Below the pieces are notes generated by a model. The model was not told where the DNA came from. It worked only from the letters and a program-made list of their open reading frames with translations, and made no database searches. A stretch of 64,000 nt of DNA from Candidatus Pelagibacter communis (GTDB taxonomy: Bacteria > Pseudomonadota > Alphaproteobacteria > Pelagibacterales > Pelagibacteraceae), in the NCBI RefSeq assembly GCF_012932795.1, contig NZ_LANA01000001.1, positions 626,858 through 690,857 on the forward strand, given 5' to 3'. Numbering within the stretch: the stretch's first letter is position 1; every line of letters begins with the position of its first letter. A program made the position numbers and the translations under genes. Positions 1-64,000 of the stretch are shown piece after piece.

Positions 1-96
1 AATAGAGGAGGGTGGTTTGTTTTCTTTATAAAGTTTTCTCTCAGAAATTTTTGACTTTGCAATCTCTAGGCGAGTTTTAAGAGAATCTTTTGGCAT
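1..96 (-). CDS. Partial N-terminus of small protein, possibly AtpI/AtpZ-like
   Basis: An ATG at 96 on the minus strand opens a frame that stays open for 32 codons to the window edge. It is only 7 bp downstream of the smc stop, so the two are probably co-transcribed. The visible residues are hydrophilic and rich in Lys and Arg (MPKDSLKTRLEIAKSKISER...), followed by a Pro-Pro-Ser-Ser stretch. This resembles the charged N-terminus of alphaproteobacterial AtpI/AtpZ-type proteins, which are followed by two membrane segments. The membrane part lies outside the window, so the identity is a guess from the N-terminus only. Confidence 0.45.
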   Translation of the reverse strand, partial: MPKDSLKTRLEIAKSKISERKLYKENKPPSSI

Positions 97-103
97 TTGA
101 TTG

Positions 104-2677
104 TTAAGCGACCATACTCTCAGCTTTTTGTAAATCAACGGCTACTAATTGGCTAATTCCTTTTTCAGGCATAGTAACCCCATAGAGTCTGTTCATTTTA
201 GACATTGTTAGAGCGTGGTGAGTAACAATAATAAATTTAGTATTAGTTATTTTTGTTAAATCTTCTAAGAGACTACAAAATCTTGTTACGTTGGCATCAT
301 CAAGCGGAGCATCAACTTCGTCTAACACACAGATCGGGGACGGATTAGTCAGGAACACAGCAAAGATAAGTGATAAAGCTGTTAAAGCCTGTTCACCACC
401 AGAAAGTAAAGTTATAGACTGTAGTCTTTTGCCTGGAGGACTTACTAGCATTTCTAAACCAGCTTCTAGTGGATCATCAGAGTCTACTAGTTCTAGTTTG
501 GCATTTCCTCCATTAAATAATTTTGTATAGACTTCGTTAAACTTTCTGTTAACTTTTTTAAATGCTTCTAAAAGCTTCTCCCGTCCTTTTTGGTTTAACT
601 CATTAATACTCTCTTTTAATTTAATGATTGCAGATACAAGATCTTCTCTATCTTGTTCCATTTTTTTAATTTCTGTTTCATATTTGTTTGTTTCTTCATC
701 AGCTCTCAAGTTAACTGAGCCAAGCTTTTCTCTTTCTCTCTTTTTTTTATCTAATGATTCTTCTTGATCAATTGAGTTTGGTAGTTCTTCAACACCATTT
801 AAATTGGAATTTTCAAGAATATCATCTTCTTTAAGATTAAGTTCAGAACTAACTCTTTCTAATAAATCATCTTTACGTTTTTTTAATCCCTCAATAGTTG
901 CACCTGAGCTTGCTTTCCTTTCTCTTATTTGAATAGATTTTTCCTGAATATCATTTAATTCAAGCCTCAAAGAATTAATTTTTTTATCTGTCTCTTCAAT
1001 TATTTTTTCATTTTCAATTTTTTCATTTTGTGAAATCCTTAAACCTTCGTTAGTTTGACCTTTTTTTTCTGCTTGGGCTTTGGGTTGCTGGTCACGTTCA
1101 CTTAATTGTGATAATAATTTATTTTTTCTTTCAGTTAATTCTTCTACCATTTTTTGTGAATTTAAAAATAAGTTTTTCCAACTTTCAACTTCATTTTCAA
1201 TAGCTTTAATTCTTTCGTTTCTTTTAATAGATTCTTTTTTTATTGACTGATTTTTACTAAAACTATCTGCATACTTTTCTTGCAATAATTTTATATTTTC
1301 ATTTTTTTTATTAATATTAGAAAGTTTTTTTTTGCTATCTTCATCCTTTAAATTACTTAAAAATTCATCTATTTCTATTTGACATCTATCTAGCAGGGTA
1401 AAAGCTTGATTAATTTCATTATTATTAATTAACTCTTTAATTTTTGTTATTGTGTTCTTAACACTTTTAATTGGATCAATAGCTATATTTATATTTCCAT
1501 CAGCAAAAAAATTAATAATTTCGTCAACAGAATTTTGCTCATCTTTCAATTTTTTTTTGGCCCTTTCCAGATCTTGATTGGATAATTTTTCTGTTTCAAA
1601 ATATTTTGAGTCTATTTCTATTAATTCATTTTTTTCCTCTTTTAATCTTTTTTCATTCGAATTAGCATCTATTACAATTCCTTTTTCTCTATCAATATCT
1701 TCTTCAATAGTTTTAAGGGATCGTTTTATATTTTCTATCTCATCTTGAGTTCTTACATTTTCTTCATCTAAATTTTGCAGTTCTAAATTTAGTCTTTGAA
1801 TCCTTGAGAGGTTTTCAATATTTTTTTCTCTTAATGGAGAAACTTTGTCTGTTTCAACTTTAATGGAGTTCTCAAATACAGTTATTTCCTGATTAAATTT
1901 ATTCACTTCCCCTTCAGCTTCACTATTGATTTCATTTTCTATTTTTATTTCATTATCAATATCTAATAATTTTAAATAATATAAACCTGCTTCAATTTTT
2001 TTAATTTCTTCTGAGATAAGTTTGTATTTTGTTGCTTCTTCAGCTTGTTTTTGAAGACTGGCCAATTGCTTTTCTTGTTGTTTTCTTAATTCATCAGCTC
2101 TTTTTAAGTTAGTATCTGCAGCATTCAATCTGAGTTCAGCTTCATGTCTTCTTACATGTAAACCAGAAATGTTAGCTGCCTCCTCCAAAATTGCCCTTCT
2201 ATCTGTTGGCTTTGCAGTAACCAAAGCTCCAATACGACCTTGGCTTATCATTGATGGTGAGTGAGCACCAGTCGACAAATCTGCAAAAAACATTTGAGCA
2301 TCTCTAGCCCTTACTTCTTTATTGTTTATATAAAATTTAGAGCCTTTATCTTTTTCAATTTTTCTTCTAACCTCCACCTTGTCCATGTCTTTGTATTGCA
2401 GAGTTCCTTCATGATTTGTATTATCTACGATAATAGAAACTTCTGCTATATTCTTTGATGCTTTATTTGATGTTCCATTAAAAATAACATCTTCCATTCC
2501 AGAGCCCCTCATGCTTTTTGCCGAGGTTTCTCCCATAGCCCACTTTAAAGATTCTACAATATTAGATTTTCCACAACCGTTTGGACCAACGATGCCAGTT
2601 AACCCATCTTCGATTAAAAAATTTGTTTTTTCAGCAAAAGATTTAAATCCATTAAGTTGGATTTTTTTAAACTCCAT
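104..2677 (-). CDS. smc: Chromosome segregation protein SMC (short, hinge not recognisable)
   Basis: SMC is the ATPase that organises and segregates the chromosome with ScpA and ScpB. The N-terminal head carries Walker A (GPNGCGKSN, about residues 31-39). The C-terminal head carries the ABC signature LLSGGEQ and Walker B (CVLDEVDAPLDD). Long charged coiled-coil stretches lie between them. The protein is 857 residues, against about 1150 for most bacterial SMCs. The middle (about residues 385-445) is a short helical patch without the glycine-rich hinge dimerisation domain. Family assignment is secure from the two heads; how the protein dimerises is uncertain. It sits at the downstream end of a minus-strand run with the DsbA-like gene 8 bp upstream. 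Confidence 0.95.
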   Translation of the reverse strand: MEFKKIQLNGFKSFAEKTNFLIEDGLTGIVGPNGCGKSNIVESLKWAMGETSAKSMRGSGMEDVIFNGTSNKASKNIAEVSIIVDNTNHEGTLQYKDMDKVEVRRKIEKDKGSKFYINNKEVRARDAQMFFADLSTGAHSPSMISQGRIGALVTAKPTDRRAILEEAANISGLHVRRHEAELRLNAADTNLKRADELRKQQEKQLASLQKQAEEATKYKLISEEIKKIEAGLYYLKLLDIDNEIKIENEINSEAEGEVNKFNQEITVFENSIKVETDKVSPLREKNIENLSRIQRLNLELQNLDEENVRTQDEIENIKRSLKTIEEDIDREKGIVIDANSNEKRLKEEKNELIEIDSKYFETEKLSNQDLERAKKKLKDEQNSVDEIINFFADGNINIAIDPIKSVKNTITKIKELINNNEINQAFTLLDRCQIEIDEFLSNLKDEDSKKKLSNINKKNENIKLLQEKYADSFSKNQSIKKESIKRNERIKAIENEVESWKNLFLNSQKMVEELTERKNKLLSQLSERDQQPKAQAEKKGQTNEGLRISQNEKIENEKIIEETDKKINSLRLELNDIQEKSIQIRERKASSGATIEGLKKRKDDLLERVSSELNLKEDDILENSNLNGVEELPNSIDQEESLDKKKREREKLGSVNLRADEETNKYETEIKKMEQDREDLVSAIIKLKESINELNQKGREKLLEAFKKVNRKFNEVYTKLFNGGNAKLELVDSDDPLEAGLEMLVSPPGKRLQSITLLSGGEQALTALSLIFAVFLTNPSPICVLDEVDAPLDDANVTRFCSLLEDLTKITNTKFIIVTHHALTMSKMNRLYGVTMPEKGISQLVAVDLQKAESMVA

Positions 2678-2685
2678 GAATTAAC

Positions 2686-3276
2686 TTATATCAGTTTTTC
2701 CAGGTATTTTTTTAAATTTTTATAATTCAGTGATTTTTCAAACTTTTTATCATTAATTATAATCGTAGGAGTAGCATTGACCTTGAACTTTTTAACACCT
2801 TCGATTCGATCATTTAACACAAAGTCTTCAATGGCTTTATTGTTTAAGCATTCATCAAAATTTATGTTCAAACCCTCATCTTCTAAAAACTTTTTTAAAT
2901 ACATTGTAGCTTCTTCGGGTGTTTTTCCTCTTGCCCATTTTTCTTGACCAGAGTATAAAATATTTAATATATCTGCATTGCTGTCATTATTACATTGCCC
3001 AATTTTGGAAGCATTAAATGCTGCAATATCCAAAGGAAAGTGTCTAAATTCAATTCTCACTAAACCTTTATCAATAAAATCTTTTTTAAGGCTTGGATAA
3101 ATATTTTTATGAAAGTCTGCACAATGACTACAAGTCAGTGATTCATAAGTAATTATTGTGATAATGGCATTTTCTTCACCTTCAGAAATTCTTTTGATAG
3201 ACTGGCTATCTTCTGCAGTTAGACTGCTAGTAAAACCAAAAAGTATAATAAATAATATTGAAATTATTTTTTTCAT
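2686..3276 (-). CDS. DsbA-family periplasmic thiol:disulfide oxidoreductase
   Basis: The N-terminus is a clear signal peptide (Lys-Lys, hydrophobic core, likely cleavage near residue 21), so the 196-residue protein should be periplasmic. A thioredoxin-fold active site C49-S-H-C52 follows, and a cis-Pro region (NATPTIIIN) lies near the C-terminus. This matches DsbA/DSBA-like oxidoreductases (thioredoxin_4 type), which form or isomerise disulfides in exported proteins. The start codon overlaps the dciA stop by 4 bp (ATGA), implying translational coupling. Whether it acts as a general oxidase or on specific clients such as cytochromes cannot be read from sequence. Confidence 0.88.
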   Translation of the reverse strand: MKKIISILFIILFGFTSSLTAEDSQSIKRISEGEENAIITIITYESLTCSHCADFHKNIYPSLKKDFIDKGLVRIEFRHFPLDIAAFNASKIGQCNNDSNADILNILYSGQEKWARGKTPEEATMYLKKFLEDEGLNINFDECLNNKAIEDFVLNDRIEGVKKFKVNATPTIIINDKKFEKSLNYKNLKKYLEKLI

Positions 3277-3770
3277 CTTTTTTTAAATAATTTAGTTAAT
3301 TCTAATAATGAATTTTTAATTTTATTATTTTTAATATCATTAATATCATTAATTCTATCTGTATATTTACTATTTGTCACATGAGTCTCGCTTTCATCTA
3401 TCTTTTTAAATTTAGTTTGAGCATCATCAAAACTTATAAATTTTAATTTCTCAACAACAGCGTAGCCGAAGAAACTATTCATTTTATCCATTATTTCTTT
3501 TTTTGAATATTCCAAATCTATTTCATGCCCTCTTTTGACCATCACATGTAGAGTGCTAACACCAAACTTATTAGAATTTTTGAATGATTTTGGATAGCAT
3601 ATCTGAAAAAGATCATCTCCAACTATGTACTTCCAGTTATTAAGTGTTTCAGAAAATATATGACCCTTTTTTTTGATAATTTTTTTAATGTTTTTTGGCA
3701 AAGTGTCTTTAAAAGACCTTAAGCCTTGAATAGTTTTAAACCTCTGCTTAGTATTATTTTTAAATTGCAT
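3273..3770 (-). CDS. dciA: DUF721/DciA-family protein (helicase loader-like)
   Basis: This 165-residue basic protein has the DUF721 pattern: an N-terminal stretch with a conserved Trp (NNWKYIVGDDL) and an alpha-beta core ending in LHVMVKRGHEIDLEYSKKEIMDKMN. DciA proteins help load the DnaB replicative helicase in bacteria that lack DnaC. The C-terminus is charged and Asn/Lys-rich and probably disordered. Its start codon is directly adjacent to that of divergent mutY, so its promoter must lie inside mutY. It overlaps the DsbA-like gene downstream by 4 bp. The family call is good; the loader role is transferred from family knowledge. Confidence 0.85.
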   Translation of the reverse strand: MQFKNNTKQRFKTIQGLRSFKDTLPKNIKKIIKKKGHIFSETLNNWKYIVGDDLFQICYPKSFKNSNKFGVSTLHVMVKRGHEIDLEYSKKEIMDKMNSFFGYAVVEKLKFISFDDAQTKFKKIDESETHVTNSKYTDRINDINDIKNNKIKNSLLELTKLFKKR

Positions 3771-4751
3771 ATGACCAAATACATACTAACAAAAAAAATT
3801 CTTTATTGGTACGATAATAATAAAAGATCACTCCCATGGAGAAAAAAGCTATCACAAGTTAAGCGAGAATATTACACGTTAGTAAGTGAATTTATGTTGC
3901 AGCAAACGCAGGTTGCAACTGTAATTCCATATTTCAATAATTTTATAAAAGATATTCCAGATATTAAATCTCTATCAAAAATTAAAGAACATAAGCTTTT
4001 AAAGTATTGGGAGGGCCTTGGTTATTATTCAAGAGTAAAAAACTTAAAAAAGACTGCACAAATATTAGAGAAAAAATTTAATAGAAGGTTACCAAGCACG
4101 ATTGACAAATTAAAATTATTACCTGGAATAGGTGACTACACTTCTAATGCAATAATGGCAATTGCCTTTAACAAGCCATTTATTCCCTTAGATGGAAATA
4201 TTGAAAGAGTAATTAAAAGATTATTAAATTTAAAATTACCCAAAGAAATTACAAAAGATAATCTTGTTAAGAGTAAAAAAATATTAGGTAATTCAACTAG
4301 AGCAAGTGATTATGCGCAAGCACTAATGGAGCTAGGTGCATTGATTTGTCGACCTAAAAATCCCTTATGTCACCAATGTCCTTTAATTAAAAATTGTAAG
4401 TCTTTTAAAAAAAAAGATTTTGAAATAATAAAAGAAAGAAAAAGGAAGATTGATAAATTTTATTTGTTAGAAGTTTATAAAAAGAATAATAAATTTTTAC
4501 TGATAAAAAATACTAAATTTAGTTTTTTAAAGAATTTACAAATATTTCCCATGAAGCAAATATCCAAACCTGATAATTTAGCAAAAGCTTTAAACTTCAA
4601 GATATCAAATATGAATATGAATGTAATAATCAAGTTTTCCAAGTTAAAGGGTGCAATTTCTAACTCTTCTTGGATTGATAGCTCTAGGCTTGAAGATTAT
4701 ACTTTGCCCACATTTACTAAAAAAATTTTAAATTATTTAAAAAAGATTTAA
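3771..4751 (+). CDS. mutY: A/G-specific adenine glycosylase MutY
   Basis: MutY removes adenine mispaired with 8-oxoguanine. The catalytic Glu is E40 in SEFMLQQTQV. The helix-hairpin-helix LLPGIGDYTSNAI is followed by catalytic Asp D141 (PLDGNIERV). A [4Fe-4S] cluster is ligated by C193-x6-C200-x2-C203-x5-C209. The C-terminal NUDIX-like part is shortish, giving 326 residues in total. The ATG at 3771 was chosen because it aligns with the family N-terminus and abuts the dciA start; an upstream in-frame ATG at 3726 lies inside dciA. The stop overlaps the next start as TAATG. Confidence 0.95.
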   Translation: MTKYILTKKILYWYDNNKRSLPWRKKLSQVKREYYTLVSEFMLQQTQVATVIPYFNNFIKDIPDIKSLSKIKEHKLLKYWEGLGYYSRVKNLKKTAQILEKKFNRRLPSTIDKLKLLPGIGDYTSNAIMAIAFNKPFIPLDGNIERVIKRLLNLKLPKEITKDNLVKSKKILGNSTRASDYAQALMELGALICRPKNPLCHQCPLIKNCKSFKKKDFEIIKERKRKIDKFYLLEVYKKNNKFLLIKNTKFSFLKNLQIFPMKQISKPDNLAKALNFKISNMNMNVIIKFSKLKGAISNSSWIDSSRLEDYTLPTFTKKILNYLKKI

Positions 4752-5902
4752 TGAAAAATATAACAATAATAGGAGCCGGTATTTCAGGTCTGTATATTGC
4801 AAATCTTTTAAGTCAAAACTCTAATTATCAAGTCACAATTTATGAGAAAAATGGTTCTGTTGATTTGGAAAAAGGATATGGAATTCAACTTTCAGTTAAT
4901 AGCATCAAACTATTAAATCAAATAAATTTTCAAAAAATCAGGATAGAAGATAAATTTCACCCCAATAAACTAGATTTCTATTCGCTAAAAAATAATAAGA
5001 AAATATGTGATTTAGATATATCCATGTTTAACAGCACTGATACAAAATATACTACCTTACAGCGCTCTACTTTAATTAATTTCTTAAAAGATGGGCTTCA
5101 TAAAAATATTATTCATTATAATAAAAAAGTTATAAAAATTAATGAAGAAGTTAAAAATAAAGAAGTTTCTTTTGAGGATGGTTCATCTGTTAAATGTGAT
5201 TACTTAATTATCTCCGATGGAACTTTTTCAAAAACAAAATCATTAATTGCCAATAAAGAAATTAAACCAAAGTACTTTAACTCTATTGCTTTAAGAGCAA
5301 CAATAGACCAGGATGCCCTTAAGAGTATTAACCTAGAGAATATATCTTTATTTTTAGGATCTAACTTACACTCAGTTCTTTATCCAGTTAATAGCAAAGG
5401 ACAGTTTAATTTTATTAGCATTCTTAGAAAAAAGCTTAGAACTGAAGAGTTATCCGACTATTCTTTATTTGAGAACAAAGATTTTACTGCATCTATTATA
5501 TCTAAAATATCAAAACAAGTAGCCCCTGAAACAATTAACAATCTAAGAAGCATTAAATGCTTCCCAATATTTGTGAGTTCTAAGATGCATGAACCAAAAA
5601 ATAAAAATACTTTTATCATTGGGGATGCTTTTTTTGCTTTACCCCCTACCTTCGCACAAGGCGCATCTCAATCAATAGAGGTTGCTCATGAACTGTACAA
5701 AAATTTAGAAAATGAAAATACCCAATTCAACTCTGAAAGAGTTAAAAGGGTAAAGATGATTGATATGAAATCAAAACTTAATTATTTTGCTTTTCATTTA
5801 TCTAACCCATTAACAATTTGGATTAGAAACTTAATAATGCAAAAATTGGTTAAAAATGAAAAATTTATTAACAGTTATCTTGGTAAAATTTACAAAGACT
5901 AA
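4751..5902 (+). CDS. FAD-dependent aromatic-ring hydroxylase (UbiH/salicylate hydroxylase-like)
   Basis: The N-terminus has a dinucleotide-binding fold (GAGISG, residues 8-13) followed by a Glu at the end of the second strand (IYEKNG). A second FAD motif, IIGDAFFALPPTFAQGASQ, lies around residue 290. This architecture is that of class A flavin monooxygenases, which hydroxylate aromatic rings using NAD(P)H and O2. Relatives include ubiquinone-ring hydroxylases and salicylate hydroxylases, and the sequence does not settle which. It is coupled to mutY by TAATG and converges with ccrM, overlapping it by 4 bp at the 3' end. Confidence 0.85.
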   Translation: MKNITIIGAGISGLYIANLLSQNSNYQVTIYEKNGSVDLEKGYGIQLSVNSIKLLNQINFQKIRIEDKFHPNKLDFYSLKNNKKICDLDISMFNSTDTKYTTLQRSTLINFLKDGLHKNIIHYNKKVIKINEEVKNKEVSFEDGSSVKCDYLIISDGTFSKTKSLIANKEIKPKYFNSIALRATIDQDALKSINLENISLFLGSNLHSVLYPVNSKGQFNFISILRKKLRTEELSDYSLFENKDFTASIISKISKQVAPETINNLRSIKCFPIFVSSKMHEPKNKNTFIIGDAFFALPPTFAQGASQSIEVAHELYKNLENENTQFNSERVKRVKMIDMKSKLNYFAFHLSNPLTIWIRNLIMQKLVKNEKFINSYLGKIYKD

Positions 5903-6969
5903 TTTTTAGAAATTAATCTTTGTCTCAAATTATCAATTGGCACAGAAACACCATTTACCGTACAATACCAATAAGTCCATCCATTACAACTTTCAGAACC
6001 AAGTATTGTTGCTGCAACTTTATGAATTGATCCTTCAGCTTGATTATGTTTGATACTCCCATCTGCCATAATCTTGGCAACTATTTTTTTCTTTTGATCA
6101 AAGATACTTGTTCCTGGTTTAATGATTCCAAGCTCTACTAAAGATCCAAAAGGTATTCTAGGCTTGGATCTATTATTTTTTAGAGTATCTAAGAAATTAT
6201 CCTCCAAAGGTTTGGTATTTCTTAACCTTTCTTCTGCTGCTTTAAAATAGATTTTTTCTTTTTCTATACCATAATATTTTCTACCTAATTTTTTTGCAAC
6301 TGTTGCGGTAGTTCCAGATCCTAAAAATGGATCTAGAATTAAATCGTTCTTATTTGATGATGCCAATAAAACTCTATGTAATAGAGATTCTGGTTTTTGA
6401 GTAGAGTGAATTTTTTTACCATTTTTCTTAAGTCGCTCCGCTCCATTACAAATGGGTAAATTCCAATCAGATCTCATTTGAAGGTCATCATTTAAACATT
6501 TCAAAGACTGATAGTTAAAAGTATATTTTGACTTTTCACTTTTAGAAGCCCAAATTAAAGTTTCATGAGCGTTCGTAAATCTTGTTCCTCTGAAATTAGG
6601 CATTGGGTTATTTTTATTCCAGATAACATCATTTAAAATCCAAAAACCTAAATTCTGTATTGCAGTGCCTACTCTAAAAATATTATGATAACTCCCTATG
6701 ACCCATATAGCTCCATCTTTTTTTAATATTCTTCTACATTCAGAAAGCCAAGCAACCGTAAATTCGTCATACTTTTTAAAGCTTTCAAATTGATCCCATT
6801 TATCATTAACAGCACTGACTTTGCTTCTGTCTGGCCTTGTAAGGGAATTTTTTAATTGTAAATTGTATGGTGGATCAGCGAAAACAAGATCAAAGGTTTC
6901 GCTTGGAATTTTTTTTAATTCCTCAAGACTGTCACCATTAATAATCTTATTTTTAAAATTGTTTTCCAT
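5899..6969 (-). CDS. ccrM: Cell-cycle DNA adenine methyltransferase CcrM (GANTC)
   Basis: This 356-residue beta-class N6-adenine methyltransferase has DPPY at residues 32-35 and the SAM motif DPFLGSGTT at 213-221. A C-terminal domain (about 265-356, rich in Gly/Ile and ending in LRQRL) matches the RAMA-type extension of CcrM. CcrM methylates the A of GANTC and couples transcription to replication in alphaproteobacteria. There is no partner restriction gene, which fits an orphan methyltransferase. Its upstream region holds three GANTC sites within 49 bp, suggesting self-regulation by methylation. It converges with the flavin monooxygenase gene. Confidence 0.95.
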   Translation of the reverse strand: MENNFKNKIINGDSLEELKKIPSETFDLVFADPPYNLQLKNSLTRPDRSKVSAVNDKWDQFESFKKYDEFTVAWLSECRRILKKDGAIWVIGSYHNIFRVGTAIQNLGFWILNDVIWNKNNPMPNFRGTRFTNAHETLIWASKSEKSKYTFNYQSLKCLNDDLQMRSDWNLPICNGAERLKKNGKKIHSTQKPESLLHRVLLASSNKNDLILDPFLGSGTTATVAKKLGRKYYGIEKEKIYFKAAEERLRNTKPLEDNFLDTLKNNRSKPRIPFGSLVELGIIKPGTSIFDQKKKIVAKIMADGSIKHNQAEGSIHKVAATILGSESCNGWTYWYCTVNGVSVPIDNLRQRLISKN

Positions 6970-6986
6970 TTTCTATAAGACAATTA

Positions 6987-7035
6987 GACTCCAAATGGAT
7001 TCCACGGTCAACTTCAGATTGAATTAATCAGATTC
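6987..7035 (-). promoter_or_regulatory. Cluster of three GANTC (CcrM) sites upstream of ccrM
   Basis: GACTC at 6987-6991, GATTC at 6998-7002 and GATTC at 7031-7035 lie between 18 and 66 bp before the ccrM start. With about 30% G+C, one site per roughly 360 bp is expected by chance. In Caulobacter, GANTC sites in the ccrM leader make the promoter sensitive to its own methylation. The same arrangement here is inferred, not shown. Confidence 0.6.
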
Positions 7036-7090
7036 AAATTGTGTTTAAATTTTTTGAGGCAACCAGATATTGTGTTGTGTCACGTGAAAC

Positions 7091-7651
7091 TTATAAAAGA
7101 CCAGAAATAGGAGAAAAGGTTCTTCGATGATATTTAGTAATACCAAATTTTTTAATTGCTTTTAAATGCTGTTTGGTTCCATAGCCAGAGTTTGTATCCC
7201 ACCCATAATCATTAAATTCTTTTGAAAGTTTTGTAATAAATTTATCTCTACTGACTTTTGCAATAATTGATGCAGCAGAAATGCTTGGAATTTTTTGATC
7301 TCCTTTAATTACATATTCTAATTTATAGTTTTTTAGGTCAGGCAATTTGTTGCCATCAATTAAAACAAGTGAAGGTTTAGTTCTTAATTTAAGAATAGCT
7401 CTTTTCATTGCAAGTAAACTTGCATGCAATATATTAATTTTTTCAATTTCTTTAGTCGATGCCTGGCCTATAGCCCATATAGAATTTTTTTTAATATATT
7501 TTTCAAGCTCCTCTCTCTTATCTTTTGTTAGAGTTTTTGAATCTTTTAATAATCTTTTATCAATAGAATTATTTAATATGACAGCTGCAGCATAAACGGG
7601 TCCCATTAAGCTCCCTCTACCAACCTCATCAACACCTGCTAAGATTTTCAT
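7091..7651 (-). CDS. rnhB: Ribonuclease HII
   Basis: RNase HII cuts RNA in RNA-DNA hybrids and starts removal of single ribonucleotides in DNA. The N-terminal GVDEVGRGSLMGPVYAAAV carries the first Asp-Glu pair of the active site. A further Asp lies in LVLIDGNKLP, and the ISAASIIAKVSRD block carries the conserved Ser/Lys and Asp. At 186 residues it is a compact member. It follows the uracil-DNA glycosylase with a TAATG overlap, so the two repair genes are translationally coupled. A 121-bp gap separates it from ccrM. Confidence 0.96.
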   Translation of the reverse strand: MKILAGVDEVGRGSLMGPVYAAAVILNNSIDKRLLKDSKTLTKDKREELEKYIKKNSIWAIGQASTKEIEKINILHASLLAMKRAILKLRTKPSLVLIDGNKLPDLKNYKLEYVIKGDQKIPSISAASIIAKVSRDKFITKLSKEFNDYGWDTNSGYGTKQHLKAIKKFGITKYHRRTFSPISGLL

Positions 7652-8382
7652 TAAATAGATAGTTTTAGTTCTAAGATTTTTTGTTTAATCTTTTTTAAGT
7701 CATCCCATGAATGTTTTTTATTTTCAGGAGCTCTTAAAAGATAAGAGGGGTTAAAAGTTATTATAACGTTATAACTTGTATTCTTGACAATTACTTCCTT
7801 CCATTTTCCTCTCTCAATAGAAATCTTACTATTTAAACCTGTTAAAGATTCCATAGCAGTACTACCCATAAGAATTATTATTTTAGGATTTATTATTGAA
7901 ATATGTTTTTGTAAAAATTGAGAATATCTTTTAATTTCTGTAGAGGTTGGTTTTCGATCTTCAGGGGGCCTAAAGTTTACAGCATATGTTGTATAAATAT
8001 TTTGTTTTTCAATATTTATTGCAATTAGCATTTTTTTTAAAAGATCTCCTACCTCACCCATAAAAGTTAATCCGGCATTATCTTCTTCAACACCTGGAGC
8101 TTCACCAATTATCATTATTGAGCTATTAATATTTCCATCTCCTAAAATCATCTTTTTTGAATTATTTTTTAAGTTACAATCACTAATTGAGTTTATTTGT
8201 TCTTTAAGATCCGTAAGCTCTTTAACTTTATCTAATTTTTGAATACTCAGATCTTTTTTTAGAACATTACTAGTATTTTTTAGTCTATTGATTGGCTTTT
8301 CATCAAAAATAAAGTCAGATCCAGTAGAGTTTAAAAACTCAGAGTCGAAATTCGTTTTTTGATTTATTGCTTTTTTAGACAT
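7651..8382 (-). CDS. Family 4-like uracil-DNA glycosylase lacking Fe-S cysteines
   Basis: The protein has the UDG superfamily water-activating motif GEAPG (93-97), a PFVG-like block (LTFMGEVGDLL), NFRPPEDRKPT and the second motif NPSYLLR (211-217). These place it with family 4/5 uracil-DNA glycosylases that excise uracil from DNA. Family 4 enzymes usually bind a [4Fe-4S] cluster through four Cys, but this 243-residue protein has a single Cys (C69): the CRPP cysteine is F137 and the later one is Y153. The N-terminal 60 residues are low-complexity and charged. It is divergent from the TPR gene, with only 11 bp between them. Confidence 0.85.
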   Translation of the reverse strand: MSKKAINQKTNFDSEFLNSTGSDFIFDEKPINRLKNTSNVLKKDLSIQKLDKVKELTDLKEQINSISDCNLKNNSKKMILGDGNINSSIMIIGEAPGVEEDNAGLTFMGEVGDLLKKMLIAINIEKQNIYTTYAVNFRPPEDRKPTSTEIKRYSQFLQKHISIINPKIIILMGSTAMESLTGLNSKISIERGKWKEVIVKNTSYNVIITFNPSYLLRAPENKKHSWDDLKKIKQKILELKLSI

Positions 8383-8393
8383 AGAATGGCCAA

Positions 8394-10079
8394 ATGTTGG
8401 TAAAGTTTTTTAAATTATTTTTAATATTATTACTTTATCAGAGTCCATTATACTCAAAAAATACCAGTTTAAACAATTTTAATGTGGAGTATTTGTCTAA
8501 TTATTTTTCAGGAATTGTAGCTTATGAAAATCTAGATAATACGGAAGCTATAAAATTTTTTAATTCATCAAAAATATTAATAAAACAGCATGACCCCTAT
8601 CTTGAGAGGTATGTATTTTCTTTAGTGCTTGATGGCAAAGTAAAGAAAGCAATTAATCAAGTTAAACAGAGCTCAACAAAAAACAACTCTGATTTTTTTC
8701 AGGCCAATCTGTTACTGGCAGTTGATAGTTTAAAGAAAAAAAACTTTAAAAAAAGTAAATTTTATATCGATAGATCATATGAATTTATTAACAATAATAA
8801 GCTTTCCCTAATCATTGCAGAAACCTTCAAACAATATTTATCAGTTTTTGAAGAAAAAAAATTAATGAAGCAAAAAAATACGTTCGGAAATTTTTCATTT
8901 ATTAACGAAGTTTTTCAACGATGTTATTTAAATGGTAAAGATACTGAGAAATATTTTAGTACATTAATTAATTCACAAAACGATGCTGATTATTCAAGGT
9001 ATACATTTTTTTTGATCAGTTATTTAATTGAGAATGATAATTACGATAAGGCAAAAAAAGTTACTAATAATTTTGATTATTTAAATTCATCATTATTAAT
9101 TTCTCAAGGTAAAAAATGGATAGAAGATAAAAACTTAGATAATTTTCAAGATATTTTCTCATGCACTAATTCGAATGACATCGTTAGTGAGCTATTTTTC
9201 TTAGTAGCAAATCTCTACTCCTCTCAGAATGATTATGAGAAATCAAATTTTTACTTAAACATAGCAAACTATTTAAATCCTAAATTTATTTTCAATTTGT
9301 CTCTATTAGCTGAAAATTATTATTTGAATGATGATTATTCCAATACATTAAAAACTCTCAAAGTGTTTGATAAAAAGTATGAATTTTATTATTGGTTTAA
9401 GTTAAAAAAAGAGTCTCAAATTATTTTAAAAAAGTCTGATCAAGAAACATCTTTAAATTTTATAAATGAAAAATTTAAAGAAATTAAAAACCCAAATAAA
9501 AAATTTTTATTCGATATTGCAAATATGCATAAAAATGCAAAAAGATATACTGAAGCGATAAGTTTTTACGACCAAATACTTTTAAATATGGACCTTAATT
9601 CTGACTTATACGCTGAAATATTATATAGGCGTGGAGGAAGCTATGAAAGATCTAGAGATTATATAAAAGCAGATAAAGATTTATTAAAATCTTTAGAAGC
9701 CAACCCAGACGATGCTTATGTTTTAAATTATTTAGCTTATTCGTGGCTGGAAAGAGAACATAAAATTGAAACAGCTCTTAAGATGCTCGAAAAAGCTTAT
9801 GCAGCCAGAAGCAACGATCCATATATTATTGACTCAATCGGTTGGGCATATTACTTGGTTGACGAATATGAGAAGGCAGAAAATTTTCTTAAAAGAGCAG
9901 TTGAATTAATGCCTCAGGATCCAATAGTTAACGATCATTATGGTGATATTCTTTGGCAGCTGGATAGAAAAATTCAAGCAAGATATTTTTGGCAAGCAGT
10001 TTTAAATTTAGATGAAACAGAAGATACCATGAAAGAAACTATTAAAAATAAATTAATAGAGGGATTAAAAAATTCCTAA
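8394..10079 (+). CDS. Secreted tetratricopeptide-repeat protein
   Basis: A hydrophobic N-terminus (about residues 5-20, ending near SPLYSKN) looks like a signal peptide, so the 561-residue protein is probably periplasmic or outer-membrane associated. Helical TPR repeats are visible, most clearly in the C-terminal third (YTEAISFYDQ, ADKDLLKSLEANPDDAYVLNYLAYSW, IDSIGWAYYLVDEYEKAENFLKRAVEL). The pattern resembles alphaproteobacterial TPR proteins encoded next to ispE. It ends 3 bp before ispE, so the two are likely co-transcribed. The partner and function are unknown. Confidence 0.85.
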   Translation: MLVKFFKLFLILLLYQSPLYSKNTSLNNFNVEYLSNYFSGIVAYENLDNTEAIKFFNSSKILIKQHDPYLERYVFSLVLDGKVKKAINQVKQSSTKNNSDFFQANLLLAVDSLKKKNFKKSKFYIDRSYEFINNNKLSLIIAETFKQYLSVFEEKKLMKQKNTFGNFSFINEVFQRCYLNGKDTEKYFSTLINSQNDADYSRYTFFLISYLIENDNYDKAKKVTNNFDYLNSSLLISQGKKWIEDKNLDNFQDIFSCTNSNDIVSELFFLVANLYSSQNDYEKSNFYLNIANYLNPKFIFNLSLLAENYYLNDDYSNTLKTLKVFDKKYEFYYWFKLKKESQIILKKSDQETSLNFINEKFKEIKNPNKKFLFDIANMHKNAKRYTEAISFYDQILLNMDLNSDLYAEILYRRGGSYERSRDYIKADKDLLKSLEANPDDAYVLNYLAYSWLEREHKIETALKMLEKAYAARSNDPYIIDSIGWAYYLVDEYEKAENFLKRAVELMPQDPIVNDHYGDILWQLDRKIQARYFWQAVLNLDETEDTMKETIKNKLIEGLKNS

Positions 10080-10082
10080 GTT

Positions 10083-10928
10083 ATGAATAGTTTTAAGTTA
10101 AAGTCTTATGCAAAGATAAATTTAGCTCTTAACGTTACTGGAAAAAAATCAAAGCTTCATAATATTGAAAGTTTGATTTCTTTTATTAATTTACATGACT
10201 CAATTATGCTAAGAGAAAGCAAAACAAAACAGCATAAAATCATTTTTTTTGGAAAATTTTCTAAAAATATTAGTAAAATTAATACCATTTCAAAGTTGTT
10301 AAAAATTTTAGATGATAAAAAACTTTTAAATAATAAAAAATTTGAAATTAGAGTTATAAAAAATATACCTCAAAAAGCAGGAATGGGAGGTGGGTCCATG
10401 AATGCTGCCAGTCTATTAAATTTTTTTATTGAAAAAAAAATGATTAAATTAAAAAAAAATGAATTAAAAAAAATAAGTAATGAAGTAGGTTCAGATGTGA
10501 TTTTAGGTATAAACCCATCGTCAACTATTCTTTTATCTAATGGAGACATTAAAAAATATAAAAATAAAATCAAATTTCATATTTTGGTTACAAAGCCTAA
10601 TTTTGGATGTTCTACAAAATATATTTATTCAAAAGTTAATTCATTTTCCAAACCTCAATTTAACCCTCCTAAACAGAAACTATTTGATGCAAAATATTTA
10701 AAGTGTTTAGATAATGATCTTGAAAAAGTTGCATTAAATAAATATCCAGAACTTAAGAAAATTAAATCCTATCTTAGTGGTTTATCTAATGCTCTATTTG
10801 TTAGAATGTCTGGATCAGGATCCTCAATAGTGGCTTATTTTCATTCCAAAAAAGCCTGCAAAAAAGCCTTCAGTCAATATAAACGAAAATTTAATAGCCA
10901 CTGGTGTATTGAATCAAAAACTATATAA
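10083..10928 (+). CDS. ispE: 4-diphosphocytidyl-2-C-methyl-D-erythritol kinase IspE
   Basis: IspE phosphorylates CDP-methylerythritol in the MEP pathway to isopentenyl diphosphate. The N-terminus SYAKINLALNVTGKK is the family substrate-binding start. The GHMP-kinase ATP loop is PQKAGMGGGSMNAAS (around residue 100). The C-terminal motif SGLSNALFVRMSGSGSSIVAYF is also present. The length of 281 residues is normal. It follows the TPR gene closely and precedes tRNA-Gln by 32 bp, with a 12-T run just after the stop. Confidence 0.95.
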   Translation: MNSFKLKSYAKINLALNVTGKKSKLHNIESLISFINLHDSIMLRESKTKQHKIIFFGKFSKNISKINTISKLLKILDDKKLLNNKKFEIRVIKNIPQKAGMGGGSMNAASLLNFFIEKKMIKLKKNELKKISNEVGSDVILGINPSSTILLSNGDIKKYKNKIKFHILVTKPNFGCSTKYIYSKVNSFSKPQFNPPKQKLFDAKYLKCLDNDLEKVALNKYPELKKIKSYLSGLSNALFVRMSGSGSSIVAYFHSKKACKKAFSQYKRKFNSHWCIESKTI

Positions 10929-10960
10929 TTTTTTTTTTTTGTGATATATGCAACTAATAT

Positions 10961-11034
10961 TGGCCCATGGTGAAGTGGTATCACATCTGTTTTTGGTACA
11001 GAGATCCGAGGTTCGAATCCTTGTGGGCCAGCCA
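10961..11034 (+). tRNA. tRNA-Gln (UUG), CCA encoded
   Basis: A full cloverleaf folds. The acceptor TGGCCCA pairs with TGGGCCA, the D stem is GTGA/TCAC, and the anticodon stem is TCTGT/ACAGA with loop TTTTGGT (anticodon TTG). The T stem is CGAGG/CCTTG with loop TTCGAAT. Discriminator G is followed by a genome-encoded CCA at 11032-11034. It lies 3 bp before the start of the tRNA nucleotidyltransferase gene. Confidence 0.96.
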
Positions 11035-11037
11035 TAT

Positions 11038-12312
11038 ATGAATAACTTATTAGATAAAATTTTTTTTAGATCTCAAAACCTCAATCACATAAATTTAGGC
11101 TTCAAACATATTAAAAAAGAAACAGAAGTTTCAAAAATATTTGAAGCAATTAATTCATACTCTAGCAATAGTGAAATCCGTTATGTTGGTGGATGTGTAA
11201 GAAAGATTATCAATAAAGAAAGATATGATGATATAGATTTAGCAGTAAATTTAAATCCGAAAGAAGTATGTGAGGCTCTAACTAAAAAGGATATAAAATA
11301 TTACGAGAGTGGAATAGAACACGGAACAATTACAGCGTTAATTAATGACATAAAGTTTGAAATTACATCATTAAGAAAAGACGTTAATACAGATGGACGA
11401 CATGCGAAAGTAGATTTTTCTGATAGCTGGAAAGATGATGCTTCTAGAAGAGATTTTACTATTAATTCTATTTATGCAGATATTGAAGGAAGTTTATTCG
11501 ACCCATTTGATGGAAAAAAAGATTTAGAAAATGGAAAAATTAATTTCATTGGAAATGTAGAGACAAGAATTAAAGAGGACTATTTAAGAGTGTTAAGATA
11601 TGTTAGATTCTTTCTTAGTTATTCTAAATATAGTCATGATCCAAAAGTCATTAAAGCAATTAAAAAAAACCTAGGTGGTGTTTCAAGTATTTCCTCAGAA
11701 AGACTAATAGATGAATTTCAAAAACTATTAAAATCAGATGGTTTTCTGAAGCTAACTAAGGATAAGAATTGTTTAGAGGTTATAAATCTTATTTTTCCAC
11801 AAATTAAAAACATTTCTCTTTTTAATAAAATGAATAGCTTTGCAAAAAAAAACTTTTCTGAAGTAGATTTTATTTTTTTATTATCTTTAATGATTATTGA
11901 TGGAACTGATAATGTAGATTATTTTATTTATAAGTTCAATTTATCCAAAAAAGATCAAAAAAGACTTATATTTTTAAATAAGTTTAATTTAATAAAAAAT
12001 ACTAGCCAAACTTTTTCAGAAAAAAATTTGAATAAAGTTTTTTATTATAATGGTAGAGAGGCATTATTTGATGTTCTTTATTTTAAAATTTTTAAATCTA
12101 AAAAAGTAGACAATAAGTTAATTAAATTAATTGAAATTTTTAAAAAAAAAGAAATACCTGTTATGCCATTTAAAGCAAATACCCTGATGGAAAAATATCA
12201 AGTTCCTGAGGGAAGGGAGCTGGGACAGAAGTTAAAAGCAATAGAAGAAGTCTGGACTGGTAATAATTTCAAAATTTCAGATAAAGAAGTTCGAAAAATA
12301 GTAAGTAATTAA
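11038..12312 (+). CDS. cca: tRNA nucleotidyltransferase / poly(A) polymerase family (CCA-adding)
   Basis: This is a class II nucleotidyltransferase of about 424 residues. The conserved start is IRYVGGCVRK, the catalytic carboxylates are D65 and D67 (DDIDLAV), and the substrate-binding block RRDFTINSIYAD is followed by LRVLRYVRFF. Such enzymes add or repair the 3' CCA of tRNAs; PcnB-type relatives add poly(A). The ATG at 11038 was chosen because the longer frame begins inside tRNA-Gln. It starts 3 bp after that tRNA and its 3' end overlaps convergent greA by 4 bp. Confidence 0.88.
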   Translation: MNNLLDKIFFRSQNLNHINLGFKHIKKETEVSKIFEAINSYSSNSEIRYVGGCVRKIINKERYDDIDLAVNLNPKEVCEALTKKDIKYYESGIEHGTITALINDIKFEITSLRKDVNTDGRHAKVDFSDSWKDDASRRDFTINSIYADIEGSLFDPFDGKKDLENGKINFIGNVETRIKEDYLRVLRYVRFFLSYSKYSHDPKVIKAIKKNLGGVSSISSERLIDEFQKLLKSDGFLKLTKDKNCLEVINLIFPQIKNISLFNKMNSFAKKNFSEVDFIFLLSLMIIDGTDNVDYFIYKFNLSKKDQKRLIFLNKFNLIKNTSQTFSEKNLNKVFYYNGREALFDVLYFKIFKSKKVDNKLIKLIEIFKKKEIPVMPFKANTLMEKYQVPEGRELGQKLKAIEEVWTGNNFKISDKEVRKIVSN

Positions 12313-12785
12313 ACGTATTTTACATCTTTAATTTCAAAGTTTTTTACACCTGCAGGAGTTTTAATTTCAACTAAATCATTTTTATTTTTTCCAATTAAAC
12401 CTCTACCTATTGGTGATTGAAAAAATATCAGTTTTTTTTGAAGGTCAGCCTCATCTTTTCCAACTATTTTATAGGTAATTTTTTTTCCAGTATCTAAATT
12501 TTCTAAATCTACAGTTGAGCCAAAGATGATTTTTCCATCATTACTTATTTTGGTTACATCGATAACATTTGCTCTTGCAATAATGTCATTTATTTCTGTA
12601 ATTCTTCCTTCGTTATGGGACTGTTCTTCTTTTGCAGCGTGATATTCAGCATTTTCTTTCAGATCTCCATGCGATCTTGCTTCAGATATTGCAGCAATTA
12701 TTTGAGGTCTTTTTTTTTCTTTTAAAAAAATTAACTCTTCTTTTAAGCTTTCAAGACCATCTATTGTTATTGGTTCTTTATCCAT
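12309..12785 (-). CDS. greA: Transcription elongation factor GreA
   Basis: GreA rescues backtracked RNA polymerase by stimulating transcript cleavage. The N-terminal coiled-coil carries the acidic tip ENAEYHAAKEEQ after ARSHGDLKENAEY, and the C-terminal FKBP-like domain ends with SPIGRGLIGKNKNDLVEIKTPAG. The 158-residue length is standard. It sits 1 bp after hemF on the same strand and converges with cca, overlapping it by 4 bp. Confidence 0.97.
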   Translation of the reverse strand: MDKEPITIDGLESLKEELIFLKEKKRPQIIAAISEARSHGDLKENAEYHAAKEEQSHNEGRITEINDIIARANVIDVTKISNDGKIIFGSTVDLENLDTGKKITYKIVGKDEADLQKKLIFFQSPIGRGLIGKNKNDLVEIKTPAGVKNFEIKDVKYV

Positions 12786-12786
12786 T

Positions 12787-13614
12787 TTAATTCCATTTTG
12801 CTATTGGAGGTAAAGACATTAATATTCCCTCAGCATTGCCACCGGTTTGTAATCCAAATTTTGTCCCTCTATCATATAGTAAGTTAAACTCAGCATATCT
12901 GCCTCTTTTGACATATTGTATCTCCTTTTGCTTTTCAGTCCATTTCTTTTTATGTTTCAATTGTATTATTGAGTTGGATATCATTTGAAAAGTAACTCCA
13001 AGGTCTGTTACAAATTTAAAGTCTTTCTCCCAATTATTTTTTTTGTAATCAAAAAAAATACCACCAATTCCTCTTGTTTCTTTTCTATGTGGTAAATAAA
13101 AATATTCATCACACCATTTTTTGTAATTTTTATAGAATTTTTTATCATGTCGATTACACATTTTTTTTAATTCATTGTGAAGGAAACTTTTTTCTTTAAG
13201 ATCTTGGATGCAAGGTGTTACATCCATACCACCACCAAACCATCCATGAGTTGTGTAGATAAATCTTGTGTTAAAATGAATTGCTGGAACATGAGGATTT
13301 TTCATATGCATTACTATAGAAATTCCTGATGCCCAAAAATTTGGATCTTTAGAGGCACCTGGGATTTTTTTACTCATTTCTTTTGAAAACTTTCCATGGA
13401 CTTCTGAAAAGTTTACACCAACTTTTTCAAAAATTTTACCATCTTTTAAAATTCTAAATTCTCCACCACCCTCATCTTTAATTTCATTTCTATTCCAAGT
13501 TTTGGATTTAAACTTTAATTTCTTACCTTCTAATTTTTCAATGTCGTTACAAATTGTGTTCTGCAGTAACTTAAACCAATTAGAAGCAAGTTTTTTTTTA
13601 ATTTCTTTATCCAT
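12787..13614 (-). CDS. hemF: Oxygen-dependent coproporphyrinogen III oxidase HemF
   Basis: HemF converts coproporphyrinogen III to protoporphyrinogen IX using O2 in heme synthesis. Signature stretches are GGGEFRILKDGKIFEKVGVNFSEVHG, the HFNTRFIYT block, GWFGGGMDVTPC, HRKETRGIGGIFFD and FNLLYDRGTKFGLQTGGN. At 275 residues it is slightly short for the family but complete. It is coupled to trmL upstream by TAATG. Use of the oxygen-dependent enzyme fits an aerobic marine heterotroph. Confidence 0.97.
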   Translation of the reverse strand: MDKEIKKKLASNWFKLLQNTICNDIEKLEGKKLKFKSKTWNRNEIKDEGGGEFRILKDGKIFEKVGVNFSEVHGKFSKEMSKKIPGASKDPNFWASGISIVMHMKNPHVPAIHFNTRFIYTTHGWFGGGMDVTPCIQDLKEKSFLHNELKKMCNRHDKKFYKNYKKWCDEYFYLPHRKETRGIGGIFFDYKKNNWEKDFKFVTDLGVTFQMISNSIIQLKHKKKWTEKQKEIQYVKRGRYAEFNLLYDRGTKFGLQTGGNAEGILMSLPPIAKWN

Positions 13615-14075
13615 TATTTATTAAAGTTAGTTTGTCTTAAATTTTCTGAAAGAATTATAGCAACTGAGGAGGCTATATTTAAAGATCTTTTATTGTCCAT
13701 CATGGGTATTTTTAACCTATACTTAAGAGAATTATGTATGTGATCTGGTACTCCAGCACTTTCTCTTCCAAATAATAGTGTATCATTACTTTCAAATTTG
13801 AAGGCAGCGTAAGAGTCTGCTGATTTAGTCGTTAATAATATTACCCTCTCATTCTTTTTTGATTTAAAAAATTCATCCGAACTTTGATAAAATTTTATCA
13901 TTTTTTCATCCATATAATCCATTACAACCCTTTTAAACCTTTTATCGCTGAATAAAAAACCACAGGGTTCAATTATTTCTAAATCAGCACCTAGACAAGC
14001 ACATGTTCTAATAATAGCTGCTGTATTTTGAGGAATATCAGGTTCATATAAGGCTATTTTAGGTCTCAAATTCAT
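13614..14075 (-). CDS. trmL: tRNA (cytidine/uridine-2'-O-)-methyltransferase TrmL
   Basis: This short SPOUT-family methyltransferase (153 residues) has the family start IALYEPDIPQNTAAIIRTCACLGADLEIIEPCGF. The SAM-binding trefoil-knot motifs LLFGRESAGVP and IPMMDNKRSLNIASSVAIIL follow. TrmL methylates the ribose of the wobble base in certain tRNA-Leu. It is the first gene of the trmL-hemF-greA run and is divergent from petABC with an 86-bp intergenic region. Confidence 0.94.
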   Translation of the reverse strand: MNLRPKIALYEPDIPQNTAAIIRTCACLGADLEIIEPCGFLFSDKRFKRVVMDYMDEKMIKFYQSSDEFFKSKKNERVILLTTKSADSYAAFKFESNDTLLFGRESAGVPDHIHNSLKYRLKIPMMDNKRSLNIASSVAIILSENLRQTNFNK

Positions 14076-14161
14076 GTTTTATGTGTCATTGTTTCAGTGG
14101 AAAAAAAACTTTTTTCTTATATGAAATCATATATTAGATAACAATATACAAAAAAATAAAG

Positions 14162-14671
14162 ATGTCTGAAAAAAAACCTGAAAGAAGAGAATTTTTATTT
14201 ACTGCCACGTATGCAGTAGGTGCCGTTGGGGTAGGAGCAGTTGTTTGGCCACTAATTGATCAAATGAACCCAGATGCCTCTGTTAAAGCATTAGCTAGCA
14301 CAGAAGTTGATGTAAGTTCAGTTCAACCTGGGAAAACAATTACTGTACTTTGGAGAGGAAAACCAGTTTTTATTAAAAGAAGAACTCCTGACGAGGTAGC
14401 AGAAGCAAGAGCTGTTAAGATGGAAGATTTAAAAGACCCTCAAAAAGATGAGGATAGAGCAAAAGATCCAGAGTGGTTAGTTATGTTGGGTGTTTGTACG
14501 CACTTAGGATGCGTCCCTTTAAATGATAAAGGAGACTACAATGGTTGGTTTTGTCCTTGTCATGGTTCACATTATGATATTTCTGGAAGAATTAGAAAAG
14601 GTCCTGCTCCAACAAACATGGAAGTTCCAAAATATGAATTTGTTAACACTAATACAATTAAAATTGGATAA
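14162..14671 (+). CDS. petA: Ubiquinol-cytochrome c reductase Rieske iron-sulfur subunit
   Basis: PetA carries the [2Fe-2S] cluster that takes electrons from ubiquinol in the bc1 complex. The cluster ligands are in CTHLGC (C112, H114, with C117 as disulfide partner) and CPCHGSHYD (C131, C133, H134). The N-terminus has an RREFLF twin-Arg-like motif and one membrane anchor (about residues 12-30), as expected for a Tat-exported Rieske protein. It heads petABC, with 9 bp before petB. Confidence 0.97.
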
Positions 14672-14680
14672 TAAATAATT

Positions 14681-15940
14681 ATGAGTGATCACGAGTACGT
14701 TCCTAGTTCCAAATTTGGAAAATGGTTTAATGATAGACTTCCACTTTTATCACTCGCTAGTCATTTAACTGATTATCCAACACCTAAGAATTTAAACTAT
14801 TGGTGGACATTTGGTGGAATTTTAACTTTTTGTTTAATTACACAAATTGTTACAGGTTTAACATTAGCTATGCACTACATTGCTCATGCTGATATGGCTT
14901 TTGAAAGTGTTGAACACATTATGAGAGATGTAAACTATGGTTGGTTAATAAGATATATTCATGCAAACGGTGCTTCAATGTTTTTCTTAGCAGTCTATAT
15001 CCATATATTTAGATCTTTGTTTTATGGATCGTATAAATCTCCAAGAGAAATAATCTGGATTATTGGAATAATAATTTACCTTTTAATGATGGCAGCAGCA
15101 TTTATGGGTTATGTTTTGCCATGGGGCCAGATGAGTTTTTGGGGTGCTACAGTTATTACAAATCTTTTTAGCGCCATACCTTTAGTGGGTGAAGGAATTG
15201 TTAATTGGTTGTGGGGAGGTTATTCTGTAGATAACCCAACTTTAACAAGATTTTTTACGTTACATTATTTGATACCATTTTTAATCTTAGGCTTAGTAGT
15301 CCTCCATATTTGGGCCTTGCATGTTCCTGGAAATAATAATCCAGTAGGAATAGATGTTAAAAAGCCCTCTAAGGATACAGTGCCATTCCACCCATATATT
15401 GTGATCAAGGATGCCTTTGCATTATTAATGTTTATGATTGTTTTTGCGTTTTTTGTTTTTTATTCACCAAATATTTTAGGACATGCGGACAATTATATAG
15501 AAGCAAACCCAATGGTAACACCAGCTCATATAGTTCCTGAGTGGTATCTGTTACCATTTTATGCAATCCTAAGGTCAGTTCCTGATAAATTAATGGGAGT
15601 AGTTGCGATGCTATCAGCAATTTTAATTTTAGCTGCTCTTCCTTGGTTAGATACTTCAAAAATTAGATCAGCAGTATTTAGGCCTCTATACAAGCAATTT
15701 TATTGGATACTTGTAGTGGATGTATTAGTTCTAGGTTATGTGGGTGCAATGCCAGCTGAAGGGCTTTACTTATTAATTGCTAGGGTTGCCACAGCTTACT
15801 ATTTTATTCATTTTTTAATAATCTTACCAATATTAGGATTTAAAGAAAAAACTATACCCTTACCTTTAAGCATTACAGAGCCGGTACTAGGAGGGATGCC
15901 AATAGCATCAGCTGTTAAAAAAAAAGAAAGCTTAAATTAA
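14681..15940 (+). CDS. petB: Cytochrome b subunit of bc1 complex
   Basis: Cytochrome b is the multi-span core of the bc1 complex and binds hemes bL and bH. His ligands are seen in TLAMHYIAH and [12 protein letters not shown], and in [10 protein letters not shown] with [16 protein letters not shown]. The Qo-site motif PEWY occurs as [16 protein letters not shown]. About eight hydrophobic helices are evident over 419 residues. It is the middle gene of petABC and sits 4 bp before petC. Confidence 0.97.
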
Positions 15941-15944
15941 TTCA

Positions 15945-16724
15945 GTGAAAAATATTTTAAAAATCAGTTATTCAATTATCTTTTTATTAGCAGCAACTCT
16001 CGCAGTTAATGCTGCAGAAAAAGTTGATCTTTTAAAAACAGATTGGAGTTTTAAGGGATTATTTGGAAAATTTGATAGAGGAGCATTGCAAAGAGGGTAT
16101 CAGGTTTATTCAGAAGTTTGTGCTGGCTGTCATTCAATGAAATATGTAAGTTATAGAAATCTTTCTGAGCCTGGAGGGCCAGAGTTTAGCGAAGAGCAAG
16201 CAAAAACTATAGCTGCAAATTTTGAAGTTACAGATGGACCAAATAATGATGGAGAAATGTTTGTAAGGCCTGCCAAGTTATCTGATAAATTCGTCATGCC
16301 TTTTGAAAATGTTAAAGCAGCTCAAGCAGCAAATGGAGGAGCCTACCCACCTGATATGTCAGTATTAGCAAAAGCTCGAAGTGGTGGGGTTGACTATATT
16401 TATTCAGTACTCTTAGGTTATGAAGATCCACCCAGTGGTGTAACGCTTGATGATGGGGTTTACTATAACAAATATATGTATGGTAATAAAATTAAGATGT
16501 CACAACCTTTAATGGATAATGCAGTAGAATATAGCGATGGTACAAAGGCCTCAGAAGAGCAAATGGCAAAAGATGTTACGACATTTTTAATGTGGGCAGC
16601 TGAGCCCCATTTAGAGTCTAGACATAAAATGGGCTTCAAAGCTATTTTGTATTTGATTATTTTAACTATTTTGGTTTATTTCAGTATGAAAAAAATATGG
16701 TCACGTATTGAATCTGAAGTTTAA
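15945..16724 (+). CDS. petC: Cytochrome c1 subunit of bc1 complex
   Basis: Cytochrome c1 passes electrons from the Rieske protein to a soluble cytochrome c. A signal peptide ends near residue 23 (VNAAEK). The heme c motif is C59-A-G-C62-H63, and a C-terminal membrane helix (about 235-252, AILYLIILTILVYFSMKK) anchors it. The start is GTG, which aligns with the signal peptide and lies 4 bp after petB. The 3' end overlaps convergent ychF by 24 bp. Confidence 0.96.
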   Translation: MKNILKISYSIIFLLAATLAVNAAEKVDLLKTDWSFKGLFGKFDRGALQRGYQVYSEVCAGCHSMKYVSYRNLSEPGGPEFSEEQAKTIAANFEVTDGPNNDGEMFVRPAKLSDKFVMPFENVKAAQAANGGAYPPDMSVLAKARSGGVDYIYSVLLGYEDPPSGVTLDDGVYYNKYMYGNKIKMSQPLMDNAVEYSDGTKASEEQMAKDVTTFLMWAAEPHLESRHKMGFKAILYLIILTILVYFSMKKIWSRIESEV

Positions 16725-17774
16725 TATATCACCATCCTTTACAATATAATCCTTTCCTTCAAGTCTCATTTTCCCATTTGTCTTTGAATTTACCCAACCA
16801 TTATTAGTAATAAAGTCCTCGTAGCCAATTGTTTCAGCTCTTATAAAACCTTTCTCAAAATCTGTATGGATTTCTCCAGCCGCTTTTGGAGCAGTGCAAT
16901 TTTTTTGAATTGTCCACGCTCTAGTTTCTTCTGGACCAGATGTAAAAAATGTATCTAGCTCTAAAACACTATATCCTTTTTGAATTAACATTTTTAAACC
17001 AGTTCTTTTTAACCCAATCATTTGCATATAATTCTTTTTTTCATCATTTTCTAACTGATTAATTTGATTTTCTATATCAGCTGAAACTATTAGAGTATTT
17101 TTATTGCCAAATTTTGCAATGAAAGCCTCAGTATAATGATTACCATTTTGAACACTTGACTCATCAACATTACAAACGAAAATTTTAGGTTTTAAAGATA
17201 GTAAACCACATTGTTTTATAAGTTTTTTTTCAAATTGATCGTAAAGAATTTGGATATCTTTAGAATTATTAATACAGTCTAAAGCAATCTCAAGTATCTT
17301 TAGCTGTTCTTCATCTAGATTTTTTTTATTATTTTTTTCTAATCTTTTTTGTATAGACTCAAGATCTGCCAACATCATTTCAGTTTCAATGATTTCTAAA
17401 TCTCTTATAGGATCTACAGTAGGATTTACATTTTGGATATCATCAGAGTCAAAACATCTTATCATGTGTATTACAGCATCAACCTCTCTAATATGTGATA
17501 GAAATTTATTACCCAAACCCTCACCTTTAGAAGCACCTTCCACTAGTCCCGCAATATCTACAAATTCAATAGTAGTATTTATTTTTTTTTTTGATTTAGA
17601 TACCTCTACTAATTTATCTAATCTTTCATCTGGAACAGGAACAACCCCAATATTTGGTTCAATTGTACAAAAAGGAAAGTTAGCAGCCTGAGCTTTACTA
17701 GAGTTTGTTAGTGCATTAAATAATGTAGACTTACCGACGTTGGGTAATCCAACAATTCCACACTTAAAACTCAT
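16701..17774 (-). CDS. ychF: Ribosome-binding ATPase YchF (Obg family)
   Basis: YchF is a universally conserved Obg-type P-loop protein that prefers ATP. The N-terminal G domain has GLPNVGKST, a DIAGLV G3 motif and the non-canonical G4 NVDE, which explains the altered nucleotide preference. A coiled-coil insertion and a C-terminal TGS domain (FIRAETIGYEDF, LEGKDYIVKDGDILNFRF) complete its 357 residues. It is coupled to pth upstream by TAATG, a pairing common in bacteria. Confidence 0.97.
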   Translation of the reverse strand: MSFKCGIVGLPNVGKSTLFNALTNSSKAQAANFPFCTIEPNIGVVPVPDERLDKLVEVSKSKKKINTTIEFVDIAGLVEGASKGEGLGNKFLSHIREVDAVIHMIRCFDSDDIQNVNPTVDPIRDLEIIETEMMLADLESIQKRLEKNNKKNLDEEQLKILEIALDCINNSKDIQILYDQFEKKLIKQCGLLSLKPKIFVCNVDESSVQNGNHYTEAFIAKFGNKNTLIVSADIENQINQLENDEKKNYMQMIGLKRTGLKMLIQKGYSVLELDTFFTSGPEETRAWTIQKNCTAPKAAGEIHTDFEKGFIRAETIGYEDFITNNGWVNSKTNGKMRLEGKDYIVKDGDILNFRFNT

Positions 17775-18334
17775 TATTTATTATTTACTGTACTTGCGAA
17801 TAAGTCTAATTTCTTATCAATTAATAAAGGCATTGAATTAATAATGTTGTTTGTGATTTTTTCTAATTGGAGCATTTCATCTTCATCAAAATCTTTCAAT
17901 ACATGATCTGAAACATCAGCTTTTGTTTTTGGTCTTCCAATTCCAATTCTCACTCTTGAGTAATCTTTTCCTATAAATTTGTCTATAGACTCAATTCCAT
18001 TATGTCCAGCACTTGATCCTGCAAATTTTGCTTTTACTTTTCCAAATTCAATATCTAAATCATCATGAAACACAATTACCTCCTCTGCATCAATCTTAAA
18101 ATATTCAATTAATTCTCTAATACAAATTCCAGAGTTATTCATAAAGGTTAGAGGTTTTATTGCATAAACTTTTTTATTATCAATATTCCCAGTAGTTAAC
18201 AAACCTTTAAATTTAGGTTTTTGTTTTGATAAACCAAATTTTTGATTAAGAGCATCAATCAATTTAAAACCAATATTGTGTCTGTTATTTTCACTATTGG
18301 GAGTTGGGTTTCCTAAGCCTACAAATAGAAGCAT
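17774..18334 (-). CDS. pth: Peptidyl-tRNA hydrolase
   Basis: Pth releases peptides from peptidyl-tRNA that dropped off the ribosome. The N-terminal FVGLGNPTPNSENNRHNIGF carries the catalytic His (H19). KPLTFMNNSG, HDDLDIEFGKVK and SAGHNGIESI are all present, and the 186-residue length is typical. The gene order rplY-pth-ychF on the minus strand is a standard bacterial translation cluster. A 45-bp gap separates it from rplY. Confidence 0.97.
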   Translation of the reverse strand: MLLFVGLGNPTPNSENNRHNIGFKLIDALNQKFGLSKQKPKFKGLLTTGNIDNKKVYAIKPLTFMNNSGICIRELIEYFKIDAEEVIVFHDDLDIEFGKVKAKFAGSSAGHNGIESIDKFIGKDYSRVRIGIGRPKTKADVSDHVLKDFDEDEMLQLEKITNNIINSMPLLIDKKLDLFASTVNNK

Positions 18335-18379
18335 AATGTTTTGAAATCAAATCTAGGGATATTCACTATAATAAATTTA

Positions 18380-19078
18380 TTATTTTTTTTCTTCAGAAGC
18401 TTTTTTTTCTTCACCTTCTTTTTTATCTCCTTCAGCTACTGGTGTTGCTTCTTTACCATCTGCAGGAGCTTCTTCACCCTCAGTTGCTTCTGCTTCAGCT
18501 GGTTTCTCTGGTTCTTTCATAACAGTAGGGGCTGCTAATGTTGCGATTACAAAATCACGTCCTTGAATTGTCGGCGATACACCTTCTTCTAATTTAACTG
18601 AGGATATTTTAAAACTTTCTCCAATTTCAATTCCATCAAGATCAATTGTAATTATTTCAGGAATTTTTTCACTTGGACATTTTAATTCAATTTTTCTTCT
18701 AACTATATTTAATACTCCTCCTCTTTTCAAACCTGGGGATGTTTCATGATTAATAAATTGAACTGGTACTTCAATTCTAATTTTTACACCAGGAACTACT
18801 CTAAGAAAATCAATATGAGTAGGCTCATCGGAAATAACGTTGTATGTAATTTCCCTTGGTAAAACATTTTGACCTTTGCCATCAACATTTAGCGTAATGA
18901 TACTTGATAAGAAGCCCTCTTTATCTAATAGTGATTTGAGAATTTTTTTTGATACAGAAACTTTTTCATTTTGTTCGTTGCCACCATAAACTATAGCAGG
19001 AACATTTCCGCTTAATCTAAGAGATCTAACGTCTCCTTTTGATTTAGTTTTTCTAGTATTTGCTTCTAGTGAATTCAT
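18380..19078 (-). CDS. rplY: 50S ribosomal protein L25/general stress protein Ctc
   Basis: This is the two-domain (Ctc-type) L25 that binds 5S rRNA. The N-terminal part (KTKSKGDVRSLRLSGNVPAIVYGG) is the L25 domain, and the beta-barrel TL5-like domain includes HIDFLRVVPG and LKRGGVLNIVRRKIEL. The last 40 or so residues are Ala/Glu/Lys-rich and acidic, a tail seen in many alphaproteobacterial L25 proteins. Total length is 232 residues. It heads the rplY-pth-ychF run. Confidence 0.95.
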   Translation of the reverse strand: MNSLEANTRKTKSKGDVRSLRLSGNVPAIVYGGNEQNEKVSVSKKILKSLLDKEGFLSSIITLNVDGKGQNVLPREITYNVISDEPTHIDFLRVVPGVKIRIEVPVQFINHETSPGLKRGGVLNIVRRKIELKCPSEKIPEIITIDLDGIEIGESFKISSVKLEEGVSPTIQGRDFVIATLAAPTVMKEPEKPAEAEATEGEEAPADGKEATPVAEGDKKEGEEKKASEEKK

Positions 19079-19122
19079 AAAAGAAGGTCTTCTAGCGCAA
19101 GTTCCTTAATAACTCAAGATAA

Positions 19123-20055
19123 TTATTTAAAAAGGTCTGATACTGAAGTTGAATTAGAAATTCTTTTAATTGCCTCACCCATAAGGGCTGAAATAGGTAA
19201 AACTTCTATATTTTTAGTATCTTTAATTTTACTTTGATTATCTATTGTATCAGTTATCACCAGCTTTTTTATAACAGATTTTTTAATTTTATCTATTGCT
19301 TCACCACTTAACACTCCATGAGTTATATAAACGTAAACTTCTTTTGCCCCTCTGTCTTTTAGTGCTTTAGCAGCATTAACTATAGTTCCACCAGAGTCTA
19401 TTATATCATCAACTATAATACAGGTTTTATTCTTAACATTTCCTATGACATTCATAACTTTTGATTGACCAGGTTTGGGTCTTCTTTTATCAACAATTGC
19501 AAGCTCAACACCTAAAATTTTACCAAGAGCCCTCGCTCTTTCAGTTCCACCTACATCTGGGGCAACACAAATAATATTTTTACTTTTAACATTTTTTTTT
19601 GCATGTCTTGCAAAAATAGGAGTTGCAAACAAATTGTCTACAGGTATATCAAAGAAACCTTGAATTTGACCCGCATGCAAATCAACAGTAACAACTCGGT
19701 CAGCACCAGCTTTTGTAATTAGATTAGAAACAAGTTTTGCTGATATAGAAGTTCTGGGCACTACTTTTCTGTCTTGTCTGGCATATCCAAAATAAGGAAT
19801 AACTGCAGTGATATTTTTAGCTGAAGATCTTTTTAGGGCATCAATACACAAAAGTAATTCCATTAGATTGTCATTTGCAGGTGACGAAATTGATTGTATT
19901 ATAAAAATACTATTACCTCTAATATTTTCATTAATCTCAATATATATTTCACCATCAGCAAATTTTTTAATACTAGAATTTATTAGTTTCGATTTTAAAT
20001 ATTTTGCAATTTTTTTACTTAAAGTTTTATTGCTATTTCCAGTTAATAATTTCAT
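19123..20055 (-). CDS. prs: Ribose-phosphate pyrophosphokinase
   Basis: Prs makes PRPP from ribose 5-phosphate and ATP for nucleotide, His and Trp synthesis. The class I sequence has the flexible loop YARQDRK, the metal-binding region [22 protein letters not shown] and the PRPP-binding loop [14 protein letters not shown]. Length is 310 residues, as expected. It sits downstream of the laccase-domain gene with a 9-bp gap. Confidence 0.97.
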
Positions 20056-20064
20056 GAGATAATG

Positions 20065-20823
20065 TTAATTAATCATAATTAATGAAATATTTCTACCATA
20101 ATCATTCTCATTTTGGCTAATAGATCTTCTTGCGCTAAAAAATTTATTTTTGACATTAAACGTATCTTTATCAATAATATCAATTTTCTTAATATTTAGG
20201 CTTTTTAATTGAAAGTAGATATATTTATTTAAACTAAAATAATTTTTATTCTTAATTTTTTTGAAAAAAAGCATATTTTTTTTGTCTTTTTTGATAAATT
20301 TTTTTAAAAAGTCTTTTTTAACCTCGTAGTTATTACTTGAAATGCACGGACCTATAGCAGCGGTAATATTTTTTTGTAAACATCCTTTTTTAATCATGAA
20401 TTTAACAACTTTTTTTACGATATCTTTATATGCACCCCTCCAGCCAGCATGAATTGCTGCTACCATCTTTATCTTGCTGTCATAAATTAATATTGGAGCA
20501 CAATCAGCTGTTAAAACAGCAATAGGTAAATGCTTTTGATTAGTTACTACCGCATCAGCTTTAGGTTTTTTTTTATTGTTATATTTATCATCAATATAAA
20601 TGAATTTATTACTATGAAATTGATGAAGTAAAAAAATATTTTTTGCTTTTTTGCTAATATTTTTTTTTACTATTTGTAAGTTTTTTTTTATATTTAATTT
20701 ATTATCATTTGAGCCTGGGCCACAATTTAAGCTTTTATAAATATTTTTAGATTTGCCACCAACACTATTAAAAAAGCCATGTTTTAAATCTTTTATTTTC
20801 GATAGTTTTTTTGATTTAATCAA
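20065..20823 (-). CDS. pgeF: Laccase-domain protein (YfiH/PgeF family)
   Basis: The family is recognised by the metal-binding motifs AVLTADCAPILIYD (Cys) and AAIHAGWRGAYKDIV (His), an earlier HQFHSN and a final REarly RRSISQNENDYGRNISLI-type ending. Members were called polyphenol oxidases; other work assigns them to purine nucleoside processing or to editing of peptidoglycan precursors (PgeF). The exact substrate here is unknown. At 252 residues it is complete, and it overlaps the upstream MidA-like gene by 8 bp. Confidence 0.88.
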   Translation of the reverse strand: MIKSKKLSKIKDLKHGFFNSVGGKSKNIYKSLNCGPGSNDNKLNIKKNLQIVKKNISKKAKNIFLLHQFHSNKFIYIDDKYNNKKKPKADAVVTNQKHLPIAVLTADCAPILIYDSKIKMVAAIHAGWRGAYKDIVKKVVKFMIKKGCLQKNITAAIGPCISSNNYEVKKDFLKKFIKKDKKNMLFFKKIKNKNYFSLNKYIYFQLKSLNIKKIDIIDKDTFNVKNKFFSARRSISQNENDYGRNISLIMIN

Positions 20824-21871
20824 TTTTAAAGCCTGTCTTAAATTTATTTTTTTTTTTCTTTATAAGCATAACCTTAAATAGTTCACCCATTTGTTTTTCG
20901 TCTATAAGACGTCTAATTCGGTAAAATAGGTCTGTTTTTTTTGAAAAAGGTATATTTTCACTTACAATTTCAGCTCTTTGAATTATTCCCATACTAGTTA
21001 AAAATTTTTTTTGACTATTAATAATACAATCCAGATCGTTGAACTGATCAACAAATTTTTCAAATAAACTAAAGTTAATATTATAAGTTATATCAGAATC
21101 TCCAATATCTCTCAAAATATTAGAATATTTATGCTTATTTACAGCCTGTAAAGTTTCATACATTTTTGAATTCAAATATCCATAGTCAATTACTAATATT
21201 CCTCCATCATTTTTTTTAATTATGCTGCAAATATCTTTTAAATATTTGAACGAAAGGGGTGAATATTCGATAATGTCTTGATTTTTTGAAATTTCAAACT
21301 TTAAGTTTTTTTCAATTTTCCTAATATCTGTTATGTGTTCTTTGAATTCTGCTTTGTCAATTTCTTTTAAATCTACAAATCTTTCAAACCAGCTCTGTTT
21401 TTTCCTAAAAAATTGTTTAATTGGCAGAGCATCAAAAAATTCATTAGCTAAAAATATTGTTGGATTTGAATTGGCTTTATTAATATCATCAACCCAAGTT
21501 ATATCATCAGATTTTAAATTTTTTTTTTGTTGATTAATTAAAAAGATACTTTTTTCATGTATTTGAAAATTACAATTATTAGCACATTCTGGAAATTTTT
21601 TTAGTGTTGCAATTATCACTTTCATCATTTCACCATTTCCCGCACCTAGTTCTAATAGATTAAATTTTTTTGGTGAACCAATACTTTTCCAAAAAGTTAT
21701 CACCCAAATAGCAATTATTTCTGAAAAAAGTCTTGTAATATTTGGTGCAGTAATAAAATCTCCCTCTTTTCCAAAAGGGTTTTTTTTCATGTAATAACCA
21801 TTATCTTTGTCGTAAAGAGCAAATTCGATAAATTTATCTAAGGGTAGGGCAGATTCTCTATTTATTTTCAT
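20816..21871 (-). CDS. MidA-like SAM-dependent methyltransferase (DUF185)
   Basis: The protein resembles the NDUFAF7/MidA family of protein-arginine methyltransferases that help assemble respiratory complex I. Visible motifs are DNGYYMKKNPFGKEGDFITAPNI, the SAM loop LLELGAGNGEMM and NEFFDALPIKQF. The ATG at 21871 (351 residues) was chosen because the longer frame begins at a TTG inside lgt and the family starts near MKINRESALPLDKF. It overlaps lgt by 14 bp. The role in complex I is family knowledge, not shown here. Confidence 0.87.
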   Translation of the reverse strand: MKINRESALPLDKFIEFALYDKDNGYYMKKNPFGKEGDFITAPNITRLFSEIIAIWVITFWKSIGSPKKFNLLELGAGNGEMMKVIIATLKKFPECANNCNFQIHEKSIFLINQQKKNLKSDDITWVDDINKANSNPTIFLANEFFDALPIKQFFRKKQSWFERFVDLKEIDKAEFKEHITDIRKIEKNLKFEISKNQDIIEYSPLSFKYLKDICSIIKKNDGGILVIDYGYLNSKMYETLQAVNKHKYSNILRDIGDSDITYNINFSLFEKFVDQFNDLDCIINSQKKFLTSMGIIQRAEIVSENIPFSKKTDLFYRIRRLIDEKQMGELFKVMLIKKKKNKFKTGFKID

Positions 21872-22631
21872 TTTTAATATAAAATAAAATTGTTCCAATT
21901 GTAAGAAATATCAAACTAATAATTTGACCTGTTGATAAATTGAGAACTAAGTAGCCCAGCTGTTCATCTGGCACTCTAAAAAACTCAACAAAGAATCTAA
22001 ATATTGAATAGAAAATTAAAAATAATCCTGAAATTAAACCTGGTTTAGTTAAATAATTTTTTTTTCTAAAGTACATTAATATTAAAAATAAAATAGCACC
22101 CTCTAAAACTGCCTCATATAATTGTGATGGATGTCTTGGAAAATTATCTACTTTAGTAAATATAACTGACCACAAGACTTCTGTGGTCTTTCCATAGAGT
22201 TCTGAATTTATAAAATTAGCCAATCTTCCAAAAAAAATTCCAATAGGGGCTACTAATGACACAAGATCCATATACTCAAATGGATCTTGATTATTTTTTT
22301 TGGCAAAAAGGATGCTTGAAAAAATTATACCCATCAAACCACCGTGAAATGACATCCCACCTTGCCATATTTTAAAAATATCAAAAATATTATGTGAATA
22401 ATAATTAAAATTATAAAAAATTACGTATCCCAATCTCCCACCTAAAATTATTCCAACAATCAAATAGGTTATATAATCGTCAAATTTTTCACTTATATCT
22501 GAATTTTTAATGAATATTTTTTTACATAACGACCAGCCAATTATAATCCCCAGTATATAAGCTAATGAATACCATCTGATTTCCAATGATAGAATTTGAA
22601 AAGCTACTGGGTCAAAATTATTAATAAACAT
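21858..22631 (-). CDS. lgt: Prolipoprotein diacylglyceryl transferase
   Basis: Lgt moves diacylglycerol from phosphatidylglycerol to the Cys of prolipoproteins at the inner membrane. Conserved blocks are GGRLGYVIFYN, MSFHGGLMG and FGRLANFINSELYG. HPSQLYEAVLEG is followed by FFVEFFRVPDEQLG. About seven hydrophobic helices are present in 257 residues. It heads a minus-strand run (lgt-midA-pgeF-prs) and is divergent from ubiK across a 46-bp gap. Confidence 0.97.
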   Translation of the reverse strand: MFINNFDPVAFQILSLEIRWYSLAYILGIIIGWSLCKKIFIKNSDISEKFDDYITYLIVGIILGGRLGYVIFYNFNYYSHNIFDIFKIWQGGMSFHGGLMGIIFSSILFAKKNNQDPFEYMDLVSLVAPIGIFFGRLANFINSELYGKTTEVLWSVIFTKVDNFPRHPSQLYEAVLEGAILFLILMYFRKKNYLTKPGLISGLFLIFYSIFRFFVEFFRVPDEQLGYLVLNLSTGQIISLIFLTIGTILFYIKNENK

Positions 22632-22677
22632 TTTTTAAAAACCACGTATAAAGTACATTAATTTTATAAATGAATAT

Positions 22678-22932
22678 ATGACAAAATCAAAATTTGTAAT
22701 TGATAAATTAGCAAAAATATTTGAACAAGGACTGATCTCTTATAAGGACTTAAGTTCTGAAATAATTAATGTTTTAAAATCAAAGAGAGATGAGATAGTT
22801 TTTAAAATGAAATTAACAAGCAAAGAAGAGTTTGATGTTTTGACTAAAAGAGTTGAAAATTTAGAAAAAAAATTAGAACAATTTAAAAAAAGCAAATTAA
22901 AAAAAAAAATTACAAAGGTAAAAAAACCTTAA
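22678..22932 (+). CDS. ubiK: UbiK-like accessory factor (BMFP domain)
   Basis: This 84-residue helical protein has a C-terminal coiled-coil (FDVLTKRVENLEKKLEQFKK) after an N-terminal amphipathic stretch, the BMFP/YqiC layout. UbiK proteins assist ubiquinone biosynthesis, and YqiC relatives have membrane-fusogenic activity. It ends in a Lys-rich tail and its 3' end overlaps the convergent histidine kinase gene by 23 bp. The short length makes the functional transfer moderate. Confidence 0.75.
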   Translation: MTKSKFVIDKLAKIFEQGLISYKDLSSEIINVLKSKRDEIVFKMKLTSKEEFDVLTKRVENLEKKLEQFKKSKLKKKITKVKKP

Positions 22933-24229
22933 CTCTTAATCCATTGAGAGGAGATTTTTCTAAGATGATGTTTCCTCCATGTGACTTTATAATATCTGAT
23001 GTAATAGATAAACCAAGTCCAACACTAGACTTGGAATTACCTCTACTTTTATCAAGTTTATAAAAAGGTTTGAAAACATTTTGATATTCATTTTCAGGAA
23101 TACCAAGACCATCATCATCAACAATAATTATTATATTATTATTTTTTTTGGACAGCTCAACACTTATCTTATTTGCGTGCTTTATTGAATTATCAATAAT
23201 ATTATTTAATGATCTTTGGATTAAATTTTTTCGACCATTCATATAAACTCTAGGAATTATAACTTTTGAAATATTACTATTGTCATATTTATCTATAGTG
23301 TTTTTTATCAATTCTGAAATATCGAAATCTTCATTCTTTTCCAAATAAGTAGAGCTAGTAAATTGTAGATATTCATTTAGCATTTTTTCCATTTCATCTA
23401 TATCTAAAGACATTTTTTTTGATTGTTCTTCATTTTTGATAAATGAGAGTTGAAGTTTTAGTCTTGTTAATGGTGTTCTTAGATCATGACTAATACCTGA
23501 TAACATCTCAGATCTTTGAGTAAGATGTCTCATTATTCTCTTTCGCATTTTATCAAATTCTAGCCCTGCTTGTCGAATCTCTAATGCACCAGAGGGTCTA
23601 TATTCATCAATATTTTCACCCCTGCCAAACTTTGCAGCAGCTTTTGCAAGATTAACAATCGGTCTTGTTTGATTCTTTAAAAAAATTATTGCAATAGTTA
23701 TCATTAATAATGCTGGTAGGGTTATCCATAAGGCAAACATTCTTGCAGAGGTACTTGCCACTCTATCTTTTGGAATAAAAAATTCAAAATAACCATCATT
23801 TTGTTTTATATTTATATGAATGAGTTCTTTATAGCTCGTTGTATCAAACCAATACTTTCCAGCACCAATATTTGATTTTAATTCTCTTCTCAAAGTTCTA
23901 TCAATTGGACTAAACCATCTATCCTTTAATGGCTTATCAAGTAACTGATAGCCTTTGTACTCAACATTTAAATCTAAATAAATTGAAAAAAGGCCTGATA
24001 AATCATTATTATTGTACTTGCCATTTTCATGAGCCACAATGAAAGTTTTCATTTCGCCCACTAGTGCTCTTGTCATTCCTTTATTTGTTTTAATCCAAAG
24101 ACTGTCAAAAAAAACAACTGTAATAATTAGCTGCAGAACAATAATAGGAACAGCTACAATTAATAAAGCTCTATAAAATAATCTTTTTGGTAATAAGTTT
24201 TTTATAAATTTACTCAATCCATAAGACAT
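22910..24229 (-). CDS. envZ: Membrane sensor histidine kinase, EnvZ-like
   Basis: Two membrane helices (about residues 15-38 and 165-187) flank a periplasmic domain of roughly 125 residues. A HAMP segment (NQTRPIVNLAKAAAKFGRGENI) and the H-box SGISHDLRTPLTRLK follow. The ATPase domain has N, G1 (VDDDGLGIP) and G2 (GLGLSI) boxes. It is an OmpR-partner type kinase. I chose the second in-frame start (24229); 24238 is possible. It overlaps the response regulator gene upstream by about 20 bp, so the two are surely a pair. Confidence 0.9.
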   Translation of the reverse strand: MSYGLSKFIKNLLPKRLFYRALLIVAVPIIVLQLIITVVFFDSLWIKTNKGMTRALVGEMKTFIVAHENGKYNNNDLSGLFSIYLDLNVEYKGYQLLDKPLKDRWFSPIDRTLRRELKSNIGAGKYWFDTTSYKELIHINIKQNDGYFEFFIPKDRVASTSARMFALWITLPALLMITIAIIFLKNQTRPIVNLAKAAAKFGRGENIDEYRPSGALEIRQAGLEFDKMRKRIMRHLTQRSEMLSGISHDLRTPLTRLKLQLSFIKNEEQSKKMSLDIDEMEKMLNEYLQFTSSTYLEKNEDFDISELIKNTIDKYDNSNISKVIIPRVYMNGRKNLIQRSLNNIIDNSIKHANKISVELSKKNNNIIIIVDDDGLGIPENEYQNVFKPFYKLDKSRGNSKSSVGLGLSITSDIIKSHGGNIILEKSPLNGLRVKVFLPL

Positions 24230-24887
24230 AGCCAGCACCCCTTAAAGTTTGTAAATATTTTGGATTTTTTGGATCAATTTCAATTTTTTTTCTTAACCTA
24301 GTAATTATAACGTCTATAGATCTTTCTTTGTCTAGATCAATCAGTTTTCCAATATCTTCTCTTGAAAATGTTTTACCAGGGTTATTAATCATTTTTTCTA
24401 AGATTATTTTTTCAGTATTATTTATTTTGAACTCTTTTTGATTTCTAACAAGTAAAAGTTTGTTTAGGTCAATTTCAATATTATCAAATTGAATAATTCT
24501 TTTTTGGTTATTTTTTTTAGTTTTATTTAAAATATTTTTTATTCTTAATATAAGTTCTTTTGGCTCAAAAGGTTTAGGCAAATAATCATCAGCTCCAACT
24601 TCTAATCCACCAACTCTGTCTTGTGTCTCACCTTTTGCAGTTAAAAGAATTATAGGTGTATTAATCTTAAATTTATTATCTTTAATAAACTCTAGCCCAC
24701 TTTTTCCAGCCATCATTATATCTAAAATAATTAAATCAAATTTGATAATTGAAATTTTTTCTTCAGCATTTTCAGCACTATCAGAAGTTGTAACTAAAAA
24801 ATGATTTTCATTGAGATATTTTTTTACTAAAGATCTAATTCCGTCATCATCATCTACAACTAAAATGTGAGCTATAAAATCATTCAT
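24210..24887 (-). CDS. petR: OmpR-family response regulator (PetR/OmpR-like)
   Basis: The receiver domain has the acidic pocket VVDDDDG, phospho-acceptor D56 (LIILDIMM), a conserved Thr/Ala and Lys (LPKPFEPKEL). A winged-helix DNA-binding domain follows, ending in DVIITRLRKKIEIDPKNPKYLQTLRGAGYVLW. It sits between a MarR-type gene and an EnvZ-like kinase. In Rhodobacter the petP-petR pair has this MarR plus OmpR arrangement and is needed for cytochrome bc1, hence the symbol. OmpR is an equally valid name. Confidence 0.88.
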   Translation of the reverse strand: MNDFIAHILVVDDDDGIRSLVKKYLNENHFLVTTSDSAENAEEKISIIKFDLIILDIMMAGKSGLEFIKDNKFKINTPIILLTAKGETQDRVGGLEVGADDYLPKPFEPKELILRIKNILNKTKKNNQKRIIQFDNIEIDLNKLLLVRNQKEFKINNTEKIILEKMINNPGKTFSREDIGKLIDLDKERSIDVIITRLRKKIEIDPKNPKYLQTLRGAGYVLWIE

Positions 24888-25317
24888 TAATTATTTTTTT
24901 TAAAACATTATCAAAATTAAGAACCTCATCAGCACTTGAATTTAGAAGAGCAATATAGATTCTTTTTTTTTGAGATGCAAATATTTCACTAAAAATTTTT
25001 TCTCCTTTTTCATTTAAAAAAATATGCTTTACTCTTGTATCTTTTTCATCTTTTTTGAAAAAAATAACTTCTAGTTTAATCAAGTCTTTTAAGACTCTAT
25101 TTAAACTTTGTTTGGTAACCTTGAGTTTGTTGAGCAATTCTGAAATCGTAATTCCTTTGTACATTGAAAGAAGATGCAATACCTTGTGGTGAGCTACACC
25201 AATAGAGTAATTATCCAATGTTTTTTTAGCATCTGAAAAAGATTCCCTATAGCTTGTAAATAACTTCTCAATCAGTTGCTTTAATTGGGTATCTTTTAAG
25301 TATAAAAGTTCTTTCAT
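24880..25317 (-). CDS. petP: MarR-family transcriptional regulator (PetP-like)
   Basis: This 145-residue MarR-type winged-helix protein shows ITISELLNKLKVTKQSLNRVLKDLI as the recognition region and a wing with KDEKDTRVKHIFLNEKG. It overlaps petR by 8 bp. The MarR gene directly before an OmpR-type regulator matches alphaproteobacterial petP-petR. Ligand and targets are unknown; a link to the petABC operon about 8 kb away is an inference from the family. Confidence 0.78.
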   Translation of the reverse strand: MKELLYLKDTQLKQLIEKLFTSYRESFSDAKKTLDNYSIGVAHHKVLHLLSMYKGITISELLNKLKVTKQSLNRVLKDLIKLEVIFFKKDEKDTRVKHIFLNEKGEKIFSEIFASQKKRIYIALLNSSADEVLNFDNVLKKIINE

Positions 25318-25332
25318 TATTAGTAAGTTATA

Positions 25333-25359
25333 TTGACATATTATAGATACAAAGATAAT
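25333..25359 (+). promoter_or_regulatory. Candidate promoter pair between petP and ilvE
   Basis: In the 71-bp divergent gap, TTGACA at 25333-25338 is a perfect -35 for ilvE, with GATAAT at 25354-25359 as a -10 (15-bp spacing, short). On the minus strand a perfect TATAAT lies at 25340-25345, a candidate -10 for petP inside the same segment. The two promoters would overlap, so they may compete. Confidence 0.45.
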
Positions 25360-25388
25360 TTTAAAAAAAAAATTAAATTATTTCATTC

Positions 25389-26264
25389 ATGATACCCTAC
25401 GATAAAAGATCAGGTAAAATTTGGTATAATAATGAGCTTGTTGATTGGGCTGACGCAAAAATACATGTTTTAAACCACGGACTTCATTATGCAAGTTGTG
25501 TATTTGAAGGAGAGAGAGTTTATGAGGGCTCAATATTTAAATTAGAAGAACACACATCGAGACTTTTTTATTCTGCGAAAAGAATGGGAATGATTATTCC
25601 CTATACAGAGAAAGAAATAAACAAAGCATGTAATAAGATTGTCTCAGTTCAAAATGTAGATAATGGATATGTAAGACCTACTATTTGGAGAGGCAGTGAA
25701 ATGATGGCAATTTCAGCACAAAAAACAAAAATCCATGTAGCCATTGCAACATGGGAGTGGGGGTCTTACTTTGATCCAAAATTAAAAGTAGAAGGTATAA
25801 AATTAAATATTTCTAATTGGAGAAGACCTGCTCCAAATACAATACCTTGGGACACAAAAGCATCAGGTCTTTACATGATTTGCACATTATCTAAACATGA
25901 GGCCGAACAACAAGGGTACACGGATTCACTAATGCTTGATCATGAAGGAAATATAGCAGAGGCAACTGGAGCAAATATTTTTTTTAAAGATCAGAAAGGT
26001 GAAATACATACTCCCATACCAGATTCTTTTTTAGATGGAATTACTAGAAGAACGGTTATTGATATTGCACAATCAAAAGGAATTAAGGTACATCAAAGAA
26101 AAATTACTCCAAAAGAATTATCAAATTTTGTTGGATGTTTTTTAACTGGAACAGCCGCAGAGGTTACTCCAGTTTCATGTATTGCAGATCATCAATTTAA
26201 AGTTTGTCAAACTATAATTGATTTAAATGAAAGCTATCAAGTATTAGTTAGAAAAAATAAATAA
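25389..26264 (+). CDS. ilvE: Branched-chain amino-acid aminotransferase
   Basis: This class IV PLP aminotransferase (291 residues) carries out the last step of Val, Leu and Ile synthesis. Visible are the N-terminal WYNNELVDWADAKIHVLNHGLHYASCVFEG, the PLP-Lys region WDTKASGLYM, EATGANIFF and the FLTGTAAEVTPV phosphate-binding stretch. It is divergent from the petP-petR-kinase operon and its end faces pgsA with a 1-bp gap. Confidence 0.94.
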   Translation: MIPYDKRSGKIWYNNELVDWADAKIHVLNHGLHYASCVFEGERVYEGSIFKLEEHTSRLFYSAKRMGMIIPYTEKEINKACNKIVSVQNVDNGYVRPTIWRGSEMMAISAQKTKIHVAIATWEWGSYFDPKLKVEGIKLNISNWRRPAPNTIPWDTKASGLYMICTLSKHEAEQQGYTDSLMLDHEGNIAEATGANIFFKDQKGEIHTPIPDSFLDGITRRTVIDIAQSKGIKVHQRKITPKELSNFVGCFLTGTAAEVTPVSCIADHQFKVCQTIIDLNESYQVLVRKNK

Positions 26265-26265
26265 T

Positions 26266-26850
26266 TTACTTTTTATTATCTTCAGATATTGCATGGTCAA
26301 TACCTTTTCTTAGATATTCATAACCTGTATATAGTGTTAAAAATGCTGAGAGCCAAAGTAGAATTATACCAATAGTTTGAGCATTATAATCTCGAAAATC
26401 AATAATCTTATTTCCAGTTTCACCAGTAAGCAAAAGTGCTATGGCAACCATCTGTAAAAAAGTTTTTAATTTTGCTAAATTAGTTACGGGTAACTTTATT
26501 TGACCCCTTGCTAAAAATTCTCTTAAGCCTGAAATTAATATTTCTCTTGTAAGAATAATGATTGCAGCAATAACTTCGTAGTGTCTTATTGTTCCACTCA
26601 TAACAAGCAATATTAGTGCGGTGGCAACAATAATTTTATCAGCTATAGGGTCGAGCAACTCACCTAACTTAGACTCTTCACCCATCATTCTTGCTAACAT
26701 TCCATCCAAAAAATCAGTAAAAGATGCAATTATAAATAACACACAAGCAGTTAAGTCACCATAAAAACCTGGTAAATAAAATGCTAAGACAAAAAAAGGA
26801 ACTATTATTATTCTGCCAATTGTTAATATATTTGGAATCTTTTTAAGCAT
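26266..26850 (-). CDS. pgsA: CDP-diacylglycerol-glycerol-3-phosphate 3-phosphatidyltransferase
   Basis: PgsA makes phosphatidylglycerol phosphate at the inner membrane. The CDP-alcohol phosphotransferase signature D-x2-DG-x2-AR-x7-G-x3-D-x3-D is intact (DFLDGMLARMMGEESKLGEL followed by LDPIADK). About four to five hydrophobic helices occur in 194 residues. It follows uvrC by 2 bp on the same strand, a pairing seen in many proteobacteria. Confidence 0.95.
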   Translation of the reverse strand: MLKKIPNILTIGRIIIVPFFVLAFYLPGFYGDLTACVLFIIASFTDFLDGMLARMMGEESKLGELLDPIADKIIVATALILLVMSGTIRHYEVIAAIIILTREILISGLREFLARGQIKLPVTNLAKLKTFLQMVAIALLLTGETGNKIIDFRDYNAQTIGIILLWLSAFLTLYTGYEYLRKGIDHAISEDNKK

Positions 26851-26852
26851 AA

Positions 26853-28688
26853 TTATTCGTGAAAAAAATTATATATTTTTTTTGCAACTTTTTCCTCAAC
26901 ACCTTCTACAGATTTTATTTCATCAAAACTAGCGGACTCTACAGATCTAGCTGAACCAAAATGGTTTAAAAGAGCCCTTTTTCTTATAGAGCCTATACCA
27001 TCTATTTGATCTAACAACGATTTAGTAATCCCTTTGGCTCTTTTTGCTCTATGAGAGGTTATAGCAAATCGATGAGCTTCATCTCTAAGTCGCTGCATAA
27101 AGAAAAGGGTTGGGTCATTTTTTTCAAATTTAAAGGTTTTACCATTAAAAAAAAATGTTTCATCACCGCTGTTTCTCATCTTGCCTTTTGCAATTGCAAT
27201 CATAGGCACATCATGTAAACCAAATTCATCTAGCACTTCTTTGGCTGAGGAATATTGACCTTTGCCACCATCAATTAATATTAAATCGGGCAAAGTAAGA
27301 TAGTTCCCTTTTTCAAGCATTGCTCTTTTAAATCTTCTTGTGAGAACCTCTTTTAACATTGCAAAGTCATCTTGTTCTGCACCTTTTGTTTTAATATCAA
27401 ATTTTCTATATCTTTTTTTGATAAAACCTTCATTTCCAAAAGTGATCATTGCTCCAATACTATTTGTACCTGAAATGTGACTATTGTCGTAAACCTCAAC
27501 CAAATTCACAACACTTTTAAGATCAAATTTTTTAGCAACACCTTCAAATAAATTTTTATTATTATTAGTCTCATAAAGCTTTCTATTTAATGACTCTTTG
27601 GCATTTTTTTCTGCCATCGCTATAACTTTAGCTTTTGTTCCTTTTTTAGCTGTATTAATTAATATTGTATGACCTTCTTTTTTACTTAAGGTTTCTTCTA
27701 TTAATTTTTTGTCTTTAATATCAGTATTTATGATTATCAATTTTGGTACACTTTTGTTTTCGTAAAACTGCATTAAAAAAGAAGACATGATTTCATAAAT
27801 ATTTTGATCAGGATCGTGCTTTGGAAAATAAGCTTGATTGCCCCAATTTTGTTTTGATCGGTAAAAAAATACTTGAATACATGTTTTGCCAGATTCCTTA
27901 TAAGCAGCAATCACATCTGCATCAACTAGATTAGCTTCATTAATTCTTTGTGATGATTGAATTATATTTAGAGATTTTATCCTATCTCTAAAAATTGAAG
28001 CTTTTTCAAAATCAAGCTGATCGCTTGCAATTTCCATTTCTTTGGAAAGGTTTTTTTGAATATCTCGTGATTTTCCTGACACAAACTGAATTGCTTGATC
28101 AACAGATATTTTATAATCAGTTTTATCTATGTAATTCACACATGGACCAGAACACCTTTTAATTTGATATAAAATACATGGTCTCTTTCTATTTTTAAAT
28201 GTTCCGTCATCACAAACTCTTAATTGAAATATTTTTTGAAGCATTTTAATAGTCCAATTTGCTGTTCCAGCTGATGCAAATGGACCAAAATAAAATCCTT
28301 CTTTGTCTTTTTTACCCCTGTGCTTAGTAACTCTTGGCCACTTATCTTCTTTACCTATAAAAATGAAAGGAAACGATTTATCATCCTTAAGTAAGATATT
28401 GAATTTTGGTTTATGTTTTTTAATTAAATTTGCTTCTAAAAGCAAAGCTTCACTTTCATTAGCTGTAGTGGTTATCTCTAACTTAAAAGTTTGAGAGAGC
28501 ATTCTAGCGGTTCTAATAATGTGGTTTTTTTCAGCAACATAGCTTTTCAATCTATTAGGAAGGTTTTTTGCTTTGCCCACATACAAAATTATATCTTTAT
28601 GATCGAGCATTCGATAAACCCCAGGACTTTTAGGAATTAATGGCAGTTCTTTTCTGATTACTTCTTTGCCTAATTCAGAACTTTTCAT
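26853..28688 (-). CDS. uvrC: UvrABC system protein C (excinuclease subunit)
   Basis: UvrC makes both incisions in nucleotide excision repair. The N-terminal GIY-YIG domain starts at [24 protein letters not shown] Cys-containing region ([15 protein letters not shown]), the UVR domain that meets UvrB, the RNase H-like second nuclease ([25 protein letters not shown]) and C-terminal helix-hairpin-helix motifs follow. The ATG at 28688 was preferred over a GTG at 28727 that lies deeper in folB. It still overlaps folB by 14 bp. Confidence 0.96.
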
Positions 28689-29100
28689 GACTTCTTTTTT
28701 TGGTAATTTGGATACCAACAGAGGCACACTCTTTTATAATCTCTAATTTTTCAATTTGAAGCATAATTTTTCCAATTCGTTTGTCTTTAAATAATACATC
28801 AAAAACATCTTCAGCAAGTGTTTCTAAAAAATTATAATGTTTCTTTTTTGCAAGTTTTGTAATTAATTTTACAACCTGACCATAATTAACAATAGATTTA
28901 ATATCTTTATCATTTGTTGGTTTTCTATCTTCATAATCAATCTCTAAACTAAATTTTACTTTTTGGGTTTTCTCTTTTTCAAAATCGTAATAACCAAGCT
29001 TTAAATCTAGTATTAACTCTTTAATAAGAATTTTTTTTTCATAATTAAATAAACTTTTATTTTTATCTATTTTGATAATATTTAAATTATTTTTTTTCAT
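28675..29100 (-). CDS. folB: Dihydroneopterin aldolase family protein
   Basis: FolB cleaves or epimerises dihydroneopterin in folate synthesis. The 141-residue protein shows the T-fold pattern: [46 protein letters not shown] and the active-site-like [12 protein letters not shown]. It also has [19 protein letters not shown] near the end. About 25 extra residues precede the usual start. It overlaps the SDR gene by 4 bp (ATGA) and uvrC by 14 bp, so it lies between the two Uvr genes in a tight operon. Confidence 0.85.
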
Positions 29101-29849
29101 TCTTTTCCAATTAAGTCTGGTGTTTGCCAGTTTAAACTTTGTCCACTATCTATTGCTATTACTTGACCTGTAATTGAACTGTTTTTGATAAAAAAGTCAA
29201 CAGCAGAACATATATCTTTTACATCCACTTGTTGTTTTAAAGGAGTTGCTAAATACTGTTTTTTAAAATGCATGTCAGTTTGCCTTTTATTTTTTATAGT
29301 TGGCCCAGGAGCTATTCCATTAACTCTTATATTTGGAGCTAATTCCATAGCACTAGTTTTTGTTAGAATATAAAGCCCTGTTTTGCTTAAAGTATAAGAA
29401 AAGAAAAAGGGAGTTAACTTAAAAACTCTTTGATCTATTATATTTATAATATTGTTGTTTTTACCCTTAACATTTTTTGAAAATTCTTTTGTAAAGTATG
29501 CGGGTGCTTTTAAATTTATATCAATATGTTGGTTCCAGCTTTTAGAGGAAAAATTTTTAAGACTGTCATTTTCAAATAATGAAGCATTATTAACTAAACA
29601 ATCAAAGTATTTTAATTTTAACTTTGAGAATTTTATAATTTTTTTTAAATCTTGTTCCTTTGCAAGATCACCCTTTACTAAATAAACTTTTGTTTTATTT
29701 TTTGATAATTCCTTTTGTAATTTTTGAGCTTCAGATTTAGACTTATTGTAATGAATAACCATTTCAACTCCTGGTCCTGAGAGTTTTTTTGCAATAGCAG
29801 CACCCATTCTTGTTGCAGCTCCAGTGATAATTATTTTGTTTGCTTCCAT
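29097..29849 (-). CDS. SDR-family oxidoreductase, pteridine reductase-like
   Basis: This is a 250-residue short-chain dehydrogenase. Its NADP-binding loop is T9-G-A-A-T-R14-M-G16, the TGx3RxG variant typical of pteridine reductases (PTR1, FolM), rather than the usual TGxxxGxG. The active-site Tyr-Lys pair is in [10 protein letters not shown], and VNGIAPGPT is typical of SDRs. Being coupled to folB by ATGA supports a role in dihydropterin or dihydrofolate reduction. It overlaps uvrB by 19 bp upstream. Substrate specificity is inferred. Confidence 0.83.
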
Positions 29850-32002
29850 TTTTTCTTACCTTTTTGTGCCCTTGTACCAGGTAAGCCCATCTTTGATCTA
29901 CCTTTTGGGTACACTCTATTTTCTTGATTATAGTGTTTTACTTTTGGATTTAATACAATTTCCAACTCTGATGCTTCAAGGTTTCTTATTTCATCTCTAA
30001 TTTTTGCGGCTTCCTCAAATTCAAGGTTTGTTGCGGCATCTTTCATTCTTTTATTTAATTGTTTTAAATGTTTCTTTAAATTGCCACCAATATTGTCACC
30101 TGTCCCAACTTTTAGATAGTCTTTTTCATAAACACTTTCTAGAACATCGGTAATTTCCTTTTTAATTGAGGTTGCATCAATGTTATGTTTTTTATTATAG
30201 GCAACCTGAATTGCTCTTCTTCTATCTGTTTCTTGAATTGCTTTTTTTATACTTTTTGTTTCTTTGTCAGCATAAAGAATAACTCTGCCCTCAAGATTTC
30301 TTGCAGCTCTACCGATGGTTTGAACTAGAGAAGTTTCAGATCTTAAAAATCCTTCTTTATCAGCATCCAAAATTCCAACTAAAGCACACTCAGGTATATC
30401 AAGCCCTTCTCTTAAAAGATTTATACCAACCAAGACATCAAATACTCCAAGTCTTAGATCCCTCATAATTTCTATTCTCTCTAATGTGTCAATATCAGAG
30501 TGTAAATATCTGACCCTAATACCATTTTCATGAAAGTATTCTGTTAAATCCTCAGCCATTTTCTTAGTTAATGTTGTAACTAGAACTCTAAAATTTTTAT
30601 CGATTGTTTTTTTGCATTCATGCATCAAGTCATCAACTTGATTTTTGGCAGGTTTTATTTCAACTGGGGGATCAATTAAGCCAGTAGGTCTGATAATTTG
30701 TTCAATAAATTTACCTTTAACTTGTTCTAATTCCCATGGACCTGGTGTAGCTGATACAAAAACAGTTTGTGTTCTCATTGCATCCCACTCTTCAAATTTA
30801 AGAGGTCTATTGTCCATACAAGAAGGTAATCTAAAACCATATTCTGCAAGATTACTTTTTCTAGATCTATCTCCTTTATACATACCGTTTAATTGAGGAA
30901 CTGTTACATGGCATTCATCTACAAAAATAAGTGTGTTGTCAGGAAAGTATTCAAATAGAGTTGGAGGTGGTTCACCTGGTTTTCTCCCAGATAAGAAACG
31001 TGAGTAATTTTCAATACCAGCACAAGAACCTGTGGCTTCAATCATTTCAAGATCAAATTTTGTTCTTTCCTCTAAACGTTGAGCTTCTAGTAATTTATTT
31101 TGTTCTTTAAATTTTTTTAGAGTAGCTTCTAATTCTCTTTTAATCTTTATTACTGCTTGTTCTATTGTTGGTTTTGGAGTGATATAATGACTATTTGCAT
31201 AAACTTTTATTACGCTAAGTTCATTTATTAAATCACCTGTTAATGGATCAAATTCTTCAAGTTTTTCTAATTTATCTCCAAATAAACTTAGCCTCCATGC
31301 TCTATCCTCAAGGTGAGATGGAAAGATTTCCAAGTATTCTCCTCTTGCTCTAAAGGTTCCCCTATAAAAACTTTGATCATTTCTTTTATATTGTAAAGCA
31401 ACTAAAGATTTAATTAATTGTTCTCGGTTATAATCATAGCCTGTTTTTAAGCTTAGCGTCATTTTACTATAAGCTTCAACTGAGCCTAATCCATAAATAC
31501 AAGAAACGCTTGATACAATTATAACATCATCTCTTTCTAATAATGATCTAGTTGCTGAGTGACGCATTCGATCTATTTGTTCATTAATAGATGCTTCTTT
31601 TTCAATGTAAGTATCTGATCTTGGGACGTATGCTTCAGGAGTATAATAATCATAGTAGGATACAAAGTATTCAACTGCATTGTCAGGAAAAAAAGATTTC
31701 ATCTCCCCATAAAGTTGAGCAGCAAGTGTTTTGTTAGGAGCTAGTATTAAGGCTGGTCTATTAGTTTTTTCAATTACTTGAGCCATTGTAAAAGTTTTTC
31801 CAGAACCTGTTACGCCAAGTAATACTTGGTTTAACTCATCTTTATTTGCACCACTAATCAATTGTTTTATTGCTTCAGGCTGATCTCCAGCTGGCTTAAA
31901 ATCTGTTACAAGCTTAAACTTTTGTCCACCTTCTAATTTCTGGTGAATCTCTGGATTTTTACTTTGTATTTCAGTAATTAAATCTTGATAAGTATTTGGC
32001 AT
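29831..32002 (-). CDS. uvrB: UvrABC system protein B (excinuclease helicase subunit)
   Basis: UvrB verifies damage and loads UvrC. Walker A is [14 protein letters not shown], and the beta-hairpin [12 protein letters not shown] that inserts into DNA is present. The DEAD-like Walker B (FVDECH), helicase motif QTIGRAARN and a C-terminal UVR motif ([27 protein letters not shown]) complete 723 residues. It is the first gene of the minus-strand uvrB-SDR-folB-uvrC-pgsA operon and is divergent from the aminotransferase gene by 35 bp. Confidence 0.97.
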
Positions 32003-32025
32003 TATCTATAAAACTATTAGAATAA

Positions 32026-33236
<1,211 letters not shown>

Positions 33237-33237
<1 letters not shown>

Positions 33238-33686
33238 TGTTAAACGTATATTTAGCAGGCGAAATTCACAGTAATTGGCGAGAAGAAATTATTCAACTTT
33301 GTGAAAAAGAAAAATTAGATGTTAAGTTTACATCTCCCATCACCGATCATGAAGCCTCTGATAATTGTGGTGTAGAAATCTTAGGAGCCGAAGAAAAAAA
33401 TTTTTGGAAAGATAGAAAAGGCGCTAATATTAATTCTATTAGAACCAAAAAATCTATTCAAGATTGTGATGTAATTATTGTTAAGTTTGGTGAAAAATTT
33501 AAGCAATGGAATGCAGCCTTTGATGCGGGTTATGCTACAGCACTTAATAAATCTATGATTGTTATTCATAACGATGATCATCAACATGCTCTTAAAGAAG
33601 TGGATGGCTCTGCTGCTGCTGTTGCATCAGATCAAAAACAAGCTTTTCGTATATTGAAATATATATTGGAAGGATCCTTAAAGTAG
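33237..33686 (+). CDS. ytoQ: YtoQ family protein
   Basis: The 149-residue protein matches the YtoQ family over its full length (NVYLAGEIHSNWREEI, FTSPITDHEASDNCGVEILG, KSIQDCDVIIVKFGEKFKQWNAAFDAGYA). The fold resembles nucleoside 2-deoxyribosyltransferase-like Rossmann proteins, but the function is not established. It begins in the stop codon of the aminotransferase gene, so it is translationally coupled to it. Confidence 0.88.
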
Positions 33687-33697
33687 GTTTAGTTGTA

Positions 33698-34351
33698 ATG
33701 AAAACAGCTTTATTATTTGGGTCATCAGGTTTAGTTGGAGGACACCTCCTTAATCAATTAATTAAAGATGATAATTATAATAAAATAAAGATATTTGTTC
33801 GTTCAGAACCTGAAATTAATGATCCAAAAGTAGAGATTATTAAGACTGATTTTAACAACTTACAAAATCACAAAGAAGATATCAGAGGAGATGACTGCTT
33901 CTTTTGTATTGGTACAACTAAAAAAAATTCACCTGATAAAGACGAATATAGAAGGGTTGAACTTGATATTCCTAGAGAAGTTGCAAAAATTACAAAATTA
34001 AATTTGGTCAACTCATTTATTTTTGTCTCCGCATTATACGCAAACCCAAAGAGTTCAGGAGAATACATAAGATTTAAAGGGCAAGTTGAAGAAGAGTTAA
34101 AAGAACTTAATTTTCCAAAACTTGCAATAATGCGACCTTCCTTTTTAATAGGAAATAGAAAAGAAAAGAGAGCAAGTGAAATAATAGGTATCTTTGTTTT
34201 TAAGTTACTTTCTCCATTACTTTTAGGTCCTTTAAAGAAAATTAAACCTATTCATTCAGAAACTGTTGCAAGAGCAATGATAGCTGTTGTGCAAAATGAT
34301 ATTCAGCAAATTATTCTTGAGTCTAACGATATATCAAAAATAACTAGTTAG
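33698..34351 (+). CDS. NAD(P)-binding Rossmann protein (oxidoreductase-like)
   Basis: This 217-residue protein starts with the dinucleotide-binding loop LLFGSSGLVGGHLL. It continues with VEIIKTDFNNL and FCIGTTKKNSPDKDEYRRVE, and then with SFIFVSALYANPKSSGEYIRFKGQVEE and MRPSFLIGNRKEKR. This is the pattern of atypical short-chain reductases of the HTATIP2/TIP30 and NAD(P)H-binding type. Substrate is unknown. It is 11 bp after ytoQ and faces a truncated reductase pseudogene. Confidence 0.8.
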   Translation: MKTALLFGSSGLVGGHLLNQLIKDDNYNKIKIFVRSEPEINDPKVEIIKTDFNNLQNHKEDIRGDDCFFCIGTTKKNSPDKDEYRRVELDIPREVAKITKLNLVNSFIFVSALYANPKSSGEYIRFKGQVEEELKELNFPKLAIMRPSFLIGNRKEKRASEIIGIFVFKLLSPLLLGPLKKIKPIHSETVARAMIAVVQNDIQQIILESNDISKITS

Positions 34352-34356
34352 TATTT

Positions 34357-34773
34357 TTAAACTAACCCAAGTCTAATTACTGAGTTCCCAGCATCTATAA
34401 TACTATCTTTTGCAGGTTTAAATTTCATACCCAATAAATCTTCAGAATATGAAGTATCAGTCTGCATTAAAATTCCAAGATCAGGCAACAGCTTCTTTAC
34501 AGAAGAGTCAAAGTAGCTGATTAATTTAGCCATAAAAATTGGCATTTCTCTTTTTGGTAATTTTTTTGCATACTTTGGAAATGCTTCTTGCATAATTTTA
34601 GAAAGCTCGAGCATTTTTTTAACTTCTGAACCAATAATCAATCGTCTTCCATTAACCTTGGGGTTTTTAATAGATAAAACATGTGCTCTTGCTACATCTT
34701 TTACATCAGAAATCAATATTCCAAAATCTTGGATAAAAAAAATGGAGCTTGGGTAGAAAAAAAGAAATTTCAA
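34357..34773 (-). pseudogene. Truncated NAD-dependent epimerase/dihydroflavonol reductase, C-terminal fragment
   Basis: The frame encodes only the C-terminal third of an extended SDR (GILISDVKDVARAHVLSI, NPKVNGRRLIIGSE, then the LPKREMPIFMAKLISYF substrate region). The whole Rossmann N-terminus with its GxxGxxG loop is missing. The first 18 or so codons are unrelated: 25 bp of them (34718-34742) are an exact inverted copy of the 3' end of the neighbouring ADP-ribosylglycohydrolase-like gene. This looks like a deletion with a rearranged junction. A functional short protein is unlikely but not excluded. Confidence 0.8.
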
Positions 34774-34858
34774 AAATAGTTCAATTAACTAAGTAATGTT
34801 ATTTTTGATTTAAAATTTTTTTAGCTAGATCTGTTTTTTTTATCCAAGATTTTGGAAT
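34718..34858. repeat. 25-bp perfect inverted repeat (arms 34718-34742 and 34834-34858)
   Basis: The left arm reads ATTCCAAAATCTTGGAT followed by eight A; the right arm is its exact reverse complement. The spacer is 91 bp. The right arm is coding for the C-terminus of the ADP-ribosylglycohydrolase-like protein (residues IPKSWIKK). The left arm forms the artificial N-terminus of the truncated reductase frame. It marks the pseudogene breakpoint. Confidence 0.9.
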
Positions 34859-35746
34859 TGAATTAATGCCTTTTAAAGCTGCAAAATATGCACCAACAAA
34901 ATTAACTCTAGAGCAGTTACAGCCCCCAGCTTTAATAGTTTTTAAAATAGCTCCTTTATAATTTGATGAATTAATAATTGAGTGAATTGAACTGTTAAAA
35001 GTTCCAGGATAACTACATGCCATTCCTAATTTTTTAACTACTATTGGGTGAGGTTTTGATTTTAATCTTTTTACTTTTTTAATGTCTTCAATAACACTTT
35101 TAAAATATAAATTTTTTTTGAACTTTTTTAAGAATTCATTTATGGGATCTTTAGAACCCTTTAGAGCCAAATCTATTAGATGAAATTTAGCTAAAGCATA
35201 TTTTAGGCTTATTTTTGAAACAGTAACTGTTGAGATAATTTTTTTTAAGTTATTAAAATCATAACCATATAAAAAATAGGGTAGAGCAGCACAGTAGCCA
35301 TCAGACTCATTAACTTTAGTGCCACCTGTTAATTTCTTTTTATCTTTAATGTTTTTAACTGATTCAATAATATTTTGGTGAATCCAAGGCCCTTTAATTA
35401 TACCTCGCCAATCTTTAACTTTTCTATATTTAGATCTCAGATTAAGGTTTTTCCAATAAATACTTCCTGGACCAAAGCTTTTATTAATATTTTTTTTAAA
35501 TCTTTCCTCTATATTTTCATGCCCTTCAATCAATGTTTGAAACATGACTTGACCTACTTGATTATAACCCGAAACCTTTCCAGTTTTAATATTATAAAAA
35601 GGACTTTTATTATTTTTTAAGAAAGTAAAATCTTTCTTTCCTTTAATATAAGTTAGTAGTTTTTTTTGGTTATAAACCCAATGTAATGGTCTAGCCGCAG
35701 CATCAGCCACAGTAGCGCCCAAAAAAACATGTAGATTATTTTTCAC
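34799..35746 (-). CDS. ADP-ribosylglycohydrolase/J1-crystallin-like protein
   Basis: The all-helical ADP-ribosylglycohydrolase fold is suggested by the start GATVADAAARPLHWVYNQ and the end TIKAGGCNCSRVNFVGAYFAALKGINSIPKSW. The latter occupies the place of the usual GGDTDT metal motif. J1-crystallin-type relatives begin with a similar ADAA..LHW motif. The Asp residues of the C-terminal metal motif are replaced by GGCNCS, so standard dimetal ADP-ribose hydrolysis is doubtful. At 315 residues it is complete. It ends 25 bp before the pseudogene and is 9 bp from trxB. Confidence 0.75.
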   Translation of the reverse strand: MKNNLHVFLGATVADAAARPLHWVYNQKKLLTYIKGKKDFTFLKNNKSPFYNIKTGKVSGYNQVGQVMFQTLIEGHENIEERFKKNINKSFGPGSIYWKNLNLRSKYRKVKDWRGIIKGPWIHQNIIESVKNIKDKKKLTGGTKVNESDGYCAALPYFLYGYDFNNLKKIISTVTVSKISLKYALAKFHLIDLALKGSKDPINEFLKKFKKNLYFKSVIEDIKKVKRLKSKPHPIVVKKLGMACSYPGTFNSSIHSIINSSNYKGAILKTIKAGGCNCSRVNFVGAYFAALKGINSIPKSWIKKTDLAKKILNQK

Positions 35747-35755
35747 TATTAATTA

Positions 35756-36700
35756 TTAGTGAGATAGGTATTTTTCAGCTTCAAGGGCAGCCATACAACC
35801 CATTCCAGCAGCAGTTACTGCTTGTCTAAAAGTTTTGTCTTTAACATCACCTGCAGCATAAACACCAGGAATATTAGTTTCTGTAGAATCTGGCTTGGTA
35901 ATTAAATAACCTTCTTTATCCATATCTAATTGTTCTTTAAATAAAGCTGTTGCTGGATCGTGACCAATTGCAATAAACAGACCATCTAATTTTAATTCAT
36001 CAATCTTATTAGTCTTAAGGTTTTTAATTTTAATACCTGTAACATTTTTAGGTTCACCATCACCAATGACTTCTTCTACAGCACTATCCCAAATAATTTC
36101 AATTTTTTTATTTTCCATTAATTTTTTCTGAAGCATTTTTTCTGCTCTCAAAGAATCTCTTCTATGGATTAGTTTTACTTTTGATGCGAATTTTGTAAGA
36201 AACATTGCTTCTTCAACGGCAGCATTTCCACCACCAACAACTGCTACAACCTTTTCTTTAAAGAAAAAACCATCACATGTTGCACATGCTGAAACACCAA
36301 AGCCTCTATAAGCTTGTTCTGATTCTAAATTTAACCATCTTGCTTGAGCACCTGTAGAAATTATAATACTATCTGCGGTATATTTTTGCCCACTATCACC
36401 AACTGCTTCAAAGGGTGTAGATTTCAAATTTACTGATGAGATATGGTCTTCAATCATTTCTGTTCCAACTGCTTTAGCCTGGTCTTTCATTTGATCCATT
36501 AACCACGGACCTTGAATTACATCAGAAAAGCCTGGATAATTTTCTACGTCAGTTGTTGTAGTTAATTGTCCACCAGGCTCAGAACCATATACCAATACAG
36601 GGTTAAGCATTGCCCTTGCTGCATAAACTGCAGCTGTGTATCCGGCAGGACCAGAACCTATTATTAACACTTTTGTGTGTTTTGTTGGATTATCACTCAT
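35756..36700 (-). CDS. trxB: Thioredoxin-disulfide reductase
   Basis: TrxB reduces thioredoxin with NADPH. The FAD loop is IGSGPAGYTAAVYAARA, the redox-active CATC lies in SACATCDGFFF, and the NADPH loop is VVGGGNAAVEEA. The second FAD motif is GVYAAGDVKDKTFRQAVTAAGMGCMAA. Length is 314 residues. It is divergent from the ELM1-family gene with only 21 bp between start codons. Confidence 0.96.
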   Translation of the reverse strand: MSDNPTKHTKVLIIGSGPAGYTAAVYAARAMLNPVLVYGSEPGGQLTTTTDVENYPGFSDVIQGPWLMDQMKDQAKAVGTEMIEDHISSVNLKSTPFEAVGDSGQKYTADSIIISTGAQARWLNLESEQAYRGFGVSACATCDGFFFKEKVVAVVGGGNAAVEEAMFLTKFASKVKLIHRRDSLRAEKMLQKKLMENKKIEIIWDSAVEEVIGDGEPKNVTGIKIKNLKTNKIDELKLDGLFIAIGHDPATALFKEQLDMDKEGYLITKPDSTETNIPGVYAAGDVKDKTFRQAVTAAGMGCMAALEAEKYLSH

Positions 36701-36721
36701 ACAAAAGTTATATAAGGATAA

Positions 36722-37675
36722 ATGACAAAATTAAAAGGGATATTATTAACTCAGGGCATGCATGGCATGATTAGTCAAGTAGAGGGGTTAGCGAAGGCTT
36801 TAGATTTAGATTTTATACACGAGAAGATTGAACTTAATAATTTTTGGAAATTATTTCCACCGAAGATAACACCTGTTCAAGATTTTGTTTTCAAAAATAA
36901 AATTAATAACCAGTTTGATGTTATTATTTCTTGTGGAAGAAAAAGTGTAATTCCATCAATTTATTTAAAAAAAAAATTTAAGAATAAAATTATAAATATT
37001 CACATTCAAGAACCTAAAGTATCATTAGACAATTTTGATTTTGTGGTTGTGCCTGAACACGATGGTTTAAAAGGTAGTAATGTATTAACAAGTAAAGGAG
37101 CAGTACATTATTTAACAAATAGTGAATTAGATGAAAATGAAAATTATTTAAAGTCTAGAATTAGCACTGAAAAGAAAATCGTTACTTTAATATTAGGAGG
37201 GCCAACCAGATATTATGATTATAACAATCAAGTCATAGAGGGTATTTTTTCGAAAATTGAGCAAAATTTTTTAAATAATAACTATCAATTAATAGTCGTT
37301 CCTTCCATGAGAACTCCCCAAAATATAATTGAAAAAGCTAAGAGCTATTTTGATAAAGATCAGATTGTGATTCCAGATGTTGATAAAAAAGCTTATCTTT
37401 CTTCATTAAAGATATCAGACCATATTGTTGTTACATGCGACTCTACTTCAATGATTTCAGAAGCTGCAATTACTGGAAAACCAATTTATGTAGCCCAAAT
37501 GCCTGCAATAAAAAATAATCAAAGGTTTAAAAGTTTTTTTAATTTATTTGTGTCTTTAAATATAATAAAAGAATTAAATAATTCTCTAGAAAACTGGACT
37601 TATACTAAATTAAATGAAACTAACAAAATAGCTGAGCAAATAAGAGAAAAAATAAAGCATCATGACTTTTCTTAA
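36722..37675 (+). CDS. ELM1/DUF1022 family protein (glycosyltransferase-like)
   Basis: The 317-residue protein resembles the 'mitochondrial fission ELM1' family found in alphaproteobacteria and plants. Examples are TQGMHGMISQVEGLAKAL at the start, IISCGRKSVIPSIYLKK, NIHIQEPKVSLDNFDFVVVPEHDGL and the C-terminal VTCDSTSMISEAAITGKPIYVAQM. The last block looks like the nucleotide-sugar site of GT-B glycosyltransferases. The bacterial role is not established. It overlaps the oxygenase gene downstream by 14 bp. Confidence 0.82.
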   Translation: MTKLKGILLTQGMHGMISQVEGLAKALDLDFIHEKIELNNFWKLFPPKITPVQDFVFKNKINNQFDVIISCGRKSVIPSIYLKKKFKNKIINIHIQEPKVSLDNFDFVVVPEHDGLKGSNVLTSKGAVHYLTNSELDENENYLKSRISTEKKIVTLILGGPTRYYDYNNQVIEGIFSKIEQNFLNNNYQLIVVPSMRTPQNIIEKAKSYFDKDQIVIPDVDKKAYLSSLKISDHIVVTCDSTSMISEAAITGKPIYVAQMPAIKNNQRFKSFFNLFVSLNIIKELNNSLENWTYTKLNETNKIAEQIREKIKHHDFS

Positions 37676-38324
37676 TTCAATTTTAAATAACTCTAAGGAA
37701 CACAACAACCCGTTTAAACATTGGGAGTATAATGATGCTTTAACTAAGGGGTCAATAGAAGAAATTATTAAAGCTGACATACCAGATGTCAGTAAGAATG
37801 ATTTAACCTATGATGGCACAAGAGCAATTGACGGTGGTGCAGCAGAATTCAGAGAAGGTATTGCATCTGGAGGACAAGCAATTAAATTTAGATGCTTTGT
37901 TACAAAAGAAAATGCAGATGAATTTCCAAATTTAGTTAAATTTATTAATGAGTTACAATCCAAAAAAACACATGAAGCTATCTCTAAGATGATTAATAAA
38001 GATTTATCTAATTCATACGTAAGAGTTGAGGTTATTTGTGATAGAGAAGGTTTTTGGCTAAAACCCCACTGTGATATTAAAGAAAAATTATTATCAGGTT
38101 TAATATTTATTAATAATGCAAACGAGTCTGAGAGTTTAGGTACTGATTTTTATAATGAAAAATTAGAAAAAGTTAAGACAGTTCCTTATAAAAATAACTA
38201 TGGTTATCTATTCTCAAGTGGACCAAATACTTGGCATGGTATGGAAAAAAAAGAGATTATTAAAGAAAGACGTTGTTTACAGGTAAATTATGTAACTTTT
38301 CCTACAGATTGGAAAGTCGAGTAG
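37662..38324 (+). CDS. 2OG-Fe(II) oxygenase-like protein
   Basis: The 220-residue protein has a cupin-like iron site: H136-x-D138 (LKPHCDIKEKL) and distal H192 (PNTWHGMEKK). A basic pair R203-R204 (KERRCLQVNY) follows, placed where 2-oxoglutarate is bound in dioxygenases. The substrate is unknown. It overlaps the ELM1-family gene by 14 bp, so they are co-translated. A decayed second copy of its last 23 codons lies at 39631-39702. Similar SAR11 genes often lie near sugar or lipid modification genes, but nothing here fixes the role. Confidence 0.75.
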   Translation: MTFLNSILNNSKEHNNPFKHWEYNDALTKGSIEEIIKADIPDVSKNDLTYDGTRAIDGGAAEFREGIASGGQAIKFRCFVTKENADEFPNLVKFINELQSKKTHEAISKMINKDLSNSYVRVEVICDREGFWLKPHCDIKEKLLSGLIFINNANESESLGTDFYNEKLEKVKTVPYKNNYGYLFSSGPNTWHGMEKKEIIKERRCLQVNYVTFPTDWKVE

Positions 38325-38501
38325 TATTAAATTTAAAGAGACTTGTATCTATAACCACCGATAGGGCGTACACTTAATCTTTTTAGATATTGCCAGATAA
38401 TTTTACACTTCATTAATTAGGCAACAATTTTTTAGAAAACAACTTTATTAGAAGAGTGCATCATTCATGTTTTTTTGTGTGGGTTATGTCTTGGATTTAT
38501 T

Positions 38502-39557
38502 ATGATTATAAAAGATATAGCTAAACAAGGAATTCCAGAAATAGGTAATATTTTACCTTTAAAAAAAGATAATATTATTCCAATAAAAATTAGTAAGACT
38601 ATAGAAATAGTCGTAGTCCCTAATTTGGGAGAGGTAAATTCGCATCAAGATAACGTTGGAATTATTCTAGAAGAAAAAAATGTTCTAAGGATTTTATCTA
38701 AACGATATAAAAATGTTTTAATTACTGAAATTAATTCTGAAGAGGACCTTGAAGCGTTAGTTAAAAGAAAGCCTGATTTAGTATTCTCTGGTGTTAAGTA
38801 CTTCTTTTTTAATAACAGGAAAATATGGCTAAATGATTATTTAGAAATGTTTGAAATTCTATATATCGCCTCAAGTAAAGCAGCTCTTGATAATGAAAGT
38901 GATAAAAATAGAGCAAAGAAGATTATGCAAAAAAATAATATTAGAACTGCAGACTTTTTTATAACAAATCCTGGTGAATATTTAACTGAAAGTTCAATAC
39001 CAATAAAATTTCCTCTTTTTATAAAACCAGTAACAGGTGGAGACAGTAGAGGGGTAGACAGAAATTCAATTGTATTTAATTTTGAAGATTTTACCTCAAA
39101 AGTATTAGATATTAAGACAAAACAAAACTCACCTTCTTTAGTTGAAACATATTTAGCGGGAAAAGAATATAGTGTTGGTATTTTTGAAGATAGCATTGAT
39201 GGAACTTTAAGAGCTATGCCAATTGAAATTATTGTAAAAAAAAACGTAGACGGCCATTGTATTCTTGATTTTAATGTTAAAAAAAATGATGAAGAGAGTG
39301 TAATTCTTGTTTCTGATATTGTAGTTTTTGATAAACTTTCAAAACTTGCAAAAGATTCGTTCAAAGCCTTAGGTGGAAAATCTTTAGGTAGAATAGATAT
39401 TAAAATGGACCACATAGGGGTTCCTCATTTTATAGAAGCAAATTTAATGCCTGGTCTTCGAAAAGGTTATTTTTATAGATCGTGTGTATTAAACCTTGAT
39501 ATGAGTTATGAGGAAATGATTTTTAGCATAGCGAACACGGGTTTATCTTCACATTAA
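38502..39557 (+). CDS. ATP-grasp ligase, D-alanine-D-alanine ligase-like
   Basis: Residues of the ATP-grasp fold are clear: FPLFIKPVTGGDSRGVDRNSIV (ATP-binding Lys and Gly-rich loop), SLVETYLAGKEYSVGIF, SLGRIDIKMDHIGVPHFIEANLMPGLRKGYF (metal-binding Glu and Asn). The similarity is to Ddl-type carboxylate-amine ligases, but the N-terminal domain differs. A housekeeping Ddl would normally sit in the mur cluster, so this is probably an accessory ligase with another substrate. I chose ATG 38502; a TTG at 38475 is the longer alternative. The 177 bp before it hold no recognised element. Confidence 0.82.
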   Translation: MIIKDIAKQGIPEIGNILPLKKDNIIPIKISKTIEIVVVPNLGEVNSHQDNVGIILEEKNVLRILSKRYKNVLITEINSEEDLEALVKRKPDLVFSGVKYFFFNNRKIWLNDYLEMFEILYIASSKAALDNESDKNRAKKIMQKNNIRTADFFITNPGEYLTESSIPIKFPLFIKPVTGGDSRGVDRNSIVFNFEDFTSKVLDIKTKQNSPSLVETYLAGKEYSVGIFEDSIDGTLRAMPIEIIVKKNVDGHCILDFNVKKNDEESVILVSDIVVFDKLSKLAKDSFKALGGKSLGRIDIKMDHIGVPHFIEANLMPGLRKGYFYRSCVLNLDMSYEEMIFSIANTGLSSH

Positions 39558-39630
39558 ATTATATTTATCTGATCGGCTGTAGAAATTTTTCCATCATTTA
39601 AGATCTCACATCTAATTCCACCTTTTCTTA
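39554..39630 (-). pseudogene. C-terminal remnant of a MOSC-domain protein
   Basis: On the minus strand the segment reads LRKGGIRCEILNDGKISTADQINII followed by a stop (in two parts here: LRKGGIRCEIL then NDGKISTADQINII). The RGGIRC...G.I..GD.I pattern is the end of MOSC sulfur-carrier domains. Nothing of the rest of such a gene is left, and it abuts the oxygenase remnant. The stop overlaps the ATP-grasp stop codon. Short length keeps confidence moderate. Confidence 0.5.
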
Positions 39631-39702
39631 AAAATTATTAAAGAAAGAAGATGTATTCAGGTAAATTATGTTACATTCAAAATAGATTGGAAAGTTTTGT
39701 AA
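39631..39702 (+). pseudogene. C-terminal remnant of a second 2OG-Fe(II) oxygenase
   Basis: The 23 codons plus stop read KIIKERRCIQVNYVTF then KIDWKVL. The intact gene at 37662-38324 ends EIIKERRCLQVNYVTF then PTDWKVE. Only the last part of a paralogous or duplicated gene survives, about 1.3 kb downstream of the intact one and separated by the ATP-grasp gene. Confidence 0.8.
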
Positions 39703-39736
39703 TTAAACCAACGCTCTTTTTTAAAATAGATTGGAA
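39679..39736. repeat. 14-bp direct repeat AAAATAGATTGGAA (39679-39692, 39723-39736)
   Basis: The first copy lies in the oxygenase remnant (residues KIDWK). The second covers the last codons of the small minus-strand membrane protein gene. Both copies are exact over 14 bp, 44 bp apart start to start. Such a short repeat could be a footprint of the deletion that removed the rest of the duplicated gene. Confidence 0.7.
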
Positions 39737-39966
39737 TATAAGCCCATCAAAATTAAAGACCCAAGCATAAAGCAAATTCCAATCACAGTTTTTAATTGAT
39801 CGTCATTTGATCCATCGTTAAGTTCCCAAATATTTTGATTGTCTATTTTATTTAGTTCACTTTTATTAAAATTTTTTTCTTTCGTGAGATTTATCACTTC
39901 CGCATTAAACAAAACATCTTGTTTATTTAAAGCATTTTCTATGTTTTTATGTATCTCCGAGCTCAT
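39721..39966 (-). CDS. Small hypothetical protein with C-terminal membrane segment
   Basis: The 81-residue frame is hydrophilic for about 58 residues (many Lys, Asn, Glu and Asp) and ends in one predicted membrane helix (TVIGICFMLGSLILMGLYSNLF). I do not recognise a family. The tail-anchored layout and its isolated position between carB and a decayed region give no function. Its 3' end contains one copy of the 14-bp direct repeat, so the C-terminus might have been reshaped. Confidence 0.55.
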   Translation of the reverse strand: MSSEIHKNIENALNKQDVLFNAEVINLTKEKNFNKSELNKIDNQNIWELNDGSNDDQLKTVIGICFMLGSLILMGLYSNLF

Positions 39967-40090
39967 TAAATATTTTTTTATTAAGCTAAACTACTAATCA
40001 ATTTGGGATAAATAAAATAATATTTTTTTTATTTGAAAATACTTTCAACTTATAGATGTAAGAATATTATCAACTTCAAATTGTAAAATA

Positions 40091-43000
40091 CTAATTTATA
40101 TCTTGTAAAGACGTAACTTCTATCTTTTTTGTCTTAAGTGATTTAATTGCTTGTAAGCATGCTTGTGCCGTAGACATGTTGGTACAATAAGGAACTTTGT
40201 TTTTAAGGGTTGCTCTTCTAAGGGCAATTGCATCATTTAATCTATGTTCACTATTTCCTCCACCCGTATTAATAACAAGTGCAATTTTTTTAGAATCTAG
40301 AACATCTACAATGTGAGGAGAGCCACTACTTACTTTATTAATAATTCTGCATTTAATTTTATGCTTTCTAAAATATTTTGCAGTTCCTCTGGTTGCACAC
40401 AAAGTGAAATTTAATTTAATCAATTCTTTTGCAAGATCAATTCCCTCATCTTTATGAGAATCTTTTAATGATACGAATGCCAATCCTTGTTTTGGCAATG
40501 AATTTGCAGCACCAATTTGACTTTTAGCAAATGCCATACCAAAATCTTTATCAAATCCCATTACTTCACCTGTTGATTTCATTTCAGGTCCTAAAAGTAA
40601 ATCACTGTTTGGAAATTTATTGAAAGGAAATACTGCTTCTTTAACAGCATACATACCTTTAGATTTATCTTTTAAATTAAACTTAGATAATTTTTCTCCA
40701 GCCATAACTCTTGATGCAATTTTAGCAAGAGGAAGTCCTTTTGCTTTAGATACAAATGGTACTGTTCTACTAGCTCTTGGGTTAACCTCAATTACATAAA
40801 TCTCATCTTTTTTAATTGCAAATTGTATATTCATGAACCCTTTAACTTTTAAGGCTAAAGCTAATTTTTTAGTTTGATTTTCAATTTCTTTAATCAAATA
40901 TGGTTTAATTGATATTGGAGGTAAGCTACAGGCAGAGTCACCAGAGTGAATTCCAGCCTCCTCAATGTGTTGCATGATACCTGCAATATGTACTTGTTTT
41001 CCATCAGATATAGCATCAACATCAACTTCCATTGCGTGATCAATAAACTTATCGATTAAAATTGGGTTTTCTTCTGCAGCTTTAAAGGCTTCTTCAACAA
41101 AGTTTTTAAGCTGACTTTTTTTATGAACAATTTCCATCGCTCTTCCACCTAACACATAAGAAGGTCTAACCATTAATGGTAGACCAATTCTTTCTGCTAT
41201 TTGGATAGCTTGTTTAAATGTTTTTGCAATCCCACTTTCAGCTTGCTTTAATTTTAATTTATTAAGAAGATTTCTAAATAAATTTCTGTCTTCTGCTAAA
41301 TCAATAGATGCGTACTGTGTTCCTAAAATTGGAAGTTTGTTATCGTGTAAAAATTTAGCAAGTTTAATAGGAGTTTGACCACCAAATTGAGCAATGATAC
41401 CAACCAGGTTTCCTTTTTCTTTTTCTTTTTGAATTATATTGAAGACATACTCTTCTTTTAATGGCTCAAAATATAATCGATCACTTGTATCGTAATCAGT
41501 TGAAACTGTTTCTGGATTACAGTTAATCATGATGGTTTCAAAACCTACGTCTTTCAATGCAAAACTAGCCTGACAACAGCAATAATCAAACTCTATCCCT
41601 TGTCCTATTCTATTAGGTCCACCACCTAATATTATGATTTTTTTTTTAGTTGATGGATCAGCTTCACATTCTGAATTAATTGAGAAATTTCGCTGATATG
41701 TTGAGTACATATAAGGAGTGAAAGATTTAAATTCAGCGGCACAAGTATCAACCTTTTTAAATACAGGTAATATTTTAAGTGCTGTTCTTTTTCGTCTCAC
41801 AACATCCTCAGAAGTTTTTGTTAGTTCCGATAGTTTTTTATCAGAAAAACCAATTGATTTTATTCGGTTAAACTCGTTATAGTCTTTTGGAAGGCCTTTG
41901 TTTTTAATCTTATTTTCGTTATCTACAATTTCTTTGATTTGCTCTAAAAACCACGGATCAATTTTAGATAAAGTAAAAATTCTCTTAAGATTGATCTTTT
42001 TTCTAATTGCTTCTGCAACAAGTAGAATTTTATTTGGAACACTTTCTTTAAGTTTTTTTTCAATTTGTTTTTTATTTAAATCAAATATTCTATCTAATCC
42101 TGAAAATCCTGTTTCAAGTGACACCAAAGCCTTTTGAAGTGACTCTTTAAAGTTTCTACCAATAGCCATTGCTTCACCAACTGATTTCATCGATGTACCT
42201 AATGTTGCAGGTGAAGTTGAAAACTTTTCAAATGTAAATCTTGGAATTTTTGTTACCACATAGTCAATACTAGGTTCAAATGATGCAGGAGTTACTTTCG
42301 TAATTTCATTTTTTAATTCATCTAATGTGTAACCAACTGCAAGTTTTGCAGCAACTTTTGCTATTGGAAAACCAGTTGCTTTTGATGCAAGTGCTGATGA
42401 ACGTGAAACCCTTGGATTCATTTCAATTACAACCATTCGTCCATTTTTTGGATTGATTGCAAATTGAACATTTGATCCACCTGTTTCAACACCAATTTTT
42501 CTAAGGCATGCAATTGATGCATTTCTCATTACTTGGTATTCTTTATCAGTCAAAGTAAGAGCGGGGGCAACAGTAACTGAGTCTCCTGTATGTATTCCCA
42601 TTGGATCAATATTTTCAATTGAACAGATTATGATGCAGTTGTCTTTTTTATCTCTTACAACTTCCATCTCAAACTCTTTCCAGCCCTCTAAGCATTCTTC
42701 AACTAATACTTGGCTCACAGGAGATTCGTGTAATCCACTTTTAACAATTTTTAGATACTCCTTTTCATTTTTAGCAATTCCACCACCAAGACCCCCAAGA
42801 GTAAATGCGGGCCTAATGATTGCAGGTAATCCAATTTTTTTTAAAACTTTAGATGATTGATTAATGTTATTAACGATTTCAGATTTGGGTAAATCTAAAC
42901 CAATATCAATCATATTTTTTCTGAATTTCTTTCTATCTTCTGCGTTAGAAATAGCTTTAGAATTTGCACCAATTAGTTCTATTTTATATTTTTTTAAAAT

Positions 43001-43318
43001 TCCTTTTTTCTCAGCTTCCATTGCAAGGTTAAGAGCAGTTTGACCACCCATGGTTGGAAGAATTGCATCTGGCTTTTCTTTTTTAAGAATTTTTTCTAGA
43101 AACTCTAGAGTAATAGGTTCTATATAGGTTTTATCTGCAACATCAGGATCAGTCATTATTGTTGCAGGATTTGAGTTAATTAATATAACTTTATATCCTT
43201 CATCCCTTAAGGCTTTACATGCTTGGGTTCCTGAATAATCAAATTCACAAGCTTGACCAATAATAATTGGACCAGCTCCGACAACTAAAATTTTTTTAAG
43301 ATCTTTTCTTTTTGACAT
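40091..43318 (-). CDS. carB: Carbamoyl-phosphate synthase large subunit
   Basis: CarB makes carbamoyl phosphate for pyrimidines and arginine. Two homologous ATP-grasp halves are evident: each begins with a Rossmann-like loop ([20 protein letters not shown] and [20 protein letters not shown]) and contains a GGRAM/GGLGG loop and an EVNPRASR or EMNPRVSR motif. The C-terminal MGS-like allosteric domain ends near DINT-type sequence. Its 1075 residues are standard. It overlaps carA by 23 bp, a longer than usual coupling. Confidence 0.97.
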
Positions 43319-44489
43319 TTTTTTTTATATTGTTAATAAATTCTTGAAATAAATAAACACTGTCTTGAGGTCCAGGATTTGACTCTGGGTGGTATTGAAC
43401 TGAAAATACTGGTTTATTTTTTAATTTTATACCTTCGATACTATTATCAAATAGAGATTTATGAGTAACTTCAATATTTCTTGGTAAATTTTCTTTGATA
43501 ACTTCAAAGCCATGATTTTGACTAGTGATCTCCACTTTGTCGTGGATTAAATTTTTAACAGGATGGTTTGCACCTCTATGACCTAGTTTCATTTTTTTTG
43601 TTTTAGCACCTAGTGCTAATGCAAGTATTTGATGACCTAAACAAATACCAAATATTGGTAAATTTTTTTTGATTAAATCTTTAATTATCTTAATTGCATA
43701 TTTTCCAGTTGCAGCTGGATCTCCAGGGCCATTTGATAAAAATATACCACTTGGTTTAAGAGCCAAGATCTTTTCAGCAGATGTTTTGCAGGAAACAACA
43801 GTTACTCTGCAATTCAAGTTAGAAAAATATCTTAAAATATTTTTCTTAATTCCATAATCAATCGCAACTACATGAAATAAATTTTTATTATTTTTTTTAT
43901 AACCTATTTCTTTTTTCCAAGTTTTAAAACCTTTCCATACATAATTTTTTAGTGTTGTTACTTTTTCTGCAAGATCAAGATTTTTTAATCCATGCCACTT
44001 AATTGTTGAGTTTGTTAATTTGCTGATATTGAATTTTCCAGCTTTAGAATATGCAACAGTTCCCTTTGGGGCACCTTTATCTCTGATGAAATTAGTTAAA
44101 CTTCTGGTGTCTAGCCCTGTAATTCCAACTATTTTATTTTTTTTTAACCAAGCATCGAGATGAAGAAAGGATCTATAATTTGATGGAGACGTTATTTCTG
44201 AATTAAACACTACACCTTTAGTCCATATTTTATCTGATTCTAGATCTTCTTTGTTAGTTCCAACATTGCCAACATGAGGAAAGGTAAAGTTTATAATTTG
44301 CCCAGCATAAGATGGATCGGATATAATTTCCTGGTATCCAGTTAAAGAAGTATTAAAGCAAACTTCACCAGTAGCACTTCCTTGGTAACCAATGCCAATC
44401 CCTTTGAAAACCTTCTTGTTTTCAAGAACTAGAACGCCTGTATATATTTGTGAATTTTTTGAGTTAGTTTTTTTTGGTTTTTTGATCAA
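43296..44489 (-). CDS. carA: Carbamoyl-phosphate synthase small subunit
   Basis: CarA is the glutamine amidotransferase subunit. The N-terminal domain has [37 protein letters not shown]. The class I amidotransferase domain has the catalytic Cys in [18 protein letters not shown] and His-Glu in [12 protein letters not shown]. The start is TTG at 44489, directly preceded in frame by a stop, so no ATG can extend it. It is divergent from yqeY across 126 bp. Confidence 0.96.
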
Positions 44490-44522
44490 TTACAACTCAT
44501 GAGTTAAAGGTTAATACAATAA

Positions 44523-44576
44523 TTGCGTTATTATCGCAACAGAGATGTATTATAAAATTGTAAAAAAACAATTTTT
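44523..44576. promoter_or_regulatory. Leader region with two hairpins between carA and yqeY
   Basis: TTGCG (44523-44527) and CGCAA (44535-44539) form a 5-bp stem with a 7-nt loop. AAAATTGT (44554-44561) and ACAATTTT (44568-44575) form an 8-bp stem around six A. A perfect minus-strand TATAAT lies at 44549-44554, a possible carA -10 without a good -35. No known riboswitch or attenuator was recognised. Confidence 0.35.
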
Positions 44577-44615
44577 CTTTTGAAGAATTTTTTCTTTGAA
44601 GTAGATTAAAAAATT

Positions 44616-45077
44616 ATGGCATTAAAACAATCTATCGAAACTGAATATAAAAACGCTTTAAAAGCTAAAGATAAAACCAAAATATCAACCTATAGGTTAA
44701 TATTATCATCTATTAAAGATTTGGATATCGTTAATAGGTCTGGTCCTAACAAAAAAGATACAGACGATAACGATGTTAAAAAACTTATAAAAAAAATGAT
44801 TAAGCAAAGAGCCGAATCGATAGATATTTATAAAAAGAATAATAGATCAGATCTTTTAGAGGTTGAGCAAAATGAATATGATATTTTAACAGGTTTTTTA
44901 CCTAAACAGCTTGGTGAACAAGAAACTAAAAAAATATGCACAGAGGTAATCTCAAAAATTGGAGCAAGTTCAGTTAAGGATATGGGCAAAGTAATGGGTG
45001 AATTAAAAAAACTACATTCTGATGAAATTGATTTTGCAAAAGCAGGCCCCATAATTAAAGAATTATTAAATAGTTAA
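44616..45077 (+). CDS. yqeY: GatB/YqeY domain-containing protein
   Basis: The 153-residue helical protein matches YqeY, related to the tail domain of the amidotransferase subunit GatB (YRLILSSIKDLDI, KKLIKKMIKQRAESIDIYKKNNR, LEVEQNEYDILTGFLPKQL, MGKVMGELKK). The role may be in tRNA-dependent amidation or tRNA binding but is not established. It precedes dnaG and overlaps it as TAATG, the usual alphaproteobacterial yqeY-dnaG-rpoD block. Confidence 0.94.
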   Translation: MALKQSIETEYKNALKAKDKTKISTYRLILSSIKDLDIVNRSGPNKKDTDDNDVKKLIKKMIKQRAESIDIYKKNNRSDLLEVEQNEYDILTGFLPKQLGEQETKKICTEVISKIGASSVKDMGKVMGELKKLHSDEIDFAKAGPIIKELLNS

Positions 45078-46852
45078 TGAAATACCCAAAAGAGTATCTT
45101 GATGAAATTAAAACAAGGTTAAAAGTTTCAACAGTTGTATCAAAATCTGTTGCTTTAAAAAAAAGAGGTAAAGAGTACGTTGGCCTGTCCCCATTTAAAA
45201 CTGAGAAAACTCCATCTTTTACTGTTAATGATGAGAAGGAATTTTATCATTGTTTTGCAACATCTGAGCATGGCAATATTTTTGATTTTATTATGAAAAC
45301 TCAAAATTTAAAATTTGGCGAAGCTGTAAAATCTTTAGCTAACTTGGCTGGTATGAAACCATATACATTTTCAAAACAAGACGAAGAAAGAGAAAAAAAA
45401 TTGAAAGAATACTTATCTATCTATAGTCAGTATGTTGACTTCTATCACGACGAACTATTGAAAAACAAAACCAATTCTAATGCTAGAGATTATTTAAAAA
45501 ATAGATCTTTAGGCAAAGAAGAAGTTAAAAAATTTAAGATAGGTTATATCAAAAAAAACCCAAATTTTTTTGATAAATTAAAAGATGAATTTAGTGAACA
45601 AGCATTAGTAGAAAGTGGTTTATTTTATTTAGATGAAAAAAAAAAGATTTATTTAGAGAGGTTTCGAAGTCGATTAATTTTTCCAATTAATAACATTTCA
45701 GGTCAACCAATTGCACTAGGTGGCAGAATAATTGAAAAATTAGATTATTTAGCAAAATATATAAACTCACCAGAGACTGCTTTTTTTAAAAAAGGTTCAA
45801 ATTTATATAATCTAGATTTAGCTAGAAAATTATCTAATAAAATTGATCATGTATATCTTGTTGAAGGCTATATGGATGTTGTTGGATTAAGTAAGAATGG
45901 AATTGAAAACGTGGTTGCAAATTTAGGAACTTCTTTAACTGATAGACAGATTTCAATTCTTAACCAATTTTTTAATGACATAATTGTTTCTTTTGACGGA
46001 GATGAAAGTGGATATAAAGCAGCACTCAGAGCAGCTGAAAATTCAATTAAAGAATTACAACCTGAAAAACAAATTTCATTTATTTTTTTACCAGATGGAG
46101 AGGATCCAGACAGTTATGTAAATAAGAATGGTAAAGCAAATTTTATTGATTTTACAAAACAAGCAAAGATTTCAATACATCAATTTATATTTAATCACTA
46201 TAAGCAACAAACAGAAAATAATCCTTCATCAATGGCAATTTTTGAAAAAAAATTGAGATCTATTGCTGCAACTATAAAAGATGATTTCATTAAAAAATAT
46301 GTACTTGAGTTTTTTTTAGAAAAAATTTCATTATTGACACCACATAGCAATGTAGGAAAAAAAAATTTTTATACTAAAAAAATTAAATCATTACAATCTA
46401 CCCAAAAATACTTTAATGAAAGTAAGTTGATAAGCGGTGTAGAGCTCAAAGAGTTTTCATTACTTTATTTAATAATGAATAATTTAAGTATATTTCAAGA
46501 AAATATTCACATGATTGAAAATATTAAATTATTCAGTGATGATAATAAATTAATTTTTGAAACACTTATAACAAAACTAAAAAGTAGTGAAAAATTTACT
46601 CTTCAAGAAATCCCAATTGACCCACAACTAACTGAAAAAATTTTTAAGTTTGCTTCAATTAAACATATTTTAAGTGGTCATCAAAATGATCAAGATAAGA
46701 TGTTTGAGTTATTAGAGGAAGTTTCTAGAGATCTCAAAAACTATGATTTAGAATTTAGAATTGAAGAACTTGAATCAAAATTTTCTAAAGATTTGAGCGA
46801 AAGCACCTTTAATGAAATAAGGGAGCTAAAAAAACAAAAAAACATCAATTAA
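45077..46852 (+). CDS. dnaG: DNA primase DnaG with degenerate zinc-binding domain
   Basis: DnaG makes RNA primers for replication. The N-terminal zinc ribbon normally has CPFH and CFGC; here the sites read S38-P-F-K41 and C59-F-A-T62, so three of four ligands are lost. The RNA polymerase and TOPRIM core is intact (RLIFPINNISGQPIALGGR, HVYLVEGYMDVV, IIVSFDGDESGYKAA). The C-terminal helicase-binding part is diverged. Loss of the zinc ligands is, as I recall, shared with other alphaproteobacteria. Length is 591 residues. Confidence 0.95.
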   Translation: MKYPKEYLDEIKTRLKVSTVVSKSVALKKRGKEYVGLSPFKTEKTPSFTVNDEKEFYHCFATSEHGNIFDFIMKTQNLKFGEAVKSLANLAGMKPYTFSKQDEEREKKLKEYLSIYSQYVDFYHDELLKNKTNSNARDYLKNRSLGKEEVKKFKIGYIKKNPNFFDKLKDEFSEQALVESGLFYLDEKKKIYLERFRSRLIFPINNISGQPIALGGRIIEKLDYLAKYINSPETAFFKKGSNLYNLDLARKLSNKIDHVYLVEGYMDVVGLSKNGIENVVANLGTSLTDRQISILNQFFNDIIVSFDGDESGYKAALRAAENSIKELQPEKQISFIFLPDGEDPDSYVNKNGKANFIDFTKQAKISIHQFIFNHYKQQTENNPSSMAIFEKKLRSIAATIKDDFIKKYVLEFFLEKISLLTPHSNVGKKNFYTKKIKSLQSTQKYFNESKLISGVELKEFSLLYLIMNNLSIFQENIHMIENIKLFSDDNKLIFETLITKLKSSEKFTLQEIPIDPQLTEKIFKFASIKHILSGHQNDQDKMFELLEEVSRDLKNYDLEFRIEELESKFSKDLSESTFNEIRELKKQKNIN

Positions 46853-46918
46853 AGCTTAAAAAAAATACATGGATTTTTCTAAAATTGCGCTTATATAAGT
46901 CTTCTCAAATATACTATT

Positions 46919-48760
46919 GTGGAAAGAATAATTACAAAATCATTTGCTAGATTAATGGGTAGAGGCACTCATAGAGGCTTTATAACCTTTGAGGAACTAA
47001 ACAAATCTTTAGGAAAAAGAAACCTTTCTAACGAAAATCTTGAACAGGCTTTTATACATATATTGGATGAAAATGTTTGCCTTGTAGAAAAAAAATCAGA
47101 TTTTAAAATTGTAAGAAAAAAAGAAGGTACATCCAAAGAAGATGGAAAAACAATCGAAAAGAGCGATGACCCTATCAGAATGTATCTCAGAGAAATGGGT
47201 GGTGTTGAACTTTTATCCCGTGAAGGAGAAATTGCAATTGCAAAAAGAATAGAAGCTGGAAAAGATGTAATGCTCATAGCATTAGCTCAAAGTCCTATCA
47301 CAGCTCAACAGTTTTTCGATTGGGATACAAAACTTCAAACAGATGAAATTTTAGTAAGAGAAATTATTGATATTGATACTAATTATATGGAAGACGAAAA
47401 CACTGGACCAAGTGCAAAACAAAGAAATTCTGGAGAAATAGACAAGGAAAAAAATGAAGAGACCACAAGCAATGGGGATGATGCTGATGATGAATTTAAT
47501 CCTACGCTTGCTGCAATGGAAAGTGAAATTAAACCTAAGATTTTAAAAACTGTAAATACACTTACTAAAGAATATAATAAATTAATTAAATATCAAAAAG
47601 AAAAACTGAATTGTACTTTAAATGCAGTAAGCTTTTCGAGTGCAAAGGAAAAAGGATATCAAAAAATTATAGAAGATATCTTAGAAAATATAAAATCACT
47701 TCAACTGTCTCCATCTGTATTAGAGGAATTAGTACAAAAACATTATATTGAAAATAAAAAAATTGTATCTCTAGAAGGAAATCTTTTAAGATTAGCAATG
47801 GATCAAAAAATACCAAGAAATGAATTTATTAAATTCTACATAGGAAATGAAATAAACCCAAATCTCCAAAAGTTTCTTGATACAAATCCAATGTGGAAAA
47901 AATTTTTTATAAAAAATAAAGAAGAATTTAAAAATATTAGAGAAAGGCTGGTAGATATAAGTCATAAACTTGAAATGTCAGTTACTGATTTTAAAAAATT
48001 AGTTAGCAGAGTTCAAAAAGGAGAAAAAGAATCAAGAATTGCAAAAAAAGAAATGGTTGAAGCAAACTTAAGATTAGTTATTTCAATTGCAAAAAAATAC
48101 ACAAATAGAGGACTTCAATTTTTAGACTTAATCCAAGAGGGAAATATCGGCCTTATGAAAGCGGTAGATAAATTTGAATACAGAAGGGGCTATAAATTTT
48201 CAACATATGCTACTTGGTGGATAAGACAGGCTATTACTAGATCTATTGCTGACCAAGCAAGAACAATAAGAATTCCAGTTCACATGATTGAAACAATTAA
48301 TAAAATTGTAAGAACCCAAAGATTAATTTTAAGTGAGTTTGGAAGAGAAGCAACGCCAGAAGAGCTGGCCAAAAAACTTAGAATGCCTTTAGACAAAGTT
48401 AGAAAAGTTCTAAAAATTTCTAAAGAACCTGTTTCTTTAGAAAAACCAGTTGGAGATGAAGAAGATAGTAGTTTAGGAGATTTTATAGAAGACACAAAAG
48501 CCTTAGCGCCCCTAGAACAAGCAATTAAATCTAATTTAAGTGAAGCAACTACAAAAATCTTATCGACTCTCACACCAAGAGAAGAGAGAGTTTTAAGAAT
48601 GAGGTTTGGCGTTGGTATGAATACAGATCATACATTAGAGGAGGTAGGATTGCAGTTTTCAGTCACAAGAGAAAGAATAAGACAGATTGAAGCTAAAGCT
48701 CTAAGAAAATTAAAACATCCAAGTAGATCTAAACAGCTTAAAAGTTTCCTAGAAAGTTAA
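46919..48760 (+). CDS. rpoD: RNA polymerase primary sigma factor RpoD
   Basis: This is the housekeeping sigma factor. Region 1.1 is at the N-terminus, and region 1.2 follows ([27 protein letters not shown]). The large non-conserved insert is highly acidic (around residues 155-200). Regions 2 ([58 protein letters not shown], shown in pieces: [11 protein letters not shown] and [12 protein letters not shown]), 3 and 4 ([19 protein letters not shown]) are complete. The likely start is GTG at 46919, 66 bp after dnaG. Confidence 0.96.
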
Positions 48761-48770
48761 ATGTAAAAAA

Positions 48771-48929
48771 ATGATCAGTTTCGCCCTAACGAGACGAATG
48801 ACCCAATTAATTGTTCTACAGAGAATTGAGTTATTAGGATCTTTTTCTAAAAAAGTAAAGATAGTAAAAACTGATGATAAAACAATTCATAAATCAAAAA
48901 GAATAATTTGTAGTGATTTTATAATATAA
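48771..48929 (+). CDS. Small ORF of 52 residues, possible gene remnant
   Basis: An ATG at 48771 opens a 52-codon frame (MISFALTRRMTQLIVLQRIE..., ending IICSDFII). Its stop overlaps the start of the membrane polymerase gene as TAATG, the same coupling used by eight real gene pairs in this window. I recognise no domain. It could be a leader peptide, a small gene, or the tail of a lost glycosyltransferase. Confidence 0.3.
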   Translation: MISFALTRRMTQLIVLQRIELLGSFSKKVKIVKTDDKTIHKSKRIICSDFII

Positions 48930-50233
48930 TGAATCAATATGTTGAGAAATATTTTTTAATACTGTTTTCTGTTATTCCAATTTCTATAATTGCTGGGTCT
49001 TCAGTCTCAATAATAAACATATTATTAATAGTGATATCTTTTTTATCATTAATGTTTTACCAAAAAAATTGGGACTGGTTGTTTCATCCAGTTATTAAAT
49101 TACTTTTCTTGCTATATTTATATTTAATTTTGAATTCATTTATATCATTAGAACCTAGTGTTGGAATTTATAGAAACCTTGGCTTTATAAGGTTTATTTT
49201 CTTATTTGCTGCTTTCAATTATTTTCTATCAAACTCAAAAAATTTTAAATTTATTTTTTTCGTATGGTTTATGATTATAGCGATAGTTTTTTTTGATGTA
49301 CTTATAGAAGTATATTCGGGAAGCAATATATTGGGATATAAAACTTTTATTGGGGATAGAGTTGTCAGTTTTTTTAAAGATGAGCCTATTGTAGGTGGGT
49401 ATGTAAATTCTTTTTATTTAATGGTTATAGGATTTTTATTCTGTAACAGTAAAAAATATTTTTTTTTAAAAAATAATTATTTTGCAATTTTATTTTCTTT
49501 TATTTTTTTATCACTAATAATATTAACAGGTGAAAGATCTAATGGTATCAAAGCACTTTTTGGTTTTTTAATTTTTTACCTATTTTATTTCAATTTTATA
49601 AATAATAAAAAAAAAATATTTTCTTTTTTCATATTATTTATTTTATTTTTTACATATCTCTCGCAAAATAAGAACTTACAGTATAGATATTTTAAACAAA
49701 TTGACTCCAATCTAAAAGAAGTTTTTCTTGGAAGAGGTTCTGTTCCTTTGGCATTACAAAATGTAGAATTAAAATTTAAGTTTGAAGCATTAATCAAAAG
49801 TAATATATATCTAGGTTTGTATAAGTCAGGTTATAAAGTTTTTAAAAATTACCCAATTTTTGGCGTTGGTAATAAAAATTACAGAATTGAAAGTTGTAAT
49901 CAGAAGAATCTAGAGTACAAATATTTATGCGCCACACATCCTCATCAAGTTTATTTTGAGTTTTTAGCAGAGCATGGGTTGATAGGTACAATCGTGCTTT
50001 TGTCTATAATCATTTACTTGATTTTTAGAAATATCAAAATTTTTATCCTTGATAAGAATTTTCTTCAGATTGGATCATTCTCTTATTTGATTTGTTTATT
50101 TATACCTTTTTTACCAAGTGGATCCTTTTTTAATGATTATAATTTGACCTTATTTTGGATTAATTTTTCAATTTTATATGCATCTAATCCAAAAACTAAT
50201 ATTATTAAAAATTTAAATTACAATGTTAAGTAA
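48929..50233 (+). CDS. O-antigen ligase/polymerase-like membrane protein (Wzy_C family)
   Basis: The 434-residue protein has about ten to twelve hydrophobic helices. A periplasmic loop (ILTGERSNGIKALFG and the long stretch YPIFGVGNKNYRIES to CATHPHQVYFEFLAEHGLIG) carries the conserved Arg and His typical of WaaL/Wzy proteins. These join or polymerise O-antigen units at the periplasmic side. No other lipopolysaccharide genes flank it, and the N- and C-terminal parts are rich in Phe and Ile. Ligase versus polymerase cannot be decided. Confidence 0.78.
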   Translation: MNQYVEKYFLILFSVIPISIIAGSSVSIINILLIVISFLSLMFYQKNWDWLFHPVIKLLFLLYLYLILNSFISLEPSVGIYRNLGFIRFIFLFAAFNYFLSNSKNFKFIFFVWFMIIAIVFFDVLIEVYSGSNILGYKTFIGDRVVSFFKDEPIVGGYVNSFYLMVIGFLFCNSKKYFFLKNNYFAILFSFIFLSLIILTGERSNGIKALFGFLIFYLFYFNFINNKKKIFSFFILFILFFTYLSQNKNLQYRYFKQIDSNLKEVFLGRGSVPLALQNVELKFKFEALIKSNIYLGLYKSGYKVFKNYPIFGVGNKNYRIESCNQKNLEYKYLCATHPHQVYFEFLAEHGLIGTIVLLSIIIYLIFRNIKIFILDKNFLQIGSFSYLICLFIPFLPSGSFFNDYNLTLFWINFSILYASNPKTNIIKNLNYNVK

Positions 50234-50256
50234 GCATATTTGATTAGATACATTTA

Positions 50257-50331
50257 GGGCCGTTAGCTCAATAGTAGAGTACTGCATTGACATTGCAGGG
50301 GTAGTTGGAGCGTAACCAACACGGCCCACCA
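50257..50331 (+). tRNA. tRNA-Val (GAC) with abnormal T-loop and D-loop
   Basis: Acceptor GGGCCGT/ACGGCCC, D stem GCTC/GAGT, anticodon stem CTGCA/TGCAG with loop TTGACAT (anticodon GAC), variable loop of five and T stem GTTGG/CCAAC all pair. CCA is encoded. The T-loop is AGCGTAA instead of a TTCRANN loop, and the D-loop AATAGTA lacks one of the two conserved G. It may be a decaying or unusual tRNA. Confidence 0.75.
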
Positions 50332-50395
50332 TCACTAACATTTTGGCTATACTAGACATCTCTCAAATAATAATATAATTAAAGTTTAACTTTAA

Positions 50396-50472
50396 GGGCC
50401 TGTAGCTCAGTTGGTTAGAGCAGTACACTCATAATGTATTGGTCCCAGGTTCGAGTCCTGGCGGGCCCACCA
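50396..50472 (+). tRNA. tRNA with CAT anticodon (elongator Met or Ile2)
   Basis: A canonical cloverleaf: acceptor GGGCCTG/CGGGCCC, D arm GCTC-AGTTGGTTA-GAGC, anticodon stem GTACA/TGTAT (one G-T) with loop CTCATAA, T stem CCAGG/CCTGG with loop TTCGAGT, discriminator A and encoded CCA. The acceptor starts with G1-C72, so it is not the initiator. Elongator Met and lysidine-modified Ile2 cannot be separated by eye; the sequence near the variable loop (TTGGTC) leans to Ile2. Confidence 0.92.
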
Positions 50473-50492
50473 AAAATTATTTATATAAATGA

Positions 50493-51089
50493 TTATTTAG
50501 CAAAATCTTCTAAGCTAGAAAAAAGAGCTCTAATATCTCCGTCATTATTTTGGATGATGGATGAAAATTCTTCTTTTTGAGTCCTTGCAAGACTCAAACC
50601 TTCAATAATCAGATCTCTGATTAAGGGGTTTTCTTTATTTTTGGTATAAATTCTCCAATCTATTTTAACCTCTGGTCTTTGTTCTGTCGAAATTAAAACG
50701 CTAGAAACCATTGTATAATTTTCATTTAATTTTTTTTTTGATTTAACTTCTATCTCTGGGTTCGAATATTCAGCCAATCTACTAGCAAAGCTTTTTAAAA
50801 AATAATTTCTAAAAAGAAGAGTGTATTCTTTCTTTTCGTCCTCACTGATATTTTTTCTGTAGGATCCCAAGGTATATAAACCAATCCCGTTGATATCAAC
50901 AGTTTCAGTTGCAATTTTTTTAAGTTTATCAATTTTTTCTTGTTTTGTAGAGTCACTACTTAGAACTGTTGAAGCTCTATTCACTGTTGATTGAACAAAT
51001 ATATCTGGTTCGATCGAATAGGAAATATTGATATTGAGTATATTAATTAAAATTAAAGTTATTAATGATAAAAACTTTTTTGATAGCAT
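50493..51089 (-). CDS. mlaC: MlaC-family phospholipid-binding periplasmic protein
   Basis: MlaC shuttles phospholipids between outer and inner membrane. A signal peptide (residues 1-25, ending NISYSIEPD) is present. The body matches the Tol_Tol_Ttg2 family (TVDINGIGLYTLGSYRKN, YTLLFRNYFLKSFASRLAEY, KIDWRIYTKNKENPLIRDLIIEGLSLARTQKEEFSSIIQ in part). Length is 198 residues. The MlaA gene is 11 bp upstream on the same strand; the MlaDEF transporter is not in the window. Confidence 0.92.
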   Translation of the reverse strand: MLSKKFLSLITLILINILNINISYSIEPDIFVQSTVNRASTVLSSDSTKQEKIDKLKKIATETVDINGIGLYTLGSYRKNISEDEKKEYTLLFRNYFLKSFASRLAEYSNPEIEVKSKKKLNENYTMVSSVLISTEQRPEVKIDWRIYTKNKENPLIRDLIIEGLSLARTQKEEFSSIIQNNDGDIRALFSSLEDFAK

Positions 51090-51100
51090 TTAGTTATGAT

Positions 51101-51883
51101 TTATTGAGTCTCTACTTCTTCCCAATCACTATCATTTTGGGTTTCAGTTGTTTTATTCGAATTAGAAATTTTTCTTTGTCTATCTTGTAAATATAAACTT
51201 CTAATTGATGCATAGAAATCCATAGAATTTTTTTCTAGATTTTCTAATGAGTCTATGTTTTTTGCTCTAAAGTTTACTCCTTGAAATCCTCTAGATCCCC
51301 AATAATCAACTTCAGAAAAATGATGAGTATCTTTTTTTGCAGTTATATTATACCAAGGGTCTCCACCAAGCATATTTGCAAATGATCCAATAGTATCTCT
51401 AGCTGTTGATGGTCCTAAAACTGGAATAACTAAATAACAACCCTCTGCAATACCTATAGCACCAAGTGACTGTCCATAGTCTTCTTTTTCATACTCAGTT
51501 AACCCCATGTGTTCTGCTACATCAAATAATCCTAATAATCCTATAGTTGAATTGACAACTAATCTAGCTGTATTTTCTCCAGCTTTTTTAAATTGACCTT
51601 GTAAAATATTATTGGGAATAGTGACTAGATTTGAAATATTATCAAGAACATTACTTGTTCCCATCCTAATTGGAGAAGGTAAGGTCCTATAAGCCTTTGA
51701 AACTGGTTCGAAAATAACATCATCTAAAGCCATATTAAATTTAAATGTTGCTCTATTTATTTTTTCGAAACAATCTTTTACATCTTCAGGTTTTTTAGAT
51801 AGACTATTTTCACCATCTGTGTCAGCATTTGCATTTGTTGCTAACATTAAACTTAATAAAGATATTATTAAAATTTTTTTCAT
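51101..51883 (-). CDS. mlaA: MlaA/VacJ family protein without lipobox
   Basis: MlaA is normally an outer-membrane lipoprotein that removes misplaced phospholipids. The core is clear (FEKINRATFKFNMALDDVIFEPVSKAY, NDILSNL-type helices, SLGAIGIAEGCYLVIPVLGPSTARDTIG). The signal peptide ends ATNANADTDG with no Cys, and the first Cys is residue 38, so it is probably cleaved by signal peptidase I rather than lipidated. Length is 260 residues with an acidic C-terminus. It is 11 bp from mlaC. Confidence 0.93.
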   Translation of the reverse strand: MKKILIISLLSLMLATNANADTDGENSLSKKPEDVKDCFEKINRATFKFNMALDDVIFEPVSKAYRTLPSPIRMGTSNVLDNISNLVTIPNNILQGQFKKAGENTARLVVNSTIGLLGLFDVAEHMGLTEYEKEDYGQSLGAIGIAEGCYLVIPVLGPSTARDTIGSFANMLGGDPWYNITAKKDTHHFSEVDYWGSRGFQGVNFRAKNIDSLENLEKNSMDFYASIRSLYLQDRQRKISNSNKTTETQNDSDWEEVETQ

Positions 51884-51952
51884 TATTTGATAACTATATA
51901 TTATATATATTGTGAAAGTAAATCGAGAATTAGCCTAAAATAGGATAGAAAA

Positions 51953-52696
51953 ATGGCCATAAAAACCTTATTAAACTATTCACCAAACTTTAACCCTGAA
52001 AAAAGATTATCTAGTCAAATCAAATTTATTATTTTTCATTACACAGGTATGAAAAGTGAGTCGGGTGCCCTAAATAGACTTACAAATATACAATCTAGGG
52101 TTAGTAGTCATTATATGATTAAAAATAATGGAGAAACTGTGAGAATGGTTCCTGACCTATACATAGCTTGGCACGCAGGTAAATCTTCATGGAAAAATTA
52201 CAAAAATTTAAATCAAAGTTCTATTGGAATTGAAATTACAAACCCTGGACACCAGTTTGGTTATAAAAGATTTAAAAAAAAACAAATCGCTTCTCTCTTG
52301 AAGTTAAGTAAATTTTTAATAAAAAAATATAAAATTAGTTCTAAGAATATTTTAGGGCACGCAGACATAGCTCCTGAAAGAAAAAATGATCCAGGAGAAA
52401 AATTTCCATGGGAGTATTTATTTAAAAATAAAATAGGAATATGGCACTCATTAGAGAAAAAAAATTTGATAAAAAATAGAAAAATTAAAATTAAAAAGAC
52501 AGAAGAAAGATCTTTTTTTAAAAACTTATTTGCAATTGGATACTCAAAAAAACACCAAACAAGCATGAATAAAGCTAAATATTTAAGAAGGTTAGTAAAA
52601 AACTTTCAAAGAAGGTTTAGGCAGGAGCTGATAAACAGTAAAATTGATAGAGAATGCTTGCTTATCAGCGAAGATCTTATTAAAAAATATGATTAA
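51953..52696 (+). CDS. N-acetylmuramoyl-L-alanine amidase, AmiD/AmpD-like
   Basis: This 247-residue amidase_2 protein has zinc ligands in IIFHYTGM and ILGHADIAPERKNDPGEKFPW, and the substrate strand SIGIEITNPG. It cleaves the lactyl-L-Ala bond of muropeptides. No signal peptide is visible, so a cytoplasmic AmpD-like recycling role is possible, although the sequence resembles AmiD types. The C-terminal 80 residues are basic and of unknown function. It precedes the RNase P RNA gene. Confidence 0.88.
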   Translation: MAIKTLLNYSPNFNPEKRLSSQIKFIIFHYTGMKSESGALNRLTNIQSRVSSHYMIKNNGETVRMVPDLYIAWHAGKSSWKNYKNLNQSSIGIEITNPGHQFGYKRFKKKQIASLLKLSKFLIKKYKISSKNILGHADIAPERKNDPGEKFPWEYLFKNKIGIWHSLEKKNLIKNRKIKIKKTEERSFFKNLFAIGYSKKHQTSMNKAKYLRRLVKNFQRRFRQELINSKIDRECLLISEDLIKKYD

Positions 52697-52703
52697 ATTT
52701 TTC

Positions 52704-52731
52704 TTGAAGTTATTTATTTAAGTAATAAATT
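52704..52731 (+). promoter_or_regulatory. Candidate promoter of rnpB
   Basis: TTGAAG at 52704-52709 and TAAATT at 52726-52731 are separated by 16 bp. The expected start, about 52738, falls on the first bases of the P1 helix of the RNase P RNA. Confidence 0.5.
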
Positions 52732-52736
52732 ACAAA

Positions 52737-53090
52737 TGCTAGATGAACGACTTGTCGCTTTAATTTTTAAAGAGGAAAGTCCGGGCTCCGCAAAGACACA
52801 GTGCCAGATAATACCTGGCAGGGGAAACCCTAGGGATAGTGCCACAGAAAATATACCGCCATAACATGGCAAGGGTGAAAAGGTGTGGTAAGAGCACACC
52901 GGTTCTATTGGTAACAATGAACGCTGGAAAACCCCACTGGGAGCAAGACTAAGTAGAGATGACACAGTTGCAAAACAAAAAGCCGTCTTTGGCTAGTCAT
53001 CAGGGTTAGTTGCTTGAGCTTAAGAGTGATTTTAAGCCTAGAGAAATGATAAGTTTTAACGACAGAACCCGGCTTATAGTTTGTCTAGCA
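52737..53090 (+). ncRNA. rnpB: RNase P RNA (bacterial class A)
   Basis: The universally conserved segment GAGGAAAGTCCGGGCTCC starts near 52771, and its partner ACAGAACCCGGCTTATA near 53062. Together they form P4 and the catalytic core. The ends TGCTAGA (52737-52743) and TCTAGCA (53084-53090) pair as P1. GGGGAAACCC and the conserved AGAGCAC region follow. It is the ribozyme that trims tRNA 5' ends, and together with the promoter it explains the 650-bp protein-free gap. Confidence 0.95.
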
Positions 53091-53138
53091 AACTTATCCT
53101 CAATAACTATTTTATAAAAAAATACATGTTCACCTTTT

Positions 53139-53154
53139 GATTCATAATTGAGTC
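53139..53154. promoter_or_regulatory. Two GANTC sites 11 bp apart upstream of mraZ-ftsZ
   Basis: GATTC at 53139-53143 and GAGTC at 53150-53154 lie about one helical turn apart in the rnpB-mraZ gap, 123 bp before the -35. Such sites could be methylated by the CcrM encoded in this window. In Caulobacter, division genes including ftsZ are regulated through GANTC. The role here is inferred. Confidence 0.4.
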
Positions 53155-53276
53155 ATTTCTGTTCTTTTTTTTCTTTTTCAGATTGCAGTATGTTTAAAAT
53201 GAAATTGATCTTTAACTAAATAACAATATACAAGAATTACCCATAATTATTAGTAAATCTGCTTAAAATGAACATA

Positions 53277-53305
53277 TTGACTTAAGTTTAAAAAACCCAT
53301 ATTGT
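53277..53305 (+). promoter_or_regulatory. Sigma70-type promoter of the mraZ-ftsZ cluster
   Basis: TTGACT (53277-53282, five of six consensus) and TATTGT (53300-53305, four of six) have the ideal 17-bp spacing. The expected start is about 53312, giving a leader of some 36 nt. MraZ-like boxes overlap the spacer end, the -10 and the start point. Confidence 0.65.
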
Positions 53306-53319
53306 CCCATATATTCCCA
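53295..53319 (-). promoter_or_regulatory. MraZ operator: three TGGGN boxes 10 bp apart
   Basis: CCCA occurs at 53296-53299, 53306-53309 and 53316-53319, exactly 10 bp apart. Read on the minus strand these are TGGGT, TGGGA, TGGGA with 5-nt spacers, the known binding pattern of MraZ. The -10 lies between boxes 1 and 2, so binding would block RNA polymerase. This points to autorepression of mraZ and co-control of the genes behind it. Confidence 0.8.
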
Positions 53320-53347
53320 ATTATGGAATTTATGAAATATAAAAAAT

Positions 53348-53827
53348 ATGTTTTTATCTACTTACGAGAACAGAATAGACAAAAAGGGAAGGGTGTCAGT
53401 GCCAGCTAATTTTAGGTCTCACCTTTCAAATTTGGGATATAATGGAGTTATTTGCTATCCATCATTCAATAATCAATCTATTGAAGCTTGTTCACAAGAC
53501 AGAATTGAAAAACTTTCATCAAGTATAGACTCTCTTAATCCATTTGAAGAAAAAAGAGACTATTTTGCAACATCAATATTGTCTGAAAGTATAAATTTAC
53601 AATTTGATAGCGAAGGAAGAATTTCGCTTTCAACAAAATTATTAAATCATGCAAAAATAAAAAATAGCATGTTGTTTGTAGGTCAAGGTCAAACATTCCA
53701 AATATGGGAACCAACATCATTTGAAAAATTTAAGGTCAATGCTAGAAAAAAAGCGAATTTAAATCGTGCAAGCCTTAAATGGGAAAAACATTTTAATAAT
53801 AATGAGGGGAATAAAAATGACAATTAA
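53348..53827 (+). CDS. mraZ: Transcriptional regulator MraZ
   Basis: MraZ has two AbrB/SpoVT-like repeats; the first is [20 protein letters not shown] and the second starts [21 protein letters not shown]. Members form rings and repress their own dcw operon through TGGG boxes. It is 159 residues, and the C-terminal tail is basic. Its last 11 bp overlap the start of ftsZ, so the two are coupled. Confidence 0.95.
53804..53809 (+). promoter_or_regulatory. Strong Shine-Dalgarno for ftsZ
   Basis: GAGGGG lies 7 nt before the ftsZ ATG at 53817 and inside the end of mraZ. Most genes in this window lack a clear purine-rich site, so this one stands out. It supports the 53817 start over the longer frame and high FtsZ output. 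Confidence 0.7.
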
Positions 53828-55307
53828 CTTTAAAGCACCAGAGATAAAAGAATTGCAGCCACGATTACTAGTTGTGGGAGTTGGAGGTGCAGGTGGAAAT
53901 GCACTTAATGAAATGATTGATAATGGATTGCAAGGGGTGGAATTTATTGCTGTCAATACTGATGCACAAGATTTAAAATCAAGTAAAGCAAAAGCAAGAA
54001 TTCAAATTGGTTTAAATTTAACAAAAGGTTTAGGTGCAGGAGCCAAGCATGACATTGGTCAAGCAGCTGCAGACGAGTCTTTAAATGATATTATTAATAC
54101 ACTCCAGGGTGCAAATATGGTTTTCATTGCTGCTGGTATGGGAGGTGGAACTGGTACAGGAGCAGCACACGTGATTGCAAGAGCCGCCAAAGAATTAAAT
54201 ATTTTAACAGTAGGTGTTGTTACCCTACCTTTTTTATATGAAGGACCCTCAAGAATGAGAACAGCTCAGCAAGGTCTTGAAGAATTAAGAAAACATGTAG
54301 ATACAATTATTGTAATTCCAAATCAAAATTTATTTAAAATTGCGAATGAGCAAACTACATTTGAAGAGTCATTCAAGCTTTCAAATAATGTTTTGATGCA
54401 AGGTGTACAAAGTGTAACTGATTTAATGGTTAGACCAGGGATAGTTAACTTAGACTTTGCAGATGTCGAAACCGTAATGTCATCAATGGGAAAAGCTATG
54501 ATGGGAACAGGAGAAGCTGAAGGAGAAGATAGAGCAACAAAAGCGACAGATATGGCAATCAGCAATCCGTTGATTGATGACTATACATTAAAAGGTGCAA
54601 AAGGTTTGTTAGTAAACATTACTGGTGGAAAGGATCTTAAACTTTTTGAAGTTGATGAAGTTGTAAACAAGATAAGAGCCGAAGTAGATCCAGAGGCTGA
54701 AGTTATCATTGGAGCTATCACTTCTAGTGATCTTGATGGAAAAATCAGAGTATCAATTGTTGCTACTGCATTAGATGGACAGCAACCAGACAGTAAATCT
54801 GTGATTAATATGGTTCATAGAATACAAAATAGGAATCCTGGGTATTCAGACTTTAATACTACGGGTACAACTCAATCATTTAATTATTCATCTACAGTAA
54901 CGAGTCCTATTTCAGATGGAGCAAATGCATTAAAGTTAGAAAATGAAATTATTGCAGAAACAACTATAAATAACTCATCATCAAAAATTATGAATGAACA
55001 GACTGTTGCAAATCAAGAAGTTGAAAGTATTGTTGGAGACAATAATCTTAATGACTATGAACAATCTTTTGCTGAGGAAGCAGTAAGTACAACTAGTGAA
55101 ATTAAGGAAAAAAATGTTATGGAGACAAAGCATATTTCTAATGGATTGGAAAACTTTGGTGTAGAAGGCGAGAGTGCACCAGATTTATTTAATGCAGATT
55201 ATGAAAATCCAGAATCAGAGAGCTTATTATCTTCGGAAGGTTTAGAAAATATTTCAGACGATGATGATCTAGAAATACCTGCATTTTTAAGAAGACAAAA
55301 AAATTAA
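53817..55307 (+). CDS. ftsZ: Cell division GTPase FtsZ
   Basis: FtsZ builds the division ring. Tubulin signature GGGTGTG is at residues 109-115, after a glycine-rich N-terminal loop ([10 protein letters not shown]). The T7 synergy loop, with [12 protein letters not shown], is present. The long Ser/Glu/Asn-rich linker ends in the conserved peptide [12 protein letters not shown] that binds FtsA/ZipA-type anchors. The protein is 496 residues from the ATG at 53817. It lies second in the cluster, right after mraZ, instead of at the far end after ftsA. Confidence 0.96.
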
Positions 55308-55325
55308 TGGTCTTCGAGAAAATAA

Positions 55326-56336
55326 ATGATAGCCACCATAATACCAGATGTGAGAAGTCACTATCCGGTGTTACTAACTGAACTAATTAGTATTATAACC
55401 CCTCAATATGGTGGCACATTTATTGACTGTACATTTGGTCAAGGTGGATACACAAAAAAAATACTAAATTTTAAAAATACAAAAGTTATCGCTTTAGATA
55501 GGGATTTAGAGACTTTACAAAAAGTTGAAGAAATTCAAAATAAATATGGAAAAAGGTTTTTATTTAAAAATATTAAATTCAGTCAATTAAATAATTTAAA
55601 ACTCAAAAATGAAAGCGTAAAAGGTGTTATTTTTGATCTGGGATATTCTTACACACAAATAAAAGATCCAAAAAAAGGTCTCTCCTTTGAAAGTACTGGA
55701 CAACTTAATATGAAGATGGGAATTAACAATTTTTCTGCGAATGAAGCAATTAACATTCTAGATGAAAAAGAACTTTCTCAAATATTTAAGTTTTTTGGAG
55801 ATGAAAAAGATAGTAATAGAATAGCACATAACATTGTAGAAGATAGAGAGACGAGAGAAATAACAACAGAAGAATTAGTAAGAATTATTGAGTCATCAAA
55901 AAGAAAAAAAAAATCGAAGACACACAGTGCAACAAAAGTTTTCCAAGCATTAAGAATTTTTGTTAATAAAGAAATAAGTGAACTAATTTATGGGTTAATA
56001 AATGCAGCAAGAGTTGTCAAAAAAGATGGAATTATAGCAGTTGTTACATTTCACTCATTAGAAGATAAAATAGTAAAATATTTTTTTAAAAGTTTATCAG
56101 AAAATAAAAGTGTTTCACGATACATGCCAAAGGGTGAAGAAAAAATTAATCTGTTTAAAACTATAAATAAGAAAGCAATCTTTCCATCAGAAATTGAAAT
56201 TAAAAATAACCCTCCATCAAGATCTGCAAAATTAAGATATGTTATAAAGAAAGAAGATTTTTATGACTTTGAAACTGACATCCTAGAAAAATTTGATTAT
56301 TTAATTAAAATTGAAAACTTTTCTAAAAAATTATGA
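55326..56336 (+). CDS. rsmH: 16S rRNA (cytosine(1402)-N(4))-methyltransferase RsmH
   Basis: RsmH methylates C1402 in the ribosomal decoding site. The family features [29 protein letters not shown] (SAM loop), [14 protein letters not shown] and [16 protein letters not shown] are all visible, and [15 protein letters not shown] ends the protein. Length is 336 residues. It overlaps ftsL by 4 bp (ATGA). Confidence 0.96.
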
Positions 56337-56641
56337 AGAAAGTAGTATTTATATCTATCTTCATACTAATACTAGCTACATCACTAGTAAAGAATTCCAC
56401 AAAAGAAATCGAAGATAAAATTTTTATGGTAAATGAAAATATCAGACCATTAAAATCAGAGTTAGGTGATGTACTTTTAGAGTATAATTACTTAACTTCC
56501 CCAGAAAAATTAACCCAATATCAAAATCAGTATTTTGAAAAAAATTTAATAAAAATTGATATTACTAAAATCAAAAAGTTAATTGAAATGAATACTCAAA
56601 TCAAGATAAGTGACTATATAGAAAAAACTAACAATGAATGA
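56333..56641 (+). CDS. ftsL: FtsL-like cell division protein
   Basis: This 102-residue protein has one N-terminal membrane helix (about residues 4-20) followed by a periplasmic coiled-coil ([32 protein letters not shown]). Sequence similarity is low across the family, but position between rsmH and ftsI is diagnostic. In Escherichia coli FtsL works with FtsB and FtsQ at the septum. It overlaps ftsI by 8 bp. Confidence 0.85.
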
Positions 56642-58316
56642 TAAAAAAAATAACGTTACTCTGGAAGAGTATGAAAATAAATTTTCATATAAAAAAAGTA
56701 AAACAAATTTAAATATAGAGTTTAATAGAATAGCCTTCATTTTTTTTTTATTTCTAGCAATTTCAATAATATACTCAATACAACTTCTTCATTTAGGATC
56801 ATTAAAAATAAAGAATGAGAACAAACTTTTAAGTGTTAAAAAAAATTACAGAGCAGATATAGTGGATAGAAATGGAAATTATTTAGTCAAAACAGTTAGT
56901 TCTATAGATATCGGTATCAATCCTACAGAAGTTATTGACAAAAAAAAACTTTTAATCAATTTAAAACTGATATTTCCAAATAAAGATTACATTGATATTT
57001 CAGACAAACTCAAAAAAAAAAGATATTTTTATTTAGAAAAAAAAATATCAGCAGATAATTATGAAAAGATAATGTCACTTGGAGACAAGTCTATTAAGTC
57101 AGAAGAAAAATTAACAAGAATTTATCCACAAAAAAATCTTTTTAGTCATATTATAGGACAAATAGACGATAATAATAAAGGGATATCAGGTCTAGAAAAA
57201 TCTTTTAATAAGAGATTAAAAGAAAAAAGGGAACCTCTTCAATTAACTTTGGATACCGATATACAGTATTTAATCAGAGAAGAGCTGGTAAAATTTCAAT
57301 CAATATTTAGAAGCAAAGGTAGTACGGCAATTTTAATGAATGTTAATAATGGTGAAATACTTTCAATGGTTTCTTACCCAGACTTTGATCTAAACAAAAG
57401 AGAAGTAGTGAATGATTTAAATTTTATAAATAGAGCAACAAAAGGTGTGTATGAATTGGGATCTGTATTTAAAACTTTTACCGTTGCTGCAGGATTAGAA
57501 GAAGGTTTAATTAAAACTAATACAGAATTTTTAAATCTAGAAAAAAAATTAAAATGTGGAAAAAATAATATTTCTGAATATGATAATAAAATTCCATCAG
57601 ATCTTACAGTTGAGCAAATTTTAATTAGATCAGGTAATATAGGATCTGTTAGAATTGGACAAAAGCTTGAAATTGAAAAATTAAAATCATTTTTACAAAA
57701 AATAGGTATTTTAAGTAAAATAAATTTTGACATAGAGGAGGTTGGTGTACCAATTCCTTTTAAGTGGGGTAAATGTAAACTAGCAACTGTCTCATTTGGG
57801 CACGGTATAACCACAACTCCACTCCAATTAGCAAAAGCTTACGGAATTATTGTAAATGGTGGTTTTGAAATTCAACCAAGTGTTATTAAAAAAAATTCAG
57901 AAAATAATCAAAACCAAAAAAGAATTATTAAAAAAGGAGTTTCAGAACAAATAAATGAAATATTAAGAAAAATTGTAACAACAAAAGAGGGCACAGCGGG
58001 ATTGGCAAATATAGAGGGATATGAGGTTGGTGGAAAAACTGGTACAGCTGAAAAGGCTACTGTTGGAGGTTATACAAGAAAAGCAAAAGTTAATACCTTT
58101 GTATCCATTTTTCCTACATCAAAGCCTAAATACGTGATGATAGTATTACTAGACGAACCAAAAACATCAGAAGACTATATTTATAAATATAAGAATAAGA
58201 GTGGATCTTACAAAGGGACACCATTTAATACAGCTGGATGGACATCAGTTGAAGTTGCTGGAAAAATTATACAAAAAATTGGGCCTATTTTAGCCACAAA
58301 ATATAAAGAAAATTAG
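56634..58316 (+). CDS. ftsI: Septal transpeptidase FtsI (PBP3)
   Basis: FtsI crosslinks septal peptidoglycan. One membrane segment (about residues 30-52) is followed by a dimerisation/pedestal domain (KNYRADIVDRNGNYL). The transpeptidase motifs are SVFK (SxxK, in YELGSVFKTFTVA), SGN (RSGNIGSVRIG) and KTG (GGKTGTAEKATVG). Length is 560 residues. It follows ftsL and is 7 bp before the fused murEF gene. Confidence 0.96.
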   Translation: MNDKKNNVTLEEYENKFSYKKSKTNLNIEFNRIAFIFFLFLAISIIYSIQLLHLGSLKIKNENKLLSVKKNYRADIVDRNGNYLVKTVSSIDIGINPTEVIDKKKLLINLKLIFPNKDYIDISDKLKKKRYFYLEKKISADNYEKIMSLGDKSIKSEEKLTRIYPQKNLFSHIIGQIDDNNKGISGLEKSFNKRLKEKREPLQLTLDTDIQYLIREELVKFQSIFRSKGSTAILMNVNNGEILSMVSYPDFDLNKREVVNDLNFINRATKGVYELGSVFKTFTVAAGLEEGLIKTNTEFLNLEKKLKCGKNNISEYDNKIPSDLTVEQILIRSGNIGSVRIGQKLEIEKLKSFLQKIGILSKINFDIEEVGVPIPFKWGKCKLATVSFGHGITTTPLQLAKAYGIIVNGGFEIQPSVIKKNSENNQNQKRIIKKGVSEQINEILRKIVTTKEGTAGLANIEGYEVGGKTGTAEKATVGGYTRKAKVNTFVSIFPTSKPKYVMIVLLDEPKTSEDYIYKYKNKSGSYKGTPFNTAGWTSVEVAGKIIQKIGPILATKYKEN

Positions 58317-58323
58317 CCTATTC

Positions 58324-61170
58324 ATGATCATCAGCAATTTTATTAAAGAAATAGAATTAAAATATAAGAATCATTATTTTTCAGGTATTTGTTTTGATAG
58401 CACAAAATGCAAAAAAGATAATATTTTCTTTGCGATAAAGGGAACTAAAATAGATGGTAATAAATTTATTAACCATGCTATTCAAAAAGGTGCAAGAACT
58501 ATTGTTTCTAATCAAAAATTCGAAGGTATAAAAAGGAATATACTATTTATAAGATCTTCTAATGTAAGAAAATCTTTAGCAGAATTTGCTTACAAAGTTT
58601 ATAAAAATAAACCAAAAAACTTAATTGCTGTAACTGGAACTAATGGTAAATCTTCAGTAGCTGATTTTTATTTTCAAATTTTAAAGTTAAATAAAAAAAA
58701 AGTAGCTTCAATAGGTACTCTAGGTATTAAAACACAAAACTATTTAAAAAAAGTTTCAAATACAACTATCAATCCAATTACTTTAAGTAAAATTCTACAC
58801 AAACTTAAAAAAGAAAAAATTAACAATGTGATATTAGAGGCATCTAGTCATGGACTTAAACAAAATAGATTAGATGGTTTGAAATTTAAAACAGGTATAT
58901 TTACTAATTTATCTCATGATCATTTAGATTATCATAAAACATTTAGTGATTATCTTAAGTCAAAACTATATCTTTTTAAAAAATTACTTAAAAAAAAGGG
59001 GAACATAGTCACTGATGTAGAAATTCCCCAATATAGTAGAATTAAGAAGATATCCTTAAAAGAAAAATTAAATATTGAAACAGTTTCAAATAAAAAAGGG
59101 AACTTAGAAGTCATCTCTCATATATATCAAAATGAAAAACAAATAGTTGAAATAAAATATAAGAAAAATATTTATAAATTTAAAACAAAATTAATAGGAA
59201 AAGTTCAGGTTAAAAATATTTTAATGGCAATGATTGCGGCAACTAAAAGTAACTTAAGTTTTAAAAGAGTAATCAATACAATTGATAATCTTAAACCAGT
59301 AAGTGGAAGATTAGAACAAATTGGAAATATTAAAAATAATTCAAGAGTTATATTGGATTATGCACATACACCTGACGCACTGGAAGTATCTTTAAAGAGT
59401 ATAAAAGAACAATTTAAAAATAGACAAATTTCAATAGTTTTTGGTTGTGGGGGAGATAGAGATAAAACAAAAAGACCAATGATGGGTAGAATAGCTAATC
59501 AATATTGTGATAACGTTTATTTAACAGATGATAACCCAAGATATGAAGACCCAAAAGCAATAAGAGCTTCCATTAAAAAAAATATTAGTCAATCTAAAGT
59601 AAATGAGATTCCAAATAGAGCTACTGCAATTAAAAAAGCAATATTTGACTTGAAAACAGGAAATATTTTAATTGTTGCAGGTAAAGGTCATGAAAAAATT
59701 CAAGAATATAAAAAAATTAAAAAATTATTTTCAGATCAACAACAAATATTAAAAAATATTACAATTAAAAATAAAACACTTTCAAGTAACCTTAAACTAA
59801 ATATTTTAAAAGAATTAAGTAACACAAATAATATTTTTTCAAAAATAAAAATTAAAAATGCATCAATTAATTCGAAAGAAATTAGTAAAAACGATATTTT
59901 TTTTGCAATTAAGGGTAAAAATAAAAATGGCAATTTATTTGTTAAAGAAGCCTTTGCTAGGGGCGCATCTCTAGCAATAGTTAATAATCAAAAAAAATCT
60001 AAAAAAAAAATAATAGTAAAAGATACCTTAAAGTTGTTGACGAAATCATCTTCTATTTTAAGAGACAATCTATCAAGTAAAATTATATCAATCACAGGAA
60101 GTTGTGGTAAAACTTCACTCAAAGAATTAGCCGGAAGATCTTTAAATAAAATTAGTCAAGTAACCTATTCTCCAAAATCATTTAATAACAAATTTGGTGT
60201 TCCGTTAAGTTTATTTAATTTAAAAAAAAATGATGACTTTGGTATTTTTGAGGTAGGAATGGATAAAAGAGGGGAAATTGATTATTTATCAAAAATTATT
60301 AAACCTGATGTTGGTGTAATTACAAATGTTTCATACGCTCACATTAAAAATTTTAAAAGTATCAATCAAATAGCTTTAGCTAAATCAGAGATTATAAAAA
60401 ATATAAAAGAGGAGGGTCACCTTATTTTAAACAAAGATGACCAATTTTTTAATTTTCACAAAAAAATAGGATTAAAAAGAAATTTAAAAATTCTTTCTTT
60501 TAGTTTGAGAGATAAAAGTGCAACAGTTAATTTAGACTCTATTTTAAAAAAGAAATCTAAATATAAAATCTCTATAGATATAGATAAAACAAAAAAATAT
60601 TTTTATTTTAATTCTTTTTTTGAAAATGATTTAAAAAATTTATTAGCAACGATTACAATCATATCAATTTATAAGGATATACTTAAATTAGATAAGAATC
60701 TGTTTTATAACCACAAAGTAGCAAGTGGTCGTGGAGACTTAATAAAGGTAAAATTATATAACAAATTTATTTACCTTGTAGATGAAAGCTATAATTCAAA
60801 CCCACTATCTCTAAAATCTGCGTTAAAAAATTTTAATATGATGAAAATTCATAATACAAAAAAACATTTATTACTTGGAGATATGTTAGAACTTGGTAAA
60901 TATTCAAAAAAACTACACACTGAGGTTGGAAAAAGCATTAACAAAACTTCTCTCAAAAATGTTAATATTATTGGTAAGCACACTAAATGGCTATTCAATA
61001 CTCTCGATAAAAGTAAAAGAGGAATTATTATTAAAAATAAATCTCAAATAATTGATTTGATTAAAAACGTTTTAAATAATAATGATTATTTAATGATTAA
61101 AGGTTCCAATTCTACAGGACTTAACAGTTTAACCAATCAAATCAAAAAAGGTAAATTAAATGCTTTATAG
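58324..61170 (+). CDS. murEF: Bifunctional MurE-MurF ligase (fusion)
   Basis: Two Mur ligases are fused in one 948-residue chain. The N-terminal half (about 1-480) is MurE: ATP loop GTNGKSS near 105 and the meso-diaminopimelate motif DNPR near 402, then GKGHEKIQEY. The C-terminal half (from about 495) is MurF: GKNKNGNLFVKEAFARGAS, ATP loop GSCGKTS near 592 and SYNSNPLSLKSAL. It adds diaminopimelate then D-Ala-D-Ala to the UDP-MurNAc peptide. The frame is open across the junction with no stop or frameshift. Confidence 0.95.
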   Translation: MIISNFIKEIELKYKNHYFSGICFDSTKCKKDNIFFAIKGTKIDGNKFINHAIQKGARTIVSNQKFEGIKRNILFIRSSNVRKSLAEFAYKVYKNKPKNLIAVTGTNGKSSVADFYFQILKLNKKKVASIGTLGIKTQNYLKKVSNTTINPITLSKILHKLKKEKINNVILEASSHGLKQNRLDGLKFKTGIFTNLSHDHLDYHKTFSDYLKSKLYLFKKLLKKKGNIVTDVEIPQYSRIKKISLKEKLNIETVSNKKGNLEVISHIYQNEKQIVEIKYKKNIYKFKTKLIGKVQVKNILMAMIAATKSNLSFKRVINTIDNLKPVSGRLEQIGNIKNNSRVILDYAHTPDALEVSLKSIKEQFKNRQISIVFGCGGDRDKTKRPMMGRIANQYCDNVYLTDDNPRYEDPKAIRASIKKNISQSKVNEIPNRATAIKKAIFDLKTGNILIVAGKGHEKIQEYKKIKKLFSDQQQILKNITIKNKTLSSNLKLNILKELSNTNNIFSKIKIKNASINSKEISKNDIFFAIKGKNKNGNLFVKEAFARGASLAIVNNQKKSKKKIIVKDTLKLLTKSSSILRDNLSSKIISITGSCGKTSLKELAGRSLNKISQVTYSPKSFNNKFGVPLSLFNLKKNDDFGIFEVGMDKRGEIDYLSKIIKPDVGVITNVSYAHIKNFKSINQIALAKSEIIKNIKEEGHLILNKDDQFFNFHKKIGLKRNLKILSFSLRDKSATVNLDSILKKKSKYKISIDIDKTKKYFYFNSFFENDLKNLLATITIISIYKDILKLDKNLFYNHKVASGRGDLIKVKLYNKFIYLVDESYNSNPLSLKSALKNFNMMKIHNTKKHLLLGDMLELGKYSKKLHTEVGKSINKTSLKNVNIIGKHTKWLFNTLDKSKRGIIIKNKSQIIDLIKNVLNNNDYLMIKGSNSTGLNSLTNQIKKGKLNAL

Positions 61171-62245
61171 TCTCATTTCCCAATTAGTAGATCAGTACAG
61201 TTTTTTAAATGTTTTCAAATATCTTACTTTTCGAACTGGTTTGGCAATGTTCACCTCTATGATTGTAGTATTGTTAGTTGGTACACCATTTATTAAATTT
61301 TTTTCAGCAAGACAAATCTTAGATCCAATAAGAGAAGATGGTCCAACTGAACATATTGTAAAAAAAATAGGAACACCAACAATGGGAGGCGTTTTAATAT
61401 TGCTTGGTTTATTTGCAGGAATACTTTTTTGGGGAGATTTATATAATTATCACATATGGTTTTTACTTTATATAGTAACAAGCTTTGGTTTGCTTGGAGC
61501 CTATGATGATTATAAAAAAATTAAATTTAAAAATTCTTCTGGAATTTCATTTAGATTTAAACTTATTTCACAAATTTTAATAGCAACAGTTGGTATTCTT
61601 GGGTTGTCTCAATTATCTCAAAATGATGAATTAACAAACTTATATTTTCCATTCTTTAAAAATTTAATTGTAAACTTGGGTTGGTTCTTTATACCATTTT
61701 CAATATTTATAATCATAGGTTCCTCAAATGCAGTTAATCTTACAGACGGACTTGATGGATTAGCAACAGTACCAGTTATATTAGTAGCAGGATGTTTTGC
61801 ATTTATTAGTTACGTTACGGGCAATATAGTATTTTCAGAATATTTGAATATACCTTATCTAGAAGGTATGGGTGAGGTAGCTGTTTTTTGTGGATCAATC
61901 ATTGGTGCATGTCTGGGTTTCTTATGGTTTAATGCACCACCTGCTAAAATATTTATGGGTGATACAGGATCTTTAGCGCTCGGTGGATCGTTAGGTGCAG
62001 TTGGTATAATTACTAAGCATGAAATAGTTTTAGCAATAACAGGTGGCCTATTTGTTTTAGAAGCTGTCTCAGTTATTGTGCAAGTAGTGTCATTTAAATT
62101 GACAGGAAAAAGAGTTTTTAGAATGGCTCCTATTCACCATCATTTTGAAAAAAAAGGTTGGCCAGAGTCTACTGTTGTAATTAGATTTTGGATTATTTCA
62201 ATAATTCTTGCAATGATTGGGTTGGCGACATTGAAGCTTAGATAA
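61160..62245 (+). CDS. mraY: Phospho-N-acetylmuramoyl-pentapeptide transferase MraY
   Basis: MraY makes lipid I at the inner membrane. Conserved blocks are GTPTMGGVLIL, GAYDDYKKI with the Asp pair, SSNAVNLTDGLDGLA and GDTGSLALGG. The APIHHHFEKKGWPE motif ends the active-site region. About ten membrane helices are visible in 361 residues. It overlaps murEF by 11 bp and murD by TAATG, so the whole cluster is translationally linked. Confidence 0.97.
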   Translation: MLYSLISQLVDQYSFLNVFKYLTFRTGLAMFTSMIVVLLVGTPFIKFFSARQILDPIREDGPTEHIVKKIGTPTMGGVLILLGLFAGILFWGDLYNYHIWFLLYIVTSFGLLGAYDDYKKIKFKNSSGISFRFKLISQILIATVGILGLSQLSQNDELTNLYFPFFKNLIVNLGWFFIPFSIFIIIGSSNAVNLTDGLDGLATVPVILVAGCFAFISYVTGNIVFSEYLNIPYLEGMGEVAVFCGSIIGACLGFLWFNAPPAKIFMGDTGSLALGGSLGAVGIITKHEIVLAITGGLFVLEAVSVIVQVVSFKLTGKRVFRMAPIHHHFEKKGWPESTVVIRFWIISIILAMIGLATLKLR

Positions 62246-63516
62246 TGTTAAATAATCAAAATATTTTTTATAAAAAAAAAATTTTAATTTATGGTCTTGG
62301 AAAGAGTGGCTTATCAGCTTTTAAATTTTTAAAAAAAAATAATCAAATCACTACACATGATGATAAAATAAAAAGTGGTATAAAAAGAATAACATCTGTT
62401 AAATTTGATTACATAATAATCAGTCCTGGAATAGATATCCATAAATGCAATCTAAGTAAATTTTTAAAAAAAAATTCTAAAAAAATTTACACAGATTTAG
62501 ATGTTTTTTATAGCCATCATAAACAAAATAATAAGATCACAATTACAGGAACCAATGGCAAATCTACTACAGCTAAAATTTTGTACGAGGTATTAAAAGA
62601 TCAAAAAATAGATGTTCGTCTAGTAGGCAACATAGGAAACCCAGTTCTCTTAGAAAAAAAAGTTACAAATAAGACTGTTTTTGTCATTGAGGCCTCGTCA
62701 TATCAGTTAGAATATAGCAAATTATTTAAATCTAACATATCTTTAATTTTAAATATATCGCCAGATCATCTTGAGAGACATAGGACTATTACCAGATATG
62801 TGGCTGCGAAATTTAAATTGATAAAAAATCAGTCTGAAAATGATTATGCAATTTTAAATACTAAAAATTTTTATATTAAAAGAGAATTAAAATTAAAAAA
62901 TTTTTTGCCCAAGTTAATAAAAATTGAAAATAATATAGATGAGAGATTTTTAAAAAGAATAAATAATCAATATTTTAGTACAGATGGGAATAGAGAGAAT
63001 ATAAAATTTATTTTTGAGGTTACTAAAATATTAAAACTCAAAAAGAATATTTTAATTAAAACACTTAAAAAATTTAAAGGACTTAAATATAGGCAAGAAA
63101 AAATTTTTCAGTCAAAAAAGTTAACTATTATTAATGATTCAAAGTCTACAAGTTTTTCATCATCAGCAAGTTTGCTAAAATCATTAACTAATGTCCATTG
63201 GATAGTTGGAGGTCAAGCCAAAAAAGGAGATAAGCTATTGTTGTCTCAAAAAAATTGTAAAGATTTTAAAGCATATATATTTGGAGCTAATAAGAGTTTT
63301 TTTATAAGTAAAATAAAAAGACTTATGAAATACGAGTCTTTTGCAGATTTAAAAAGTTTAATTAAGAAATTATCTGTAGAGATTAAAACAGACAAAAAAA
63401 TAGCTCATAAAACAATTTTATTTAGTCCATCAGCAGCATCATTTGATTATTTTAAAAATTTTGAGAAACGTGGAGAATATTTCAATCAACTGATAAAAAA
63501 ATACTTAAATACTTAA
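62245..63516 (+). CDS. murD: UDP-N-acetylmuramoylalanine-D-glutamate ligase
   Basis: MurD adds D-Glu to UDP-MurNAc-Ala. The N-terminal Rossmann-like domain has YGLGKSGLSAFKFLK, the ATP loop is GTNGKSTTAK, and the central and C-terminal parts have EASSYQLEYS, NISPDHLERH and NDSKSTSF. The 423-residue length is slightly short. It starts in the mraY stop and ends immediately before ftsW. Confidence 0.95.
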   Translation: MLNNQNIFYKKKILIYGLGKSGLSAFKFLKKNNQITTHDDKIKSGIKRITSVKFDYIIISPGIDIHKCNLSKFLKKNSKKIYTDLDVFYSHHKQNNKITITGTNGKSTTAKILYEVLKDQKIDVRLVGNIGNPVLLEKKVTNKTVFVIEASSYQLEYSKLFKSNISLILNISPDHLERHRTITRYVAAKFKLIKNQSENDYAILNTKNFYIKRELKLKNFLPKLIKIENNIDERFLKRINNQYFSTDGNRENIKFIFEVTKILKLKKNILIKTLKKFKGLKYRQEKIFQSKKLTIINDSKSTSFSSSASLLKSLTNVHWIVGGQAKKGDKLLLSQKNCKDFKAYIFGANKSFFISKIKRLMKYESFADLKSLIKKLSVEIKTDKKIAHKTILFSPSAASFDYFKNFEKRGEYFNQLIKKYLNT

Positions 63517-64000
63517 ATGCTTAATTTTAATTCTATATATAAATTTTATTATGAATGGTGGAAAAATCTAGATAAGGCTCTCTTTGTAATAATAATGTTT
63601 TTATTTAGCTTAGGGTTATTTTTTTCTTTGGTATCAACTTCTTTAATTGTATCCGACAGGTTAGACACTAACAATTATTTCTTCTTTTTCAAACATTTTA
63701 TATATATTTTAATTGGAATCATCATTTTAGTATTTTTTTCATCATTGAGTGAGGATAATCTTTTTAAGATTTCTTTTTATCTTTTTTTTACATCTTTATT
63801 TTTTTTATTTTTGATTCCATTTTTTGGTACAGAAGTAAATGGATCCAAGAGGTGGCTTAACCTCTTTTTTTTACCAAGATTTCAACCAATAGAAATAGTT
63901 AAACCGTTCATAATAGTTTTTATTGCCACAATTTTATGTAGTGAAAAAAACTTTAATATTTATTTCAAATACTTATTGACTTTTTTTGCAATAATACCTG
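63517..64000 (+). CDS. ftsW: FtsW (partial, cut at window end)
   Basis: An ATG at 63517 immediately follows the murD stop. About 161 codons are visible before the window ends. At least four hydrophobic helices are seen, and the loop GSKRWLNL followed by QPIEIVKP is the SEDS-family signature. FtsW is the septal glycosyltransferase or lipid II flippase partner of FtsI. The usual S of QPSE is I here. Confidence 0.93.
   Translation, partial: MLNFNSIYKFYYEWWKNLDKALFVIIMFLFSLGLFFSLVSTSLIVSDRLDTNNYFFFFKHFIYILIGIIILVFFSSLSEDNLFKISFYLFFTSLFFLFLIPFFGTEVNGSKRWLNLFFLPRFQPIEIVKPFIIVFIATILCSEKNFNIYFKYLLTFFAIIP

Follow-up and report, generated by a model that had tools for sequence, protein, structure and literature searches.

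Bacteria of the SAR11 group are extremely abundant, have streamlined genomes and possess few regulators, and to our knowledge it has not been established how they set the level of FtsZ. In the stretch of DNA analysed here, a window of 64,000 nucleotides from Candidatus Pelagibacter communis in which all coordinates below are counted unless stated otherwise, ftsZ lies directly behind mraZ, and a row of short repeats lies on the promoter of mraZ. The question raised by this locus is whether these repeats form an operator through which MraZ might govern its own gene and ftsZ with it. Such an operator would be a concrete, single-site control point before ftsZ in SAR11, and since the growth of marine taxa, Pelagibacterales among them, is already gauged by their ftsZ transcripts (PMC13349992), what controls ftsZ transcription in SAR11 matters for this application.

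The promoter and the repeats upstream of mraZ

Judged by its sequence, the gene behind the repeats (53348-53827, + strand) is a true mraZ. Its product scores 74.3 bits with Pfam PF02381, well over the curated threshold of 23, in two stretches that correspond to two MraZ/AbrB-like domains, and MraZ homologues in the PDB were matched with an E value of 2e-7. The residues D11, K13, G14 and R15 of the DNA-binding loop, as well as R23, are conserved among aligned MraZ sequences, that of E. coli included. In MraZ sequence the nearest named relatives belong to Candidatus Pelagibacter and Pelagibacteraceae, with up to 93% identity.

Upstream of the gene, the + strand reads TTGACT (53277-53282) as a -35 hexamer and, after a 17-bp spacer, TATTGT (53300-53305) as a -10 hexamer. 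Three CCCA boxes (53296-53299, 53306-53309 and 53316-53319, + strand), which read TGGG on the - strand, follow one another with a period of exactly 10 bp. Transcription is predicted to start at an inferred position of about 53311-53314, with the third box at or just past the start. A sequence-only reading had reported this period for the same three boxes and had seen the -10 element within one repeat interval, and it proved right to the base: the TATTGT hexamer takes up exactly the 6 bp that separate box 1 from box 2. That reading had also spoken of a good promoter. On its own the site is weak, matching the promoter consensus in 9 of 12 bases, and such matches are no commoner than in shuffled sequence (21 sites found vs 17.5 expected), making the promoter scan by itself uninformative as evidence. 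The promoter is credible because it is conserved in relatives. A further CCCA at 53240 was considered as a fourth box and rejected, being out of phase and outside the conserved block.

Conservation of the repeats in Pelagibacterales

An alignment across Pelagibacterales had been proposed as a check on the 10-bp repeats, and in it the repeats were found to be conserved. The sample consisted of 61 genomes of the order, in 50 of which mraZ was detectable. The triple box was present in 49 of these 50, always upstream of mraZ, and in the one exception mraZ is cut by the contig end; by pattern search the triple was absent from all 11 genomes without a detected mraZ, and a control pattern had no match in any of the 61. 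About 100 loci were compared within Pelagibacteraceae. All sequences anchored on the start carried the triple with invariant boxes, and the distance from TTGAC to box 1 is exactly 14 bp at 100 of 101 loci; the remaining locus is truncated by the end of its contig. A further seven loci, which the pattern used to find starts had not picked up, fit the same arrangement. Over 59 nonredundant Pelagibacteraceae rows the columns of the boxes and of TTGAC, which is invariant, carry 2.00 bits per column, and those 30-70 bp upstream average 0.34 bits per column, the flanking DNA having drifted. The -10 gap of the relatives is filled by TAATAT, TATATT, TATTAT or TACTAT at a spacing of 17 bp. In the sister family f2 arrays of 3-5 boxes were seen, and where a TAGAC -35 element was found a box lies 14 bp on and the next gap is the -10 (TACTAT, TATTAT or TAATAT); in one genus of this family (L048) the array is more degenerate, and two of its boxes are exact. 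As a side observation, MraZ of family f2 may begin at a TTG further upstream with GAGG before it, which would give the protein a longer N-terminus.

Within the genome of 1,279,674 bases, a pattern search found CCCA-N6-CCCA-N6-CCCA a single time, in front of mraZ, with about 0.018 such triples expected from the frequencies of CCCA and TGGG. The reversed control pattern had no match in the same genome, and none of 200,000 shuffles of the gap yielded a triple. That the boxes are chance repeats in AT-rich DNA has nothing but their shortness to recommend it; against it stand the uniqueness of the triple, the negative shuffles and control patterns, and above all the invariance of the boxes among relatives, which refutes it, and we regard its probability as negligible. 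Two-box matches elsewhere in the genome numbered 9 besides the mraZ site, vs 8 for the control pattern. A wider MraZ regulon reached through two-box sites was rejected, since these sites are at background, and nothing points to a larger regulon by this criterion.

Box 3 is also shared by the left arm of an inverted repeat, ATTCC (53313-53317) and GGAAT (53325-53329), on the + strand at 53313-53329. In Pelagibacteraceae leaders the sequence at box 3 can pair with a stretch that follows 3-8 nt later, the stem variants TCCCA/TGGGA and, once, ACCCA/TGGGT being found in relatives. Of 23 nonredundant leaders 16 have a stem of this type, vs 9% of shuffles. The inverted repeat could possibly form a 5'-terminal hairpin in the mRNA, its sequence overlapping the operator, and a hairpin is favoured over a second protein half-site because the loop length varies. 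The covariation supporting it is thin.

The position of ftsZ behind mraZ

The mraZ gene is the first of the cluster of division and cell-wall genes (dcw) and, as the sequence-only reading had stated, ftsZ (53817-55307, + strand; PF00091 and PF12327) is the second. It is the only copy, giving the single Tubulin-family match in the whole genome, and its ATG lies inside the mraZ reading frame, with an overlap of 11 nt and with GAGGGG preceding the start codon. Behind it follow rsmH (mraW; 55326-56336, + strand; PF01795, 272 bits) and a gene for a short membrane protein (56333-56641, + strand), termed ftsL-like by position and length only, with no Pfam match. The cluster as a whole runs mraZ-ftsZ-rsmH-ftsL-ftsI-murEF-mraY-murD-ftsW-murG-murC-murB-ddl-ftsQ-ftsA-lpxC, the names beyond rsmH coming from a reading of the ORF sequences. 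At the far end ftsA is directly followed by lpxC (L044:6434-8530), with no ftsZ in its usual place between the two. The single reading frame of 948 amino acids at 58324-61170 is an apparent MurE-MurF fusion.

This gene order was seen in all 111 testable Pelagibacterales loci, from both families examined, where ftsZ directly follows mraZ, and in none of the other alphaproteobacterial loci read. In the latter, rsmH stood next to mraZ wherever its motif was found, and for pairs on the same contig ftsZ typically lay some 15-18 kb downstream of mraZ. An unrelated alphaproteobacterial MAG (G252, contig L218) has the order mraZ-rsmH-ftsL-ftsZ, which is either a displaced ftsZ or an assembly artefact.

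A conserved gene order is no proof of a single transcript, and a transcript shared by mraZ and ftsZ is what we infer. Placing ftsZ under MraZ autoregulation is suggested by its position, next to mraZ and overlapping it, with no predicted promoter or terminator in between: no promoter-like site was predicted on the + strand between 53320 and the ftsZ start at 53817, in a prediction that is unreliable in AT-rich DNA, and no + strand terminator was predicted between mraZ and rsmH. It was considered that MraZ might govern mraZ here while the ftsZ transcripts come mostly from an unrecognised internal promoter, which the unreliability of the prediction would allow, or from read-through of rnpB, so that the operator would hardly affect ftsZ. 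The class A RNase P RNA gene rnpB (52739-53092, + strand; Rfam RF00010, 281.8 bits) is indeed the upstream neighbour, as has been reported for Candidatus Pelagibacter ubique HTCC1062 (PMC2704228); it ends 185 bp before the -35 element, and transcripts running on from it could bypass the operator. Behind rnpB, at about 53138-53178, lies a low-GC stem followed by a T-run, which the terminator scan had missed and which may be the rnpB terminator that limits read-through. Together with the overlap of the two genes, the lack of a predicted + strand promoter between them and an mraZ-ftsZ order that is fixed across Pelagibacterales, this argues against separate ftsZ transcripts, and we consider that explanation unlikely.

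A model of MraZ control

Taking the repeats, the promoter and the gene order together, we find it very probable that 53296-53319 is the MraZ operator of the dcw operon, at which occupancy would block RNA polymerase and produce an autoregulation that includes ftsZ. MraZ would act as an oligomer of AbrB-like subunits binding the three TGGG/CCCA boxes, which at one helical turn apart would offer it the same face of the DNA. The -10 hexamer sits between boxes 1 and 2, so that MraZ lying on boxes 1-3 would cover it, and binding of MraZ and of RNA polymerase would be mutually exclusive. The product of the first gene would in this manner hold down its own transcript and the genes behind it, and the autoregulation of MraZ would also set the supply of ftsZ mRNA and, presumably, the level of FtsZ.

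The sign of the regulation is uncertain, since MraZ acts positively in Neisseria elongata, where deletion of mraZ lowers and its overexpression raises the expression of the first dcw genes (PMC9395523). By analogy the boxes might bind an MraZ that activates or tunes the operon rather than repressing it. In Mycoplasma genitalium, however, MraZ is a repressor of a short, ftsZ-containing cluster, and loss of mraZ raises mraW and ftsZ mRNA (PMC8475190); in addition, the fixed register that puts a box on either side of the -10 throughout Pelagibacterales is better suited to occlusion. Activation appears to us improbable, and repression by occlusion is the reading that we retain.

Occurrence in other Alphaproteobacteria

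At other alphaproteobacterial mraZ loci at least two CCCA boxes at 10-bp spacing were found upstream on the coding strand in 51 of 56, and at least three in 39 of 56, with a shuffle expectation per locus of 0.005 and 0.0001, respectively. Relative to TTGA[C/T] these boxes mostly have a register of 1-2 (modulo 10), vs 4 in Pelagibacterales, so they are placed differently on the promoter. Among Beta- and Gammaproteobacteria, E. coli included, 18 of 31 loci have TGGG repeats at 10 bp on the coding strand, and CCCA repeats were found in none of these 31 mraZ loci. TGGG is preceded by G in 97% of the Beta- and Gammaproteobacterial boxes, by A in 84% of the other alphaproteobacterial boxes, and by A or T in Pelagibacterales. 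From these comparisons of operator and gene order across Alphaproteobacteria, the operator is, on the sequences compared, old and class-wide, and having ftsZ in second place is characteristic of Pelagibacterales. The idea that the whole arrangement is unique to SAR11 was accordingly rejected for the operator and upheld for ftsZ in second place.

It has to be asked whether the repeats serve another dcw regulator, for example a cell-cycle regulator, with MraZ being incidental. Alphaproteobacterial dcw promoters are bound by other proteins, such as CenR, which binds at mraZ in Rhodobacter sphaeroides; homologues of CenKR were, however, not found in Pelagibacterales (PMC9275681). Moreover, the boxes track mraZ genome by genome and stand at most alphaproteobacterial mraZ genes, and their TGGG core and 10-bp period are common to the proven MraZ sites. 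We therefore judge a different regulator to be very improbable and keep MraZ as the likely ligand of the boxes.

The MraZ proteins differ along the same line. Residues D11, K13, G14 (or nearly so), R15, P19 and R23 are common to Alpha- and Beta/Gammaproteobacteria, whereas in the loop Alphaproteobacteria have N8-K/R9 vs mostly hydrophobic residues or N at position 8 and N or S at position 9 in Beta- and Gammaproteobacteria. Residues 8-9 might cause the switch between ATGGG and GTGGG. That most Alphaproteobacteria carry the MraZ operator as reversed ATGGG boxes overlapping the promoter appears to be new. We found no description of these operators in the open-access literature on MraZ in Pelagibacter, SAR11 and Alphaproteobacteria, and the claim is provisional because it covers open-access papers only. 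The wider proposal, in which a reversed alphaproteobacterial MraZ code, with ATGGG boxes over the promoter core recognised by N8-K/R9 proteins, is joined to a SAR11 switch on which the transcription of ftsZ depends solely or mainly for its control, is plausible but falls a little short of being probable. If it is true, having ftsZ beside mraZ would make a short feedback loop on division in highly abundant ocean bacteria. The class-wide comparison is in any case a natural experiment on MraZ specificity, with GTGGG vs ATGGG in opposite orientations.

Comparison with known MraZ systems

Binding of MraZ to the repeats of the mraZ promoter has been described in E. coli and Burkholderia (PMC8475190, PMC7761207). 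The sequence-only reading had called the SAR11 repeats the known MraZ pattern, and this stood for the core and the period, the locus having at least three direct repeats with a 10-bp period before mraZ and the TGGG core of E. coli, on the - strand. It did not stand, relative to E. coli and Burkholderia, for the orientation, the base in front of TGGG and the placement with respect to the -10, and as these three differ, extrapolation from the proven sites is not automatic. The GTG per repeat that has been described as common to the E. coli, B. subtilis and mycoplasma sites is lacking in Pelagibacterales, and in place of coding-strand repeats downstream of the -10 the SAR11 boxes are reversed and lie around it.

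The dcw operator of E. coli, as relayed from Eraso et al. 2014 by later papers and read here in sequence, resembles that of SAR11 in its three TGGG direct repeats with an exact 10-bp period, which lie directly before mraZ and beside a TTGAC promoter. In E. coli, however, GTGGG is on the coding strand and downstream of the -10, where the repeats of E. coli and Burkholderia have both been placed (PMC7761207), whereas SAR11 has (A/T)TGGG on the opposite strand and around the -10; the gene after mraZ is rsmH in E. coli and ftsZ in SAR11. In Burkholderia cenocepacia MraZ binds the repeats at the single promoter of the dcw operon, and this system is like SAR11 in having 10-bp-spaced repeats at the mraZ promoter of an operon that includes ftsZ, but unlike it in having four repeats, downstream of the -10 and over the start site, with ftsZ at the distal end (PMC7761207). 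As far as the sites of Mollicutes are relayed from Fisunov 2016 in PMC8475190, they are similar to SAR11 in that repeats are present at the mraZ promoter only, and different in that the box consists of AAAGTG(T/G) repeats. The gene order, finally, is mraZ-mraW-MG_223-ftsZ in M. genitalium, as compared with mraZ-ftsZ-mraW in SAR11.
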